Source: Gemmatimonas groenlandica
Lineage (GTDB): Bacteria > Gemmatimonadota > Gemmatimonadetes > Gemmatimonadales > Gemmatimonadaceae
NCBI RefSeq assembly: GCF_013004105.1
Contig: NZ_CP053085.1
Coordinates: 558,001 to 622,000 of the forward strand
Reading direction: 5' to 3'
DNA: 64,000 nt
The notes under the pieces were generated by a model that saw only the letters and a program-made list of their open reading frames with translations, searched no databases and had not been told where the DNA came from. Of the stretch, positions 1-64,000 are shown piece after piece. The position numbers and the translations under genes were made by a program. Each line of letters begins with the position of its first letter. Position 1 is the stretch's first letter.

Positions 1-32
1 GCGGAGGATGACGAATTGGAGTAGGTGGATAG

Positions 33-130
33 ACTCACGTGAGTTCTAAGTGGTGAGTCGAAGTTTCGAGTCGTGAGTGAGCCAACTCGTAACTCCGAAC
101 TTGAACTCAGCACTCCCAACTCACGTGAGT
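33..130. repeat. Degenerate GAGT/ACTC-rich intergenic repeat bounded by two identical palindromes
   Basis: A perfect 12-bp palindrome, actcacgtgagt, occurs at 33-44 and again at 119-130. The 74 bases between are packed with gagt and actc words on both strands, such as gtgagtcg, tcgtgagtgag and aactcgtaactc. The second palindrome overlaps the stop codon of the UvrC-like gene, so the element sits directly at its 3' end and could form alternative hairpins in that transcript. Its function is unknown. It resembles a degenerate short-sequence repeat rather than a classical terminator, because no T-run follows. Confidence 0.6.
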
Positions 131-1227
131 CTGTCCGAATTTCGCACCAACGTTTCCAGTGCCCCCACGACCGTCTCCGCCTTGTACACCGCGTCGTTGG
201 GCCGGGTGCGGAACCACGACTCGATCATGAGCAGTTCATCGAGTTGGTCGACCACGGCACCGGTAGGCGCCTGCACGCCGCGCTGCTCCAGCGCCTGGAG
301 CGCCGTCACGGATTCCGGTTCGCGGCAGCGCGCTTCGGCCACCACGCGACCGTGTCGCACGAGATACAACCGGTCGTCGCCGTCGCGCCCCGGCATTGCG
401 TACACGAAACTCGGCTTGGTGATCGCTTCACGCACGCGTGCGAGTTGAGCGTCGAGTTCCTGCAGCGCCGTGAGCCGGTCGCGCAGCCACCCGGCCCGCT
501 CGTAGCTCAGCGCCGCGCTGGCGGCCGACATTTCGCGCACGAGCTGCTGATGCGGCGAATCGTCGCGTCCTTCCAGCACGGCGCGCGCGCGGGAAAGCTG
601 CGCGCGATACGCGTACTCCGTGGTGGCGCCGACGCACGGACCGAGACAGCGTCGCGTCTCGTAGCGATGGCAGCCGGGTGTACGCGTGAGCGATGGATGC
701 ACCATATCGTCGAACAGGTCGACCGCGTCGTGCAATACCATGGGCACGCGATCGGTACAGTCACGCAGCCCCAAGGCGTCGTTCAAGACGCGTAACGCCT
801 CCACCAGCGGACGACGCGACGCGAACGGTCCGATCACCTGTGCCGCCTGCTTGGCACGGGCGGCGGCACTTGCGCGCTGAATGCGCAGCCGCGGCGCGGG
901 GCCGCCGGCCACCGTGATCACCCACCACTTATCGAGCGGGCGCGCCGCCTTGATGTTGTACTTCGGGAGATGCGCGCGAATGAGCCGTACTTCGCGCAGC
1001 AATGCCGCGAATTCACTCGGCATCGGCTCCCATTCGATGCGCGCCGTTTCGCGCAGCAGCCGCGCATGACGGTGTTCGGGCCACGGCAGGCGGAAATACG
1101 ACAGCAATCGCGTGCGCACCTGCGTGCTCTTGCCTACATACAGCACCTCGCCGTGCACGCCGCGCATGAGGTACACGCCCGGCTCGTTGCGCATCTGCTC
1201 GCGTACCTGCTCCCGCAATCGCTGCAC
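121..1227 (-). CDS. UvrC-like GIY-YIG nuclease with UVR motif, lacking the second nuclease half
   Basis: This is probably a DNA-repair endonuclease related to the N-terminal half of UvrC and to Cho, which cut damaged DNA 3' of the lesion. Near the N-terminus is a GIY-YIG domain (PGVYLM, then VLYVGKSTQVRTRL). A cysteine segment (RRCLGPCVG) follows, as in UvrC, and then a UVR-type helix pair (SYERAGWLRDRL). The protein ends soon after, with no room for the RNase H-like domain or the tandem HhH of full UvrC. The start is uncertain: the frame is open through the end of mutM, no ATG precedes the domain closely, and the GTG at 1227 is chosen because it follows the mutM stop and leaves a short leader helix. 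It is the last gene of a purD-mutM-nuclease run. Confidence 0.75.
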   Translation of the reverse strand: MQRLREQVREQMRNEPGVYLMRGVHGEVLYVGKSTQVRTRLLSYFRLPWPEHRHARLLRETARIEWEPMPSEFAALLREVRLIRAHLPKYNIKAARPLDKWWVITVAGGPAPRLRIQRASAAARAKQAAQVIGPFASRRPLVEALRVLNDALGLRDCTDRVPMVLHDAVDLFDDMVHPSLTRTPGCHRYETRRCLGPCVGATTEYAYRAQLSRARAVLEGRDDSPHQQLVREMSAASAALSYERAGWLRDRLTALQELDAQLARVREAITKPSFVYAMPGRDGDDRLYLVRHGRVVAEARCREPESVTALQALEQRGVQAPTGAVVDQLDELLMIESWFRTRPNDAVYKAETVVGALETLVRNSDRLT

Positions 1228-1309
1228 GTCGGCGTCGGGCGAACCGACCGCCAGGTCGAGCTGCGTGGCCAGTTTGGGGCGCGACTTGCCGCGCCGTGTA
1301 CCGTCGAGC

Positions 1310-2167
1310 CTACCGCTGGCAGTGCGAGCAGAAGACGGTGCTGCGGCCGTCGATCGCGTGCGTGCCGACCAGACGACGGCCGCAGGCGAGACAGGGCTCG
1401 CCGGCGCGACCGTAGGCGGCCAACTGCTCGACGAAAGCGCCTCGTTCACCGCGCGCATCCCGGTAGTCGCGGAAGCTCGTGCCGCGGGCCGCAATGGACG
1501 CCGTCAACACGGCGCAGAGCTGCGCTCGCAGCTCCGCGCTTTCCTGCTCGGAGAGTGTGCGCGCTTCGCGCGACGGATCGATCCCGGCCAGCCACAGAGC
1601 CTCGTTCGCGTAGATGTTGCCGACGCCGGCAAGTCGCTTCTGGTCCATCAGAAACACTTTGATGGCTTGACGCGACTCCCGAACAAGTCCCGAAAACTCG
1701 GCGTCGCCGAGCTGCGGGTCAAGAGGTTCGGCACCTAATGCGGTCGAATAGTTCGTGAAACGTTCGGGTGACATGAGCGCCACCGTGCCCAGCCGCCGCA
1801 CATCGCGGTAGTGCAGGGCCCGACCATCCTGCAGGCGGAGCGTAACGGCCACGTAGGCCCGATCGGCCGCCGAGAGCGAGCCCTCATCAACCACCATGCC
1901 GCCCGTAAAGCGTGGCTGCACCACCACGCGCCACGGTGGCTCGGCGGCGTGACTCGCCGCCGTTCGGGGACGCATGTCGAGCACGATCAGTTTGGCCCGG
2001 CGCCAGACGTGTGCGATCGTGAGTCCGGTCAGCGCCTCGGCAAAGCCCGCGGCGTCGGCTTCGCGGAGCACGTCGGCCTTGAGCACCTCGACGCCGACGA
2101 TGGTGGCACCACACACCATCGCGTCGAGATCGCGCGCGATGGTTTCCGTTTCGGGAAGTTCAGGCAA
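1310..2167 (-). CDS. mutM: Formamidopyrimidine-DNA glycosylase
   Basis: This bifunctional glycosylase/AP lyase removes oxidised purines such as 8-oxoguanine. The TTG at 2167 was chosen because it puts the catalytic proline at position 2 followed by ELPETE, the invariant Fpg N-terminus. Other hallmarks are the β-strand lysine (RRAKLIVLDM), the H2TH segment (DQKRLAGVGNIYANEALW) and a C-terminal zinc finger of two CxxC pairs (CLAC and CSHC). The length of 285 residues is normal. The start overlaps the end of purD by 8 bp, so translation is probably coupled. The UvrC-like nuclease downstream makes this a small base- and nucleotide-excision pair. Confidence 0.95.
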   Translation of the reverse strand: MPELPETETIARDLDAMVCGATIVGVEVLKADVLREADAAGFAEALTGLTIAHVWRRAKLIVLDMRPRTAASHAAEPPWRVVVQPRFTGGMVVDEGSLSAADRAYVAVTLRLQDGRALHYRDVRRLGTVALMSPERFTNYSTALGAEPLDPQLGDAEFSGLVRESRQAIKVFLMDQKRLAGVGNIYANEALWLAGIDPSREARTLSEQESAELRAQLCAVLTASIAARGTSFRDYRDARGERGAFVEQLAAYGRAGEPCLACGRRLVGTHAIDGRSTVFCSHCQR

Positions 2168-3440
2168 GTCGCGCCGCTTCCCGCCAGCCGATGTCGCCGC
2201 GAAAGATCGCCCCCTCGAACTCGATGCGCGACGCCGCCTCACGGCTGGCGTCCTGCGCGTCGGCGAAGGTATCGGCCATCGCCGTGACGGCGAATACGCG
2301 ACCGCCGCTCGTTCGGAGCGAGCCGTCGTCGGCGCGCGCGGTGCCGGCGTGATACACGCGCAAATCGTCGCTGAACGACGGCAGTGTAATGTGCTGGCCA
2401 GTGACGGGCGCATCGGGATACCCTTGCGATGCGACCACCGTGGTCACCGATGCGCCGTCGCGCCACGTGAACGGCGACAGACTGCCGATGCGGCCACCAT
2501 GGGCCACGGTCATCATGGGATCGAGCAGGCTGCTGGTCAGCATCGGCAAGATCGCCTGTGTCTCGGGATCACCGAAACGACAGTTGAACTCGACGACCTT
2601 CGGGCCTTCTTCCGTGAGCATCAAGCCCGCGTACAGCAGTCCCGTAAAGGGCGTGCCGCGCTTCCGCAGGGCGTGCAGGGTCGGCAGGAAGATGCGTTCG
2701 GTGACGTCGTCTACGAGCGATGGTGTGGAGAACGACACGGGCGTGTACGCTCCCATGCCACCGGTGTTCGGGCCTTCGTCGCCGTCGAGCAAGCGCTTGT
2801 GATCCTGCGCGCCGATCATCGGCATCACGTTGTAGCCGTCGGTCACCGCGAACAGCGACAGCTCTTCGCCGGTCATGAACGACTCCACGAGACACTCGCT
2901 ACCGGCCTCGCCGAACGCTTTGTCCTCGAGCACGCGCTCGATCGCCGCGTCGGCTTCCCTGAGCGTGTGACAGATGATCACGCCTTTTCCCGCGGCGAGT
3001 CCGCTGGCCTTGATGACCACGGGTACGCCGAAGCGGGCACGCACCGCGTCTTTCGCATCCACCGACTTTTTGTGCGTCTCGGCGCGCGCGGTCGGAATGC
3101 CGGCGGCCATCATGAGCGCCTTCGTGTCGGCCTTCGACGTCTCCACCTTGGCCGCACCCATCGTGGGCCCGAACACCGGCACGCCGATGTGCTGCAGATG
3201 ATCCACCAGACCGATCGCCAACGGCGCCTCGGGCCCGACGACCACCAACTTCACCTGCTCGCGCTCGGCCAGTTCCGCCACTTCGATCGGGTCGGAGGCA
3301 TTCACCGAGACCACACGAGCCAACTGCGCGATCCCTGGATTTCCCGGACCGGCCACGAGATCGATGGTGGTATTCTCGCGCGCGAGTGCGTCAGCGAGGG
3401 CATGTTCGCGGCCGCCAGAGCCGAGGAGCAGGATTTTCAT
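2160..3440 (-). CDS. purD: Phosphoribosylamine-glycine ligase
   Basis: GAR synthetase carries out the second step of purine synthesis, joining glycine to phosphoribosylamine with ATP. The N-terminus MKILLLGSGGREHALA is the classical PurD opening. The ATP-grasp core includes FGPT near 96, VVIKASGLAAGKGV near 150 and EFNCRFGDPETQ near 290. The 426 residues are full length. The gene starts with ATG at 3440, about 170 bp from the M48-like gene across a hairpin-forming repeat, and overlaps mutM at its end. The rest of the purine pathway is not in the window. Confidence 0.97.
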   Translation of the reverse strand: MKILLLGSGGREHALADALARENTTIDLVAGPGNPGIAQLARVVSVNASDPIEVAELAEREQVKLVVVGPEAPLAIGLVDHLQHIGVPVFGPTMGAAKVETSKADTKALMMAAGIPTARAETHKKSVDAKDAVRARFGVPVVIKASGLAAGKGVIICHTLREADAAIERVLEDKAFGEAGSECLVESFMTGEELSLFAVTDGYNVMPMIGAQDHKRLLDGDEGPNTGGMGAYTPVSFSTPSLVDDVTERIFLPTLHALRKRGTPFTGLLYAGLMLTEEGPKVVEFNCRFGDPETQAILPMLTSSLLDPMMTVAHGGRIGSLSPFTWRDGASVTTVVASQGYPDAPVTGQHITLPSFSDDLRVYHAGTARADDGSLRTSGGRVFAVTAMADTFADAQDASREAASRIEFEGAIFRGDIGWREAARLA

Positions 3441-3504
3441 GGCGGGAAATCTAGTCCAAATCGAAAGTGAAGCGCGAACGAGTCATCCTCCAAGAAACGA
3501 TCGC

Positions 3505-3581
3505 GCAGAGATGCAGAGGGCGCAGGGTACGCAGAGAAAAATGCTGTTCTCTGCGTACTCTGCGTACTCTGCGCCCTCTGC
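3505..3581. repeat. CTCTGCGTA-type inverted repeat with a strong inner hairpin
   Basis: The right half contains tactctgcg words in tandem and the left half carries the complementary gcagag and gcgcag words. The core is a perfect 12-bp stem, gtacgcagagaa at 3527-3538 pairing with ttctctgcgtac at 3547-3558, around an 8-base loop. Outer sequence extends the pairing imperfectly to about 35 bp per arm. It lies after the stop of the M48-like gene and before purD on the same strand. It may end that transcript, but there is no clear T-run, so a dispersed repeat is equally likely. Confidence 0.7.
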
Positions 3582-3614
3582 TTCACTGCGTCATCAGGTC
3601 AACCGACCCTCTCA

Positions 3615-4688
3615 TTACACTCCAGCCGGCGGCTCGGGCGCTGGCGGCGGTGGTGGGGAAGCCGGCGGCGGCGGAGGCGGCATATCGTCACCCATACTGG
3701 CCGCACTGGCCGCCGTCTTGAACGCATCGCGGAACGCGTCGGCGGCACGGTTGATGACGTCACCGACGGTCTCCGCGGCGGCCTTCGCCTTGTCGGCGTA
3801 GTAATCCTTCGCGTCGCGCAGATCATCGCGCAGCGGGCGCTCGGCTTCGGTGCCGCGGCGGATGTATTCACCGACGACAACGCGCGTGTAGTCGCCCGAC
3901 TGCTGCCAACGCTGCAGTTCACCGGCGCGCACAGTGTGAAAGGGATGCTCGCGCAGTGCCGTATTGAGCGCCTTGATCACGCTGTCCCAGGCCGTGCCGC
4001 CTACTTCGTATTCGGCGGCCTGGGCGAGATAGGCGTCGAGGTCAATCGTGTCGCCGTAGGCGCGTCCGCCGGCCAGCTTGAGGAACGTCATGAGGCTGGC
4101 GCGCGGGTCCTGCGTGCCGAGCATGCCCGCACGGTCCGCCGAGAGTTCCGATTTGCGGTACCACTCGAGCAGCGCGAGCTGGAACGGCAGTAGCGCGATC
4201 GACGCCAGCAGCGGCAGCGCGCTCATGCCGAAGAAGAGTACGATCAGGGCGATCGTGCGGTACGTGGTGCGCCCGGTCATGATGTGCCCGAGCTGCTGTG
4301 CCAGAATGAAGCGCTGCTCCTCGGGCTCGAGCAACTCAAGCACGCCGGAGTTGACCACAATGAACGGTTGATCGAAACCGACCGCGCCGGCCGTGGCGAT
4401 GGGGTTCTGCGCCACGTACAACTGCGGCATGGGCTGCCCGGCGTTTGGCCAGTCGAGTGCCTGAAGCGCCTCTTGATAGAGGGCGTATAGCGCAGGGCGC
4501 TGGGTCGGACCGACCAGGACGGCGTCGCCAAGGAAGAGATTGCGGACGCCGCGTTCGCCGAACACGCTGGCGATCTTGCGCACCACTTCGTCAAATCCAG
4601 GGAGGGCGCGCAGCGTCTGCAGGGCGGCTCGGTCGGCCGGATGTTCCCAAGTGACCGACGAGATCTGCGTAAGCGGTGTGGCGGGCAT
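3615..4688 (-). CDS. M48-family peptidase homologue, probably catalytically dead
   Basis: The fold and order match membrane-associated M48 metallopeptidases: an N-terminal helical part, a strand with VVNSGVLELL, the metal helix, two hydrophobic segments at about 145-175, then the third-ligand motif (ELSADRAG, E181) and the HPFHTVRAGEL segment. The metal-binding HExxH is replaced by QQLGH at residues 131-135, encoded at 4284-4298, so the first zinc histidine and the catalytic glutamate are both lost. The codons read cag-cag, each one base away from cac and gag. The C-terminus is a proline-rich tail (about 325-357). A chaperone-like or scaffold role is possible. The 357 residues and intact frame argue against simple decay. 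Confidence 0.8.
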   Translation of the reverse strand: MPATPLTQISSVTWEHPADRAALQTLRALPGFDEVVRKIASVFGERGVRNLFLGDAVLVGPTQRPALYALYQEALQALDWPNAGQPMPQLYVAQNPIATAGAVGFDQPFIVVNSGVLELLEPEEQRFILAQQLGHIMTGRTTYRTIALIVLFFGMSALPLLASIALLPFQLALLEWYRKSELSADRAGMLGTQDPRASLMTFLKLAGGRAYGDTIDLDAYLAQAAEYEVGGTAWDSVIKALNTALREHPFHTVRAGELQRWQQSGDYTRVVVGEYIRRGTEAERPLRDDLRDAKDYYADKAKAAAETVGDVINRAADAFRDAFKTAASAASMGDDMPPPPPPASPPPPPAPEPPAGV

Positions 4689-4705
4689 GATGAGGGGGCT
4701 GGAGA

Positions 4706-4729
4706 CACCCTCCCTACGGCGGGAGGGTG
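4706..4729 (-). terminator. Hairpin after the cystathionine-enzyme gene
   Basis: A perfect 9-bp GC-rich stem (caccctccc at 4706-4714, gggagggtg at 4721-4729) with a 6-base loop lies in the 70-bp gap between the end of the cystathionine-enzyme gene and the start of the M48-like gene. No T-run follows on the minus strand. It may be a weak terminator or may protect the upstream mRNA end. Confidence 0.5.
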
Positions 4730-4758
4730 CTCAAGTTCCACGCAGCGGCGAATCGGGA

Positions 4759-5928
4759 TTAGATCCCTTCGAGCGCACCGTCGAGATCGGCGATCAGGTC
4801 CTCCGCGTCCTCGATGCCGCAGGACAGACGGACCATGCCGTCGTTCAGTCCCATGGCGATCTTGATGTCGGCCGGCACCGACCCGTGCGTCATGCTGAAC
4901 GGGTGGTTGGTGAGACTCTCCACGCCGCCCAGCGACTCGGCCAGCGAGAACACCCGCACCCGCTCGAGGAATTTCCGGGCATTGTCGATGGTCTTGAGGT
5001 CGAGCGTCATCATGCCGCCGAACCCGCTCATCTGCTTCTTGGCGAGCTCGTGGTGCGGGTGGTGCGCGAGGCCCGGATAGATCACCCGGTCTTCGCCCAA
5101 CCGCTCCAGCAGCCATGCGCCCACAGCGCGGCCATTGAGGTCGTGCTGCTTCATGCGGAGCGGGAGGGTCTTGGTACCGCGCAGGGCCAGCCACGCATCG
5201 AACGGGCCAGGGACGGCGCCGGCCGCGTTCAGGATGAATTGGAGCCGATCGGCCAGCTCATCCTCAAGAACGACCGCGAGCCCGCCGATCATATCAGAGT
5301 GACCGTTGATGTACTTCGTGGTCGAATGCCAGACGATGTCGGCGCCCAGCTCCAACGGACGCTGGAAGATCGGCGTCGCGAAGGTGTTGTCCACGATCAG
5401 TAGCGCCTGGTGTCGCTTGGCGATGTCGCTCATGGCGGCCAGGTCGGTGAGTCGCATAAGGGGGTTCGTCGGCGTCTCCACGAGCAGTGCTCGGGTTGAC
5501 GACGTCATCGCATCAGCCACCCGCTGCGGATCATCCGTATCCACGTACGTGAACGACAAGCCGAAATGACGCAGGATTCGATCAAACAAACGGAACGTGC
5601 CACCGTACACGTTCTCCCCGCACACGATGTGATCACCGGCGCGGAACAGCTTCATGATCGAGTCGAGGCAGCCCATGCCGCTGCCGAACGCGAACCCGTG
5701 CGTACCGCCCTCGAGTGTCGCGACGTTCCGTTCGAGCGCCTGTCGGGTGGGATTCTTCCCGCGGGCGTATTCGTACCCCTTGTTGACGCCGATGCTTTCC
5801 TGCACGTAGGTGGACGTGAGGTAGAGCGGTGTCATGATGGCACCCGACACCGGGTCGGGGCGCTGGCCGGCGTGGATGGCGCGAGTGGCCATGCCACCCG
5901 TGAGGTCTTCGTCGTAAATGCGCGTCAT
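4759..5928 (-). CDS. Cystathionine γ-synthase / γ-lyase family PLP enzyme
   Basis: This PLP-dependent trans-sulfuration enzyme is full length at 389 residues. The family features are the tetramer-contact YARGKNPTRQALE near 55-66, SGMGCLDS for phosphate binding near 83-90, and the internal aldimine lysine K205 in HSTTKYINGHSD. The ATG at 5928 fits the usual N-terminus (GMATRAIHAGQ); the longer upstream reading is not conserved in type. Synthase and lyase cannot be separated from sequence alone. A second family member, MetZ, lies at 15593-16783. It is transcribed divergently from the HD-GYP gene with about 170 bp between the starts. Confidence 0.9.
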   Translation of the reverse strand: MTRIYDEDLTGGMATRAIHAGQRPDPVSGAIMTPLYLTSTYVQESIGVNKGYEYARGKNPTRQALERNVATLEGGTHGFAFGSGMGCLDSIMKLFRAGDHIVCGENVYGGTFRLFDRILRHFGLSFTYVDTDDPQRVADAMTSSTRALLVETPTNPLMRLTDLAAMSDIAKRHQALLIVDNTFATPIFQRPLELGADIVWHSTTKYINGHSDMIGGLAVVLEDELADRLQFILNAAGAVPGPFDAWLALRGTKTLPLRMKQHDLNGRAVGAWLLERLGEDRVIYPGLAHHPHHELAKKQMSGFGGMMTLDLKTIDNARKFLERVRVFSLAESLGGVESLTNHPFSMTHGSVPADIKIAMGLNDGMVRLSCGIEDAEDLIADLDGALEGI

Positions 5929-6098
5929 GGGCTCCGTGTGGTCCGAGGCGAACTTGGGGCGGAAGCTACTGTCGTGACCGAGCGTCGGCGAGTCGTGCCA
6001 TTCGGATTGCGTCGCGACGCGCGCCCTCGTCCCGTCGCACGGCAGCCGCAGGCCGTTGTCTGGCCCACACTGCCGCGCGATCCGAAGCCGGCGGCCTG

Positions 6099-7181
6099 AT
6101 GCGCTTTGCCAGTGCACTCGCCGGCGCCGCGCGCCGCTGTCTGATCGTGGACGACGAAACGTCGATGCGCGCCGTGGTCCGTCGTCTCATGCAGGCCGAA
6201 GGTTTCGAATGCCTCGAAGCAAGCTGTGGCGCGGAGGCGCTCGAGATCCAAGCGGCGACCCCGTCGCCGTTGGTGCTTTCCGATTACCACATGCCGGGGA
6301 TGGACGGCGCGCAGCTGCTGACGCAGATCCGCGCACGTTGGCCCGAGACCGCGGTGGTGATGATCACGGCCGTGTCCGATGTCGACCTGGCCGTACGGTG
6401 CCTCGACGCCGGCGCGCTCGACTACCTCACCAAACCCTTCGCGATCGAAGAGCTACGCGCTCGTGTCGTGCAGGCGCTCGAAAAGCGACGGTTGCTCATC
6501 GAAAATCAGTCGTATCGCTCTGAGCTCGAGGCGCGGGTCGCGCTGCAAGCACGCAAGTACGAGGAACTGTTTCTCGCCGCCCTGCAGTCGCTGGCGGAAG
6601 CGCTCGAAGTGAAGGACTCGTACACATGGGGACACTCCACGCGCGTGAGCCGGTACGCGATGGCGATCGCCCGTGAGCTGCATGTCGCGCCGGCCCTGCT
6701 AAACGAGCTCGAACTCGGCAGCCGCTTGCATGATATCGGCAAGATCGGCGTGCGTGAATCCGTGCTGAACAAGGCTGGTCCGCTCACCGATGCCGAGTAC
6801 GCACACGTGATGGAGCACCCGGTGATCGGATGGCGACTGCTGGCACCTTTGCTGGGCGACATGCCGCACGCGCTGGCCGTGGTGCGCTCGCACCATGAAC
6901 GATTCGACGGACACGGTACGCCCGACACCCTGCGTGGTCACGAGATCCCACTCGAGGCGCGCATCACGGCCGTCGCCGACTCGTTCGACGCCATGACGAG
7001 CGGCCGACCGTATCGCGATGGCATGCACGTCGAGGACGCGGTGATCGAACTCCGGCGCTGTGCCGGGTCGCAATTCGATCCGACGTGCGTGGCCGCCTTC
7101 GAGCGGGCACTGGCCACCGGTGCGATTCCGCGTCCCGATCGCAGCGTGCAGCGTCAAACCCGCATGCAAATCGTCGCTTAA
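6099..7181 (+). CDS. Response regulator with HD-GYP-type output domain
   Basis: A receiver domain (about 12-128; DD at 18-19, phosphoacceptor D62, K112) is joined by a coiled linker (about 125-160) to an HD-GYP domain. This family usually hydrolyses cyclic-di-GMP. The metal residues look present: HD at 211-212 in LHDIGKIG and HH at 265-266 in HHERFDGHG. The signature GYP is GTP here (residues 273-275, after FDGHG), so the tyrosine is lost. Activity on c-di-GMP is therefore likely but not assured. No histidine kinase is adjacent. The gene is convergent with the truncated adenylate-forming gene, and the two stop codons overlap. Confidence 0.9.
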   Translation: MRFASALAGAARRCLIVDDETSMRAVVRRLMQAEGFECLEASCGAEALEIQAATPSPLVLSDYHMPGMDGAQLLTQIRARWPETAVVMITAVSDVDLAVRCLDAGALDYLTKPFAIEELRARVVQALEKRRLLIENQSYRSELEARVALQARKYEELFLAALQSLAEALEVKDSYTWGHSTRVSRYAMAIARELHVAPALLNELELGSRLHDIGKIGVRESVLNKAGPLTDAEYAHVMEHPVIGWRLLAPLLGDMPHALAVVRSHHERFDGHGTPDTLRGHEIPLEARITAVADSFDAMTSGRPYRDGMHVEDAVIELRRCAGSQFDPTCVAAFERALATGAIPRPDRSVQRQTRMQIVA

Positions 7182-8002
7182 GCGAGCACCAGCTGTCCGT
7201 CGCGGAGCTGGTGTATGGCGCTCGTGGCGCCATACGCCGCGACGCGAGGGCCGGTCGCGGTGTGCCATCGACCGGCTAGCATGGAGACATCGCCCGGTTC
7301 GAGGGCGGTCAGTACGTCGTCGGCGCTGCGCGGCGAGAGGAATGACACACGGGCGCCGGCCATCAGGGGGGCCGCCACGCACACCGCCAGTGCGTCCGGA
7401 TCGCTGCACGGTAACAGCGACAACACGTGATCAACGGGCGTGAGCAGCAACTCCCTGACCGCCGCGCGTCCGGCGGAAATCAGGTCGCGATGGGTGTGCA
7501 CTTCGCGCCGTCCCGAAGCGCCATAGACCACGACACACTCCTCGTGGCGGCCCTCCGCGGCCGTATCCCCTTCGAGCTCGAGTCCGTGGTGCGATCCCAG
7601 ATCGACGTCATTCGTGCGACCCGGCACGACCACCTGCGCCTGACGCGGCGCATCGTCGAGCAGCACCACGGGCAGGCCCTCGGGCAGCCGGCTCACGAGC
7701 GTCCGGCGGGTGAACACCGCGCCCACCTCGGCGTCGGCGAGCTGCCACGCAATCTCCTCCGGCGTCGCGTCTATCCGGAGCAGCAGAGCGCCCCGTCCGT
7801 CGGACGCTGCGAGGGCCACCAGCAATTCGGGGCCGTCCGTGAGAAGGATCGCCGATCGCTTGCCGGCAAGCGCGCGCACCAGCGGGGCCGATCGCTGCAG
7901 GAGCGTGAGTCCGGCGGCCACCAGTTGCGACGCGTCAAACGGGCCGAGACGGCCGCCGCCGGCCGCGATGGCGAGCGGGAGGAGGGCAAGTGGATCGGAC
8001 AT
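7178..8002 (-). CDS. Truncated AMP-binding (adenylate-forming) domain protein
   Basis: This protein of 274 residues resembles only the first half to two thirds of an acyl-CoA synthetase or adenylation domain: an opening helix and strand region, VALAASDGRGALLLRIDATPEE, then VVVYGASGRREVHTHRDL where the ATP-binding A3 loop (TSGTTGxPKGV-like) should be, then LSLLPCSDPDALAV. The A3 loop lacks the usual Ser/Thr/Gly pattern and the lysine. The A4-A10 region and the small C-terminal domain are missing. It is probably not a working synthetase. ATG 8002 is the first conserved-looking start. It may be a remnant or a repurposed binding protein. Confidence 0.55.
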   Translation of the reverse strand: MSDPLALLPLAIAAGGGRLGPFDASQLVAAGLTLLQRSAPLVRALAGKRSAILLTDGPELLVALAASDGRGALLLRIDATPEEIAWQLADAEVGAVFTRRTLVSRLPEGLPVVLLDDAPRQAQVVVPGRTNDVDLGSHHGLELEGDTAAEGRHEECVVVYGASGRREVHTHRDLISAGRAAVRELLLTPVDHVLSLLPCSDPDALAVCVAAPLMAGARVSFLSPRSADDVLTALEPGDVSMLAGRWHTATGPRVAAYGATSAIHQLRDGQLVLA

Positions 8003-8189
8003 GTCAGCAGAGAGTAGTGCACTGTGGGGGCGAGTGCCACGGCCGTAACGGGCGACCGTCCTGAATCGTCTATCGGCGGGATCCCGTGACGAACGGATGA
8101 ATCCACATTCATGACCGTGTTGGCCGGAAGAGGATCTGCGTCTAGCTTGCGGGATTACCCGAAAACACGCCGATTTACCGAGGAGTAAG

Positions 8190-9560
8190 ATGGCTTTCGA
8201 AGGGCTGATGGTGAGTGTGTCCGGTGTGCGCGGACGTGTCGGATATGGGCTGACTCCTGAAGTCGTGGCGACATTCGCCGCCGCCTTCGGCGCGTGGGCC
8301 TCGCGGCACGGTTCACGCACGATCGTCGTGGGGCGTGACAGTCGGGTCTCCGGACCGATGTTCACGCGCATCGTGCATGGTGCACTGGAGTCGGTTGGCT
8401 GCACCGTGATCGACATCGGCATGGCGCCCACTCCCACCATTCAGTTGGCTGTCGAACACCACCACGCGGCCGGCGGCCTTGGCATCACGGCGAGCCACAA
8501 CCCGATCGAGTGGAACGCCCTCAAGTTCATTGGTTCCTCAGGGCTCTTCCTATCGGCTGACGAAGGCGCCGAAATGCGCGCCCTGATGGAGAGCGGCATT
8601 CCGCGAGCGACCTGGGACGCGCTCGGCGAGATCGTACACGACACGGAGGCCGTCCAGCGTCACATCGATCAGGTGCTGGCGCTGCCGTACCTCGATGTGG
8701 CCGGTATCCGGGCCCGTCGCTTCCGTGTCGCGCTCGATTGCTGCCGCGGCGCGGGGGGCGTCATCATGCCACAGCTCCTTACCGAGCTCGGCTGCGAGGT
8801 GTACGCGATCAACATGGAAGCCGACGGCCAGTTTCATCGTCCGCCGGAGCCGGTTGCGGAGAACCTCGGTGAGTTGGCCGCGCTCGTGAAGGCCACCGAA
8901 GCTGATATCGGGTTCGCGACGGACCCCGACGTGGATCGCCTCGCGCTCGTGCTCGACAACGGCATCGCACCGGGCGAGGACTACACGCTGGCCTTGGCGG
9001 CCCGCACCGTGCTCCGGCACCGACCGGGCCCGGTGGTGACCAACCTCTCCACGAGCAAGGTCGTGGCCGACGTGGCCCGCGACGCGGGCGTGCCCTTCCA
9101 TTTCGCCAAAGTGGGCGAGGTGAACGTAGCGATGACCATGCGTGACCTGGGCGCGACGATCGGCGGCGAGGGCAATGGCGGCGTCATCCTTCCGGAAATG
9201 CATTTGGGACGGGATGCGCCGGTCGGCGCGGCGCTGTTGTTGCAATTGATGTTGGAGGAAGCTCGTCCGTTGTCGGAGGTGATCGCCGAGCGGCCGAAGT
9301 ACGTGATCGTGAAGGACAAGCTGGATCGTCCGGAGGCACCGCTCGACGCCGTCTATGTGGCGCTGCGCGCCGCATTTCCGGACGCCGTGGCCGATACTCA
9401 AGATGGACTCCGGCTGGATTGGCCCGACCGCTGGGTGCACCTGCGCCCGTCGGGGACCGAACCAATCGTACGCGTGATTGCGGAAGGACCCACCGAGCAG
9501 GATGCGCGCACGTTGATCATGCAGGCCCGGGAGCCGCTGTCGGCTCTCGGATCACTCTAG
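8190..9560 (+). CDS. glmM: Phosphoglucosamine mutase / phosphomannomutase family
   Basis: This α-D-phosphohexomutase interconverts 6-phospho and 1-phospho sugars. The phosphoserine loop ITASHNPIEWN places the active serine at 102, the metal loop is ATDPDVDRLAL, the sugar-binding loop GEGNGGVILPEMH, and the phosphate-binding loop RPSGTEPIVR. The length of 456 residues is normal. A purine-rich ribosome site (gaggag) precedes the ATG. Its position 13 bp before glmS points to GlcN-6-P to GlcN-1-P conversion for cell-wall and LPS precursors. Phosphomannomutase activity cannot be excluded. Confidence 0.9.
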   Translation: MAFEGLMVSVSGVRGRVGYGLTPEVVATFAAAFGAWASRHGSRTIVVGRDSRVSGPMFTRIVHGALESVGCTVIDIGMAPTPTIQLAVEHHHAAGGLGITASHNPIEWNALKFIGSSGLFLSADEGAEMRALMESGIPRATWDALGEIVHDTEAVQRHIDQVLALPYLDVAGIRARRFRVALDCCRGAGGVIMPQLLTELGCEVYAINMEADGQFHRPPEPVAENLGELAALVKATEADIGFATDPDVDRLALVLDNGIAPGEDYTLALAARTVLRHRPGPVVTNLSTSKVVADVARDAGVPFHFAKVGEVNVAMTMRDLGATIGGEGNGGVILPEMHLGRDAPVGAALLLQLMLEEARPLSEVIAERPKYVIVKDKLDRPEAPLDAVYVALRAAFPDAVADTQDGLRLDWPDRWVHLRPSGTEPIVRVIAEGPTEQDARTLIMQAREPLSALGSL

Positions 9561-9573
9561 ACCTCGAACGACC

Positions 9574-11400
<1,827 letters not shown>

Positions 11401-11438
11401 CCGTTTCGGATACCCCCCACGGGCGCTTAGCTTTCGGG

Positions 11439-13055
<1,617 letters not shown>

Positions 13056-13090
13056 CCACGGTTGGGCGCGATGTGGCCGCGGTCGCACGC

Positions 13091-13185
13091 GGTGTGATAT
13101 CACACCGGAAGTAAGCGCAGTGGCGCACGTGTGAACAGCAAACGGAAGTGCCGCTTCGGATATCATCGAAGCGGCACTTCCGTTT
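13091..13185. terminator. Compound inverted repeat between prfC and the convergent coiled-coil gene
   Basis: Two dyads lie here. The first is a perfect 16-bp palindrome, ggtgtgatatcacacc, at 13091-13106. The second is a hairpin with 19-bp perfect arms, aaacggaagtgccgcttcg at 13140-13158 and its complement at 13167-13185, around an 8-base loop. An outer pair (gtgtgaac and gttcacac) extends the stem, and tcacaccggaag recurs as tcacaccagaag about 130 bp later. The position between converging genes suits a two-way terminator. The perfect long arms also suit a small non-coding repeat element. Confidence 0.75.
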
Positions 13186-13250
13186 GTCGTTCACACGTTC
13201 ATGTCCAAACAGCTTCCGCTCTGAAATCACACCAGAAGCCACCGTGGCGC

Positions 13251-14837
13251 CTACTCCGGCGGAGCCGCCACCGGCGCCGGCGGGGCAACCACTTCGATCT
13301 GACGGCCAACGTGGCCGATCACGAACCCGCCGTCTTCCGACGACGTGAAGTAGATCCGCAGGCAGGTGAGCGGGTTCGCGCCCTTGCGCAGCTGGTCGGC
13401 GCATTCGATCTCGCGCTCGCCGTCGCGGAAGATGTACGGCGTCTTCCGACTTCCGTCGGACGGTCCCGGTGAAAAATCCACGCCGAGGTCGGTGAAGACT
13501 TCGCCGAGCGGGCGACCGAGGGCACGATCCTGACGACGACGGCCGACTTCACCGAGCGCCTTCAGATACGACCAAGCCGTGTCGGGGTCGGGGAACGACG
13601 ACTCGCGCGAGGAAGAGAAGGCCGACGGGAGCAGGCGGAGCGCATCCGAGTACAGCGCCTGCGCGCGCTCGACCGCTTCGAGCACGGACTGCGGAGCATC
13701 GCTGGCCGGCTTCGAGATCGGCTGGCGCTCCTTGTGGGCGGCCAGCGTGGTCCGGAGGGCACGGGCCGAGGCACGCTCGGCTTCGAGCTGCTCGCGTGCC
13801 TCTACGAGGCGTTCGCGGGTGCGGGACAGCTCACCCTCGGCGGCACGCACGGCGTCCTCGTACTGGCGAACCAGCGAGATCAGCTGGCCCTTGTCCATTT
13901 CGACGCCCGACTCGGCGGCCGCGAGGGCCTCCGTGGCGTCGGGGCGCTTGCCGTACGATGACGCCCGCTGATCGCGGAGCGTGTCCACGATGGCCGGGTC
14001 GGAGAACGGTCGCTGCACCGACACTTCGGCCAGGCGCTGGACCAACCGGCGACGTTCGCCAGGAAGAGCCAGCGCACGCGCCAGAACGAGCGGGTGCTGG
14101 AATGGATCGGATTCGAGCGTGAAGCCAGGCAGGTACGCACGGGCCGATCCGAGAAACACACTGCGCGCGTGACCGCCCACGGCGTCAGAGAGTGCGAACG
14201 TATCGGAGTGCCGCAGCATGAAACAGAGGCCCAATCCGAACATCTCGGCGGCGAACTGCTCGGGTGGCAGCACGTAGCCGCCATCGGGCAATTCCGTGAG
14301 CAGCAGCACCGGCATCGTGCGGGCCGGATCGCAGAGAACGAAGCGCACGAAGGCGTCGAGCGTGCCTGCTTCGAGCTGCGTCGGAATCCGCTGGAGCGGG
14401 CCGTCGTTCGACACGAGCGTGAACTGCGTGTCGAGCTCGGAGAGCAATCGCGGCGGGCGGACCGGCGGCGGCGCGCCATTGCTGAGGCCTCCTTCGGTTC
14501 CGACGCGGATGTTCACCTGACGGTGAACCGACCCGCTCGTATTCGTGGTCACCACGTACGTGACGTGGGTGGACCATTGCAGTGAGCGGTCGAGTGGATC
14601 GGGCGCGTGCACCACGATGTCGGCCAATGCCGTGCCGCCTTCGCGGTACGGTGCCCACCGGAGGATTCGTCCGCCATCGAGCGTGTGATTGGAGGGCGTT
14701 TCCCAGCTTAACTGCTGGCCCTGATCAAGTCCGAGCCACGCAACACACGCGGCCAGAAAGGCAGAGTCGGCGTCTGTCGCGGCAGAGCGCGGCGTCAGAT
14801 CAAAGTGTAGCGCAAGTCGTGGTTGCACGGTCGTCAT
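13251..14837 (-). CDS. Unrecognised protein with central coiled coil
   Basis: The function is not recognised. The 528 residues have three visible parts: an α/β N-terminal region (about 1-290) with strands such as TMPVLLLTELPDGGYVLP and EMFGLGLCFML, a charged heptad-rich coiled coil (about 315-400, rich in E/R/A), and a small C-terminal α/β domain (about 440-515) with TPYIFRDG, CLRIYFTSS and FVIGHVGRQIEV. The C-terminal part vaguely resembles RelE-like folds, but this is only an impression. There is no signal peptide or membrane segment. The ATG at 14837 is preferred because agga lies about 11 bases upstream; TTG 14879 and ATG 14846 are alternatives. It is divergent from dtd, with a strong dyad between them. 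Confidence 0.7.
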   Translation of the reverse strand: MTTVQPRLALHFDLTPRSAATDADSAFLAACVAWLGLDQGQQLSWETPSNHTLDGGRILRWAPYREGGTALADIVVHAPDPLDRSLQWSTHVTYVVTTNTSGSVHRQVNIRVGTEGGLSNGAPPPVRPPRLLSELDTQFTLVSNDGPLQRIPTQLEAGTLDAFVRFVLCDPARTMPVLLLTELPDGGYVLPPEQFAAEMFGLGLCFMLRHSDTFALSDAVGGHARSVFLGSARAYLPGFTLESDPFQHPLVLARALALPGERRRLVQRLAEVSVQRPFSDPAIVDTLRDQRASSYGKRPDATEALAAAESGVEMDKGQLISLVRQYEDAVRAAEGELSRTRERLVEAREQLEAERASARALRTTLAAHKERQPISKPASDAPQSVLEAVERAQALYSDALRLLPSAFSSSRESSFPDPDTAWSYLKALGEVGRRRQDRALGRPLGEVFTDLGVDFSPGPSDGSRKTPYIFRDGEREIECADQLRKGANPLTCLRIYFTSSEDGGFVIGHVGRQIEVVAPPAPVAAPPE

Positions 14838-14853
14838 GATTGACATTTTCCTG

Positions 14854-14879
14854 TTGCACTTCCGAGAATCGGAGTGCAA
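14854..14879. promoter_or_regulatory. Operator-like dyad between the divergent coiled-coil gene and dtd
   Basis: The left arm ttgcacttccga and right arm tcggagtgcaa match almost perfectly (one extra base) around a 3-base gaa centre. The dyad covers the only intergenic sequence between the two divergent genes and ends at a possible dtd start (ATG 14879). It could bind a dimeric regulator or form a hairpin in either leader. No regulator of known specificity can be named. Confidence 0.5.
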
Positions 14880-14896
14880 TGCCAGACTTTCGCGCT

Positions 14897-15376
14897 ATGC
14901 GAATTCTTCTTCAGCGTGTGAGCAAGGCCGAAGTTCGTATCCGGCCGAATGATCTCGAGGCGGGATCGAGAGTCTCCGGGCGCATCCAGTCTGGTTATCT
15001 GCTGTTGGTGGGGTTCACGCACACTGACACCGACGCGGAACTCCGGTGGATGGCCGACAAGATCGTTGGCCTTCGCCTCTTTGCAGACACCAACGGGAAA
15101 CTTAATCACGATCTCGCCGAGAGCGCAGGTGAGCTCTTGGTCGTATCGCAGTTCACGCTGTACGCCGATGTCAGAAAGGGAAAGCGTCCAAGCTTCGTCG
15201 ACGCCGCCCGACCGGAAACCGCTATCACACTATATAACCAATTCGTGATGCTTTTGCGCCAGCACGAAATAGTTGTTCATACAGGGGAGTTCGGCGCCAC
15301 GATGGACGTCGAGCTGGTAAATGATGGGCCGGTCACGATCTGGCTTGAACGCGAGGCGGTAAGCGCGTCTGCCTGA
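14897..15376 (+). CDS. dtd: D-aminoacyl-tRNA deacylase
   Basis: The enzyme hydrolyses D-aminoacyl-tRNA and mischarged Gly-tRNA(Ala), keeping D-amino acids out of protein. The N-terminus MRILLQRVSKAEV, the SQFTLYADVRKGKRPSF motif and the Gly-cisPro loop NDGPVTIWLE are the family signatures. The length of 159 residues is slightly above the usual 145-150 because of an insertion after the first strand (RPNDLEAGSRVS). ATG 14897 matches the family N-terminus. ATG 14879 is an alternative, with ggag five bases upstream. Confidence 0.95.
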   Translation: MRILLQRVSKAEVRIRPNDLEAGSRVSGRIQSGYLLLVGFTHTDTDAELRWMADKIVGLRLFADTNGKLNHDLAESAGELLVVSQFTLYADVRKGKRPSFVDAARPETAITLYNQFVMLLRQHEIVVHTGEFGATMDVELVNDGPVTIWLEREAVSASA

Positions 15377-15507
15377 GCGGACTCGATTCGCTGTAAGCTT
15401 GGCCACGATTTCGGTCGCCGTAGGTGTCACGTTTGCTTGACAGCCGCCGCTCGCCCCGCGGACCCGCAGCTTCCCAATGCAGCCGCGTGACGACCATCAC
15501 GGCTACG

Positions 15508-15563
15508 GCATGCCACCCGAACATGTGGCATTTGCCATGCCATGCCGTGCCATGCCACGGCAC
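15508..15563. repeat. gccatgcc-rich short repeat after metZ
   Basis: The words gcatgcca, tgccatgcca and ccgtgccatgcc recur within 56 bases, with tggca on one side and tgcca on the other so that partial hairpins form. It lies just past the metZ stop on its transcript side and could act as a terminator, but it has no T-run. Nothing coding is seen in the gap between dtd and metZ. Confidence 0.45.
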
Positions 15564-15592
15564 GCTTGACCGCGAGATCTTTGGGCGAGCGG

Positions 15593-16783
15593 CTACCGCT
15601 GCGCGTCGACCCGCGTCAGCGCCTGTTCCAGATCCGCGATAATGTCGGCAGCATGTTCGAGACCGACGCTCACCCGAATCAGTCCATCGGTAATGCCGAC
15701 GGCTGCGCGCTCTGCCGGCGTCAGTTTTGAGTGTGTCGTCGACGCCGGATGCGTCACGATCGTGCGTGTATCGCCCAGGTTCGCGGAGTGCGACACCATC
15801 TGCACCGCGTCGAGGAACTGCCGTCCCGCGTCGAGGCCGCCCTTGACCTCCAGCACAACGATGCCGCCGCCCTGCGACATCTGGGCGCGGGCCAGATCGT
15901 GCTGCGGGTGCGACGGGAGAAACGGATACCGTACCGCCGACAACGCGGGATGTCCCTCGAAATGCTGCGCCAGCGCGAGCGCATTCGAACAGTGGCGGTC
16001 CATGCGTACCGCCAAGGTCTCCAGCGACTTCGACAGCAGCCACGCGTTGAACGCGCTCATCGCCGGGCCGGTATGCCGCGCGAAGAAGCGACAGTCGGCG
16101 ATGTACGAGGCATCGCCGACGATCGCGCCGCCGAGCGCACGCCCCTGTCCGTCGATGTATTTCGTGGCCGAATGAATCACGACGTTGGCGCCGAGCGCGA
16201 GCGGACGCTGCAGATAGGGCGTGGCAAAACAGTTGTCGACCACCAGCGGAATTCCTCGCGCTGCCGCGAATTCGCCAAGCCAGCGCAGATCCAGCAATTC
16301 GAGCCCCGGGTTCGACGGCGTCTCGATGAAGATCAGCCTCGTGCTTGGACGAACCAGGCGCTCCCACGACGACGGATCCGACGCGTCGGCATAGTCGGAC
16401 GCCACGCCCCACTTCGGCAGAATGCGCGTAAAGATTTGGTGGGTCGAGCCGAAGAGTGCACGCGACGCCAGCACGTGATCACCCGACGACACGCGCGACG
16501 CGATGGCGGTAAACACCGCCGACATGCCTGAGGAGGTGGCGATGCCATCGTCGCCGCCCTCGAGCAGACAGAGTTTGCGCACGAACTCGTCGGTGTTCGG
16601 ATTCGCATACCGGCTGTAGATGTTGCCCGCGATCTCTTCCGTGAACAGCGCCCGCGCATGCTCGGCGTCGTCGAATCGGAAGCTCGACGTCAGATACAAC
16701 GGGACGGAGTGCTCGCGTTCGGCCGAGATCGGCGTCTGCGTGCGGATGGCGAGCGTCTCGAAATGGGCCTGTTCGTCGGACAT
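15593..16783 (-). CDS. metZ: O-succinylhomoserine sulfhydrylase
   Basis: This PLP enzyme makes homocysteine directly from an acylated homoserine and sulfide. MetZ-like features are NTDEFVRKLCLLEGG near 63, ATSSGMSAVF near 82-91, the PLP lysine K208 in HSATKYIDGQGR, and ALGGAIVG. The YIDGQGR stretch favours MetZ over MetB. The length of 396 residues is normal. It is divergent from maf, with 47 bp between the starts. Together with the enzyme at 4759-5928 it suggests both direct sulfhydrylation and trans-sulfuration. Whether the acyl group is succinyl or acetyl cannot be read from sequence. Confidence 0.9.
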   Translation of the reverse strand: MSDEQAHFETLAIRTQTPISAEREHSVPLYLTSSFRFDDAEHARALFTEEIAGNIYSRYANPNTDEFVRKLCLLEGGDDGIATSSGMSAVFTAIASRVSSGDHVLASRALFGSTHQIFTRILPKWGVASDYADASDPSSWERLVRPSTRLIFIETPSNPGLELLDLRWLGEFAAARGIPLVVDNCFATPYLQRPLALGANVVIHSATKYIDGQGRALGGAIVGDASYIADCRFFARHTGPAMSAFNAWLLSKSLETLAVRMDRHCSNALALAQHFEGHPALSAVRYPFLPSHPQHDLARAQMSQGGGIVVLEVKGGLDAGRQFLDAVQMVSHSANLGDTRTIVTHPASTTHSKLTPAERAAVGITDGLIRVSVGLEHAADIIADLEQALTRVDAQR

Positions 16784-16830
16784 GCGCGTGTGGGATGCGA
16801 GGAGAATTGCGGTCGCCTAAACTTAGTCGC

Positions 16831-17475
16831 ATGGCTTCCTCCGCTCCGCTCTCATCCGCTCCGGGAACCCGTCCTCGGGTGATTCTCGCGTCCCAGTCTC
16901 CGCGCCGTCGTGAGCTGCTCGCACTGATCGGCATCGCCCATGAGGTGCGCCCCGCCGACGTGGACGAATCGGTGCATCCCGACGAAGCGCCGGTGCCGCA
17001 TTGCGAACGTCTGGCACGGGATAAGGCGCATACCTTGGCCGTACAGCATCCGGATGCCGTGGTCATCGGTTCCGATACGATCGTCGTGATCGACGGCGAC
17101 ATCCTGGGTAAACCCGGCGACCGGGCGGAGGCGATCGCTATGATCACCCGGCTGAGCGGCCGTACCCACACGGTGTTCACGGCCGTGGCGGTCGCCCACG
17201 GCGGCGTGACGCTGTCCGGGGTCGAGTCGGTGTCGGTGACCTTCCGGCCCCTCGACGCCGAGCAGATCGCCGCGTACGTGGACACTGGTGAGCCGATGGA
17301 CAAGGCCGGTGCATACGGCATTCAAGGCTTCGGTGCCACCAACGTCGAGCGCATCGACGGCGACTACTTCGCCGTTATGGGACTCCCGCTGGGCCGTATG
17401 GTCGGACTGCTGCGAGATCTGGGGTTCAGCTACGCTTTCGGCCCACTCACGGTCGCTGACAGCGGGGCGCGATAG
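16831..17475 (+). CDS. Maf-family nucleoside triphosphate pyrophosphatase
   Basis: House-cleaning enzymes of this family hydrolyse dTTP, UTP or modified nucleotides to monophosphates. The signature ILASQSPRRRELL begins at about residue 17, followed by the catalytic SDTIVVIDGDILGKPGD and TGEPMDKAGAYGIQG. The 214 residues from ATG 16831 are close to family length; the extra upstream codons are not conserved in type. The last 46 bp overlap, antisense, the 3' end of the glycosyltransferase gene. The YhdE type (dTTP/UTP) is the likelier subgroup. Confidence 0.93.
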   Translation: MASSAPLSSAPGTRPRVILASQSPRRRELLALIGIAHEVRPADVDESVHPDEAPVPHCERLARDKAHTLAVQHPDAVVIGSDTIVVIDGDILGKPGDRAEAIAMITRLSGRTHTVFTAVAVAHGGVTLSGVESVSVTFRPLDAEQIAAYVDTGEPMDKAGAYGIQGFGATNVERIDGDYFAVMGLPLGRMVGLLRDLGFSYAFGPLTVADSGAR

Positions 17476-18530
17476 CGTTCCTGCCACCGCGTGAGCATGG
17501 CCCGTACGTCGTCCACCGTTATGCGCTGCATCCGGTCGAGGCGGTACGTCATATCGAGGGGATACGCCTCACCAGGATCGCCGTAGGCATCGATCATCAG
17601 ATCGCGCGAGAAATCGTACGGTCCGACCCGCTTGGGGTTGGTGTACCCGAGCAGCGAGATCACGGGTGTGCGCAACGCCACGGCCAGATGCAACGGGCCG
17701 GTGTCCGGGGAGAGCGCGACCGCCGCTCCGTCGAGAATCGCCGCGAGCCGACGCAGGCCGCTGCCGAGGGCTGAGTGCGCCATCGGCGCGTCGCGCAGGA
17801 TGATCGATTCGGCCGCCACCTCGCGAGGGGAGCGCCCGCCCACGAGCACCGGCTGCAGCCCGAATTCGTTCCACAGCAGGTGACACACGGCGGCCCAGCG
17901 CTCGGGCATCCAGTCTTTGGCTTCTTTACTGGTGGCCACGACAATGGGCGCGATCGGCCGATCGAACTGCGCATGGAAGTCGCGCTGCCACGCCCGCTCT
18001 TCGTCGTTCCACGGGCCCAACGTCCACTGCGGCGCGCCGTGCGGTACGCCGAGTGCATCGATGAACTCGAAGTACTGATCCTGCACATGCTGGCCGGCGT
18101 GCGGCGGTATGCGATGGGTCGTGAACAACCAGTTGGCGTCGCGTGCGCGTTCGCGATCGAAGCCCAGTTTCACCGGTGCGTTCGCGAAACTCGTGATGAG
18201 GCCCGCCTTGAAGTACACCTGCAGGGCCAGCACGACGTCGAAGCGACGGGATGCGAGTTCGCGACGGGTGTCGAGGAACGCCTTCCACCCCTTCGAGCGA
18301 TCGAAGAGCACGATGTCGTCGACCATCGCGTGTCCGCGTACCAGCGTGGCCGGTCCCGGCTGCAGCACCCACGTGATGCGCGACGCGGGAGAATGCGCCT
18401 TGATCGCGTGAATGATCGGCATCACGTGCACGGCGTCCCCGACCGCACTCATCATCACGATGCACACGCGATCGAGTGTGAAGGGCGGCAGGGGCGGGGT
18501 CGTGGAGGCAGCGGTCACGCTAGCGTTCAT
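17430..18530 (-). CDS. Family 9 glycosyltransferase (ADP-heptose:LPS heptosyltransferase-like)
   Basis: Probably adds heptose or a related sugar to the lipopolysaccharide core at the cytoplasmic face. The N-terminal Rossmann half opens with VCIVMMSAVGDAVHVMPIIHAIK and the C-terminal half carries the GT9 donor motif SPDTGPLHLAVALRTPVISLLGYTNP. The length of 366 residues is normal. It is the last gene of the trpE-cyclase-kinase-glycosyltransferase chain and overlaps the kinase gene by 11 bp. The pairing with an LPS-type kinase supports a core-biosynthesis role. Confidence 0.88.
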   Translation of the reverse strand: MNASVTAASTTPPLPPFTLDRVCIVMMSAVGDAVHVMPIIHAIKAHSPASRITWVLQPGPATLVRGHAMVDDIVLFDRSKGWKAFLDTRRELASRRFDVVLALQVYFKAGLITSFANAPVKLGFDRERARDANWLFTTHRIPPHAGQHVQDQYFEFIDALGVPHGAPQWTLGPWNDEERAWQRDFHAQFDRPIAPIVVATSKEAKDWMPERWAAVCHLLWNEFGLQPVLVGGRSPREVAAESIILRDAPMAHSALGSGLRRLAAILDGAAVALSPDTGPLHLAVALRTPVISLLGYTNPKRVGPYDFSRDLMIDAYGDPGEAYPLDMTYRLDRMQRITVDDVRAMLTRWQERYRAPLSATVSGPKA

Positions 18531-19299
18531 CGGGGAGGGAAGCGGACGTCAATTCAGCGGTCACGCTATCGGTGAAGGCCACGATGCGCGCGTCGGTCAC
18601 GTCGCAGCCGAAATGCGTACGCCACTTGCGCACCGACCGCGTGAGACGGGCGACGTTGGCGCGCATGGTTTCGTCCGGCGAACGCGCTGGGTCCCAGCGG
18701 ACGACATCCACGTCGATGATCAGCGCCTCGGTGCCATCGGCGGTGGGGCGCAGCAGAATGTTCTTGACGTTGAGATCCGGATGTATCACACCATGGCTGG
18801 CCAACTGCACGAGCAGCCGCTGCGTGGACGCCAACGCCGTCTCGCAGTCCACGAAGGGGGCGAGTCCGGCGAGCACCATGCCGAGATCGGCGGCGTCGGC
18901 GACCAAGCGCGTCACGACGTCCACATGACAGAGCCCGAACGACGCGGGATAGCGCGCAAAGCCGAGCACCTCGGTGGTCGGAATGCCGGCAGCAAGTAAC
19001 GCAGCCGACCGCTCCATCTCCACCGGGGCGCGAGTCGGGCGCCGAAAGCGGTCGGCGGTAAGCGGCGCGAGCAGGCCACCGTGCCAGCCGTGACGCACAA
19101 CCACGGGAATGCCGCACGCGGGAAGCGTGGCCACGTACACCGGCGCACGACCGCGCATGGCGCGCGGCTGCGGCTGTTCGGCCGCCCAATCGTACAGCGT
19201 GTCGTGTTCGCGTACGATGGCCACCAGATCCTCGACCACGGCGGGCGTACCCGTTACATCGGCGCTGCCGACCGCTCGGGTGCGTGGCGCCTGACTCAT
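18520..19299 (-). CDS. Lipopolysaccharide kinase-like (Kdo/heptose kinase family) protein
   Basis: A small protein-kinase-like fold of 259 residues. The catalytic loop GVIHPDLNVKNILL (about 170) and metal motif IIDVDVVRWD (about 193) match 3-deoxy-manno-octulosonic acid kinase (KdkA) and WaaP-type enzymes that phosphorylate inner-core sugars. The N-lobe has YVATLPACGIPVVVRHGWHGG, consistent with a glycine loop. It overlaps the cyclase gene by 4 bp upstream and the glycosyltransferase by 11 bp downstream. The precise sugar substrate is inference. Confidence 0.82.
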   Translation of the reverse strand: MSQAPRTRAVGSADVTGTPAVVEDLVAIVREHDTLYDWAAEQPQPRAMRGRAPVYVATLPACGIPVVVRHGWHGGLLAPLTADRFRRPTRAPVEMERSAALLAAGIPTTEVLGFARYPASFGLCHVDVVTRLVADAADLGMVLAGLAPFVDCETALASTQRLLVQLASHGVIHPDLNVKNILLRPTADGTEALIIDVDVVRWDPARSPDETMRANVARLTRSVRKWRTHFGCDVTDARIVAFTDSVTAELTSASLPDER

Positions 19300-20933
19300 G
19301 ACGCCGACCAGGTGGACAACACCTGCCAGACATCCGGCGGTGCACCGTGCTGTCGCGCCACGGCGAGTTCGCTGCGGGACGCGCAGCAGGACGGGTCGGT
19401 GAGCGCGTTGCGCACCGCATCACTGACCAGAATCTCCCCGCCAGCGGCCAGACTGCAGAGTCGGTTGGCCACATTCACCGTATCACCGATGAGAGTGAAC
19501 TCGAGGCGCCGCGGTGATCCGATGTTGCCGACGAACGCGTCGCCAGAGTGAATGCCGACGCCAACGCTGAGCAGCGGTCGGCCCTCGGCCGCCCACCGCG
19601 CGTTCAGCGAGTCGAGGGCCAGTTGCATGTCGAGCGCTGCGGCGACGGCGCGGCCGGCATCGTGCTCGCCAGCCTCCGGCACGCCCCAATACGCCATGAT
19701 GGCATCGCCGATGAACTTGTCGAGCGCGCCCTCGTGCCGGAACACGCAGTCGACCATCGCGCCGAAGTACTCGTTTAGCTGGGCGGCCATCTGGGTTGGC
19801 GGCAGCGACTCCGCGATCGATGTGAATCCACGGATGTCGCTGAACAGCACGACCACGTGCTGTCGTGTTCCACCGGGGACCACGCGGCCGGTGCTGTCGG
19901 CGATGCGAAGCGCGATCTGCGGTGCGAAGTAGCGCTCGAAGTTCGCGCGCACGCGAGCGGCCTGCTGCAGCCGTGCCGTCGACGCTTCGCGCTCGACAGC
20001 GGCCGAGGCGATGCCGGCGAACGCGACGAGGAACGCGAGATCTTCATCGGTGAAGACATCGGTTTCCCGCAGATGATCCACGTACAACACGCCGAGCGTA
20101 GTCTGCTGCTCACCGATCAGCGGAGCGGCCATGGCCGACTGCACGGACTGCTGTAGGACCGATGCGCCGGCCGTGCGCGCGTCCGAGCCGGCATCGTTGG
20201 TGAGCAGCGCGACCTGCCGTTCGGCCACACCGTTGGCGATCGCTCGCGGCACCGGCCGCGGAATGTTGCCTCGACGATCGCGTGACACCCGCGTCTGCAG
20301 CGCGCCGTCGCTGTCGCGTAGGAGAATGGCCACGCGGTCGGCGTCGAAGCTGCGAAACAGATCGCCGGCCAGCGCCTCGAGTAGCGCGTCGAGGTCGGTC
20401 GAGCCCCCGAGGTGCTGTGCGATCCCGACGAGTTGCGCGAGACGCGCCGCGGCCTGTCCGTGGCCGGCGGTGACGTGGGCCACGTCGGCCAGCGACTGCT
20501 CGCGAGACGGCACCCGGCGCTCGAACAGCACGGTTGAGCTGCCGTCGAACGCCGGCACCGGCGAGGCCGACGGCGACCGCGACGCCGATGGCGATGGCGA
20601 TGGCGACGCCGATAGTGACAGTGCGGGCGGTCGTGCGCCCAGCGGGTCTTCGTGCAGCAGCGTGAACGCAACGGTACCGAACGCCACCGTGTCACCCGGC
20701 ATCACGGTCGCGCGCTGTACACGAGCGCCGTTGACCCACGTGCCATTGCGGGACTTCAGGTCCTCCACCTCGAGCGTGCCCGATTCCGATACCCGAAGTT
20801 CAGCGTGACGTCGCGACACCGCCGGATCGAGAATGGGCAGCGTGCACGACAGCTCGCGACCCGCGACAAAGCCGGTGCGTCCGGTGAGCGGGAAGCGCCG
20901 GTCGCCCGAAGCCGAGACGAGCACGAGTGACAT
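19296..20933 (-). CDS. FHA-GAF-class III adenylate cyclase
   Basis: A cytosolic signalling enzyme of 545 residues, predicted to make cAMP. Domains in order: FHA (about 1-93, with GREL, SRRHAELRV and SRNGTWVNG for phosphothreonine binding); a Ser/Pro low-complexity linker (about 105-130, from a gatggc-type DNA repeat); GAF (about 150-310); and cyclase (about 340-525). The cyclase has metal aspartates in LFSDIRGFTS and GDAIMAYWG, the adenine-selecting lysine in LDKFIGDA, and TLIGDTVNVANRL. It sits between trpE and the LPS kinase and overlaps the kinase start by 4 bp. The link to LPS is from position only. Confidence 0.9.
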   Translation of the reverse strand: MSLVLVSASGDRRFPLTGRTGFVAGRELSCTLPILDPAVSRRHAELRVSESGTLEVEDLKSRNGTWVNGARVQRATVMPGDTVAFGTVAFTLLHEDPLGARPPALSLSASPSPSPSASRSPSASPVPAFDGSSTVLFERRVPSREQSLADVAHVTAGHGQAAARLAQLVGIAQHLGGSTDLDALLEALAGDLFRSFDADRVAILLRDSDGALQTRVSRDRRGNIPRPVPRAIANGVAERQVALLTNDAGSDARTAGASVLQQSVQSAMAAPLIGEQQTTLGVLYVDHLRETDVFTDEDLAFLVAFAGIASAAVEREASTARLQQAARVRANFERYFAPQIALRIADSTGRVVPGGTRQHVVVLFSDIRGFTSIAESLPPTQMAAQLNEYFGAMVDCVFRHEGALDKFIGDAIMAYWGVPEAGEHDAGRAVAAALDMQLALDSLNARWAAEGRPLLSVGVGIHSGDAFVGNIGSPRRLEFTLIGDTVNVANRLCSLAAGGEILVSDAVRNALTDPSCCASRSELAVARQHGAPPDVWQVLSTWSAS

Positions 20934-20939
20934 CGATTC

Positions 20940-22460
20940 CTACGACGCGGTGTCTGACGACGCGGCGCGAGCGCGGCCGATGGCGGTGAGCAAGGCGCGC
21001 GCCTTGTTCTCCGTTTCCGCCCACTCGCTCTCCGGCACCGAATCGTGCACGATGCCAGCGCCCGCCTGCACCGAGGCCACGCCGTCGGCGATGACGCAGG
21101 TACGGATCGTGATTGCCAAGTCCATGCGCGTATCGCCGGCCCCGATGAATCCGATCGCGCCGGCATAGGCCCCGCGACGCTCGGGCTCGAGCTCGTCAAT
21201 GATCTCCATCGCGCGCACCTTCGGTGCGCCCGTCATCGTGCCAGCGGGGAACACGGCGCGGAACGCATCGAGCGCGCTCGAGCCATCGGCCAGTTCGCCT
21301 TCCACCTGACTCACGATGTGGAACACGTGCGAGTAGCGCTCGACGGTCATGAGGTCGGTGACGCGCACGGTGCCATAGCGGGCGAGACGGCCCACGTCGT
21401 TGCGGCCGAGATCGACCAGCATTACATGCTCGGCGCGCTCCTTCTCGTCAGCCAGCAGTTCGGCGGCGAGGGCCGCATCCTCTTCGGCTGTCTTGCCGCG
21501 TGGACGCGTGCCGGCGATCGGACGTACCGTGAGCGTGCCGTCGGCCACACGCACCAATAGTTCCGGTGAGCTGCCCACGAGTTCCATGCCGTCGAGCATG
21601 AGGTGATACATGTACGGCGACGGATTGAGGGCTCGCAGCGCGCGATACAGCGTGGTGGTATCGAAGTCGAGGGGCACCGACATGCGCCGGGCCAGCAACG
21701 CCTGAAACACATCGCCCGACAGGATGTACTCCTTGATGCGCCCCACGTCGCGAATGAAATCCTCGCGCGCGTAGTTCGACTGCGCGACGGCGGCCGGTGC
21801 CGATTCGTTGAGCGTGAGCGGCGGCAGCACATCCGGCCCCTGCAAGCGGGCGATCGTATCGGCCAGCGTATGCACGGCGTCCGCATGCAGCGCATCGAGC
21901 GCGGCGTCGGAGACGACGGCCGGCACGGGCACGGACACGATCACGCGGGCCTGCCCGCGCCAGTTGTCGATCACGACCAGCGCTTTCGTAAACACGAAGC
22001 AGGCGTCGGGATAGTTCAGCGCGCGCGGCGGCGAGTTCGGCAGCTTCTCGATGTGCCGCACCACGTCGTACGCGAAAAAGCCGATCGCACCGCTCCAGAG
22101 GGCGCCGAGTTCCGGGGCCGGCACCGGTCGCATGTCCCGCACGATATCGCGCAGGTCGGCGATCGGATCGGTCGGGGTACGCGCGCCATGCCATCCCTGC
22201 GCGTCGTTCCAGTCCTCGACGACCCCGTCGCGTAGGCGCCAGGCACCGCGCGGCTCGGTGCCGAGGTAGGTGTAGCGCGCCCACGACTCACCTCCGGCCG
22301 GCGCCGACTCGAGGAGGAAGGCGAACGGTCCACGGCGAAGTTTGGCGAACGCCGAAACGGGCGTGCAGAGATCGAGCAGGCAGTCGCTCCACACGGGGAC
22401 GAGTCCACCGGTGGCGCGGCACTGCATCGCACGAGCGCGGAAATCATCGAGAGCTGTCAT
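20940..22460 (-). CDS. trpE: Anthranilate synthase component I
   Basis: Converts chorismate to anthranilate with ammonia from the TrpG subunit. The length of 506 residues is normal. Near the N-terminus is AFLLESA, the LLES feedback motif that binds tryptophan in TrpE, which favours TrpE over PabB. The catalytic core has GTRPRGKTAEED, LVDLGRNDVGR, FPAGTMTGAPKVRAMEII and QAGAGIVHDSVPE. ATG 22460 is chosen; a GTG immediately upstream is possible. No trpG or other trp genes are present. It is divergent from the Nudix gene, with 57 bp between the starts. Confidence 0.92.
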   Translation of the reverse strand: MTALDDFRARAMQCRATGGLVPVWSDCLLDLCTPVSAFAKLRRGPFAFLLESAPAGGESWARYTYLGTEPRGAWRLRDGVVEDWNDAQGWHGARTPTDPIADLRDIVRDMRPVPAPELGALWSGAIGFFAYDVVRHIEKLPNSPPRALNYPDACFVFTKALVVIDNWRGQARVIVSVPVPAVVSDAALDALHADAVHTLADTIARLQGPDVLPPLTLNESAPAAVAQSNYAREDFIRDVGRIKEYILSGDVFQALLARRMSVPLDFDTTTLYRALRALNPSPYMYHLMLDGMELVGSSPELLVRVADGTLTVRPIAGTRPRGKTAEEDAALAAELLADEKERAEHVMLVDLGRNDVGRLARYGTVRVTDLMTVERYSHVFHIVSQVEGELADGSSALDAFRAVFPAGTMTGAPKVRAMEIIDELEPERRGAYAGAIGFIGAGDTRMDLAITIRTCVIADGVASVQAGAGIVHDSVPESEWAETENKARALLTAIGRARAASSDTAS

Positions 22461-22517
22461 CACGGGGAAGTTCGCCGCCGCGCTCGCTGCAGGGCAAGCG
22501 ACCGGGTAGCATTGGTT

Positions 22518-23042
22518 ATGAACCCTTCAAGTTCCGCACGGTCCGTCATCCCGACCGCTGACGTACAAATCGTGGCTGGTGTGGTCGATGTCGTTGTCCT
22601 CGCCCCGGCTCCCCACGGCCGCCGCGACCGCTGGCGGGTGCTCACCCTTCGCCGGGCGGCCGGCGTGCGCTGTACGGGCGCCTGGGAGCTTGTACACGGC
22701 AGTATCGAGCCGGGCGAGCTGCCGGCCGCCGCGGCGCGCCGGGAAGTCCTGGAGGAAACCGGCATGGTGGTCCAGCGGCTGTACACGCTCGCCGTGAACC
22801 CATTCTACCTGACGCCGCGCAACACGATCCAGATGGCCGTCGTTTTCGCCGCCGTCGTGGAGCACGCCAGCGTGGTGATGCTGAGCAACGAACACGATAC
22901 CACGGCCTGGCGCACGCCCACCGCGGCCATCAAGCACCTCGCCTGGCCGCGCGAACACGAAGCCGTGCGCTACGCGATGCATCTGCTGCGCGATGGCGAT
23001 GCCGGTGCTGTAGAAGACGTGCTGCGTGTTCCCGACGCCTGA
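22518..23042 (+). CDS. Nudix hydrolase
   Basis: A pyrophosphohydrolase of 174 residues and unknown substrate. The Nudix box is clear: G(5x)E(7x)REVLEETGM, reading GSIEPGE then LPAAAARREVLEETG near 72-94. VVDVVVLAP and WELVHGS are the flanking strands. The C-terminal AWPREHEAVRYAMHLL helix follows. The neighbours do not reveal the substrate. ATG 22518 is used; TTG 22512 is an alternative. Confidence 0.9.
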   Translation: MNPSSSARSVIPTADVQIVAGVVDVVVLAPAPHGRRDRWRVLTLRRAAGVRCTGAWELVHGSIEPGELPAAAARREVLEETGMVVQRLYTLAVNPFYLTPRNTIQMAVVFAAVVEHASVVMLSNEHDTTAWRTPTAAIKHLAWPREHEAVRYAMHLLRDGDAGAVEDVLRVPDA

Positions 23043-23069
23043 CGCCTGACGCCGCGCCGCAGTTGCAGG

Positions 23070-23756
23070 TCAGGCGGGCGGCTTCGGTGCGGCCGCGGCG
23101 CGCGAGCGCACCAGCGACCGTTCGCGCTCGATGCGCTGGATGACGCGGTTCCAATCGGTCACACTGGGCGTGCTCTCCATGAGCGCCGAGATCGGTTGAT
23201 TCACGTCGATCTGCCCGTCGAAAATCAGCAGCGCCGACTGCACTTCACGCTGTTTCAGGCGGTACTCGCCGAAGCCCGGCGTGATCGGCAGCATGTCGAG
23301 CGGACGAAAATCACGCCCCGTGTTGTTGATGATGAACTCCTGCGGCGAGAAGCGCGTTTCGCCCTGTTCCTGTGCAAAAAAGCTCACGTACCAGATCGAG
23401 TAGCTCGGCAGCCGGTTCCGCTCCTTCACTGCGAGCAGGTCGCGATCCTTGCTGGTCACGAGCTCACGCAGCGACCGGTACGAGTCGGGAGACAGCAGCC
23501 GGATGATCCGCTCGTCGAGCGGGATGGCGCGCACTTGCAATCCGTTTGCCGGCGAGACTTTGAGCGCGATGTCGTCCTGACGCAGCGTGCCGAAGCCGGC
23601 GGGAATCCAGTTCGGATCGAGGGTGTCCCCCTGCGTGCCCGACTGACCGGCCGGCGGCATGACCGGCGGGACCTGCGCCACGATGGCGGACGTCGACGCG
23701 CAGGCGCCGACGACGCACACGAGCGCAGCCAACAGGGTGTGCTTCGCTGACAACAT
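23070..23756 (-). CDS. Exported protein of unknown function
   Basis: Not recognised. The N-terminus is a signal sequence with VCVVGAC, a possible lipobox, so it may be a periplasmic lipoprotein; an alternative is a cleaved signal ending at IVAQ. The mature part (about 200 residues) has SPDSYRSLRELVTSKDRDLLAVKERN, strands around YSIWYVSFFAQEQGETRFSP, and a basic C-terminal helix. Its start codon shares bases with the engB stop, so it is translated as the last gene of the clpX-lon-engB run. No catalytic pattern is visible. Confidence 0.75.
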   Translation of the reverse strand: MLSAKHTLLAALVCVVGACASTSAIVAQVPPVMPPAGQSGTQGDTLDPNWIPAGFGTLRQDDIALKVSPANGLQVRAIPLDERIIRLLSPDSYRSLRELVTSKDRDLLAVKERNRLPSYSIWYVSFFAQEQGETRFSPQEFIINNTGRDFRPLDMLPITPGFGEYRLKQREVQSALLIFDGQIDVNQPISALMESTPSVTDWNRVIQRIERERSLVRSRAAAAPKPPA

Positions 23757-24466
23757 CACGTCGCCTCCGATTCAGACGGTTCGTCTGGCTGGTCCTCCGG
23801 AATCTTCCAGTCGGGCAGCGCCAGCAAGTCGATCAGTGCCGACGCCAGTTCATCGCGACCGAGGCCCGTGGTGGCACTGAACGGGACGATCTGATCGATG
23901 TCCAACCCGAGAAACTTCGAGAGCGTTTCGAGACGCGGCTTCACTTCGAGCTTGCGCAGCTTGTCAATCTTGGTCACCGCGAAGATCGTCGGCACTCCGA
24001 GATCGGCGAGGAAGTCGAGCATCGTGAGGTCGTCTTCGGTGGGATCATGGCGCACGTCGAGCAGTTGCACCACGCCCCGCAACAACGGGCTGTCCTTCAG
24101 ATACCCTTCGATCAGCGGGCGCCACTCCGCCTTGCGCGCCTTCGAGATCTTCGCGTAGCCGTACCCCGGAAGGTCGGCCAGGCAGAACAACTTGTTCACG
24201 TTGAAGAAGTGAATCTCGCGCGTACGCCCCGGCGTGTTACTGACACGCGCAAATGATTTGCGACGCATGAGCCGATTGAGCAGCGACGACTTGCCCACGT
24301 TGGAGCGGCCGGCGAAGGCGATCTCCGGCAAGTCGGGGTCGGGACGCCATCCACCTTGCTTCGCCATCGGCCCGAGATACTCCAGGCTCTTGATGACCAA
24401 CGGGTCGATGCGCGGCGCGACGACCGGCGTGCCGGCGTCGGCGACCAGGGGAGACGAATCGCTCAC
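23756..24466 (-). CDS. engB: Ribosome biogenesis GTP-binding protein EngB/YsxC
   Basis: A GTPase needed for 50S subunit assembly. G1 is [16 protein letters not shown]2 lies in [13 protein letters not shown]3 is DLPGYGYAK and G4 is TKIDKL. The 236 residues include a longer than usual N-terminal leader ([12 protein letters not shown] onward) before the conserved KSLEYLG region. The ATG overlaps the lon stop by 4 bp (ATGA), so translation is coupled. Confidence 0.95.
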
Positions 24467-26862
24467 GTGGGGCGCTCCATCTCGGAATCGATCACCATCG
24501 CATCACTCACTTCGGGCAGGGGAGAACGCAGCGCCAACGCGAGCACTTCATCCATCGTGCGCACGGGATGCCACGTCACTTCGTTCCGGACATCTTCGGG
24601 CAGCTCCGCCAGATCCTTGGCGTTGCCCTGCGGCACGATCACATGCGAGATGTGATGACGGTGCGCAGCCACGCCCTTTTCACGTACGCCGCCAATAGGC
24701 AACACACGGCCCCGCAACGTGATCTCGCCCGTCATCGCCACGTCTCCACGCACGGGGATGCCCGTGAGTGCGCTGGTGAGTGCGGTGGCCAGCGCGATAC
24801 CGGCCGACGGTCCGTCTTTCGGGGTCGCGCCGGCAGGCAAATGCACGTGAATATCGCGCGTGCGATGGAAGTCGGCTGGCAGCCCCATCGCATGCGCACG
24901 CGAGCGCACGTAGCTGAGCGCGGCGGCCGCTGATTCCTTGATCACATCCCCGAGCGTACCGGTGAGTTGCAAGCGTCCGCGTCCGGGCACGACACTCACT
25001 TCGATCTCGAGCAATTCGCCACCCACATGCGTGTAGGCGAGTCCCGACGCCACACCCACCTGATCGCGGAGGCCGCTCTCTTGTTCATCGTGCGGGGCTG
25101 GGCCCAGCATCGACGGCAGTTCGTCCTTGGTGATGACAACCTTCGCCTCCGGCGCGAGGGACCGGCGCGCGAGCTTTCGCGACAAGCGCGCGATGCGACG
25201 GTCGAGATCGCGTACACCGGCTTCACGCGTCCATCCACGGATCAGCGCCGAAAGCACGTTCGGTTCGAGCGTGACCTGTTCCGGCGGAATGCCATGCGCC
25301 GCCAACTGGCGCGGCAACAGGAAGCGACGGGCGATCGTGATCTTTTCCGGCTCGAGGTAGCCCGGCAACCGGATGATCTCCATGCGATCGCGCAGCGCCT
25401 CGGGAATCGACGCCAGCGAGTTGGCCGTCGTCAGGAACAGCACCTGCGACAGATCGTAGTCGACTTCGAGGAAATGATCGTTGAACGCGTGATGCTGTTC
25501 TGGATCGAGGACCTCGAGCAGCGCGGCCGCCGGATCACCGCGCCAGTCGCTGCCGAGCTTGTCGACTTCGTCGAGCAGAATAACCGGGTTGATCGTTTCC
25601 GCGCGCCGCATCGCCTGAATGATACGACCGGGCAGGGCGCCGATGTACGTGCGTCGGTGACCGCGAATTTCCGCTTCGTCGCGTACACCGCCGAGCGCCA
25701 TACGCACGAACTTGCGGCCGAGCGCATGCGCGATGGATTTGCCGAGTGATGTCTTGCCGACGCCGGGCGGACCGACCAGGCAGAGAATAGGGCCGGGCAG
25801 GTGACCGACGCGGCCAAGCACCGCGATGTAATCGAGGATGCGTTCCTTCACTTCCTCGAGGCCGTAATGATCGGCTTCGAGCACCGAGCGCGCGTGATCG
25901 AGATCGATGGTGTCGTCGGAGCGTGCGGTCCACGGCAGATTGAGCGCCCAGTCGAGCCAACCACGGGTCACCGTGGCATCGGGCGACATGGGCGAGCTGC
26001 GCTTGAGCTTTCGCAGTTCACGATGCGCCCGCGTGGCCACGGCCAGCGGCAATCCGCGCTCGACGACCTGCGTGGAGAGGTCCTCGAACTCATCGCCGTC
26101 TTCCTGCCCGAGTTCCTTGTGAATCGCGCGCAGCTGCTCCTGCAGGTAGAACTCGCGCTGATTCTGAAAGAGCGATCCGCGCACCTGTTCATCGAGCTTC
26201 TTCTCGAGCTTGAGTAGCTCGAGTTCGCTGCCAAGCACCGTGACGAGCTGGGACGCCAGCTCGGCCAGCGTGGGCGCCTCGAGCAGGCGCTGCCGCTGTT
26301 CGATGGGCACCTGCAAATGGGCGGCGATGCCGAAGGCAATGCGCTGTTCATCGTCGAGCGCCTGCAGCAGCCCGACGACCTCGGGAGGCAGACGCCGCTG
26401 GAGGCTGGCGTACTCCTCGAACATGGTGAGCGCGTGCCGCAGCGTGGCGTGCGCCTGGTCGCGCGGAACCGATTTCGCGCTGATCGGGCGTAACGGCAAC
26501 GGCGTGACGCGCGCCTCGAGCAAGGCACTGCTGCGCGAGGACGTGTAGCGCTGCACGCTCACCCGAGAGACCGCTTCTACCAGAATCTTGGTGGTACCGC
26601 CAGCGAGCCGCGTGACCTGCTGCAAGCGCGCGAGCACGCCCACGCGGTGCAAGTCGGACGAGCCGGGCGCCTGCACGTCGGCGTCACGCTGCGTGACAAG
26701 CAGCAGCTCTTGCGTGCCGTCGGTCGCCGCGCTGACGGCGGCCAGCGATCCCTCGCGTCCGATCAGGAGGGGCATGGCGACGTGGGGGAACAACACTACG
26801 TCGCGAAGTGGAAGGACCGGCAGCCGTAGGCTGCCGGTCCTTGAAGTGCGGTTCGTGCTCAG
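24463..26862 (-). CDS. lon: ATP-dependent protease Lon, probably CTG-initiated
   Basis: An AAA+ serine protease degrading misfolded and regulatory proteins in the cytosol. The N-domain begins [23 protein letters not shown], which is split here only by numbering; then come the coiled region, Walker A ([13 protein letters not shown]), Walker B (ILLDEVDK), and the protease domain with the serine in [10 protein letters not shown] and the lysine in GVREKGVAA. The conserved PVLPLRD segment is encoded upstream of the first ATG/GTG/TTG (GTG 26796). The frame is open only to an in-frame stop at 26881-26883. CTG 26862, whose last two bases are the first two of the clpX TGA, gives about 13 residues before PVLPLRD, as in E. 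coli Lon, for a total of 799 residues. Confidence 0.93.
26812..26842 (-). other. 14-bp hairpin at the clpX-lon junction, inside the predicted lon 5' coding region
   Basis: aaggaccggcagcc at 26812-26825 pairs perfectly with ggctgccggtcctt at 26829-26842 around a 3-base loop. It looks like a terminator stem without a T-run. If lon starts at CTG 26862, the stem lies within its first codons and could slow or attenuate lon expression relative to clpX. If lon instead starts at GTG 26796, the hairpin lies in a clpX-lon spacer. Confidence 0.65.
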
Positions 26863-28121
26863 GCTTCCTTCTTCTGCCGCTTAGGCGCGATTTCGAGGAG
26901 CGGTGGACCGCCGTGCAAGACGGAGGCTTCCGTGACGCGAACTTCGACCACGTCATCCCGGGTGGGAAGGTCGAACATCGTGTCCTGTAGGGTTTCTTCA
27001 AGAATGGCGCGCAGACCGCGCGCACCAGTGCCACGACGCAGCGCCTTGCTGGCGACGGCGCGAAGGGCAGACTCTTCGAAGGTGATCTTCACGTCCTCGA
27101 GTCCGAAGAGACGCTGGTACTGCTTCGTGAGCGCGTTCTTCGGTTCCTTGAGGATCTGGACGAGCGAATCTTCGTCGAGCGCTTCGAGGGGCACGCACAC
27201 CGGCAAGCGGCCCACGAGTTCGGGGATGATACCGAAGCGGAGCAGATCATCGGGCTCGACTTCCGCGAACGGGGTCTTCGGGGTGGTCTGCTTGATCGAG
27301 ACCACCTTGCCGTCGCCCTTCTTGGTGTCGAAGCCAAGCTGGCGGCGTCCGGTGCGGGCCTCGATGATCTTCTCGAGACCGTCGAACGCGCCACCGCAAA
27401 TGAACAGGATATCCTTGGTGTTGATCTGGATGTATTCCTGCTGCGGATGCTTGCGGCCACCCTGCGGCGGAACGCTGGCGACGGTGCCTTCGAGAATCTT
27501 GAGGAGCGCCTGCTGCACGCCCTCGCCCGACACGTCACGCGTGATGCTGGGGTTTTCCGACTTGCGCGCGATCTTGTCGATTTCGTCGATGTAGACGATG
27601 CCGCGCTCGCACTCGGCGACGTTGAAGTCGCCGGCCTGCAGCAGCCGCACCAGAATGTTCTCGACGTCCTCACCGACGTAGCCCGCTTCCGTGAGGGTCG
27701 TGGCGTCGGCGATCGTGAACGGCACATCGAGGATGCGGGCAAGCGTCTGCGCGAGCAGCGTCTTGCCGGTGCCGGTCGGACCGATAAGCAGGATGTTCGA
27801 CTTGTCGAGCTCGACGTCGTCCTCACGGGCGTTGCCGGCCGCGTTGATGCGCTTGTAGTGGTTGTACACCGCTACGGCGAGCGCCTTCTTCGCGTTCTCC
27901 TGCCCGATCACGTACTGATCGAGGATGTTCTTGATCTCCCGGGGCGTCGGCACCTGGGTGATTGCTTCGGCCACTTCCCGTTCCTCGTCCTCGGCCAGGA
28001 TCTCATTGCAGAGTGCGATGCACTCGTTGCAGATGTAGACCGACGGGCCCGAAATGAACTTTCGGACGGCGTCCTTGGACTTGCCGCAGAATGAGCAGCG
28101 GAGATGCTTGTCGTGGGACAT
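26859..28121 (-). CDS. clpX: ATP-dependent Clp protease ATP-binding subunit ClpX
   Basis: An AAA+ unfoldase that feeds tagged proteins to ClpP. The N-terminal zinc-binding domain has two CxxC pairs (CSFC and CNEC). [15 protein letters not shown] is Walker A, and [12 protein letters not shown] is Walker B. The IGF-type ClpP loop appears as FGIIPEL-adjacent sequence with LGF in RRQLGFDT. The length of 420 residues is normal. Unusually, clpP is not adjacent: it lies 2.5 kb upstream, beyond two plus-strand genes. The stop overlaps the proposed CTG start of lon. Confidence 0.97.
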
Positions 28122-28185
28122 GTCGGTCCGGAACGGTGGGCAATCGATGACGGCGCGTGGCGAGACAAGCCACCTACCTACATAC

Positions 28186-28214
28186 AGTTAACTCGCTTGG
28201 GCACGCAGGGTCAA
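28186..28214 (-). promoter_or_regulatory. Candidate σ70-type promoter for clpX
   Basis: On the minus strand TTGACC (28214-28209) is separated by 17 bases from TTAACT (28191-28186), upstream of the clpX ATG. The -35 matches 5 of 6 consensus bases and the -10 only about 3 of 6. The rest of the 313-bp gap to the membrane-protein gene shows no gene. The split of clpX from clpP makes a promoter here necessary in principle. Confidence 0.35.
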
Positions 28215-28434
28215 GCGAAGCGGGCCGTCTTCCGGTGGGAAGCCGGGGAAAATCCTCCGTGATGAGTGTCGGCAGGAGGGGCAAAAAGCTGCGCCCGGCG
28301 ACCGCATTTTATCGGGGACTTCATGCTGGCGTGACCGACACGGGTATCGTACCGTAACTCATACCCGGCAGAGGCCGGAAAGAGGCGTGGTCCCGCGAAC
28401 CCGGGCGGTCTTCCCGAGGGAGAAGTGGTAAGGC

Positions 28435-29169
28435 ATGTGGCCGTTCAAATGGTTCCTGTTCGTGCACGTCACCACCGGCGCCGTCGGGCTGGTGCTGTTC
28501 TGGATCCCCGTGTTCGGCAAGAAAGGGGGGCAGAACCACAAAAAATTCGGCGCGGTATACGCTTACCTGATGTTCGTGACGGCGACCATGGCGCTCGGCA
28601 TGGGGACGAACACCATCCTGGCCCCAGTGGCCACTCATAGTCACCTCACCGATTGGCCTCCCGCCCGCATTCAGGGGATCTTCGGCTGGATGATGCTGTA
28701 TCTGGCGATCCTGACGATCAGCTTGGTCTGGCACGGACTGGTCACGGTGCGCAACAAGAAGCAGCACCTGGAGAATCGCCGGTGGCCCAACGTGGGACTC
28801 AATCTGCTGGTGATCGCCGCCGCGCTCCTCTGTGCGTACCGCGGCTGGCTGATCAATGAAGTGCTAATGATGGGCATCGCCGTGGTGGGGGTGGCCTCGG
28901 GCCTCACCAACCTGTGGTTCATCTACACGCCGACCCCCTCACGCATCGCGTACCAGCTCGAGCACGTGAAGGCGATCGTGGGCTCGGGGATCTCCGTGTA
29001 CACCGCCTTCATGGCCTTCGGGTTCGTACGCCTGATGCCGCACAATGCGCTCAATCCGAAGATGTGGTCGATTCCGTTGGTGGTCGGTCTGGCCATCATC
29101 ATCTACCACCAGATGCGCATTCGACTTGCACAGCGCCGGCCGGCGCGGATGACCACTCAGGGTGCCTGA
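28435..29169 (+). CDS. Polytopic membrane protein, DUF2306-like
   Basis: About seven hydrophobic segments over 244 residues begin with WFLFVHVTTGAVGLVLFW. Histidines sit near membrane faces (FVHV at 10, HKKFG near 36, HSHL near 68, HGL near 98), a pattern seen in DUF2306-type proteins, whose function is unknown. It overlaps the P450 gene by 8 bp and is surely co-translated. A heme- or electron-related role for the partner is only inference from that pairing. The basic C-terminus (RIRLAQRRPARM) is probably cytoplasmic. Confidence 0.75.
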   Translation: MWPFKWFLFVHVTTGAVGLVLFWIPVFGKKGGQNHKKFGAVYAYLMFVTATMALGMGTNTILAPVATHSHLTDWPPARIQGIFGWMMLYLAILTISLVWHGLVTVRNKKQHLENRRWPNVGLNLLVIAAALLCAYRGWLINEVLMMGIAVVGVASGLTNLWFIYTPTPSRIAYQLEHVKAIVGSGISVYTAFMAFGFVRLMPHNALNPKMWSIPLVVGLAIIIYHQMRIRLAQRRPARMTTQGA

Positions 29170-30541
29170 CGCGACGCTGTCCCCGCTGTATCGTCCGCCG
29201 GCGCCGGTACCTCGCGCGCCCGTGACGTCGCTTCTGCGGCTGCTGTGGCGCCGACAGAAGGATTTACTCAGCCTGCTCCCCGATCTCGCCTACCGCGAGA
29301 TGGTCACGCCACTGGGCTCGTCGCGCCGCGGCATCCTGCTGATCAACGACCCGGTGTGGGTGAGCAAGATTCTCACCGATCACGATCTCTTTCCGAAGAA
29401 CGATCTGTTCGTGGAAGCGCTCGAGGATCTGGTGGGCAATTCCATGTTCGTCACCAGCGGCGACACGTGGCGACGGCAGCGGAAAATGGTCGATCCGGCG
29501 TTCTCGCACATGCGGATCAACCGCGCCTTCGATTTCATGGCGGCCGCGGTGCACGACTTCGAGACGCGCCTGCGCGCCCTCTCGGCCTCGGGCGACACGT
29601 TCTCGCTCGACGCCGCGATGAGCCATCTCACCGCCGATGTGATCACGCGAACGATCTTCTCGGTACCGCTCGAGGGTGAGGCGTCGCAGCAGGTCTTCGA
29701 CGACTTCATGCGCTTCGAGCGGCAGGTCGGCAGCATCGACATCAAACGGTTGCTGCTCGACAAGCCGTGGTCGCCGACGACGCAGCCGCAGCCGGTGCGC
29801 GACGCCTGCGCGCGCATCCGCCAGCATCTCGGCACGATGCTCGACACGCGCATGGCAACCGAGGGACTCGACGACATCGCCGGTGCCGTACTCGACGCCC
29901 GCGACACCGACACCGGCCAGCCGTTCACACGCGAGGAGCTGATCGATCAGCTGGGCGTGTTCTTCCTGGCCGGACACGAAACCACGGCCAGCTCGCTCAC
30001 GTGGGCGTTCTACATCCTGTCCGTACGCCCCGACGTGGTGGCGCGGATGCGTGAGGAAGTAGAGCGCGTGGTGGGCGACGGGCCGGTGTTGTTGGAGCAC
30101 ACCAAGCGGTTGCCGTACGTGCGCAATTTCTTCCGCGAAGTGCTGCGGTTGTATCCACCGATCACGTTCCTGCCGCGCGTGGCGGCGCGGGACACTGAGA
30201 TCGCCGGCCGTCGCGTGAAGCGCGGCACGATGTTGATGATCGCGCCGTGGAGCATGCACCGACATCAGAAGATGTGGGTGAACCCCGATCGCTTCGATCC
30301 GGACCGGTTCCTGCCCGAGCGCGAACACGAGATGACGCCGGGCGCCTACATCCCCTTTGGCGCGGGGCCACGCATCTGCGTCGGTGCCGCCTTCGCCACG
30401 ATCGAGACGGCGTTGATCCTGGCGACGCTCGTGCGCGGCTTCGATTTCACGACGCTCGATGCGGAGAGCGTGCGGCCATTTGCGCGGCTCACGACTAGGC
30501 CGGCGGTGGAGATAGAGATGCGCGTGGCAGAAGTTCGGTAG
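29162..30541 (+). CDS. Cytochrome P450
   Basis: A heme-thiolate monooxygenase of 459 residues, GTG-initiated at 29162. The I-helix oxygen motif AGHETT is at 270-275, the ExxR is EVLR at 326-329, and the heme loop FGAGPRICVG places the cysteine ligand at 406. HRHQKMWVNPDRFDPDRF is the meander region. It has no fused reductase and no N-terminal anchor. No ferredoxin gene is nearby. It is most like the bacterial CYP110/CYP102-related fatty-acid or terpenoid hydroxylases, though the substrate is unknown. The carotenoid operon 2 kb away is a possible but unproven link. Confidence 0.92.
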   Translation: MPDATLSPLYRPPAPVPRAPVTSLLRLLWRRQKDLLSLLPDLAYREMVTPLGSSRRGILLINDPVWVSKILTDHDLFPKNDLFVEALEDLVGNSMFVTSGDTWRRQRKMVDPAFSHMRINRAFDFMAAAVHDFETRLRALSASGDTFSLDAAMSHLTADVITRTIFSVPLEGEASQQVFDDFMRFERQVGSIDIKRLLLDKPWSPTTQPQPVRDACARIRQHLGTMLDTRMATEGLDDIAGAVLDARDTDTGQPFTREELIDQLGVFFLAGHETTASSLTWAFYILSVRPDVVARMREEVERVVGDGPVLLEHTKRLPYVRNFFREVLRLYPPITFLPRVAARDTEIAGRRVKRGTMLMIAPWSMHRHQKMWVNPDRFDPDRFLPEREHEMTPGAYIPFGAGPRICVGAAFATIETALILATLVRGFDFTTLDAESVRPFARLTTRPAVEIEMRVAEVR

Positions 30542-30553
30542 CGGGAAAAATGA

Positions 30554-30665
30554 AAACTCCCTAGTGAGCAGGGGGGAGGGTTTCAGGAGGCAGGAAGCAG
30601 GTGAACCGCACGCGGTTCCTGCACCCTCCTTCCTGATACCCTCCCCCCTGCTCACTAGGGAGTTT
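30554..30665. repeat. 112-bp inverted repeat with 28-bp perfect outer arms
   Basis: The outer arms at 30554-30581 and 30638-30665 are exact complements: aaactccctagtgagcaggg continuing through ggagggt, and its mirror. The inner parts also pair imperfectly, ending in gaacc and ggttc, so the whole can fold into one long stem. It fills the gap between the convergent P450 and clpP genes. A bidirectional terminator or a MITE-like non-autonomous element both fit. No protein fits. Confidence 0.8.
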
Positions 30666-30683
30666 GCTGTTCTCAGTCGCGAC

Positions 30684-31298
30684 TTACTTCGCTACCGCCA
30701 CCAACTCCGCCTGATGCTGAATCACGTTGTCGACGAGGCCATACACCTTGGCGTCTTCGGCGCTCATGAAACGGTCACGATCGGTATCGCGCTCGACCTG
30801 CTCCACCGGCTTGCCGGAGTGCTTGGCCATCAGCTCGTTCATTTTCGAGCGGAGATACAGAATCTCGCGCGCCTGAATTTCGATATCCGACGCCGAACCA
30901 CCACCGCCATTCTGCGACGGCTGGTGGATCATGATGCGCGAGTGCGGCAACGCGCTGCGATGGCCGGCGGCGCCGGCGCAGAGCAGGAAGGCGCCCATGC
31001 TGGCGGCCATGCCCATGCACGTGGTGTGCACCGGCGCCTTGATGAACTGCATGGTGTCGTACATCGCCAGGCCGGCTGACACGCTGCCGCCCGGCGAGTT
31101 GATGTACAGATGGATCGGCTTCTCGGGGTTATCGGCCTCGAGGAACAGCATCTGCGCGATGATGATGTTCGCGACGTCGTCGTTGATCGGCGACCCCAGG
31201 AACACGATGCGGTCCATCAACAGACGCGAGAAGATGTCATACGTGCGCTCGCCACGGCTTGAGCGCTCGATGATGTACGGCATGTAAATCGATGCCAT
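30684..31298 (-). CDS. clpP: ATP-dependent Clp protease proteolytic subunit
   Basis: A serine peptidase that forms the double-ring chamber used by ClpX. The triad is visible: S100 in [10 protein letters not shown]125 in MIHQPS, and an aspartate in [10 protein letters not shown] (probably D171). The length of 204 residues is normal, with no long propeptide. A glycine-rich NGGGGSASD loop precedes the handle helix. It follows tig by 56 bp, as in the classical tig-clpP-clpX order, but clpX is displaced. Confidence 0.97.
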
Positions 31299-31354
31299 GC
31301 TACGACTCTCCTGAAACGGTTGGTCGGGCGGTGTATCGAACGGGGATCGTGTGA

Positions 31355-32599
31355 TTACGCCGTCGTGACCGGATTCTTCTCGAGCAGCCAGCCGAAGACG
31401 CGGTCTTCGGTGAGCTCACGCTCGATCTCCTGCAAACGACCCGACTTCTGCAGCTGCGCGTACACCTGGCCAGGATCCACGTTCCGGGCCTTCGCGAGCT
31501 CCTCGATGCGGGCATCCACGGCCGATGCGCTCGCGGTGAGCGACTCACGTTCGGCGATCGTGTCGATGATCAGATCGCGACGGACCTGACGCTCGGCCAT
31601 CGGAATGAATTCCTGCGTGAAGCGCTGCTTCTCGGCCTCGGGCACGCCGTACATCTGCATGTAGCCGTCGACCAGCTGCATCACCCACGCCTTCGGCACG
31701 TCGAACGGATTGGCCTCGACGATCTGGTCGATGATCTGTCCACGCACTTCCGCATCGGCCTCGCGCTTCGAGTGCTCGCCCATGTCGGTGCGCACGGCGT
31801 CGCGCAGGATCTGCACCGTATCGAAGTCGCCGAGCTCACGCGCGAACGCGTCATCGAGCGCCGGAAGCGACTTGCGCTTCACATCGGTGAGCACGACGCG
31901 CACAAGCTTCGTGCTGCCACGCTGCGATTCGTCGGGGAAGTCTTCGGGCCAACGCACCTGACGCTCGGTGGTGCCGCCGGGGGCGGTTTCCATGATGAGC
32001 TCTTCGATGCCGGCGATCGCCTGTCCGCCGCCGAGCACGAGACGATACTCCTTGCCTTCAGGCAGGGAGCCATCAGCATCGGCCGTCGAGAGCATCACCG
32101 TGACCATGTCACCGGGGGCCGGCTTGTCTTCGACCGGCGCCCAATCCGCCTTCTGCTCGCGAATCTTCTCGATCTGCTCTTCGATCAGGTCGTCGGTCAC
32201 GATCGAGTCGCGACGGGTGACCGTGAAGCCTTCGAGTTTCTCGAGCGCGAGTTCAGGGCGCACTTCGCAGTGCAGTTCGAACTCGAGCGGCTGGCCGGGT
32301 TCAGCCTTGAGATCATGCACATGCGGCTGCGCGGCGAGCTTGAGCCCTTCGCGTTCGACGGCTTCACGGAAGGCGTCGTTCATCGCGAGCTCAATCGCTT
32401 CCTGCCGGACTTCAGCAGCGTAGCGCTTGCGCACCATCGCGGCCGGAGCCTTGCCGGGGCGGAAGCCGGGGATGCGGGCTTGCGTCGCGTACTTGCGCGC
32501 CGCCTTTTCTTCGTAGGACGCGACGGTGTCAGCCGGCACCGAAATCTGCATCCGGCGCGAGACTCCCGCGCTCTCGGTCGGGGTAATGGTGATGGTCAT
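31355..32599 (-). CDS. tig: Trigger factor
   Basis: A ribosome-bound chaperone and peptidyl-prolyl isomerase. The N-domain carries the ribosome-docking GFRPGKAP signature (reading [14 protein letters not shown]). The FKBP-like middle domain spans about 150-245, and a helical C-terminal domain reaches residue 414. It heads the tig-clpP unit. The start overlaps nothing, and about 130 bp separate it from the end of crtI, with a terminator between. Confidence 0.96.
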
Positions 32600-32641
32600 G
32601 CAGCGGAATCTAAGTGAGGCAGGGAGTCTGGGTGAACTGCG

Positions 32642-32683
32642 AAAACAGGGCCGCCGTCGGGAAAAGTCCGAACGGCCGCCCTG
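32642..32683 (-). terminator. Rho-independent terminator after crtI
   Basis: Arms at 32646-32657 (cagggccgccgt) and 32672-32683 (acggccgccctg) pair at 11 of 12 positions around a 14-base loop. On the minus strand the stem is followed by TTTT (32645-32642). It ends the carotenoid transcript before tig. Confidence 0.8.
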
Positions 32684-32731
32684 CCATCGGGGGAGGAAGC
32701 CAGCGGTGAAATAGCCGCCGGCCCATGTGGG

Positions 32732-34243
32732 TCAGCGCAGCGACAGCTCAGGGGCCGGAGCTAAGGCGCGGGCGGGCGCCCCGCCGATGAGCTCCGCGAC
32801 GATCTTGCCGCTGGAGATCACGCCGGGAATTCCTGCGCCAGGATGGGTACCGGCGCCGCAAAAATATAGGTTCGGGATGTCCTGGCTCACGTTGTGCGGC
32901 CGCATGTAGGCTGACTGCGTAAGCACCGGTTCGGGGCCGAAGGCACTGCCCAGATAGCTGTTCAGGTTCGTCTCGAAGTACCGCGGGTCGATCCGGCGTT
33001 CGCTCACGATGTGTTTGCTGAGCTCAGGCATATAGCGCTCTTCGAGATATCCCATGATGCGGTCGCGGTAGCGATCGCCCACGGCGGCCCAGTCGACGTC
33101 ACCGCCCAGGTGCGGCACCGGCGAGAGCACGTACCAGCAGTCGTGTCCTGGCGGCGCCAGCGATGGATCCGTGGCGGTGGGGCGGTGCAGGTACAACGAG
33201 AAATCGTCGGCCAGGATCTTCTTCTCGAAAATGTCCTCGAGCAGCGCCTTGTAGCGCGGGCCCATGATGATCTCATGGTGCGCGATGTCTTCGTACTTCC
33301 GGTCTGTGCCGAAGTAGATCACGAACAACGACATGGAGAAGCGCATGCGCTCGACCTTGGCATTGCTCATCGATGGGCGTACCTCGGGCGGCAGCAGCGT
33401 GCGATAGGCTTGTGCCACATCACCGTTGCAGACCACGGCATCCGCCTTGAACACTTCGCCGCTGACCAGCTTTACGCCGGTGGTGCGCTTACGCGCCGCG
33501 TCGACGGTGATCTCCTTGACTTCGCTTTCGAAGCGGATCGTGCCACCGAGATCTTCGAAGGCCTGCACCAAGGCGCGCACCAGCGCGCCGGTGCCCCCCA
33601 TCGCGAACAGCACGCCCCACTGCTGCTCCAACTTGTGGATCAGCGCGTACATCGACGACGTCTTGTACGGGTTGCCACCCACGAGCAGCGGATGAAAGGA
33701 GAACACCTGACGCAGGCGCTCGTCCTTGAGATACTTGTCGGCGAGGGCAGCCACCGAAATATCGGAACGGGTGCGGATCAGGTCGGGCAGCATCTTGATC
33801 ATCGAGCCCGCCGTCAGGAACGGCTTGTCGATGAGCGGCATGCCGACGTTGAAAATTTCCCACGCCTTTTCACGGAACTTCAGATAACCGGCGACGTCGT
33901 CGGGGTTGAATTCACCGACCTGACGGACGATCGCATCACGGTCGCCGTTGTAGTGGAAGACCGAGCCGTCCTCGAACCGGATGTTATAAAACGGATCGAG
34001 CAGGACGAGCTTGATGTAGTCTTCGGTTTTCCGGCCGGTCAGCGCGAACAGCTCGTCGATGAGCCACGGCGCGGTGATGATCGTCGGGCCGGCATCGAAC
34101 GTGAAGCCATCCTGTTCGAAGACGTATCCGCGGCCGCCGGCCTTGTCGAGCTTCTCGACAATCGTGACGTCGTGGCCCTGTGCCTGCAGGCGAATGGCTG
34201 CGGCGAGTCCGCCGAAGCCGCTGCCGATGACAACAATGCGCAT
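32732..34243 (-). CDS. crtI: Phytoene desaturase
   Basis: An FAD-dependent desaturase converting phytoene to more conjugated products, up to lycopene. The dinucleotide motif VVIGSGFGGLAAAIRLQAQGH opens the protein (positions 4-24). GGRGYVFEQDGFTFDAGPTII near 36-56 and HPLLVGGNPYKTSSMYALI near 185 are CrtI hallmarks. The C-terminal FAD motif is LYFCGAGTHPGAGIPGV near 470. The length of 503 residues is normal. It is the last gene of crtB-cruF-orf-crtI. Confidence 0.95.
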   Translation of the reverse strand: MRIVVIGSGFGGLAAAIRLQAQGHDVTIVEKLDKAGGRGYVFEQDGFTFDAGPTIITAPWLIDELFALTGRKTEDYIKLVLLDPFYNIRFEDGSVFHYNGDRDAIVRQVGEFNPDDVAGYLKFREKAWEIFNVGMPLIDKPFLTAGSMIKMLPDLIRTRSDISVAALADKYLKDERLRQVFSFHPLLVGGNPYKTSSMYALIHKLEQQWGVLFAMGGTGALVRALVQAFEDLGGTIRFESEVKEITVDAARKRTTGVKLVSGEVFKADAVVCNGDVAQAYRTLLPPEVRPSMSNAKVERMRFSMSLFVIYFGTDRKYEDIAHHEIIMGPRYKALLEDIFEKKILADDFSLYLHRPTATDPSLAPPGHDCWYVLSPVPHLGGDVDWAAVGDRYRDRIMGYLEERYMPELSKHIVSERRIDPRYFETNLNSYLGSAFGPEPVLTQSAYMRPHNVSQDIPNLYFCGAGTHPGAGIPGVISSGKIVAELIGGAPARALAPAPELSLR

Positions 34244-34290
34244 GAACGGAGGTGCTGAAGAAAGCGGGGAGCGCCGCTCCGCCGCGACGT

Positions 34291-34593
34291 TCAGCGACGA
34301 AGGAGCACAGTAATGTGCCAGAGATGGATCACGAGCGCCGCCAGCATCGCCAACGCAAATCCCTCTGGAGACGGTTCCGGGCGGCGATGAAAGATCATTG
34401 CCGCGACCAGCGACCCGCCGGCCCCGAGAAACGAGACGATGCGCGCGGTGTTCGGCGAGCCCAACGGTGATGACGGATTTCGACGCTGCCAGACGTACAG
34501 CACCGCCGCCTCGATCACGATGAGGACGAGAATGCCGATGGGCAGCGCGTCAGAATCGAAGATCGGGATGAGTCGGTCCATCACACCATTCAT
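34291..34593 (-). CDS. Small three-segment membrane protein in the carotenoid operon
   Basis: It has 100 residues with hydrophobic segments at about 19-35, 52-67 and 80-97 and a short basic loop (WQRRNPSSP). It lies between cruF and crtI in the same orientation, with gaps of 47 and 58 bp. No family is recognised. An accessory or assembly role for membrane carotenoid enzymes is possible, though it could also be a passenger. ATG 34593 is used; an internal ATG (34581) is an alternative. Confidence 0.6.
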   Translation of the reverse strand: MNGVMDRLIPIFDSDALPIGILVLIVIEAAVLYVWQRRNPSSPLGSPNTARIVSFLGAGGSLVAAMIFHRRPEPSPEGFALAMLAALVIHLWHITVLLRR

Positions 34594-34651
34594 GAGGCTA
34601 ACGCACTGGCCGGTACGGCGGTGCCCACTCGCCGGTCGTCCCTACCCGCCA

Positions 34652-35617
34652 TCAGCGGCCCGAGACCGCGACGCGACCGACCGGCGCCGTCCCGGTGATG
34701 CCGAGGGGCTGCGGGTCGTTGCGGAGCGCGGCCCACAGGGGAATCGCCATGGCGATCGTGCCAAGCACACCCGCCAGCACCATGTCCTGACGGAAGCAGA
34801 TGGCCAACGGCAAGAGCCCGTTCAAGGCGTACAGCGTGATCGGCAAGCGATGCGGCGAGACCTTGGACACCCACGTCGTGGGCGGCACGATGGCGAGCAT
34901 GACGCGCGCCACGATGATGCCGGTGAACAGCCAGCCGAGCCAGTTCGTGATCGGCATGCCAAAGAAAATGGGCTTGCCAATGAACTGCTCGAAGGCGGAG
35001 CGGTCGGCAAGGGAGCCCATCTGCCAGAACCAATGGTTGGTTTTCACCATCGCGGGGTCCATGGAGACGTCCCACGCCGTGAGCACGAGTCCGCCCATGA
35101 GCGCCCAGTACCATTTAGACGTGCTATCGTCCTTCGCGGGCAGAAAGCGTCCGCAGATCGCCAACGAGGCGACCAGCATGTAGAACCACGACGTCGGGAT
35201 GTTGAAGGGCACTCGGCCAAACATCTTGTAGCCCAGCTGGCTCGTGTACTCGTACGCGCCAAACGGATAGTCGGTGACGGTGCCGGCATATTCCGAGATG
35301 AACGCCAGGCAGAACGACACGAGGAACACGAGCAGCGCCCGCCGGCTGCCGATGCAGTGCGCGAGGAACGCGAGGCCGGCGATGGCACCGAGGGTGACCG
35401 TGGTGGCACCGCCATAGGCGAAGCCCACGGCCATCACCTTCTGGTTCTGCGCGGTCTGCAGCCACTCGGGATACGGCGGCACGAGGAACGTGGCGAACGC
35501 GAACGCGGAAAACGCACTGAAGAACGCGTGCCCGAGCAAGGTGAGACCGGCAATCTTGAGCAGCGTGGACGGTGAGCTGTCCCGCAGGGTATCCCGAAGG
35601 TCGGTAGAAGCGGTCAT
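34652..35617 (-). CDS. cruF: CruF-type carotenoid 1',2'-hydratase (DUF422)
   Basis: An integral membrane enzyme that adds water to the terminal double bond of acyclic carotenoids, giving 1-hydroxy ends. Seven to eight hydrophobic segments are seen. The DUF422 signatures are EYAGTVTDYPFGAYEYT, VPFNIPTSWFYML and AWDVSMDPAMVKTNHWFW. The length of 321 residues is normal. It lies 12 bp after crtB, with a gagg ribosome site. The presence of this gene argues for lycopene-derived, uncyclised carotenoids such as oscillol types. No glycosyltransferase for them is present here. Confidence 0.85.
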   Translation of the reverse strand: MTASTDLRDTLRDSSPSTLLKIAGLTLLGHAFFSAFSAFAFATFLVPPYPEWLQTAQNQKVMAVGFAYGGATTVTLGAIAGLAFLAHCIGSRRALLVFLVSFCLAFISEYAGTVTDYPFGAYEYTSQLGYKMFGRVPFNIPTSWFYMLVASLAICGRFLPAKDDSTSKWYWALMGGLVLTAWDVSMDPAMVKTNHWFWQMGSLADRSAFEQFIGKPIFFGMPITNWLGWLFTGIIVARVMLAIVPPTTWVSKVSPHRLPITLYALNGLLPLAICFRQDMVLAGVLGTIAMAIPLWAALRNDPQPLGITGTAPVGRVAVSGR

Positions 35618-35629
35618 ACGAGGAGCTCC

Positions 35630-36613
35630 TCAGGCCAGGCGGATCAGGGAGTCGGCGTTGGAAGCCACGGCATTGGGTTCCCACACGATCCGGGGACCGT
35701 GACCCAACGCGGAGAGATCAGGCGCCGGCGCGCGATATCGCCAGGCATTCCAGAGGATCCCGACGCGCGCTAGACGACCAATGCGCGCGCGGGTCGAAAT
35801 GGTGTCATAGTTTTGCGCTTCGATGGCCGTGAGAATCCCAGCATAGCCATTGGCGCAGGCCGCTGCGCACCGCTGGGCGTCGCCATCGAGCAACGCGATG
35901 CCCGGCATAGCAGCCACGTACAAGGCGCGGGCCCGACTGACTTCGTACGCCATCAGCGGCGCCCAGCCGGGATGGCGCGCGAGTTCCGGGCCTCGCGACA
36001 GCACGTCCTGCGGTGTCAGACCGAACCGCGCCATGTCGTCGGCCGGCAGGTAGCAACGGCCGCGCTGCGCGTCTTCCCCGACATCCCGCAGGATATTGGT
36101 GAGCTGCATGGCCGTGCCGAGCGTTCGGGCATACTGAATCGCCTGGGTGAGCATCGTCGGGCCCGCGGGGACGCCGAACACGTACGTGCACATCTCGCCG
36201 ACGGAGCTGGCGACTCCCTCGCAGTACTGCTCGAGCTCAGGCCAGGTGGCGTAGGTATGCGCCTCGAGGTCTCGGCGCACGCCGTCGAGCAATTCGAACA
36301 GCGGGGCGGGTGACACCTCATACTCACGGGCCACCCAAGCGACTTCCCGGAACACCGGTCCGCTCGGTCGTCCGTCGAGGGCAGCCTGCAGCTCGTTCCG
36401 GTAGGCGTCGAGCTGGAGGGCCAGTTCGGACACGTTATCGTGGTCGGCCTGATCGACGAGGTCGTCGGCGATCCGGCAGAACGCGTAGAGCGCGTAGGCC
36501 GCACGACGCTTCGACGCCGGGAGCAGTTTGCTCGCCAGCGAGAAAGTACGCGCGTGGACCATCGTGATCCGGGCGCATTCGGACGCGTCGTCCAGAGACG
36601 CGTTCACGATCAT
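35630..36613 (-). CDS. crtB: Phytoene synthase
   Basis: Condenses two geranylgeranyl diphosphates to phytoene, the first carotenoid step. The first aspartate motif is FCRIADDLVDQ (about 46-56) and the second is LRDVGEDAQRGRCYLP (about 175-190). YARTLGTAMQLTNIL is also typical. ATG 36613 (MIVNASLDD) with aggg just upstream gives 327 residues. The 83 upstream codons in frame are unlike the family. It heads the carotenoid operon. Confidence 0.94.
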   Translation of the reverse strand: MIVNASLDDASECARITMVHARTFSLASKLLPASKRRAAYALYAFCRIADDLVDQADHDNVSELALQLDAYRNELQAALDGRPSGPVFREVAWVAREYEVSPAPLFELLDGVRRDLEAHTYATWPELEQYCEGVASSVGEMCTYVFGVPAGPTMLTQAIQYARTLGTAMQLTNILRDVGEDAQRGRCYLPADDMARFGLTPQDVLSRGPELARHPGWAPLMAYEVSRARALYVAAMPGIALLDGDAQRCAAACANGYAGILTAIEAQNYDTISTRARIGRLARVGILWNAWRYRAPAPDLSALGHGPRIVWEPNAVASNADSLIRLA

Positions 36614-36852
36614 GCTACCCTGGGCAGCATCGGCTGCGTTGAAGGACTCATGCCGGGACGGAAACTCATCAAAACGGTGGTCAGGCGGGATGACTTCAGC
36701 CGCGGTTCGGACAACGGGAGCAATGAACGAGCAGAACGTCCTCGCCTGCTGAACGCAGAAAACGACGAGAGGTTCCTGCGCGCTCCGCGATAATACGAAA
36801 GTTTTTGTACCGATGGGTCTACACAAGGTAAAGTGCGATCGATTCACGGGAC

Positions 36853-36894
36853 TGTCAACCATTCTTTACAGCCAGAGTGTCAAGGATTCTTGAC
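36853..36894 (-). promoter_or_regulatory. Two 17-bp direct repeats with TTGACA boxes upstream of crtB
   Basis: tgtcaaccattctttac (36853-36869) and tgtcaaggattcttgac (36878-36894) match at 14 of 17 positions with a 25-bp period. On the minus strand each ends in TTGACA, a perfect -35 hexamer. The second copy is also a palindrome (gtcaag, gatt, cttgac). They lie 240 bp ahead of crtB in the non-coding region 36614-36974, whose only other features are the susD terminator and an unassigned AT-richer stretch. Paired operators or tandem promoters for the carotenoid operon are plausible. Confidence 0.4.
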
Positions 36895-36911
36895 GGTTTC
36901 ATGCCTTTCAT

Positions 36912-36945
36912 GAAAACGGGCGCCGAGGAATTCCTCGGCGCCCGT
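36912..36945 (-). terminator. Rho-independent terminator after susD
   Basis: A perfect 30-bp palindrome at 36916-36945 (acgggcgccgaggaa and its complement) is followed on the minus strand by TTTT, rc of 36912-36916. It ends the susC-susD transcript. Confidence 0.85.
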
Positions 36946-36974
36946 TCCCGTTTCTCACCGCGAATGTCGACGGC

Positions 36975-38231
36975 TTACTTGCCGGCCATGTTCGGGTTGT
37001 TGTCACGCTCGGCGCGCGGCAGCGGGTAGCACGTCTGCGAACCCGTGTTGCCGTACCCCGGCTTGAAGTACGGCTGACCGGTGGCCGTCACCGTCGTGCC
37101 AACGGAGGCCGCCGAGCGACGGAAGTCTGCGAGCCGCTTGCCTTCGAGGTAGAACTCGAGGGCGCGCTGGTTGAACAGTTCCGTCTTGACGCTCGCCGCA
37201 TCGGTCGCGCCAGCATACGCCGTCTGGCCGTTGGCCGTACGGCGTGCGTCGATGAGCGCGAGCTGTGTCGTCGTGTTAGCCGAGGCCTCGGCGGCGATAT
37301 AATCCGCTTCGAGCTTCGAGGCGAGGCGAATGTTCGACGCATACCCCGTGAACTTCGCCTGCTGGTAGAACCCGCCCGGCACGGCGTCTTGACCGACGGC
37401 CGTGCCCGAACCCGGCGCCCGGAACGGCACGCGCGGATCTGTCTGGCGGTACCACGGCGCGACACTGATGGCGCCGCGATCGAAGCTGAACTGATACAGG
37501 CGGTTCGACAGGCGCGTACGGCTGTTGGCATCGTCCGTGTAGCGCATGTTGTATTCGAATCCAGCCGGCACGAGCGCCGCGTCGGCGGCGGCGCCGGCGT
37601 TGTCGCCCTTCTGCAGCTTCGCACGCGCACGGCCGACCAACGCCGCGTTCGACAGCGCAATGCCGTCGGCCGTGGCGTTGGCCTTACCTACGTCATAGCC
37701 ACGCGTGAACCAGAACGCCGCCGAGTCGAGCAGTTGCGCGGTGGTGAGCTCCGGACCGGACGACAGCGACCCGGTGCAGAAATCGGTCGCCATCATCAGG
37801 ATCGAAAAGCCGCGGAAGGTCGCGGCACGCGCGAGACTGATGTTGGTGGTGGGGGTCGGCAACGTGAGGTCGAGGACCGTCTTGGCCGAAGCCGTGGCCA
37901 ACGAGACAGGCGCCCACACGTCCGTGTTCAGCGAGCCGTTCAGGTCGGAGACGGTGCGGAAACCGAACTCGTTACGCGTCGGGAAGGTATCCGACACGTT
38001 CACTTCGTTCGTGAAGTATCCGCTGTACATCGCGAGCCAGCCGAGCGCGGTGGCGAAGTTCTGCTGCGCGGATAGGGCGAGCGTCGCGGCGCCCGATGCG
38101 GGATCGACGGTCGCCGCGTCGATGACGTTCGGATTGGTGACGGTGAGAAACTGGTCGGAGCAGGCGACAGCGCCAAGCATCAGCGCCGAGCCGACTACCG
38201 TGCGCGAAACCGCGCGTGGGATCTTTTTCAT
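36975..38231 (-). CDS. SusD/RagB-like nutrient-binding outer-membrane lipoprotein
   Basis: A surface lipoprotein that caps a SusC-type TonB-dependent channel. The N-terminus is a signal with a cysteine at AVAC and then SDQFLTVTNPN. The body is α-helical TPR-like, and ends with the SusD-type LFNQRALEFYLEGKRLADFRR and YPLPRAERDNNPNM. The 418 residues are slightly short for SusD, as in many non-Bacteroidetes members. ATG 38231 is chosen over TTG 38237. It lies 13 bp after susC. The substrate is unknown. Confidence 0.88.
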   Translation of the reverse strand: MKKIPRAVSRTVVGSALMLGAVACSDQFLTVTNPNVIDAATVDPASGAATLALSAQQNFATALGWLAMYSGYFTNEVNVSDTFPTRNEFGFRTVSDLNGSLNTDVWAPVSLATASAKTVLDLTLPTPTTNISLARAATFRGFSILMMATDFCTGSLSSGPELTTAQLLDSAAFWFTRGYDVGKANATADGIALSNAALVGRARAKLQKGDNAGAAADAALVPAGFEYNMRYTDDANSRTRLSNRLYQFSFDRGAISVAPWYRQTDPRVPFRAPGSGTAVGQDAVPGGFYQQAKFTGYASNIRLASKLEADYIAAEASANTTTQLALIDARRTANGQTAYAGATDAASVKTELFNQRALEFYLEGKRLADFRRSAASVGTTVTATGQPYFKPGYGNTGSQTCYPLPRAERDNNPNMAGK

Positions 38232-38244
38232 GAGCAAGTCGCGG

Positions 38245-41200
38245 TTAGAAGGTGAGGTTGAACCGCAGAACGGTATTCCGCGGATTCGGCGTCGTCAGGA
38301 AGTCCTGGCGCGAGAACGCGTTGGTCTGCGAGTTGATCTCGGGGTCAGCCCCGGAGTAGTCACTCCAGAGCTTCACGTTCTGCACGGCGAACGTGAGCGA
38401 CGCGCTTTGCACGCGGTTGCCAATGCGCTTCATCAGCGTCGACGGCAGCGTGTAGGTGGCGGACACTTCGCGGAGGCGGATGAAATCGCCCTTCTCGAGG
38501 TAAGAGTCGATCACGTCGTTCACGGTAGCGTTGTTGCCCTTGTTGGTCACGAACGCCGGCTGGCCGGAGGTTGGATTGCCGAATCGACGCAGGCGCTCCT
38601 CAGGGGACAACGCCGTCGGATCAAGACGCAGGTTGGAACGAACCAGCTGCGTTTCACGGAAGAACGCCGTGAAGTTCTGCACGAGGAAGTCACGCTTCGC
38701 GTCGAGCAGTGCTGACACCCGCAGGTTCTTGAACAGCGTGACCGTGTTGGTGAGGTTCCACTCCAACGTCGGGAACAGGTTACCCATCGGGGCCAGCGTA
38801 TCGCTGACAATGACTTTGCCAGTGGCCAGGTCAACCGATTCGATCTTCTTGGACACGAACACACCAAGCTGCTGGCCGACAATCGTCCGGCCTGCGCCGC
38901 CTAGGTTGAACGGGAGCACCTTATCGGCGCCGTCGCCGAGGCTGGTCAACTCGTTGTGAAGTGTGTTGGCACCCGCGCGGATGTCCCAGCGCACGTTCTG
39001 CGTGTTGAGTGCGCTGATATTCAGGGCGAGCTCAAGTCCACTGTTCTCCACCGCGCCGATGTTCGCCAGCGGGTTCGAGGAAAAACCGAGCGACGGCGGA
39101 ATCGGACGCGCGATGATCAGGTCCTTCGTCTGTTTCTTGAAGTACGTGAGCTCGGCCGACACGCGGTTGTCGAAGAACCCGGCGTCTAGACCGGCTTCGA
39201 ACTCGCTGCCACGCTCCGGCTTGAGGTCGGCATTACCGGGGTTGCCCGGAATGGCACCCGCGCTCGTGGAGCCCGAGATGTTGAACGACGCGGCGGACAG
39301 CGTGGTGAGCGCGTCGCCCGGGTTGGGCGAGCGGCCCGTCGTGCCGTACGCAGCGCGCAGACGCATGGTGTTGAAGATGCCCGAAAGCGGCTCGAAGAAG
39401 CTTTCTTCGGAGATCGCCCAGCTACCACCGATCTTGGGCAGTACGAATGCCGGTGCCGTTGTACCGAAGGACGAGTTCTTGTCGACGCGGACACCGACCT
39501 GCACGAAGCGCTTGTTCTGGTTGCCGATCTGCAGCTGCGAGAGGTAGCCGAACTGACGCTGTTCGGTGAAGCCGCCGCCACCGGTGGTGGTCGCCGCTGA
39601 CCCAACAGAGTTGTTCGCATTGGTCACGAAGCCGATACCGTTGGCCGTGAGCAGCGTGTTGCGCGTGGAGATTACCTGAAGGCCGAACGACAAGTTGGTT
39701 TCCCAATCTGCGCCGAGCTGCTTCCTCATGTTACCGAGGTAGTCGAACGTGTAGCGTTCGGCGCCACGTGCCGTCGAGGCGTTGCTGCCGCCGTCGGTCA
39801 GACCGCCATACCAGAGGCTGTCGTTCTTCGGGAAGAAGCTGCGCTGGTTGTCAGACGCGTAGTCCATGCCACCAGTGACGCGGTTCGTGAACCACGTGGT
39901 CGGCGCGTAGTTGGCCGTGATCGACGTGGTCACGCGCTTGGTGAGCAGACTGCGCTCGATCGCGTTGATCGCGTTGTAGTGGCGGTTGCTATACCAGCCG
40001 TCCTGCGTAAGCTGCCCCGTCGGCGAGTCATTACGCGTCAGGGGGCTGCCCAGGAGACCGCCGCCCAACCAGCCGAAGATGTTGTTGTCGTTGTCGGGCA
40101 GGTCGATCTTGCTCTGGACCAGCCCCAGTCCGACGTCGAAGTTGAGCTTCGAGTTCGCGACGTAGTTGACGTTCGTGCGTACGTTGTAACGATTGTACTT
40201 GTTGTTCGGCAACGTGCCTTCGGAGTTGTCCGAACCGTACGACAAGTTGAATCCGTAATTCTGGCCACCGCCACGCGCGCTGTAGTTGAACACGCGTGCG
40301 CTACCCTTCTGGAAGCCACCGACGCGGGCCAGCGGGTTGTCGTTGACCAGATCGCCAACGGTCTTGCCGCGGCAGAGCGGGTTGGTGCTGGTGGGCAGAA
40401 TCAGGGCGGCCGTACACGCGCCGTAGTTGTCGGGCGGCGTGTAGCGCGCATCCGATGAGCCGGTCTCCAGGCGAAGCGTTTGCTGGAAGCTGTTGGAGCC
40501 TGCCCGACCCTTCTTGGTGATGATCTGGATCACGCCGGCGGACGCATCGGCGCCGTACAGCGTCGCGGCGGCCGGACCCTTCACCACCTCGATGCTCTCG
40601 ATCTCTTCCGGGTTCAGATCGTTCATGCGGTCAAACTGCTGACCGGACTGCCCCGAGCCGATCTGGCCCTCGTTGATACGAACGCCGTCGATGAACAGCA
40701 GCGGCTGGTTCGACAGGTTGATCGATGACGCACCGCGGATGCGGATCTGCGTGGCCGTTCCCTTGGTTCCGGACTGCGAGCTCAGGGCAACGCCCGGCAC
40801 GCGGGACTGCAGGAGGTTCGCCACGCTGGTGATGGGCGCATCCTTGATGATATCGGCGGCCGAGACGGAGGCGACGACAGCAGCCTGCGCCTTACGCTGC
40901 TGGTTACCGACAGTACCCGTCACGACAACTTCGGACAGGTTGATGACCGATTGGGTCATCTTGACATTCAGGCTGGCGGTCTGGCCGGCCACGACCGTCA
41001 CGCTATCGCGCGATGCTTTGTAGCCAAGGCGGAATACGGAGATTCCCGTCCGACCAGGCTTCACGTTCGTGAGACGGTACTCGCCGTCCTTACTTGTCTG
41101 TGTCTCGAAGCTCGTGCCCGCAACGACGACGCGGGCGTCGGCTATAGGTTGCGCGGTGGCGGCATCAGTCACCCTGCCGCTGATCGTTCCGGTCTGTGCC

Positions 41201-41280
41201 AACAGGGCACGCGACGGGAGGGCGACCAGCAGAACGGCGGCGATGACCGCCAAGCGACCAATAATCGCTCGGTGAAACAT
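38245..41280 (-). CDS. SusC/RagA-like TonB-dependent outer-membrane transporter
   Basis: A 1011-residue outer-membrane channel energised by TonB. A signal peptide (to about 30, ending LLAQ) is followed by a carboxypeptidase-regulatory-like domain (TGTISGRVTDAATAQPIADARV), a plug with LLQSRVPGVALSSQSG and RIRGASSINLSNQPLLFIDGV, and a β-barrel ending in an aromatic residue (VLRFNLTF). ATG 41280 is chosen because AAGGAG lies 6-7 bases upstream; the 47 upstream codons are not signal-like. The susD gene follows directly. Nearby amine-oxidase, epimerase and peptidase genes suggest peptide or amino-acid ligands, by inference. Confidence 0.93.
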   Translation of the reverse strand: MFHRAIIGRLAVIAAVLLVALPSRALLAQTGTISGRVTDAATAQPIADARVVVAGTSFETQTSKDGEYRLTNVKPGRTGISVFRLGYKASRDSVTVVAGQTASLNVKMTQSVINLSEVVVTGTVGNQQRKAQAAVVASVSAADIIKDAPITSVANLLQSRVPGVALSSQSGTKGTATQIRIRGASSINLSNQPLLFIDGVRINEGQIGSGQSGQQFDRMNDLNPEEIESIEVVKGPAAATLYGADASAGVIQIITKKGRAGSNSFQQTLRLETGSSDARYTPPDNYGACTAALILPTSTNPLCRGKTVGDLVNDNPLARVGGFQKGSARVFNYSARGGGQNYGFNLSYGSDNSEGTLPNNKYNRYNVRTNVNYVANSKLNFDVGLGLVQSKIDLPDNDNNIFGWLGGGLLGSPLTRNDSPTGQLTQDGWYSNRHYNAINAIERSLLTKRVTTSITANYAPTTWFTNRVTGGMDYASDNQRSFFPKNDSLWYGGLTDGGSNASTARGAERYTFDYLGNMRKQLGADWETNLSFGLQVISTRNTLLTANGIGFVTNANNSVGSAATTTGGGGFTEQRQFGYLSQLQIGNQNKRFVQVGVRVDKNSSFGTTAPAFVLPKIGGSWAISEESFFEPLSGIFNTMRLRAAYGTTGRSPNPGDALTTLSAASFNISGSTSAGAIPGNPGNADLKPERGSEFEAGLDAGFFDNRVSAELTYFKKQTKDLIIARPIPPSLGFSSNPLANIGAVENSGLELALNISALNTQNVRWDIRAGANTLHNELTSLGDGADKVLPFNLGGAGRTIVGQQLGVFVSKKIESVDLATGKVIVSDTLAPMGNLFPTLEWNLTNTVTLFKNLRVSALLDAKRDFLVQNFTAFFRETQLVRSNLRLDPTALSPEERLRRFGNPTSGQPAFVTNKGNNATVNDVIDSYLEKGDFIRLREVSATYTLPSTLMKRIGNRVQSASLTFAVQNVKLWSDYSGADPEINSQTNAFSRQDFLTTPNPRNTVLRFNLTF

Positions 41281-41476
41281 CAAGTCTCCTTCCAAAATTA
41301 GGGATGGGCTGACGCGGGAACCTGCGCCAATGTCACTTTGCGGTAACGTGACGCGGTGAATCTCTCTCAGCTTTGAGGGATTTGCCACCCCGGCGGGGAC
41401 GAATACTGCATTTTGTCTCATTTACTGTGCGTTTGGACCCACAGTCTTAAGTTTAGTCCACGTATTTAGGGACGAG

Positions 41477-42664
41477 ATGAAGGGACTTGTCGTATGCTTC
41501 ATAAAGCCGAGGTCAGCAATAGTGATTCGCGATTTCGATGTCATCGTCGTCGGCGTTGGCGGGATGGGGAGCGCCGCCACCTATCAGCTCGCCGCTCGCG
41601 GGCTGCGCGTGCTGGGTATCGAACAGCACGAGCTCGGCCATGGCTTTGGCTCCTCCCATGGCCTCACCCGTATCATTCGCCTCGCCTATTTCGAGGACCC
41701 GTCGTATGTGCCGTTGCTGCGCCGCGCGTTTACCCTCTGGCGTGAGCTGCAGGACGGCATGGATGAGCCGTTGCTGCATGTCACCGGCGGGCTCGACGTG
41801 GGATTCGCCGGCAGCCACGTGTTCGAGGGCTCGCTACGCAGCTGCCGGGAGCACGACCTGCCGCACGAGGTGCTCGACGCGTCGGCCCTGGCGTCGCGCT
41901 TTCCGGGATGGCGACCCGCGGCGAATGCGATGGCCGTATATCAGCCCGACGCCGGTTTTCTCACGCCGGAGCGCTGCATTCAGTCCTACGCCGAACGCGC
42001 CCGTTCGCTTGGCGCTGACATTCGCACGAGGGAGCGCGTACTCGACTATTCCGCCAGCGGCGGGAGTGTGCGCGTTCGCACCGATCGCGGCGAATATGAG
42101 GCCGCGCAACTCGTGTTGACCGCCGGGCCATGGATGCAGGAGCTGGCGCCGTCGCTGCGATCGCTGCTCACCCCCGAACGCCAGGTGCTCGGCTGGTTCG
42201 ACATCGCCGACCGCGCCCGCTTCGCGCCCTCGGCGTTTCCGGTATTCGTGCTCGAAGCCGACGAGGGCATCTTCTACGGCTTCCCCGAGTACGGCGTGCC
42301 GGGCTTCAAGATTGGCCGCTATCACCATCTCGCTGAACGCGTTCGTCCGGACACTGTAGACCGTGTCTGTCATCCCCGTGACGAAGCGGCACTACGTGAC
42401 GCGGTATCGCGCTACTTCCCCGAGGCCAACGGTGCACTGCGGTCGTCGGCCGTGTGCCTGTTCACGAATACGCCCGACGAGCACTTCATCATCGATCGCG
42501 CGCCGGGCTCGCCGGAAGTCCTGCTGGTGTCACCCTGCTCCGGGCACGGCTTCAAGTTCTGCAGTGTGATCGGCGAGATCTGTGCCGATCTGGTGCAGCA
42601 CGGCACCACGTCGCACGACATCGCGCTGTTCGGACTCGAGCGGTTCCGCGGCGCCCTGAGTTAG
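41477..42664 (+). CDS. SolA-like FAD-dependent amine oxidase (N-methyl-tryptophan/sarcosine oxidase family)
   Basis: A monomeric flavoprotein oxidising N-methyl amino acids or related secondary amines. The Rossmann motif VIVVGVGGMGSAATYQLA begins near residue 22. The covalent-FAD cysteine lies in AVCLFTNTPDEHFIID (C327), matching the monomeric sarcosine oxidase site. CSGHGFKFCSVIGE is the second FAD-contact motif. The length of 395 residues is normal. GTG 41522 is an alternative start closer to the conserved N-terminus. It is divergent from susC and convergent with the epimerase gene, sharing stop-codon bases. The substrate is unknown. Confidence 0.88.
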   Translation: MKGLVVCFIKPRSAIVIRDFDVIVVGVGGMGSAATYQLAARGLRVLGIEQHELGHGFGSSHGLTRIIRLAYFEDPSYVPLLRRAFTLWRELQDGMDEPLLHVTGGLDVGFAGSHVFEGSLRSCREHDLPHEVLDASALASRFPGWRPAANAMAVYQPDAGFLTPERCIQSYAERARSLGADIRTRERVLDYSASGGSVRVRTDRGEYEAAQLVLTAGPWMQELAPSLRSLLTPERQVLGWFDIADRARFAPSAFPVFVLEADEGIFYGFPEYGVPGFKIGRYHHLAERVRPDTVDRVCHPRDEAALRDAVSRYFPEANGALRSSAVCLFTNTPDEHFIIDRAPGSPEVLLVSPCSGHGFKFCSVIGEICADLVQHGTTSHDIALFGLERFRGALS

Positions 42665-43668
42665 CCCCAGAGTGCGGCAGTGGGCGGCTGCATCACGCCG
42701 TCGGTGAACACGATGGCATGGTCACGATCGTGCGTTTGCAGCAGCGGGCCGTCGAGGTCGACGTAGCCGCAGCGCTGGCCCACGAGAAAACCCGGTGCCA
42801 TACCCAACGACGTGCCACACATGTTGCCCACCATCAGCTGCAGTCCGTGCACGAGCGCTTCGTTCGACATCTTCAGCGCTTCGGTGAGCCCGCCGCACTT
42901 GTCGAGCTTGATGTTGATGAACTGATAGCGCCCGAACAGCTCGGCCAACGATTCGCGATCGACGCACGACTCGTCCGCGGCCAGGGGAAGTGGTGACTGC
43001 AGCCCGTCGAGTTGCGCGTCCTCGAAACGCTTGACGGGTTGCTCGACCATCTCGACGCCGAGCGCGGCCAACGGCGGCAACACGCGCTCCAGCAGATCGC
43101 GGTTCCACGATTGATTGGCATCGACGGCAATGCGCGCGGTGGGATGTTCTTCGCGCACCCATCGTACGACGTCGATGTGGCGATCGGCGTCGCACTTGAT
43201 CTTGAGCAGCGGATACCGGCGGGCCGCGCGCGCTTTGCGTCGCGTGTCCGACTCGCTGCCAAGTCCGAGCGTGAGTACCGTGGTGAGTGGACGAAGCCCC
43301 GGCAACGCGGCGTACTGCCACGCCGGTACACCGGACTGCTTGGCCCGCAGATCCCAAAGGGCGCAGTCGATCGCGTTGCGCGCGCCGCCCGAGGGAAGCA
43401 GCTCCTGCACGGCTTGCAGCGTCGCGTCATTGACCGTATCACCAGACGTGGCGGCCACGACCAGCGGCAGTGCAAACTCGATCTGCGCCTGCAGCATCTC
43501 CGGCGTTTCCCCGTCGTAGTCCACGCCCGCCGCCTCCGCGCGGCCCACGTTCCCCGCGCTATCGGTGAGCATGAGCGTGATCAGGGGAATCGCCGTCATC
43601 ACGCCACGCGCGATTTCGAACGGCTCGACCAGGTCCCACTGCTCGATGGCCACGGCGCCGGTGATCAT
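42661..43668 (-). CDS. Dipeptide epimerase (enolase superfamily, L-Ala-D/L-Glu type)
   Basis: Epimerises the second residue of dipeptides, such as those from murein peptides. The catalytic KxK is K156/K158 in LLKIKCD. The metal ligands are D183 in AVDANQSW, E209 in VEQPV and D232 in ADESC. The second base is K254 in INIKLDKCGG, and YVDLDGPLL is typical of Ala-Glu epimerases. The length of 335 residues from ATG 43668 is normal; the longer upstream frame overlaps another gene. It lies 7 bp after the FmdB-like gene. Dipeptide preference cannot be fixed from sequence. Confidence 0.87.
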   Translation of the reverse strand: MITGAVAIEQWDLVEPFEIARGVMTAIPLITLMLTDSAGNVGRAEAAGVDYDGETPEMLQAQIEFALPLVVAATSGDTVNDATLQAVQELLPSGGARNAIDCALWDLRAKQSGVPAWQYAALPGLRPLTTVLTLGLGSESDTRRKARAARRYPLLKIKCDADRHIDVVRWVREEHPTARIAVDANQSWNRDLLERVLPPLAALGVEMVEQPVKRFEDAQLDGLQSPLPLAADESCVDRESLAELFGRYQFINIKLDKCGGLTEALKMSNEALVHGLQLMVGNMCGTSLGMAPGFLVGQRCGYVDLDGPLLQTHDRDHAIVFTDGVMQPPTAALWG

Positions 43669-43675
43669 CGGCCGA

Positions 43676-43909
43676 TCAGGAGGCGCAACCGCAGCCCGAC
43701 CCACATCCGCCACCGCCACCGCCTCGCATCGGGGCTGCCGCCGCGGCGCCAGTGAACGTGGCAAGCCCACCCGAGAGCACACGTCGCACCGGCGCGCCGG
43801 TGTCCGGGTGCGCGGTGAGGCAGGGCTCCGACATCGACTGACGCAGTTCAAACGTCTGTGGGAACTCGGCCTCGGACTGCGGGATGGTTTCGTACACGTA
43901 GACGGGCAT
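43676..43909 (-). CDS. FmdB-like small protein lacking the zinc-ribbon cysteines
   Basis: A 77-residue protein opening MPVYVYET, like the MPIYEYxC start of FmdB-type zinc-ribbon proteins, and continuing FELRQSMSEPCLTAHPDTGAPVRRVLSGG, the second half of that domain. The usual N-terminal CxxC is missing (IPQSEAEFP stands in its place), leaving only C30 from the fold. A Gly/Cys tail follows (six glycines, then CGSGCGCAS). Function is unknown. It probably shares a transcript with the epimerase. Confidence 0.65.
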   Translation of the reverse strand: MPVYVYETIPQSEAEFPQTFELRQSMSEPCLTAHPDTGAPVRRVLSGGLATFTGAAAAAPMRGGGGGGCGSGCGCAS

Positions 43910-44039
43910 GGTCTAATGGCCTGGCGGGGAAGGGTGATCGCCGAGTGGCTGGCACGGAAAGATACGCCCGCGGTCGGGGCATGATGAATAGCTTGTGGGA
44001 AGGGTCTCCGCTTCTCCACATGATTGGCGAGTATCGACG

Positions 44040-45008
44040 ATGAGTATGCCCCGGTCTACGCCCCGCGCGATCATCGCCGGGTTCGTGCTGTCGCTCGTGC
44101 TCCCGATAGTGTCGCCGTTGGCGGCGCAACGTGAGGGCTACGTAACCGTGCCAGACGGTGCCCGCTTGTTCTATCGGGTTGCGGGCAGCGGGACCGACAC
44201 GCTGGTCGCGATCCACGGTGGCCCGGGCGTGGATCTGGAGAGCATTGCGGGCGACTTCACGCCACTGACCGCGCGGCACACGGTGATCTTCTATGATCAG
44301 CGCGGGGCCGGGCGATCGACGTTGCCCGCCGATACCACGACACTTTCGGCGACGCAGCAGATCGCCGACCTGGAGGCCGTTCGTATGCACTTTGGCATCG
44401 ACCGTCTCACGCTGATCGCGCACTCGTATGGTCCCCTGCTGGCCGCGACGTACGCGATCGCGCATCCGGAGCACATGCGTCGGATGATCCTCATGGGCCC
44501 CGTGCCGCCGCGGCGAGGTGAGTTCTGGGCGCGTTTCGCCAAGAACTCGGCAGCCCGCATGGACAGCACGCTGCGGCGTCAGTCGGCCGAGGCCAATCGC
44601 CGGTTGCAGCGGGCCACGACCGACGACGAGATTCGTTCAGCGTGTCGCGACTACTGGCGCGCGGCGATGGTTCCGCGACTCGCTGAGCCGGCACGCACGC
44701 TGCCGATGATTCATTCTGACCTGTGCGCGTCCGACGCGCGCGGCATTCGTTTCGGACTGACCACCACGAATCGGCTGGTGATGGGTTCGTACGGTGACTG
44801 GGATATCCGGCCGCAACTTCGCACGCTGCGCGTGCCCACGCTGGTGATTCACGGCGAACAGGAGGCGATCCCAATGGATCTGGTCGAGGAGTGGGTTTCC
44901 TCGTTGCCGAATGCGACGCTGGTGCGTGTACCGCGTGCGGCGCATTTCGCCTATGCCGAGCGCCCCGACGTGGTGTGGCCGGCGGTTGAGGCGTTCCTGA
45001 AGCGGTGA
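44040..45008 (+). CDS. Secreted α/β hydrolase, proline iminopeptidase-like (S33)
   Basis: The signal peptide spans about residues 10-30 (LSLVLPIVSPLAAQ), so export is predicted. The HGGPG oxyanion motif (59-63) and nucleophile S129 in AHSYGPL match S33 prolyl aminopeptidases and related hydrolases. The catalytic histidine is in PRAAHFAYAE. The acid position reads HGEQEAIP, with Glu where Asp is usual. The length of 322 residues from ATG 44040 is normal. With SusCD, the oxidase and the epimerase it could release or use N-terminal residues of peptides outside the cytoplasm. Other ester or amide substrates are possible. Confidence 0.82.
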   Translation: MSMPRSTPRAIIAGFVLSLVLPIVSPLAAQREGYVTVPDGARLFYRVAGSGTDTLVAIHGGPGVDLESIAGDFTPLTARHTVIFYDQRGAGRSTLPADTTTLSATQQIADLEAVRMHFGIDRLTLIAHSYGPLLAATYAIAHPEHMRRMILMGPVPPRRGEFWARFAKNSAARMDSTLRRQSAEANRRLQRATTDDEIRSACRDYWRAAMVPRLAEPARTLPMIHSDLCASDARGIRFGLTTTNRLVMGSYGDWDIRPQLRTLRVPTLVIHGEQEAIPMDLVEEWVSSLPNATLVRVPRAAHFAYAERPDVVWPAVEAFLKR

Positions 45009-45021
45009 CCCGGAGTCTGTC

Positions 45022-45118
45022 GATTCGCGGACATTCGCGTGCATCCGCGGTCAGGCTGTTCACGTTCGGGGCTCTGACAGAAAAGCTTACCGCGGATCGG
45101 CGCGAATGCTCGCGGATG
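45022..45118. repeat. Inverted pair of 30-bp degenerate cgcgg/attcgcg repeat units
   Basis: The unit gattcgcggacattcgcgtg, continuing to 45051, recurs in inverted orientation at 45089-45118, matching at 23 of 30 positions. Related words (gtcaatccgcggt, attcgcggt) recur at 45172-45196, and on the far side of the insertion sequence at 46408-46428. This looks like a dispersed repeat family into which the IS30 element has jumped. No gene is seen in 45009-45188. Confidence 0.6.
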
Positions 45119-45188
45119 AACAACACATTCAAGATTGATAACGTCGCGCGCGACGGGGGTCGGCTCGCACAGTCAATCCGCGGTCATT

Positions 45189-45216
45189 CGCGGTGGATTC
45201 AACCCGTCAGTGCAAC
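45189..45216 (+). repeat. Left terminal inverted repeat of the IS30 element
   Basis: These 28 bases (cgcggtggattcaacccgtc, then agtgcaac) are the exact reverse complement of 46381-46408. The transposase stop codon lies within it at 45199-45201. Confidence 0.85.
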
Positions 45217-46350
45217 AGCATGCGCTAAAACTACCGCGGGTGTTTGAAAGTCGAGTGTTTTGCGTGGCCGTGTGTTGAGTCGGCGCGCAATCTGGTCGAG
45301 CTCGCGCTGCGTGACGCCGCGAAGGTCGGTGCCTTTGGGGAAGTACTGGCGCAGCAGGCCATTCGTGTTTTCGTTCGACCCGCGCTGCCACGGACTGCGG
45401 GGATCGCAGAAGTACACGGCGACGTTCGTCGCCACTGAAAAGCGCCGATGCTGTTGCATTTCATGACCGCGATCCCAGGTCAGGGTCGTCATCAGCTGCC
45501 CCGGGACGCGGGCGACCTCGCGAATGAGCGCGTCGACGACGTCCTGCGTCGCTTTGCTCGGTACCTGCACGAGATGGACATAGCGCGAGTGCCGCTCGAC
45601 CAAGGTGGCGATGACGCTTTGGCCGAGGCCCATCAGCAGATCGCCTTCCCAATGGCCCGGTAACGCGCGATCCTCGATCGCCGCGGGGCGCTCGCTGATC
45701 GCCACGGCGTCTTTGATCTGCCCCCGGGCATCCCCCGCCGTGGTCTTCGCGCCGCGATGGGCCCGCACGCACCGCAAATGGGCCACGAGTTCCTTTTTCA
45801 GGACGCCGCGGGCTTGGACAAACAAGGAGCGATAAATCGTCTCGTGCGACACGTGGAATGCGTTCTCCGTCGGATACGTCCGGCGCAGCCAGCCCGTGAT
45901 TTGCGCGGGGGACCACTGCGCCGCCAGCTTCGCGGCGACGAGGCGCCGCAGCGGGCCGTGCGTGGCGAGGCGACACGGTTGCGGCCGCGCCGCGCGCTGC
46001 CACGCGGCGGCCTCCGCCGCCACCGCCCGATAGCGCGACGGCCCCCCGTTCCGGGCAATCTCGCGTGTGACCGTCGATGGCGCGCGGTTGAGCGCACGGG
46101 CCAGCGCGCGGGCGCTCTGCCCATCAGCCAGCCCACGCGAGATGACTTCGCGCTCGTCGGGCGTCAACGCGGTCGTGGCCCGGTGCGGCACCGCCGGGGT
46201 GTAGCCCCCGTGGGCGCGAATAGCATTCTGCACCGTGCCCGGATGGCGCCCTAACCCGTCTGCGATCCGGGCCATCGTGGTCCCCGCTTTGAACTGCGCC
46301 CACAGGGTCCGTTGTTCAGTGGGGGTCAGTCGATACCGCCGCGTCGCCAT
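45199..46350 (-). CDS. IS30-family transposase
   Basis: The 383 residues appear complete. N-terminal helix-turn-helix segments (TPTEQRTLWAQFKAGTTMARIADGLG; RALARALNRAPSTVTREIARNG) recognise the ends. The catalytic DDE core has D in GHWEGDLLMG, D in TLTWDRGHEM and E in SNENTNGLLRQYFPKGTDL, the IS30 signature. RLNTRPRKTLDFQTP is the usual C-terminal segment. ATG 46350 fits the family start (MATRRYRLTP). No frameshift or stop interrupts it, so the element could be active. Confidence 0.93.
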   Translation of the reverse strand: MATRRYRLTPTEQRTLWAQFKAGTTMARIADGLGRHPGTVQNAIRAHGGYTPAVPHRATTALTPDEREVISRGLADGQSARALARALNRAPSTVTREIARNGGPSRYRAVAAEAAAWQRAARPQPCRLATHGPLRRLVAAKLAAQWSPAQITGWLRRTYPTENAFHVSHETIYRSLFVQARGVLKKELVAHLRCVRAHRGAKTTAGDARGQIKDAVAISERPAAIEDRALPGHWEGDLLMGLGQSVIATLVERHSRYVHLVQVPSKATQDVVDALIREVARVPGQLMTTLTWDRGHEMQQHRRFSVATNVAVYFCDPRSPWQRGSNENTNGLLRQYFPKGTDLRGVTQRELDQIARRLNTRPRKTLDFQTPAVVLAHAVALTG

Positions 46351-46380
46351 GCAAGCCTCCCGAGAGTGAACACGTAAAGT

Positions 46381-46408
46381 GTTGCACTGACGGGTTGAAT
46401 CCACCGCG
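46381..46408 (-). repeat. Right terminal inverted repeat of the IS30 element
   Basis: It starts gttgcactgacgggttgaat and is the exact complement of the left end. It lies 58 bp from the 3' end of tRNA-Leu. Confidence 0.85.
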
Positions 46409-46466
46409 TCAATCCGCGGTTCAGCTGTTCCGAAACCAGGGCACCGAATTCCCACCTGAACTTACA

Positions 46467-46548
46467 TGCGAACGCCCGGACTCGAACCGGGATGGGTCGC
46501 CCCGCCAGCTCCTAAGGCTGGTGCGTCTACCAATTTCGCCACGTCCGC
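46467..46548 (-). tRNA. tRNA-Leu (anticodon TAG)
   Basis: An 82-nt gene read on the minus strand. The acceptor stem GCGGACG pairs with CGTTCGC (one G-T). The D-loop has AAATTGGTAGACGC, the anticodon stem CCAGC/GCTGG encloses CTTAGGA with anticodon TAG reading CUA, a long type II variable arm GGCGGGGCGACCC follows, and the T-arm is CCCGGTTCGAGTCCGGG. The 3' CCA is not encoded. The IS30 element lies just downstream. Confidence 0.95.
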
Positions 46549-46585
46549 AAACTCGCTCCCACAACATAACTAGTGCGCCGAAAGG

Positions 46586-46623
46586 ACAATGGGCGGCGTC
46601 GCCTGTGCGACACCGCCCATTGT
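46586..46623 (-). terminator. Hairpin terminator after htrA
   Basis: acaatgggcggcgtcgc (46586-46602) pairs with gcgacaccgcccattgt (46607-46623) with one mismatch and a 4-base loop. On the minus strand it is followed by CCTTTC. It lies between the htrA stop and tRNA-Leu. Confidence 0.75.
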
Positions 46624-46650
46624 GGTCCTGCGGAGCCAATTGGCCAGCGA

Positions 46651-48171
46651 TCAGCCGCCCACGCGGATGTTGACCACGCGCTGCCCCACGCGCGGATCCA
46701 TGTTCTGTACCAACAGGCTCACGTAGTCGCCGTCCTTGAGGCCCGACAGCACACCCTGCAGGTCGTTCACCGTCTTCACGGCGCGACGCGGCGTGGGATA
46801 GAGCACTTCCAGCACGATGTCGCTGCCGGGTGCAAGTTTGTCGCGCGCGGGGCCGTCTTCCGCCACATCCGACACGCGAACACCGCGGCCGCCGAGCTTC
46901 ATGCGCTCGGCCACGTCGGCCGGAATCGCTTCGACGGTGATACCGAGCTTGCCCGCAGCCGGCACCACCTTCGGGCCAGCTTCCGGCAGCGCAGCGACAC
47001 GGCTGATCGCATCAGCTTCCACCAGCTTCACCTTGAAGCTCTTCTTGGTGCCGAAGCGCATGACTTCCACCGGCACCAGATCACCCACGCGGCGCGAACG
47101 CACCACGCGCTGCAGTGAGCTCACGCGGTCTACCGGCTTGCCGTCCACCGTGACAATGATGTCGCCGACTTCGATGCCGGCGGCCTTGGCCGGACCACCG
47201 TCGGCCGGGTTGAAGCCGGCCACCTTCACGCCTGCCACGCGAGCCAGGCCGTTAATGCCGGCATCTTCCGGATCGATGCGACCCACCGACACACCCATCA
47301 CGGGCAGTCGTACGCGGCCTTCCTTGATCAGGTCATCGGTGACAGCCTTCACCAGCGTAATGGGAATCGCGAAGCCGTACCCCGAGTAGAAGCCGGTCTG
47401 GCTGGCGATGGCGCTGTTCAGGCCGATCACTTCGCCGCGCAGGTTGATGAGTGGGCCACCGGAGTTACCCGGATTGATCGCGGCGTCGGTCTGGATGAAG
47501 TCGGAGATCGTGAAGTTACCGGCGTTCGGCAGCTGGATTTCCGAGCCACGTCCCTTGGCCGAGATGATGCCAGCCGTCACCGTGAAGTCGAGACCCAGCG
47601 GGTTGCCGACGGCGAGCACCCAGTCGCCGATACGCGTGGTTTCGTCGTTACCGATCGCGAGCGTTGGGAGACCCTTGGCGTCGATCTTCACGACGGCCAC
47701 GTCGGTGGTGGAATCGGTGCCGATCACCTTCGCCTTGAAGGTGCGGCCATCGCTGAGCGTGATTGACACCTGGTCGGCGTCGGCCACCACGTGGTTGTTC
47801 GTGACGATGTACCCGTCCTGCGTCACGATGAATCCCGAGCCTTCGCCGCGCTGCTGCCTGGGCTGCTGCGGTCCGAACTGCTCGAGAAAATCTTCCATGC
47901 CCTGCTGGTTCCGATTCCGCGCCTGTGGACGCGGTCGCGCCATGCGGGTGGTGTTTACCGCCACCACGCCGGGCGTTACGCGCTCGGCGATGTCGGCGAA
48001 CGAGCTGCCTTCGGGGGCCATGGGGCCGCGCACGGAGGCCGAGCGCGACGTCGTGCCACCCTGCGCCCAGCTGATCTTCGTCCAGTCCATGCCGGACGCG
48101 AAGAGGACGCCGGCGGAAAAGCTCACCGCCGCGGCAGCGGCGAAGCGGAATCGGGAGAAACGAGAAGCCAT
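46651..48171 (-). CDS. Periplasmic serine protease HtrA/DegP-like (Do family)
   Basis: An envelope quality-control protease and chaperone of 506 residues. An N-terminal hydrophobic segment (about 9-27, FAAAAAVSFSAGVLFASG) acts as a signal or anchor. The trypsin-like domain has H127 (TNNHVV), D157 (STTDVAV) and S237 (NPGNSGGPL). A Q/R-rich loop (NRNQQ to PRQQRGE) precedes it. Two PDZ domains follow (about 285-385 and 410-505). ATG 48171 is used; GTG 48228 is possible. It is transcribed after dnaK with a terminator between. Confidence 0.93.
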   Translation of the reverse strand: MASRFSRFRFAAAAAVSFSAGVLFASGMDWTKISWAQGGTTSRSASVRGPMAPEGSSFADIAERVTPGVVAVNTTRMARPRPQARNRNQQGMEDFLEQFGPQQPRQQRGEGSGFIVTQDGYIVTNNHVVADADQVSITLSDGRTFKAKVIGTDSTTDVAVVKIDAKGLPTLAIGNDETTRIGDWVLAVGNPLGLDFTVTAGIISAKGRGSEIQLPNAGNFTISDFIQTDAAINPGNSGGPLINLRGEVIGLNSAIASQTGFYSGYGFAIPITLVKAVTDDLIKEGRVRLPVMGVSVGRIDPEDAGINGLARVAGVKVAGFNPADGGPAKAAGIEVGDIIVTVDGKPVDRVSSLQRVVRSRRVGDLVPVEVMRFGTKKSFKVKLVEADAISRVAALPEAGPKVVPAAGKLGITVEAIPADVAERMKLGGRGVRVSDVAEDGPARDKLAPGSDIVLEVLYPTPRRAVKTVNDLQGVLSGLKDGDYVSLLVQNMDPRVGQRVVNIRVGG

Positions 48172-48242
48172 GTGTCTGAACCCGGTGAATGCGGTACGAG
48201 CGATGTGCTGAATAAAACTGACCTGCACCCTGCGATACGATA

Positions 48243-48287
48243 AGACACCGGACCCCCGCTTTCAGTTTCCGCGGGAATCCGGTGTCT
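48243..48287 (-). terminator. Hairpin terminator after dnaK
   Basis: agacaccgga (48243-48252) pairs with tccggtgtct (48278-48287), continued inward by cccgc/gcggg with a small bulge. It lies between the dnaK stop and htrA on the transcribed side. Confidence 0.75.
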
Positions 48288-48321
48288 CAATCAACTGCCA
48301 GCTGGCGCGACCAGGTGGCGC

Positions 48322-50262
48322 TTACTTCTTGGTGTCGTCGACGATCTCGTAGTCGGCTTCGACCACTTCTTCGGCCTTGGCGTCACCCGCTGCCGGCTCA
48401 CCGGCCGGCGCTTCACCGCCTTCGGGAGTGGCACCTTCAGACGACTGCTGCTGATAGAAGGCCTGTCCTGCTTCACTGTACGCCTTCGTCAGTTCCTCCT
48501 GCGCGGCCCGGATCTCGGCCATGTCGTCGCCGCGGAGTGCCTTGCGCGACCGCTCGATCGATGCGTCGATTCGCTCCTTCAGCGCGGCCGGTACTTTCTC
48601 GCCCCACTCCTTCACGTTCTTCTCGACTTCGTACGTCTGAGAGTCGAGGCGGTTGCGCGTCTCGATTTCCTCACGACGCTGCTTGTCTTCGCCCGCGTTC
48701 TTCTCGGCGTCCTTGACCATCTTGTCGATATCCGAATCCGACAGGCCGCTGGACGCTTCGATGCGGATCTTCTGCTCCTTGCCCGACGCCTTGTCGCGCG
48801 CCGTCACATGCAGGATGCCGTTGGCGTCGATGTCAAAGGTGACCTCGACCTGCGGCATGCCGCGCGGAGCGGGCGGGATGCCCGTGAGCTGGAACTTGCC
48901 GATCGTGCGGTTGTACACGGCCAGTTCGCGCTCGCCCTGCAGCACGTGGATCTCGACCGTCGTCTGATTGTCGTCGGCGGTGGAGAACGTCTCCGCCTTC
49001 TTGGTCGGGATGGTCGTGTTGCGCGGGATGAGCACCGTCATCACGCCACCGAGCGTTTCGATGCCGAGCGACAGCGGCGTGACGTCGAGCAGCAGTACGT
49101 CCTTCTGCTCGCCGGTGAGCACCGCGCCCTGAATGGCGGCGCCGACGGCCACGACTTCGTCCGGATTGACGCCCTTGTTGGGCTCCTTGCCGAAGAACTC
49201 CTTCACCACCTGCTGAATCTTCGGAATACGCGTCGAGCCGCCGACGAGGATGATCTCGTCGACTTCGCTCGGCTGCATGCCGGCATCCTTGAGCGCCTTC
49301 TTCATGGGCTCGAGGGTGCGCTGAATCAGATCGTCCACGAGCTGCTCGAACTTGGCGCGCGTGAGCGAGTAGTTCAGATGCTTCGGGCCCGACTGGTCGG
49401 CAGTAATGAACGGCAGGTTGATGTCGGTGCTGTTCGCACTCGACAGCTCCATCTTCGCCTTTTCTGCCGCTTCTTTGAGACGCTGGATCGCCATCGGATC
49501 CTTGCTCAAGTCGATCGCCTGATCGCGCTTGAACTCGGCCACCAACCAATCCATCACACGCTGGTCGAAGTCGTCGCCGCCGAGGTGCGTGTCACCGTTG
49601 GTGGACTTCACTTCGAACTGGCGCGTGCCGTCGACGTCGTACAGCTCGAGGACGGAGATGTCGTACGTACCGCCGCCGAGATCGAACACGGCGACCTTTT
49701 CGTCGGTCTTCTTGTTCTTGTCGAGGCCGTAGGCGAGGGCCGCCGCCGTGGGCTCGTTGATGATGCGGAGCACGTCGAGACCGGCGATCTTGCCGGCGTC
49801 TTTGGTGGCTTGGCGCTGCGCGTCGTTGAAGTACGCGGGCACCGTGATGACGGCTTTGGTGACGCTGTGGCCGAGGTAGTCTTCGGCGGTCTGCTTCATC
49901 TTCTGCAGGATCATCGCCGAGATCTCGGGGGGCGTGTAGCGCTTACCACCCACTTCGACGGAGGCCACATCGTTCGGGCCGGCGACGATCTTATAGGGCA
50001 CGCGCGACTGCTCGGCCTGCGCTTCGGTCGTCCGCTGACCCATGAAGCGCTTGATCGAGAAAATCGTATTCTGCGGGTTCGTGACGGCCTGACGCTTGGC
50101 GATCTGGCCAACGAGGCGCTCGCCATCTTTCGTAAAGCCGACGACCGACGGGGTCGTCCGACCGCCCTCGGCGTTCGGGATGACCACGGGATCGCCACCT
50201 TCCAGCACGGAGACCACCGAGTTGGTGGTTCCCAGGTCGATGCCGATAACTTTTTCAGCCAT
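48322..50262 (-). CDS. dnaK: Chaperone protein DnaK (Hsp70)
   Basis: An ATP-dependent chaperone of 646 residues. The N-terminus [18 protein letters not shown] is the phosphate-1 motif; [15 protein letters not shown] and [13 protein letters not shown] are further ATPase signatures. The substrate domain follows from about 390 ([17 protein letters not shown]). The C-terminal lid ends in an acidic, glycine-rich tail ([16 protein letters not shown]). No grpE or dnaJ is next to it. No CIRCE element was found in the upstream gap. Confidence 0.98.
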
Positions 50263-50454
50263 TGAGGTCTCGTTGAGGAGTTGCAGCCTGTAGGGACTTC
50301 TTCGATACGTACTTTCTGTGTTCCACTGCTGCCCGTATCAGAGGCAAGGGGTGGGCCGCGGTAGGTCTGCCGGACCGGCGCAATTCTGGCGGTACGGGGT
50401 GGTTTGAGGGCTGTCGTGGAGGCAGTCTGCCAATTTGACTTGGTCGAGAGCGCC

Positions 50455-51225
50455 ATGTTTCCAATTTCTGACGACAACCCGACGTTGCGGACTCCGGTGA
50501 TGACCATCGGGCTGCTGGTAATCACCTGGGCCGTCTGGTTCTTCGTCCAGGGGGCGGGGAGTCCGCTGCCGCTGGCGGTCAGTGTGTGCAACCTGGGGAT
50601 GGTGCCAGGGGAGCTGAGCCGGATGGCGCCCGTGGGGTTCGGCGTACCGCTTGGGCGCTTTGGCGATCAGGCGCTGGCCTGCGTGATCGACGACTACGCG
50701 ATCAACTGGCTGACGCCGATCACCAGCATCTTCCTGCACGGCGGATGGGGGCACATCATCGGCAACTCGCTCTACCTGTGGGTGTTCGGCAACAACGTCG
50801 AAGACAGCATGGGTCGGTGGCGCTTCGTCGCGTTCTACCTGCTGACCGGCGTGGCGGCGGCCATGGCCCACCTGGCGGTCGACCCGTCGTCTCCCGTGCC
50901 GACGGTGGGCGCGTCGGGCGCGATCTCGGGGATCATGGGCGCGTACCTCGTGCTCTACCCGCGCGTGAAGGTGCGGACGTTCATTCCGCCCTTCTTTCTA
51001 CTGCGCTTCCCGGCATGGGCGGTACTCATCCTCTGGTTCGGCAGTCAGGTCCTGGCGGGGCTGCCGGACCTGTCGCCGTTACGCCGAGAGATCTCCGGTG
51101 GGGTGGCGGTGTGGGCGCACGTGGGCGGCTTCGTGGTGGGGGCGTTGCTGGCGCGCTGGTTTGAGAACCCCGAGCTCGTACGGCGGAAGGTGGCCGTGAG
51201 CGACGCGAAAGTGGTTTGGCGCTGA
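50455..51225 (+). CDS. Rhomboid-family intramembrane serine protease
   Basis: A membrane protease of 256 residues with about six transmembrane segments. FLHGGWGHIIGN (about 94-104) is the rhomboid loop. The catalytic serine S154 is in VGASGAISGIMGAY and H223 is in WAHVGGFVVG. MFPISDDNP at the N-terminus is typical of this bacterial subgroup, so ATG 50455 is chosen. It is divergent from dnaK across about 190 bp. The substrate is unknown. Confidence 0.92.
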   Translation: MFPISDDNPTLRTPVMTIGLLVITWAVWFFVQGAGSPLPLAVSVCNLGMVPGELSRMAPVGFGVPLGRFGDQALACVIDDYAINWLTPITSIFLHGGWGHIIGNSLYLWVFGNNVEDSMGRWRFVAFYLLTGVAAAMAHLAVDPSSPVPTVGASGAISGIMGAYLVLYPRVKVRTFIPPFFLLRFPAWAVLILWFGSQVLAGLPDLSPLRREISGGVAVWAHVGGFVVGALLARWFENPELVRRKVAVSDAKVVWR

Positions 51226-51362
51226 ACCGTTCGGTTCCGGCGCAGTAGGTCTCCGTCGTGTAACGATGGGCATCATACGTGGCGTTCTCGCACCGGTGAC
51301 GTAATTGTTACGGTGCGCATGGTGACCCGTGGGCAGTCAGACCTCTTTCAGCCATCCGAGCC

Positions 51363-51974
51363 GTGAAGCTCTTTTCAAAAGACGAAACGTTTTTCGATCA
51401 TTTCCGGCAGCTTGCCGTTTACATGGGCAGTGCGTCGACGCTGCTGCGCTCATTGTTGGAGAACCCGTCGGACGCCGCGCGCATTGCGGTAGAGATCAAG
51501 AAGGTTGAAACGGATGGTGACTCTATCGTCCATCTCATCAACCAGCGCATCGACACCAGCTTCGTCACGCCGCTCGACCGCGAAGACATCCACGTGCTGG
51601 CGACGCGCCTGGACAACGTGATCGATCTGATCAATGGCGCGGCCCGCCGCGTGGTGATGTTCCGGGTGACGGCGCCCCGCAGCGGCGGCGTCGAGATGGC
51701 TGACATTCTGGTGCGCGCCAGCGCGGAGATTCTGGCGTCGGTCGGCGATGTGACGAAGCGCGCGAAGATGCTGGACCATGGTCGCATCATCAAGCAGCTC
51801 GAAGAAGAAGGCGATGTGCTGTATGCGCGATCGGTCGGTGCCCTGTTCGAGCACGAGGAGCCGGCGATCGAAGTATTGAAATGGAAGGAGATCTTCGACG
51901 CGCTGGAGCACGCGATCGACGAGTGTGAGGATGTGTCGAACGTGCTCGAAAGTATTGCCCTCAAGAACAGCTGA
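51363..51974 (+). CDS. DUF47 (PhoU-like) phosphate transport accessory protein
   Basis: A helical PhoU-like protein of 203 residues, GTG-initiated, with KVETDGDSIVHLIN and REDIHVLATRLDNVIDLIN typical of DUF47 proteins that pair with PiT transporters. It lies 6 bp before the PiT gene and probably regulates it. It heads the DUF47-PiT-ppk group. Confidence 0.92.
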   Translation: MKLFSKDETFFDHFRQLAVYMGSASTLLRSLLENPSDAARIAVEIKKVETDGDSIVHLINQRIDTSFVTPLDREDIHVLATRLDNVIDLINGAARRVVMFRVTAPRSGGVEMADILVRASAEILASVGDVTKRAKMLDHGRIIKQLEEEGDVLYARSVGALFEHEEPAIEVLKWKEIFDALEHAIDECEDVSNVLESIALKNS

Positions 51975-51980
51975 CGATCC

Positions 51981-53018
51981 GTGGTCTACTTCGTTCTGTT
52001 CATCGTGGTGATGGCGCTGGCGTTCGACTATATCAACGGGTTCCACGACTCGGCGAATTCCATCGCCACAATCGTCGGTACTCGCGTGCTGAGCCCCCTT
52101 GCCGCGGTCATCTGGGCGGCGTTCTTCAACTTCGCGGCGCTGTTCGTCGCGGGCACTGCGGTGGCGAAGGCGTTCGGTGGCGGCTTCATCGACATGAAGA
52201 TCGTCGATCCGAACGTGATCCTTGCTGCGCTGCTCGGTGCGATCATCTGGAACCTGATTACGTGGTGGTTCGGCATTCCCTCCAGCTCGTCGCACGCGCT
52301 GATCGGCGGGTACGCCGGCGCCGCGGTCTCCAAGGCCGGATTCGCCGCGCTGTTGTGGGGCCCCAAGTGGATCGAGACCCTGTCGGCGATCGTACTGTCG
52401 CCGGCGCTGGGCATGCTGATGGGCTTCGGGTTGATGGTGCTCGTGTTCAATGTGTTCCGCCGCGCGACCAACGCAAAAGTCGACAAGTTCTTCCGCGCTG
52501 CACAGTTGACCAGCTCTGCCTTGTTGTCGTTGGCGCACGGCAGTAACGATGCGCAGAAGACCATGGGTATCATCGTCGCGTTGTTGGTCGCGTCGAAGGC
52601 GACGTTCGCGACGCAAACCGGCTGGCTCCACTTCTTCTATGTAGAGGATCTGAAGACCATCCCGCTGTGGATCGAGTTGGCGGCCTACGCGTGCATCTCG
52701 CTCGGCACCTTGTCGGGCGGCTGGCGTATCGTGCACACCATGGGTACGCGCATCACGAAGCTGAAGCCGGTCGGCGGCTTTTGCGCCGAAACCGGCGGAG
52801 CGCTCGTCATCCTGATGGCCACCCGGTTGGGGATTCCCGTCAGTACGACGCACACGATCACCGGCGCCATCGTCGGCGTCGGCGCCACGACGCGGCTCTC
52901 GGCGGTACGCTGGGGATTGGCCAGCCGCATTGTCTGGGCGTGGGTGATTACGATTCCCGCGGCCGCGACGATGGCCGCGCTTTCCTACCGTCTGCTCGCG
53001 GCCATCCATTCTGTCTGA
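51981..53018 (+). CDS. PiT-family inorganic phosphate transporter
   Basis: A low-affinity cation-coupled phosphate permease of 345 residues with about ten hydrophobic segments. The two inverted signature repeats are FDYINGFHDSANSIATIVGTR (near 15) and LSLAHGSNDAQKTMGII (near 182). GIPSSSSHALIGG and GIPVSTTHTITGAI are the paired SSSH/STTH motifs. It starts with GTG at 51981. Its stop lies just inside the proposed ppk start. Confidence 0.95.
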   Translation: MVYFVLFIVVMALAFDYINGFHDSANSIATIVGTRVLSPLAAVIWAAFFNFAALFVAGTAVAKAFGGGFIDMKIVDPNVILAALLGAIIWNLITWWFGIPSSSSHALIGGYAGAAVSKAGFAALLWGPKWIETLSAIVLSPALGMLMGFGLMVLVFNVFRRATNAKVDKFFRAAQLTSSALLSLAHGSNDAQKTMGIIVALLVASKATFATQTGWLHFFYVEDLKTIPLWIELAAYACISLGTLSGGWRIVHTMGTRITKLKPVGGFCAETGGALVILMATRLGIPVSTTHTITGAIVGVGATTRLSAVRWGLASRIVWAWVITIPAAATMAALSYRLLAAIHSV

Positions 53019-55218
53019 TTCGCCACCTGTCCGCCGCGGTACGCCGCGCCGGACCGCAGCCATTCCGTCGTCCACCGCTCTGTCGCTGCCGTACCTGAAT
53101 CGCGAGCTCAGTTGGCTCGACTTCAATGCGCGCGTGCTCGAGGAAGCGCTCGATACCCGCGTCCCGTTGCTGGAGCGCCTCAAGTTCCTGGCAATCTTCA
53201 GTACGAATCTGGACGAGTTCTACATGGTGCGTGTAGCGGGCCTGCGCCGAAAGGTCACGTCGGGCGCGCCGCAGTATCCGCCCGATCCACTCTCGCCCCC
53301 CGAACAGCTCGACGCCATTCGCACGCGGGTGCACGAGTTGCTGCAGCGCCGGCATCACGCGTTGCACGCGCTCGTGTTGCCGGCACTCGAAGAGAAGGGC
53401 GTCAAGCTGGTGCCGATGGCGTCGCTCGAAGACGACGAGCGCGAGCGCGTGCACGCGTATTTCGAGTCGCAGGTGTTCCCGGTTCTCACCCCGCTGGCGG
53501 TGGACCCGGGACATCCGTTTCCGTACATCTCGAATCTGTCGCTCTCACTGGCGGTGGACATCGGCGATCCGGAGAGTGGGAAGGAGCATTTTGCGCGCGT
53601 GAAAGTTCCGCGGTCGCTCCCGCGTTGGGTGCCGATCGAGCGCGCGGGCGAGCATTGCTTTGTGCCGCTGGAAGAGGTGATCGGCGAACATCTCGGGACG
53701 CTGTTTCCGGGCATGGAGGTGAAGCGTTGGTTCACCTTCCGCATCACGCGCTACTCGGATCTCGACCTTGGCCAGATCGACCAGCCGGAGGACCTGCTGG
53801 AAACGATCGAGCAGCAGGTCTTTCAGCGCCGGTTCGGTGAGGTAGTACGCCTGGAAGTGCAGCGCGATATGCCGCAGTCGATGCGACAGCTGCTGTTGGA
53901 AGAGCTCAGCGAGAGCGAGACGCAGCTGGTCGCGCCGCTCAGTGCGCGCGATGTGCATGATCGCGACGACTTGCTGGAGCTCGGAGATCTGTTGCAGATC
54001 GCCGGCATCGAGGTGCCCGAACTGCGCGACGCGCCCTACACGCCGGTGGTCCCGGCGCCGTTCCGCGATGGCCGCAACATCTTCGAGGTGATCCGCGAGC
54101 GCGACGTGCTGGTGCATCACCCGTACGAGTCGTTCAGTTCGTCGGTGGAGGCGTTCCTCGAAGCGGCGTCGAGCGATCCGCAAGTGCTCGCCATCAAGCT
54201 CACGTTGTACCGCACCTCGGGCGACACCGCGATCGTGCGGGCACTCACCGAGGCGGCCGAAGCCGGCAAACAGGTGGCGGTCATCATCGAGCTGCAGGCG
54301 CGCTTCGACGAGCAGAACAACATCACGTTCGCGCGTACGATGGAAAGCTACGGCATCCACGTGGCCTACGGACTGCCCGGGCTCAAGACGCACGCGAAGA
54401 CGGTGTTGGTGGTGCGGCGCGATGCCGACGGTATCCGGCGCTACGTGCATGTCAGTACCGGCAATTACAACTCGAAGACGGCGCGGTTGTACACCGACAT
54501 CGGCCTGTTCACCTGTAATCCGCAGATCGGCGCCGATTCCAGCGACCTGTTCAACTCGCTCACCGGCGTCTCGCGCCAGAAGTTCTATCGACGCCTGATC
54601 ATGGCGCCGGCGAATCTGCGCAAGCGGACGCTCGAACTGATCGAGCGCGAGTCGGCGCACGCCAAAGCCGGGCGCGGCGGGCGCATCGTCGCCAAGATGA
54701 ATGCCTTGGTCGATCCCGAAGTCATCGCGGCGCTGTATCGCGCGTCGCAGGCCGGGGTCGAGATCGATCTGATCGTGCGTGGCATCTGTTGTTTGCTGCC
54801 GGGGCTCCGCGGGGTGAGCGATCGTATTCGCGTCGTCAGCATCATCGGTCGTTTCCTCGAGCACTCGCGGATCGCCTTCTTCTCGAACGGCGGGAACCCC
54901 GAGTACTACATCGGATCGGCCGACTGGATGCCGCGAAACTTCGATCGCCGCGTTGAAGCCATGACGCCGATCGAGGACGTGGCATGGCACGGCCGATTGC
55001 AGCGCGTGCTCGAAACGTGTCTGGCCGACAACCGACAGGCGTGGGAGCTTGGTGCCGACGGTACGTATCGCCGTCGGGTTCCGGATGACGCCGACGTACG
55101 CGCGACGCATGCCACGCTGATGCGCGACCCCTGGGGGGCAGCGGATGCCAAGGGGGCGGGCAAGACGGCTACCAAGCGGAAGCGCACGAAGGCGTCGGAC
55201 CTGGCGGAGTCGGACTGA
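53011..55218 (+). CDS. ppk: Polyphosphate kinase, probably CTG-initiated
   Basis: Polymerises the ATP γ-phosphate into polyphosphate. The PPK1 N-terminus PYLNRELSWLDFNARVLEEA is encoded upstream of the first ATG/GTG/TTG (GTG 53134), so the start must be earlier. CTG 53011, overlapping the PiT stop by 8 bp, gives a 735-residue protein beginning (M)SDSPPVRRG. The phosphorylated histidine is in GLKTHAKTVLVVRR (H461 in this numbering, codon at 54391), and the second histidine is in IGRFLEHSRIAFF. The C-terminus is Lys/Arg rich. It is convergent with ppx, with a 21-bp gap. Confidence 0.93.
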   Translation: MSDSPPVRRGTPRRTAAIPSSTALSLPYLNRELSWLDFNARVLEEALDTRVPLLERLKFLAIFSTNLDEFYMVRVAGLRRKVTSGAPQYPPDPLSPPEQLDAIRTRVHELLQRRHHALHALVLPALEEKGVKLVPMASLEDDERERVHAYFESQVFPVLTPLAVDPGHPFPYISNLSLSLAVDIGDPESGKEHFARVKVPRSLPRWVPIERAGEHCFVPLEEVIGEHLGTLFPGMEVKRWFTFRITRYSDLDLGQIDQPEDLLETIEQQVFQRRFGEVVRLEVQRDMPQSMRQLLLEELSESETQLVAPLSARDVHDRDDLLELGDLLQIAGIEVPELRDAPYTPVVPAPFRDGRNIFEVIRERDVLVHHPYESFSSSVEAFLEAASSDPQVLAIKLTLYRTSGDTAIVRALTEAAEAGKQVAVIIELQARFDEQNNITFARTMESYGIHVAYGLPGLKTHAKTVLVVRRDADGIRRYVHVSTGNYNSKTARLYTDIGLFTCNPQIGADSSDLFNSLTGVSRQKFYRRLIMAPANLRKRTLELIERESAHAKAGRGGRIVAKMNALVDPEVIAALYRASQAGVEIDLIVRGICCLLPGLRGVSDRIRVVSIIGRFLEHSRIAFFSNGGNPEYYIGSADWMPRNFDRRVEAMTPIEDVAWHGRLQRVLETCLADNRQAWELGADGTYRRRVPDDADVRATHATLMRDPWGAADAKGAGKTATKRKRTKASDLAESD

Positions 55219-55239
55219 ACGACAGACGAGACGGCGCGT

Positions 55240-56835
55240 CTACTCGCCGTCTCCGTCGTCGTCGGCACTGATCTCGGTGCCATCCGGCGCGACCACGATG
55301 ATCGGTCGGCCCAAGACTTCCTCGAGCAGCTGTCGCTTGCGGCTCGCGCCCCAGCACTCGAGGCGCACGTTCGTGGCGCCCTCGGCTTCCACCACACTCA
55401 CCCGCAGTGCGTCGCTGGTCAGCTTCACGCGCAGTGCGCCGACCGCCGCCACGTGGCCTCGGTCCATGCCGTCGGCGAAGCGCAGCAGCGCGGCCAGCTT
55501 TACCACGCGATCTCGCGTCGCGCGGTCGAGCTGCGCGAAGCCGCGGTGCTTGGTCTTGGGCGACGTGCCGCGGTGATAGCGGGCGACATGCGCGACCACG
55601 ATCTGCTGCGCCGGCGTCATGCCCAGGAGCTCCGCATGCGAAATCAGGTGAAACGAATGCTTGTGGTGTTTCTCGTAGTTGATATGGTACCCCACATCGT
55701 GCAGCAGCGCGGCGTCGGCAAGTAGTCGGCGATCGTCGGCGCCCAGCTGGAGGCGTGGCGCGAGCGCGTCGAACAGCTGCAGCGACAACGCCTGCACTTG
55801 GCGCGCATGCGGCTCTTCGTAGTGACAGCGTTCGGCGAACTCACGCACCGAGCGCTCGCGTGCGACGCCGGGATCGGCCACTACGGGCGTTACGCGCGCG
55901 GCTTCCAGCAGCAGGCCTTCACGAATGCCGTACGCCGACGCCAGCAAATCGCGCGGGTCAAAGCGCGACAGGACTTCGGCGGCGACGGCGAGTCCAGCTA
56001 CGATGATGTCGGCGCGCGCCGGGTTGAGTCCCGGCACATGCGCGCGTTCATGCGACTCGAGTCGCTGCAGCCAATCGAGCACGTGCTCCAGTTCCACGCG
56101 CGTCACGCGCGTCCCGTGCGGTGAGCGCACCGCGACGTGCTGTCGCGACAATACGATGCCGGCGAGGTTCGTGAACGTGCCGCCCGAGCCGATCACCTGC
56201 GCCCCGCGCCAATCTTTCACCGGCACCGAGCGCCGGAGGCCGTCGCGCACATGCTCGCGCAGCGCGCGCACGCGACGCGGCGTCACCTTGGGGGAGAGAA
56301 AGCGTTCCGTGAGCCGGACGGCGCCGAACGGAAGCGACGCCACCCGCTCGATGAGGCCGTCTTTCGCCAGCACGAGCTCCAGCGAGCCGCCCCCGATGTC
56401 CATCACCACCGTACGGCCGGCGCCCAACTCGAAATGCGCGAGTGCACTGCGGAAGCAGAGCAGCGCTTCTTCCTCGCCACTCAGAATACGGACGCTGCGG
56501 CCGGTCAGCGCTTGGACCTGCTCGGTGAAGTCGGCGCCATTGGCGGCATCACGCACGGCGCTGGTGGCCACGATCTCAATGCGCTCGGCACCCAGCTGGC
56601 CGGCCAACGTCACCATGCGCTGCACCGCAGTCACGGCCGCATCGATCGCCGTCGTCGACAGGGAGCCGGTAGCCTCGAGTCCTTCTCCCAGCCGCGGCAT
56701 CGCCTTCATCTCGTCCACCACGCGGATCTGCCCGGTGGGGGACACGTCCGCCACGATCTGGCGGACCGAGTTGGAGCCGATGTCGATCGCGGCGATCCGG
56801 ATGTCGGTCGATGCGGTCGTGCTTGGTGCCGTCAT
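55240..56835 (-). CDS. ppx: Exopolyphosphatase / guanosine pentaphosphatase (Ppx/GppA)
   Basis: Hydrolyses polyphosphate from its ends (or pppGpp). The ASKHA motifs AAIDIGSNSVRQIVADV (near 14) and MDIGGGSLELVL (near 148) and the GSGGTFTNLAG loop place it in the Ppx/GppA family. A C-terminal HD-like domain (LLHDVGYHINYEKHHKHS) gives the long form of 531 residues. GppA and Ppx cannot be separated by sequence, but the neighbours phoU and ppk favour Ppx. Its ATG overlaps the phoU stop by 4 bp. Confidence 0.9.
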   Translation of the reverse strand: MTAPSTTASTDIRIAAIDIGSNSVRQIVADVSPTGQIRVVDEMKAMPRLGEGLEATGSLSTTAIDAAVTAVQRMVTLAGQLGAERIEIVATSAVRDAANGADFTEQVQALTGRSVRILSGEEEALLCFRSALAHFELGAGRTVVMDIGGGSLELVLAKDGLIERVASLPFGAVRLTERFLSPKVTPRRVRALREHVRDGLRRSVPVKDWRGAQVIGSGGTFTNLAGIVLSRQHVAVRSPHGTRVTRVELEHVLDWLQRLESHERAHVPGLNPARADIIVAGLAVAAEVLSRFDPRDLLASAYGIREGLLLEAARVTPVVADPGVARERSVREFAERCHYEEPHARQVQALSLQLFDALAPRLQLGADDRRLLADAALLHDVGYHINYEKHHKHSFHLISHAELLGMTPAQQIVVAHVARYHRGTSPKTKHRGFAQLDRATRDRVVKLAALLRFADGMDRGHVAAVGALRVKLTSDALRVSVVEAEGATNVRLECWGASRKRQLLEEVLGRPIIVVAPDGTEISADDDGDGE

Positions 56836-57545
56836 GTCGAGTCGCTGGAAGAAGGCGTTGGGGCGTCCTCGTCGAACCGATGACGGATCTGCTTCCCCTC
56901 GGCAAGATACACGGCGTCTTCCCCGATGTTGGTGGCCAGATCGGCCACCCGCTCCAGATTCCGGCTCACCAACAGGAGTTCGAGTGATGGGGCGATGCTT
57001 TGTGGGTCGCCCATCATGTCGGCCAGCAGCGCGCGGAAGATGCCCTCGTGCTGGGCGTCGACGTCGTCATCGGCCTTACCCACCGCCCGGCCGAGGGCGC
57101 CATCGCCGCGGATGAAGGCGTCGAGCGAGTCGCTGAGCATGGCTCGCGCCCGCCTAGCCATATCCGCGAGCGCCGGAACGGCCGGGACGGCGACGCGCTG
57201 ATCCACCAAGCGCACCGCACATTGCGCAATGTTCACGGCGTGATCTCCCACGCGCTCGAGGTCGCTCGAGACCTTGATGGCGCCAATCAGGAACCGGAGG
57301 TCGCGGGCCATCGGCTGCTGCAGCGCCAGCATGGCGATGGCCTGATTCTCCGCCTCCACCTCGAGCCGGTCGAGTTCTTCGTCGGCCTCGATGACGGCGA
57401 TGGCCTTGTCGCGGTCGCGCTCGAGCAGCGCTTCAACCGACAGCGCCACCAGCGATTCCGCACGCTCGGACATATCGAGCAGCCGCTGCTTCAGCAGGGC
57501 AAGTTCGTCGTGGAAATGTCGGTAGCCGGCGGGGGCATTGCGCAT
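56832..57545 (-). CDS. phoU: Phosphate signalling protein PhoU
   Basis: Links Pst uptake to the sensor kinase and restrains uptake when phosphate is plentiful. The 237 residues hold two three-helix PhoU repeats, each with the motif E-x-x-D-E/D (DEELDRLEVEAE; DDDVDAQHEGIF) and SSDLERVGDHAVNIAQ / SRNLERVADLATNIGED. The C-terminal tail is acidic and serine rich. ATG 57545 shares one base with the pstB stop. Confidence 0.95.
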   Translation of the reverse strand: MRNAPAGYRHFHDELALLKQRLLDMSERAESLVALSVEALLERDRDKAIAVIEADEELDRLEVEAENQAIAMLALQQPMARDLRFLIGAIKVSSDLERVGDHAVNIAQCAVRLVDQRVAVPAVPALADMARRARAMLSDSLDAFIRGDGALGRAVGKADDDVDAQHEGIFRALLADMMGDPQSIAPSLELLLVSRNLERVADLATNIGEDAVYLAEGKQIRHRFDEDAPTPSSSDST

Positions 57546-58321
57546 CAGCCGAACCTCCCTGTGATGAACGCTTCGGTGCGTGAATCGGCCGGACGCGTGA
57601 ACAGCAGATCCGTGGCGGCGTCTTCCACCAGCACGCCGTCCACCAATAACGCCGTGCGCCGGGACACGCGCGCCGCCTGATGCAGGTTATGGGTCACGAT
57701 GATGATGGTGAGGTCCTGTTGAAGGTCGTACAGGAGTTCTTCGATGCGCTGCGTGGCCTGCGGATCGAGCGCGCTGGTCGGTTCGTCCAGCAGCAACAGG
57801 GACGGCCGATTGGCGAGCGCGCGTGCGATGCAGAGCCGCTGCTGTTGTCCACCGGATAGCGTGAGCGCGTTGTCGCGCAGGCGATCCTTGACCTCGTCCC
57901 AGAGTGCGGCGCGACGCAGCGCGTCTTCGACGCTGTCGTCGAGGGCGCGACCGGCCGCGCCGGTGTTGAGGCGCGGCCCGTAGGCCACGTTGTCGAAGAC
58001 CGAACGCGGAAACGGATTCGACCGTTGAAACACCATGCCCACACGCTGGCGCAGTTCACTCACGTCGACGGCAGGATCGTACACATTGTCCCCGTCGAGC
58101 AGGAGCCGTCCAGCATGACGCGCCCCTGGCAGCTCGTCGTTGAGCCGGTTGATGGCGCGCAACAACGTGCTCTTGCCCGACCCGGATGGACCGATGAGCG
58201 CGGTGACGGACCGCGGGCGGACCGCGAAGTCGACATTGTGCAACGCGGGCGCCGCACCGAACCACGCGGAGAAGCGCTCGAGAACGACGGCGCCAGGAAG
58301 GCCGTGGATGTCGGTGATCAT
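57545..58321 (-). CDS. pstB: Phosphate ABC transporter ATP-binding protein (second PstB)
   Basis: An ATPase of the Pst importer, 258 residues. Walker A is [19 protein letters not shown], the Q-loop lies in [22 protein letters not shown], the signature is [16 protein letters not shown], and Walker B is [22 protein letters not shown]-type ending ([10 protein letters not shown]) is typical of PstB. ATG 58321 overlaps the stop of the first pstB by 4 bp. Of the two copies, this one keeps the more classical PstB middle region ([14 protein letters not shown]). Confidence 0.93.
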
Positions 58322-59106
58322 CCGAAGCGGCCCGTGATATAGGCTTCGGTGCGCGCGTCGGTCGGCGTGGTGAACAGCTGACGGGTCGGCGCACACTCCA
58401 CTACACGACCATCGAGCAGAAACGCGGTGACGTCGGAGATGCGCGCGGCCTGCTGCATGTTGTGCGTCACCATAATGACGGTGACGGTATCGCGCAGGTC
58501 GTACAGCAGCTCTTCGATGCGTTGCGTGCCCATGGGATCGAGCGATGCCGTCGGCTCGTCGAGCAGCAGCACGTCGGGTTGCACCGCGAGTGCGCGCGCG
58601 ATGCACAGTCGTTGTTGCTGACCGCCGGATAAGGCCATGGCCGACCCGAAGAGTCGGTCGACCACCTCACGCCACAGTCCGGCGCGCTGCAGCGCGAGTT
58701 CCACGAGTCCTTCCAGCTCACTCGGTGGCAAAGAACGACGTTGCGCACGCAGTCCCGAGGCCACGTTGTCGAACACGGAGAGCGTGACGAAGGGCGTGGG
58801 TCGCTGAAAGACCATGCCGACGCGGCGGCGCAGGGCGATGACGTCGGCACGAGGTGAATAGGCTGAGAACGCGCCGATCGATACGTCGCCACTCACGAAA
58901 GCGCCCTCATCGAGCTCGTGCAGCCGATTGATGCATCGCAACACGGTGCTCTTGCCGCACCCGGACGGACCGACGATGGCCAGCACGCGACCGGCCGGCG
59001 CTTCGACGGTGATCTGTCGCAGCACGCTACGATCGGCGAATCCCGCTGAGAGGTTGCCGAGGCGCACGGGCGGTGCGGCGACGGCCGCGAGGGACAGCTC
59101 ATTCAT
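58318..59106 (-). CDS. pstB: Phosphate ABC transporter ATP-binding protein (first PstB)
   Basis: A second PstB-type ATPase of 262 residues in tandem. Walker A is [19 protein letters not shown], the Q-loop segment is [23 protein letters not shown], the signature [16 protein letters not shown] and Walker [14 protein letters not shown]. The ending [10 protein letters not shown] is PstB-like. The region around the Q-loop and the following helical domain differ clearly from the neighbour, so the two are not a recent duplication. ATG 59106 overlaps the pstA end by 8 bp. Confidence 0.9.
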
Positions 59107-59980
59107 CGACGCGACCCACACGCGGCGTGACCGCCGACAACAGCTTGGCGCGGGCCCCCACGACGGCGCGACCAATGACGCTGATGATGGTGACAAGGAT
59201 GAGCAACACCAGGGCGCCGGCCCACGCTTGTGCGCGCCACTCGTCGTAGGGGCTCTGCGCGTAGGAATAGATCTGCAGCGGCAGCGCGGCGATTGGTCGA
59301 GACGGATCGACGGACCAGAACGGGTTGCCGAAGGCGGTGAAGAGCAGCGGGGCTGTTTCGCCGGCCGCGCGGGACATCGCGATCAACACGGCCGTCACGA
59401 TGCCGGGCATCGCCGTGCGTAGCACGACCGTCAGTGCGGTTCGCCAGCGCGAGAAGCCAAGCGCCAAAGCTGCTTCCGTGAGGGCGACGGGCACGAGTCG
59501 TACCATCTCTTCGGTGGCCCTGGCCACGAGCGGCAGGACCAGCAACCCCAAGGCGATGCCGCCGGCCCACGCTGAGAAATGTCCGGATGGACGGACGATC
59601 AATTCCCACGCGAAGATGCCGAGCACGATGGATGGAAGACCGCTCAGCACATCGGCCAACAATCGCACGACCTGCGCGAATCGGCCGCGACGGTGTTCCG
59701 CGAGATACAAGCCCGCCCCGATGCCGATCGGAACGGCTACCGACATGGCGATGGCCACGAGCAGGATCGATCCCATGATCGCGTTCGCAACGCCACCGCC
59801 ACGGACGCCCGGTGGCGACGGCATCTGCGTGAAGAACGTGGGGGTGAGCTGGCCGAGCCCGTTCAGCAGCAGTTGCGCCAGAATGAGTACAAGCGGAATC
59901 ACCGCCACGGCGGCGGCGATCCACGTGAACACGGTCATGACCTGCCCGCGGCGTTTGCGCTGGCGCGCGCGCGTGGTCAT
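59099..59980 (-). CDS. pstA: Phosphate ABC transporter permease PstA
   Basis: A membrane subunit of 293 residues with six hydrophobic segments and a basic N-terminus (TTRARQRKRRGQ). The ABC-permease loop EAALALGFSRWRTALTVVLRTAMPGIVT contacts the ATPases. RAAGETAPLLFTAFGNPFW is the PstA signature. ATG 59980 overlaps the pstC stop by 4 bp. Confidence 0.93.
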   Translation of the reverse strand: MTTRARQRKRRGQVMTVFTWIAAAVAVIPLVLILAQLLLNGLGQLTPTFFTQMPSPPGVRGGGVANAIMGSILLVAIAMSVAVPIGIGAGLYLAEHRRGRFAQVVRLLADVLSGLPSIVLGIFAWELIVRPSGHFSAWAGGIALGLLVLPLVARATEEMVRLVPVALTEAALALGFSRWRTALTVVLRTAMPGIVTAVLIAMSRAAGETAPLLFTAFGNPFWSVDPSRPIAALPLQIYSYAQSPYDEWRAQAWAGALVLLILVTIISVIGRAVVGARAKLLSAVTPRVGRVDE

Positions 59981-60903
59981 GTCCACCGTGAACCGGGCAA
60001 CCCGGTCGCCACGCGCTGTACCAGCCACCGGGCCAGCACATTCACCAGCAGCGTGATGAGCAGCAGCAGGGCCGCCACGGCCATCAGGGCGGACAAATGC
60101 GCATCGCTCGAGGCTTCGGCAAATTCATTGGCCAGCAGCGACGCCATGGTATACGCCGGATCGAACAACGAGTCGGGAATGGCGTGTCGGTTGCCGATGA
60201 CCATCGCGACCGCGAGCGTTTCGCCGAGCGCGCGTCCGAGGCCCAGCATGATACCGCCGATCAGCCCAGAGCGGGCTGCCGGCAAGACGGCGTCGCGCAC
60301 TACCTCCCAGCGCGTGGCACCCAGCGCCAACGCGGCCTCGCGCTGCGTTGGCGGCACCGCCCGCAACACTTCTCGGCTCACACTGGCAATGTACGGCAGG
60401 ATCATGATGGCGAGCACGAGACTCGCTGCGAGCAGACTGGGGCCGTACGCCGGACCGCGAAACAGCGGCATGACGGCACCGAGGGGCAGCAGTGCCGGCA
60501 TGATCGTGTTACGCAGCAGAGGGATCAACACGAACACACCCCAGAGGCCATACACCACCGACGGAATCGCCGCGAGCAGATTCACCAGGAACGCGACCGG
60601 TTCGTGCAGGCGACGCGGGCCGATGTCGACGGTGAAGATGGCCACACCGAGGGCCAGCGGCGTCGCGATCGCCAACGCGATCAGCGAGGAGAGCAGCGTG
60701 CCGACAATGGCCGGTACGGCGCCGAATCGCTCGCGCGGCACATCCCATGTACTGCCGAAGGCGAGATCGCCGGCATGGAGTGCGAGGGCAGGCCATGCCG
60801 CACGCACGACCACGGCGGTAAGCAGCACGAGCACGAAGGGGATCGCGGCGGCGCACACCGTCGTGATCGTTCGATAGAGCCGATCACCGAGGGGGGACTG
60901 CAT
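59977..60903 (-). CDS. pstC: Phosphate ABC transporter permease PstC
   Basis: A membrane subunit of 308 residues with about six hydrophobic segments. FLVNLLAAIPSVVYGLWGVFVL is a PstC hallmark, the EAALALGATRWEVVRDAVLPAARSGL loop contacts the ATPase, and GRALGETLAVAMVIGN is also typical. It follows pstS by 56 bp and overlaps pstA. Confidence 0.94.
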   Translation of the reverse strand: MQSPLGDRLYRTITTVCAAAIPFVLVLLTAVVVRAAWPALALHAGDLAFGSTWDVPRERFGAVPAIVGTLLSSLIALAIATPLALGVAIFTVDIGPRRLHEPVAFLVNLLAAIPSVVYGLWGVFVLIPLLRNTIMPALLPLGAVMPLFRGPAYGPSLLAASLVLAIMILPYIASVSREVLRAVPPTQREAALALGATRWEVVRDAVLPAARSGLIGGIMLGLGRALGETLAVAMVIGNRHAIPDSLFDPAYTMASLLANEFAEASSDAHLSALMAVAALLLLITLLVNVLARWLVQRVATGLPGSRWT

Positions 60904-60959
60904 CGACGGAAGCTAGGATTTCGCGCTTCGCGCCCGCGCCGTCCTGTGTAACGGGTCTG

Positions 60960-62099
60960 TCACGGCGGCCCGGGCCGTCCGGCTGCCAGCGTGGCGTCGA
61001 GTCGGTCCACTATGCGGGTCGCGGCTTCGGACGGAAGCGGCACATAGCCGAGTGTACTGGCCACGTCGGGATTCTCGAGCAGCGCCCAGCGGATGAAGGC
61101 AGCGAGCTGGCGGCTCTTCTGCGGTCCGATGGCCGTCGGCGCCACCAGCATCCAGGTGAAGGACGCGATCGGGTACGACTGCGCGCCGGGCGCGTTCACG
61201 AGCGACACACGGAGGTCTGGTGTGCCCTTTGAGTCGGACGCAAAGAGTTTGCGATCGGCCTCGAGAACGGCCGTTGCCGCTGACGCGATCTCGAAGGGCA
61301 TCGGTGAGATGAACCGGCCGGCCGCGTTGCGCACGTGCACGACCGGCAGGCGATTTTGCCGTGCGTACACGACCTCGAGATAGCCGATCGCGCCCGGCAT
61401 CTGCTTCACTTGGCCCGCTACCCCTTCGTTGCCCTTGCCACCGATGCCGACCGGCCAGCGCACGTCTTTGCCACGGCCCGGTCCGGCGGCCCAAGAAGGG
61501 CTCACGGTGGTGAGGAAGTCGCTGAAGATGTAGGACGTCCCGCTGCCATCGGCGCGATGCACGACCAGAATGTCGGTGTCGGGCATCGTGACATTCGGAT
61601 TCAGCGCGGCGATACGCGTGTCGCTCCAACGCGTGATCGTGCCGAGGAAAATGTCGGCGATGACGTCGGGGCTGAGGTTGAGCGGCCGCGCCAGTCCGGG
61701 GAGGTTGTAGGTGATGGCTACGGCGCCGATGACGGTAGGGATGTGCAGCACCGGCATGCCGGCGCTGGCGAGCTCGGCATCCGTCATCGGCACATCGGTG
61801 GCGCCGAAGTCGACGGTGCGCGCGACCACTTGGCGAATGCCACCGCCGGATCCGATCGACTGATAGTTGATGCGGACGTTGGTGAGCGTCGCGTATTCGT
61901 TGAACCAGCGCGAGTAGAGCGGATACGGGAAGGTGGCGCCGGCGCCGGTGAGGTCGACGCGGGTGCCACTCGGCGTGAGCGCGGTGGCGGAGTCAGCTCG
62001 GCTCGATCGACGATCACCGCACGCCGAGATCGTCGCCAGGGCCGCAAGCGCGAGCGCTGGTAGACCAACACGTCTGAAGGAAAGCGATAGTCTTGGCAC
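60960..62099 (-). CDS. pstS: Phosphate-binding lipoprotein PstS
   Basis: The periplasmic binding protein of the Pst importer, 379 residues. A signal with lipobox ISAC (ATISACGD, near 27) predicts lipid anchoring. GAGATFPYPLYSRWFNEY, the phosphate-contact SIGSGGGIRQ, DFGATDVPMT and HRADGSGTSYIFSDFL are typical of PstS. The GTG at 62099 begins one base after the stop of the upstream lipoprotein gene, so translation is coupled. Confidence 0.92.
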   Translation of the reverse strand: MPRLSLSFRRVGLPALALAALATISACGDRRSSRADSATALTPSGTRVDLTGAGATFPYPLYSRWFNEYATLTNVRINYQSIGSGGGIRQVVARTVDFGATDVPMTDAELASAGMPVLHIPTVIGAVAITYNLPGLARPLNLSPDVIADIFLGTITRWSDTRIAALNPNVTMPDTDILVVHRADGSGTSYIFSDFLTTVSPSWAAGPGRGKDVRWPVGIGGKGNEGVAGQVKQMPGAIGYLEVVYARQNRLPVVHVRNAAGRFISPMPFEIASAATAVLEADRKLFASDSKGTPDLRVSLVNAPGAQSYPIASFTWMLVAPTAIGPQKSRQLAAFIRWALLENPDVASTLGYVPLPSEAATRIVDRLDATLAAGRPGPP

Positions 62100-62100
62100 G

Positions 62101-62820
62101 TTACAGAGGATTGGCGAAACCGAGCAGCTTCGCGACTCCGTCGCGACGGATGACGCGATTCGCGATCCAGATCGTGTCCAAGCCAGCGGCACGCTTCAGG
62201 ACGATGCCGCACGGCCCTTGAATCTGCGCTGCGCCATTGGCGACCTCGTTGCCATCGCACGCCACGCCTACTGCTGGCACGCTGCGCGCCGTTTCAGCGC
62301 GGAGTCGGGCGCGACTGAGTCCGCGAACCGATGCCTCGTCCAGTACGAGCCATGCGATCGCGGGCTGCATTCCTGATCGGATCTCGGGGCTATCCGGAAG
62401 ATACAGGTAGGCAAACTCCGCCTGATCCACGCTCAGCGCCCGGACCGCGCTCGTGTCAGCGGCCGTGAGCGCCACCCAGTAACGCCGGATCAAGCCGTCA
62501 ACCGACGACGCTCCACCAGAAAGGCGAGTCGGTGCGCTCCCGGGAATGGTGGCGCGAAACCGGCGCATGGCCTCTTCTGGCGGGAAGACGCTGTCGACCA
62601 CGTAACCTGGCGTCTTGCGTAATGAGTCGGCTGAGGCAATCAGCACTCCATCTTCGCGCCACTCGACCATGCGAGGATCGATTCCGGCCGGAATCGGCTG
62701 ACGTGGGTTGGCCGAAGCCGCGCCCGCGGAATCGCCGGATCGTGGCGTGTCTGTCGAGCAGGCCGTGACTAGAGAACAGGCGAGGGCCACGCCGGCAAAT
62801 CGAAGAATTGAACGTTGCAT
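62101..62820 (-). CDS. Lipoprotein of unknown function upstream of pstS
   Basis: Not recognised. The 239 residues carry a signal with lipobox LVTAC (SLVTACSTD, near 21). The mature part has a disordered start, then DGLIRRYWVALTAADTSAVRALSVDQAEFAYLYLPDSPEI, resembling SnoaL/NTF2-like or Cif-type folds by eye only, and two cysteines (VACDG, GPCGI) that could form a disulfide. It is one base from pstS, so it is expected to be phosphate-regulated with it. Confidence 0.75.
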   Translation of the reverse strand: MQRSILRFAGVALACSLVTACSTDTPRSGDSAGAASANPRQPIPAGIDPRMVEWREDGVLIASADSLRKTPGYVVDSVFPPEEAMRRFRATIPGSAPTRLSGGASSVDGLIRRYWVALTAADTSAVRALSVDQAEFAYLYLPDSPEIRSGMQPAIAWLVLDEASVRGLSRARLRAETARSVPAVGVACDGNEVANGAAQIQGPCGIVLKRAAGLDTIWIANRVIRRDGVAKLLGFANPL

Positions 62821-62897
62821 CGGCTGAAGTTGGGGAATGCAAGAGGGTCGGATCTTCGTGACGACAGATCCGACCCCGTTGATGCTACTCGCTACCG

Positions 62898-64000
62898 TTA
62901 GTTACGGTAATACGCCGTCCAGCCGGTCCACCACTTGTCCGTGGCAGCCGGGTCGGCGGCGCCAACGAACGTGGTTCCCGCCATCGTGCCGCCGAAGAAG
63001 TTCGTCACGCGCGTCGGGACGCGGCCGGGCAACGTGGCGCCCGTGCCACCCGTCGTCAGCAGCGAGCCGGCGACTGGCGTCCAGTCGAGCGTTGCGTTGT
63101 TCGCGATTTCCGTAGCCGCTCCCGGGAGGGACAGGAACAAAGCGTTCGCGGTGGCGGCGGACGTGCGGATCGACGCCGTTGTGAACTTGTCCACGGTGCC
63201 AAAGCGGTTCGTGGCCCCCACCGCGTCATAGTCGCGATTGTTCTCGACGAACAGGAGATTGCGCAGGTTCAGCGAGTCTTCCGTCAGTCGCGTGTTCGTC
63301 TCGGGATCGAAGATCGAGAAGGCCGCTTCCGGCCAACGCGCGATCACGCCGTTCATCCACACGCCGCCAGTGCCGCGGCGAATGTTCGCGCCCAAACCGC
63401 CGTCGCCGCCAGCACGAACCGGCAGCACGCCAGCACCAGGCCCAACCATCGTGAAGTTCGCGAACACGGGCATGCTGTACGGCGTGGAGTTGAAGCCGGC
63501 GGCACAGGTGCCGGACGCCGATCCACAGCCATCCACTTCAAAGCCGCTCTGCTCGCCAGACAGTGCACCGGGGTTGCCGGCGCGCGGGGATACGCGCGGT
63601 CCGGTCTGCAGCGCAATCATGTACTGCAGGCGACCACGGAAGCCTTCGGCCGCGTCGAAATGATCGTCACCCGACTCGTAGGACACCAAGTACCGCGCGT
63701 CCACCGTGCCGCCGAAGAATTCGAACATGTCGTCGAGGCCGCGAATGGCCTGCACATACTCGACACGCGTACCGCGACCGACCGCGTAGAACGAGAAGGA
63801 GTTGAGCTCGACGTTCAACTGCGCTGCGGCGCCGGCAAACTCCACGCGAGTGTACACGTATGAGCCCGAGTTGTCCGCGTCGGCCGTGCCGCCGTTCCAG
63901 CTTACCGTGTCAGCAGGAGCCGGGCCTTCAACCACCGTGCGACCGGTACGGTTTGAAGAGGCATTCCCGACGATGATGAGTCCGCCCCAGTCGCCAGGTG
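62898..64000 (-). CDS. Secreted surface protein, 5' end beyond the window
   Basis: Partial at its N-terminus: the frame is open to the window edge. The visible 367 residues begin PGDWGGLIIVGNASSNRTGR and include FSFYAVGRGTRVEYVQAIRGLDDMFEFFGGTVDARYLV and DDHFDAAEGFRGRLQYMIAL, a pattern of right-handed β-helix-like surface proteins that in Bacteroidetes often sit with TonB-dependent receptors, some in phosphate regulons. It ends with the aromatic WWTGWTAYYRN. It lies 77 bp before the lipoprotein gene in the same direction. The function is not established; adhesion or organic-phosphate capture are guesses. Confidence 0.7.
   Translation of the reverse strand, partial: PGDWGGLIIVGNASSNRTGRTVVEGPAPADTVSWNGGTADADNSGSYVYTRVEFAGAAAQLNVELNSFSFYAVGRGTRVEYVQAIRGLDDMFEFFGGTVDARYLVSYESGDDHFDAAEGFRGRLQYMIALQTGPRVSPRAGNPGALSGEQSGFEVDGCGSASGTCAAGFNSTPYSMPVFANFTMVGPGAGVLPVRAGGDGGLGANIRRGTGGVWMNGVIARWPEAAFSIFDPETNTRLTEDSLNLRNLLFVENNRDYDAVGATNRFGTVDKFTTASIRTSAATANALFLSLPGAATEIANNATLDWTPVAGSLLTTGGTGATLPGRVPTRVTNFFGGTMAGTTFVGAADPAATDKWWTGWTAYYRN

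Follow-up and report, generated by a model that had tools for sequence, protein, structure and literature searches.

In the window studied here (a stretch of 64,000 nucleotides from Gemmatimonas groenlandica), a membrane protein gene (hereafter MP) and a cytochrome P450 gene lie side by side between clpP and clpX (Table 1). Comparison with other genomes identifies this pair as a conserved two-component carotenoid synthesis module linked to aerobic phototrophy rather than a chance insertion. We consider it probable, at roughly 0.7, that the P450 and MP form a dedicated carotenoid-tailoring oxidase that attacks an acyclic carotenoid at a methyl group and most likely yields one or both of the oxidised groups of gemmatoxanthin. 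This reading is based on the conserved adjacency of the two genes, their co-divergence, their association with genes for carotenoid synthesis (crt) and photosynthesis, and consistency with the carotenoids reported for three species. The carotenoid genes and the photosynthesis context point to the likely substrate; a carotenoid as the class of substrate has good genomic support, and the particular substrate, the carbon position, the role of MP and a ligase step discussed below are inferred. The pair is a concrete candidate, and the best one, for the gemmatoxanthin oxidation step lacking an assigned gene, and it reveals a module inside the photosynthesis clusters of several bacterial orders.

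Table 1. Features of the window around the MP/P450 pair (positions within the window)
Feature	Position	Strand	Remark
MP, 244-aa membrane protein	28435..29169	+	ORF, ATG start; DUF2306-like
Cytochrome P450, 459 aa	29162..30541	+	ORF, GTG start; PF00067
Hairpin, 112 nt, between convergent P450 and clpP 3' ends	30554..30665		dispersed-repeat copy
clpX	26859..28121	-	flank of insertion
clpP	30684..31298	-	flank of insertion
tig, trigger factor	31355..32599	-	flank
crtI-family phytoene desaturase	32732..34243	-	TIGR02734, 614.7 bits
orf100, small predicted membrane protein	34291..34593	-	carotenoid cluster member in several pair-bearing genomes
cruF-like carotenoid hydratase	34652..35617	-	PF04240
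crtB-like phytoene synthase	35630..36862	-	PF00494

The reading frames of MP and the P450 share 8 bp on the plus strand, and the clpP / MP-P450 / clpX arrangement is flanked by tig and lon-engB. An earlier note on this DNA had described such an overlapping pair on the strand opposite clpP and clpX and had proposed that it splits these two genes. Both points hold. The overlap and the strands are seen in the open reading frames of the window, and the split is a true insertion, since clpP and clpX are contiguous in all ten pair-less Gemmatimonadaceae with a readable junction (G043, G050, G058, G059, G060, G074, G014, G090, G139 and G149). The 112-bp inverted repeat reported on one side of the pair is also present, beside clpP, as a hairpin with a folding energy of -100.5 kcal/mol (z -11.35). 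However, a search of this genome for its 24-nt core, allowing up to 3 mismatches, gave 11 matches spread over 8 places; at 3 of these the core forms inverted pairs separated by about 82 bp, a REP-like pattern, and a reversed control pattern had no match. The hairpin is therefore a dispersed repeat, and it is not supported as part of the two-component system. It is probably incidental to the pair and may serve as a transcription terminator. The ten contiguous junctions and the repeat next to the pair could also be taken as traces of a recent random insertion via the hairpin, unrelated to the neighbourhood. We give this almost no credence and have rejected it: seven of the eight repeat places are away from the pair, and synteny contradicts it, since members of the genus share the pair at the clpP-clpX junction and in other genomes it adjoins crt genes.

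Next to tig lies a carotenoid cluster of the order crtI-orf-cruF-crtB (32732-36862), which the earlier note did not mention. The orf of this cluster, orf100, encodes 100 aa and is without a family match; it recurs in 14 of the 25 gemmatimonad pair loci and is also present in the pair-less G060, and none was seen at the locus of the presumed G. aurantiaca genome. Genes for a SusD-like protein and a TonB-dependent receptor (36975-41421) adjoin crtB and recur in pair-less relatives. Farther along the window, a transposase-like gene with HTH_38 and rve domains (45199-46455) is presumably of the IS30 type.

MP relatives (E 1e-5) were found in 31 of 179 Gemmatimonadaceae genomes, and a close P450 relative adjoins MP in all 31, as judged by coordinates (some of the P450s are cut by contig ends, and in G136 the pair is split across two contigs). 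An MP alignment scan of 84,980 species genomes gave 295 relatives. The best 80 loci were kept; going by their record titles and synteny, 25 are from gemmatimonads and 55 from Proteobacteria. The P450 is adjacent to MP in 76 of the 80 (45 divergent, 10 convergent and 21 co-directional). The earlier note had made its proposal depend on conservation of the two genes as neighbours, and these counts bear it out: conserved adjacency gives good support to a two-component oxidation system that works as one functional unit. The translational overlap, which had been put forward as key evidence for the partnership, does not carry this weight, because orientation and spacing vary among lineages. Most genus members have a gap in place of the 8-bp overlap, and the genes are divergent or convergent in other lineages.

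The genomic surroundings of the pair differ within and outside the genus. Within it, the pair interrupts clpP-clpX. Outside it, the pair adjoins cruF and/or crtI, without tig-clpP-clpX, in all eight carriers examined (the nine known, apart from G145), with crtI in addition to cruF in four of the eight; in five (G093, G094, G109, G110 and G154) the two genes are convergent or nearly so, not co-directional. A neighbourhood with crt genes is conserved in several lineages. One locus of the scan, L122, has the Gemmatimonas order clpX-MP-P450-clpP-tig-crtI under a record titled Candidatus Kuenenia stuttgartiensis, and this title is probably wrong.

In the family, MP and puf occur together in 26 genomes, MP only in 5, puf only in 18 and neither in 130 (n=179); the corresponding numbers for the genus are 20, 2, 3 and 5 (n=30). 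Fisher p values of 7e-15 for the family and 0.007 for the genus only describe these tables, as related genomes are not independent and kinship is uncorrected. In the five genus genomes with neither, the clpP-clpX junction is intact, and the three with puf only are uninformative (the P450 lies at a contig edge in G052, the contig ends at clpX in G068, and clpX was not found in G045). The 18 family genomes with puf but no MP count against a carotenoid oxidase, as do the five with the pair but no puf: G054 (93% complete), G093, G094, G154 and G051 (79% complete). The strong puf link, together with bch, puf or acsF genes at many proteobacterial loci (see below), would also fit a P450 that acts on another photosynthetic component, such as a side chain of bacteriochlorophyll or quinone, the carotenoid linkage being secondary. 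This appears unlikely to us, because the pair keeps with cruF and/or crtI in G093, G094, G154 and G054, where no puf was found. A carotenoid remains our preferred target.

The proteobacterial loci extend the same association. Among the 55, many of them on short contigs, so that all counts are lower bounds, crtI/crtD is present in at least 44, bch/puf/acsF in at least 31, crtD directly behind MP in at least 28, and a gene for an ATP-grasp protein in at least 38. Ca. Phycosocius bacilliformis has the gene order crtE, crtB, ATP-grasp, P450, MP, crtD, crtI, bchO, with 4-bp overlaps between ATP-grasp and P450 and between MP and crtD. The search for the reaction centre family Photo_RC (PF00124) covered the proteobacterial carriers at the 55 loci other than L156, L151, L166, L179, L184 and L186, and 45 of these 49 genomes gave a match. 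Of the four without a match, L164 carries bchX on the very contig of its locus, which indicates that this genome is incomplete. Photo_RC occurs in 20 of 289 sampled Alphaproteobacteria (a class sample around Ca. Phycosocius), a yardstick and not a matched control, as the carriers include Gammaproteobacteria. Against this background, reaction-centre genes are enriched among the carriers. MP was found in three of the 289, all with Photo_RC and one of them the seed genome. Most phototrophs therefore manage without MP, and this low number counts against the carotenoid oxidase reading. Spread of the pair by plasmids was considered and rejected: MP had no match in the plasmid collection, and from the pair's DNA only short P450 pieces matched.

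The two proteins have also diverged together. The pairwise identities of the P450s and those of the MPs have a correlation of 0.89 when all pairs are taken and of 0.92 within Proteobacteria; for the 30 loci with a full crtI the P450-MP correlation is 0.95, the correlations with crtI are 0.86 and 0.85, and the partial correlation given crtI is 0.82. The trees made for P450 and MP are quick trees. Four of the 80 loci (L142, L153, L157 and L159) have MP without an adjacent P450, the P450s of these genomes being of 29-34% identity or missing, and this again counts against the oxidase. In L157 the solitary MP is situated between crtI and bchO. Such a locus may suggest that MP has a separate function as a carotenoid enzyme or carrier, while the P450 uses ordinary ferredoxins and the two are mere pathway neighbours. 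We regard this as a possible but less probable explanation, since the genes are adjacent in nearly all loci, in three orientations, and their distances track each other beyond what crtI accounts for. The MP relatives of L142, L153 and L159 belong to phototroph genomes, lie outside crt and photosynthesis clusters, and form their own clade in the quick MP tree.

The earlier identification of the second gene as a P450 is confirmed by a PF00067 match at 1.9e-78, with 264.8 bits against a gathering cut-off of 22.8. Its motifs are intact (I-helix AGHETT, EVLR and FGAGPRICVG). The heme-Cys motif FGxGxRxCxG is present in all 70 P450 family rows (4 paralogue rows are counted apart), and the I-helix pattern AG-x-E/D-T in 69, the exception being L135. 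Per genome, there are 2 P450 matches in G000, 5 matching segments in the presumed G. phototrophica AP64 genome (G044), and none in G149 or the presumed G. aurantiaca T-27 genome (G043). The P450 of the pair is a candidate carotenoid-oxidising enzyme.

The label 'DUF2306-like' fits MP only loosely. In its favour, PF10067 is matched at E <= 1 by 45 of 76 aligned relatives, the best of them at 2.1e-5. The MP of the window is itself unmatched at this threshold and fails the gathering score, and no Pfam or NCBIfam family matches it at E <= 0.001. An AlphaFold2 model (mean pLDDT 89.6) has seven long helices. With this model, the best Foldseek hit had E 0.21 (none reached E <= 0.001), and VIA-align found helical bundles of middling similarity only; a profile search of the PDB gave no relative at E <= 1. 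The comparison with the b561-type Dcytb 5zle (Z 6.8, rmsd 4.1, 150 aligned) is tied with unrelated helical bundles, and that with 4o6y gave TM 0.34 and E 1.2. Histidines 11, 35, 68 and 177 are invariant across the 76 aligned rows, which is compatible with, though not proof of, a heme or metal role. The positive loops suggest an N-terminus outside and a C-terminus inside; this would place His 35 and 177 close to the inner side of the membrane, the side expected to receive a soluble P450.

Published carotenoid data agree with the oxidase reading in three species. In phototrophic Gemmatimonas, the antenna complexes contain gemmatoxanthin as their main carotenoid (PMC8342508); it is reported from those of G. 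phototrophica and G. groenlandica (PMC12817894). Its pathway requires oxidation of the C-19' methyl and of the C-16 methyl; the 2021 structure paper gives no gene for C-19 oxidation and tentatively proposes cruH-like candidates for the carboxyl, a proposal that counts against a role of the pair in this step (PMC8342508). A 2023 review gives the genes for rhodopinal as unknown (PMC10604819). The term 'P450' is absent from the cluster and strain papers PMC3679898, PMC3176799, PMC10008586, PMC12817894 and PMC10715153, and searches of the openly accessible literature yielded nothing relevant on carotenoic acids in aerobic phototrophs or on Gemmatimonas with P450. Both strains reported with gemmatoxanthin (G. 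groenlandica and the presumed G. phototrophica genome) have the pair, and the presumed G. aurantiaca genome is without it. Another possible task is hydroxylation at C-2 or elsewhere, for example to make the 2,2'-hydroxyls of oscillol rhamnosides instead of the gemmatoxanthin groups. The pair-bearing G. phototrophica is reported to contain oscillol dirhamnosides, and G. groenlandica, which also has the pair, to contain them as a putative minor pigment (PMC8342508); the crt linkage would suit this task too. However, G. aurantiaca is itself a reported oscillol rhamnoside maker (PMC8342508), and its presumed genome (T-27) lacks the pair as well as any other P450. A 2-hydroxylase was therefore rejected as the main reading and seems very unlikely.

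Under the favoured reading of a methyl oxidase, CrtB, CrtI and CruF would supply the acyclic carotenoid, and MP would hold the soluble P450 at the membrane and either donate electrons to it or present the lipophilic carotenoid. The P450 would then oxidise a methyl group, most likely to the gemmatoxanthin C-16 carboxyl in Gemmatimonas and possibly also to the C-19' formyl. In many aerobic phototrophic Proteobacteria, the ATP-grasp ligase of the same module would conjugate the carotenoid acid. Cultures of Halieaceae, which are relatives of some carriers, were reported with spirilloxanthin only, from UV/Vis absorption peaks (PMC3679898), which would fit a non-conjugated change but not a cross-conjugated aldehyde. 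A non-conjugated C-16 acid would be expected to keep a spirilloxanthin-like spectrum, whereas a cross-conjugated 19'-aldehyde would not. Because of these spectra and the ATP-grasp partner, we infer that the acid is the more probable common activity. The ATP-grasp protein (PRK06849-like at L150, 7307-8461) has no PDB relative at E <= 0.01. It is absent from G000, G043 and G044, and a search of 18 family genomes found it in two, G109 and G090. More tentatively, and at well under even odds, P450, MP and ATP-grasp may constitute an unrecognised carotenoid branch in which MP is a new membrane redox or substrate partner and the carotenoid acid is amidated in Proteobacteria and left free in Gemmatimonas. 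If true, the branch would be common to aerobic phototrophs of Proteobacteria and Gemmatimonadota; carotenoid amides, formed by the ligase from acid and amine, would have been mistaken for spirilloxanthin in routine UV/Vis work; and Gemmatimonas, having no ligase, would leave the free acid, gemmatoxanthin.

Several known systems show partial parallels. By sequence, the closest solved-structure relatives of the P450 are 7wzl and then the plant carotenoid hydroxylase CYP97A3/LUT5, with CYP97C1 lower; the plant enzymes are likewise P450s acting on C40 carotenoids. CYP97A3/LUT5 and CYP97C1 hydroxylate carotenoid rings, whereas the carotenoids of the present pair would be acyclic, and we know of no DUF2306-like partner for them. 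CYP175A1 of Thermus and CYP287A1 of Deinococcus, which act on beta-rings, are also bacterial carotenoid-pathway P450s, the likeness drawn here being one of role. The weak profile similarity of the MP family leads to Pfam DUF2306, whose description is only that of a predicted membrane protein. The ketolases CrtA and CruO of purple bacteria similarly perform oxidative tailoring of phototrophs' acyclic carotenoids, but CrtA is not a P450 and CruO is a CrtI-family enzyme (PMC10604819). Finally, the gemmatoxanthin pathway itself operates in strains that carry the pair, although its published carboxyl candidates are cruH-like genes (PMC8342508).
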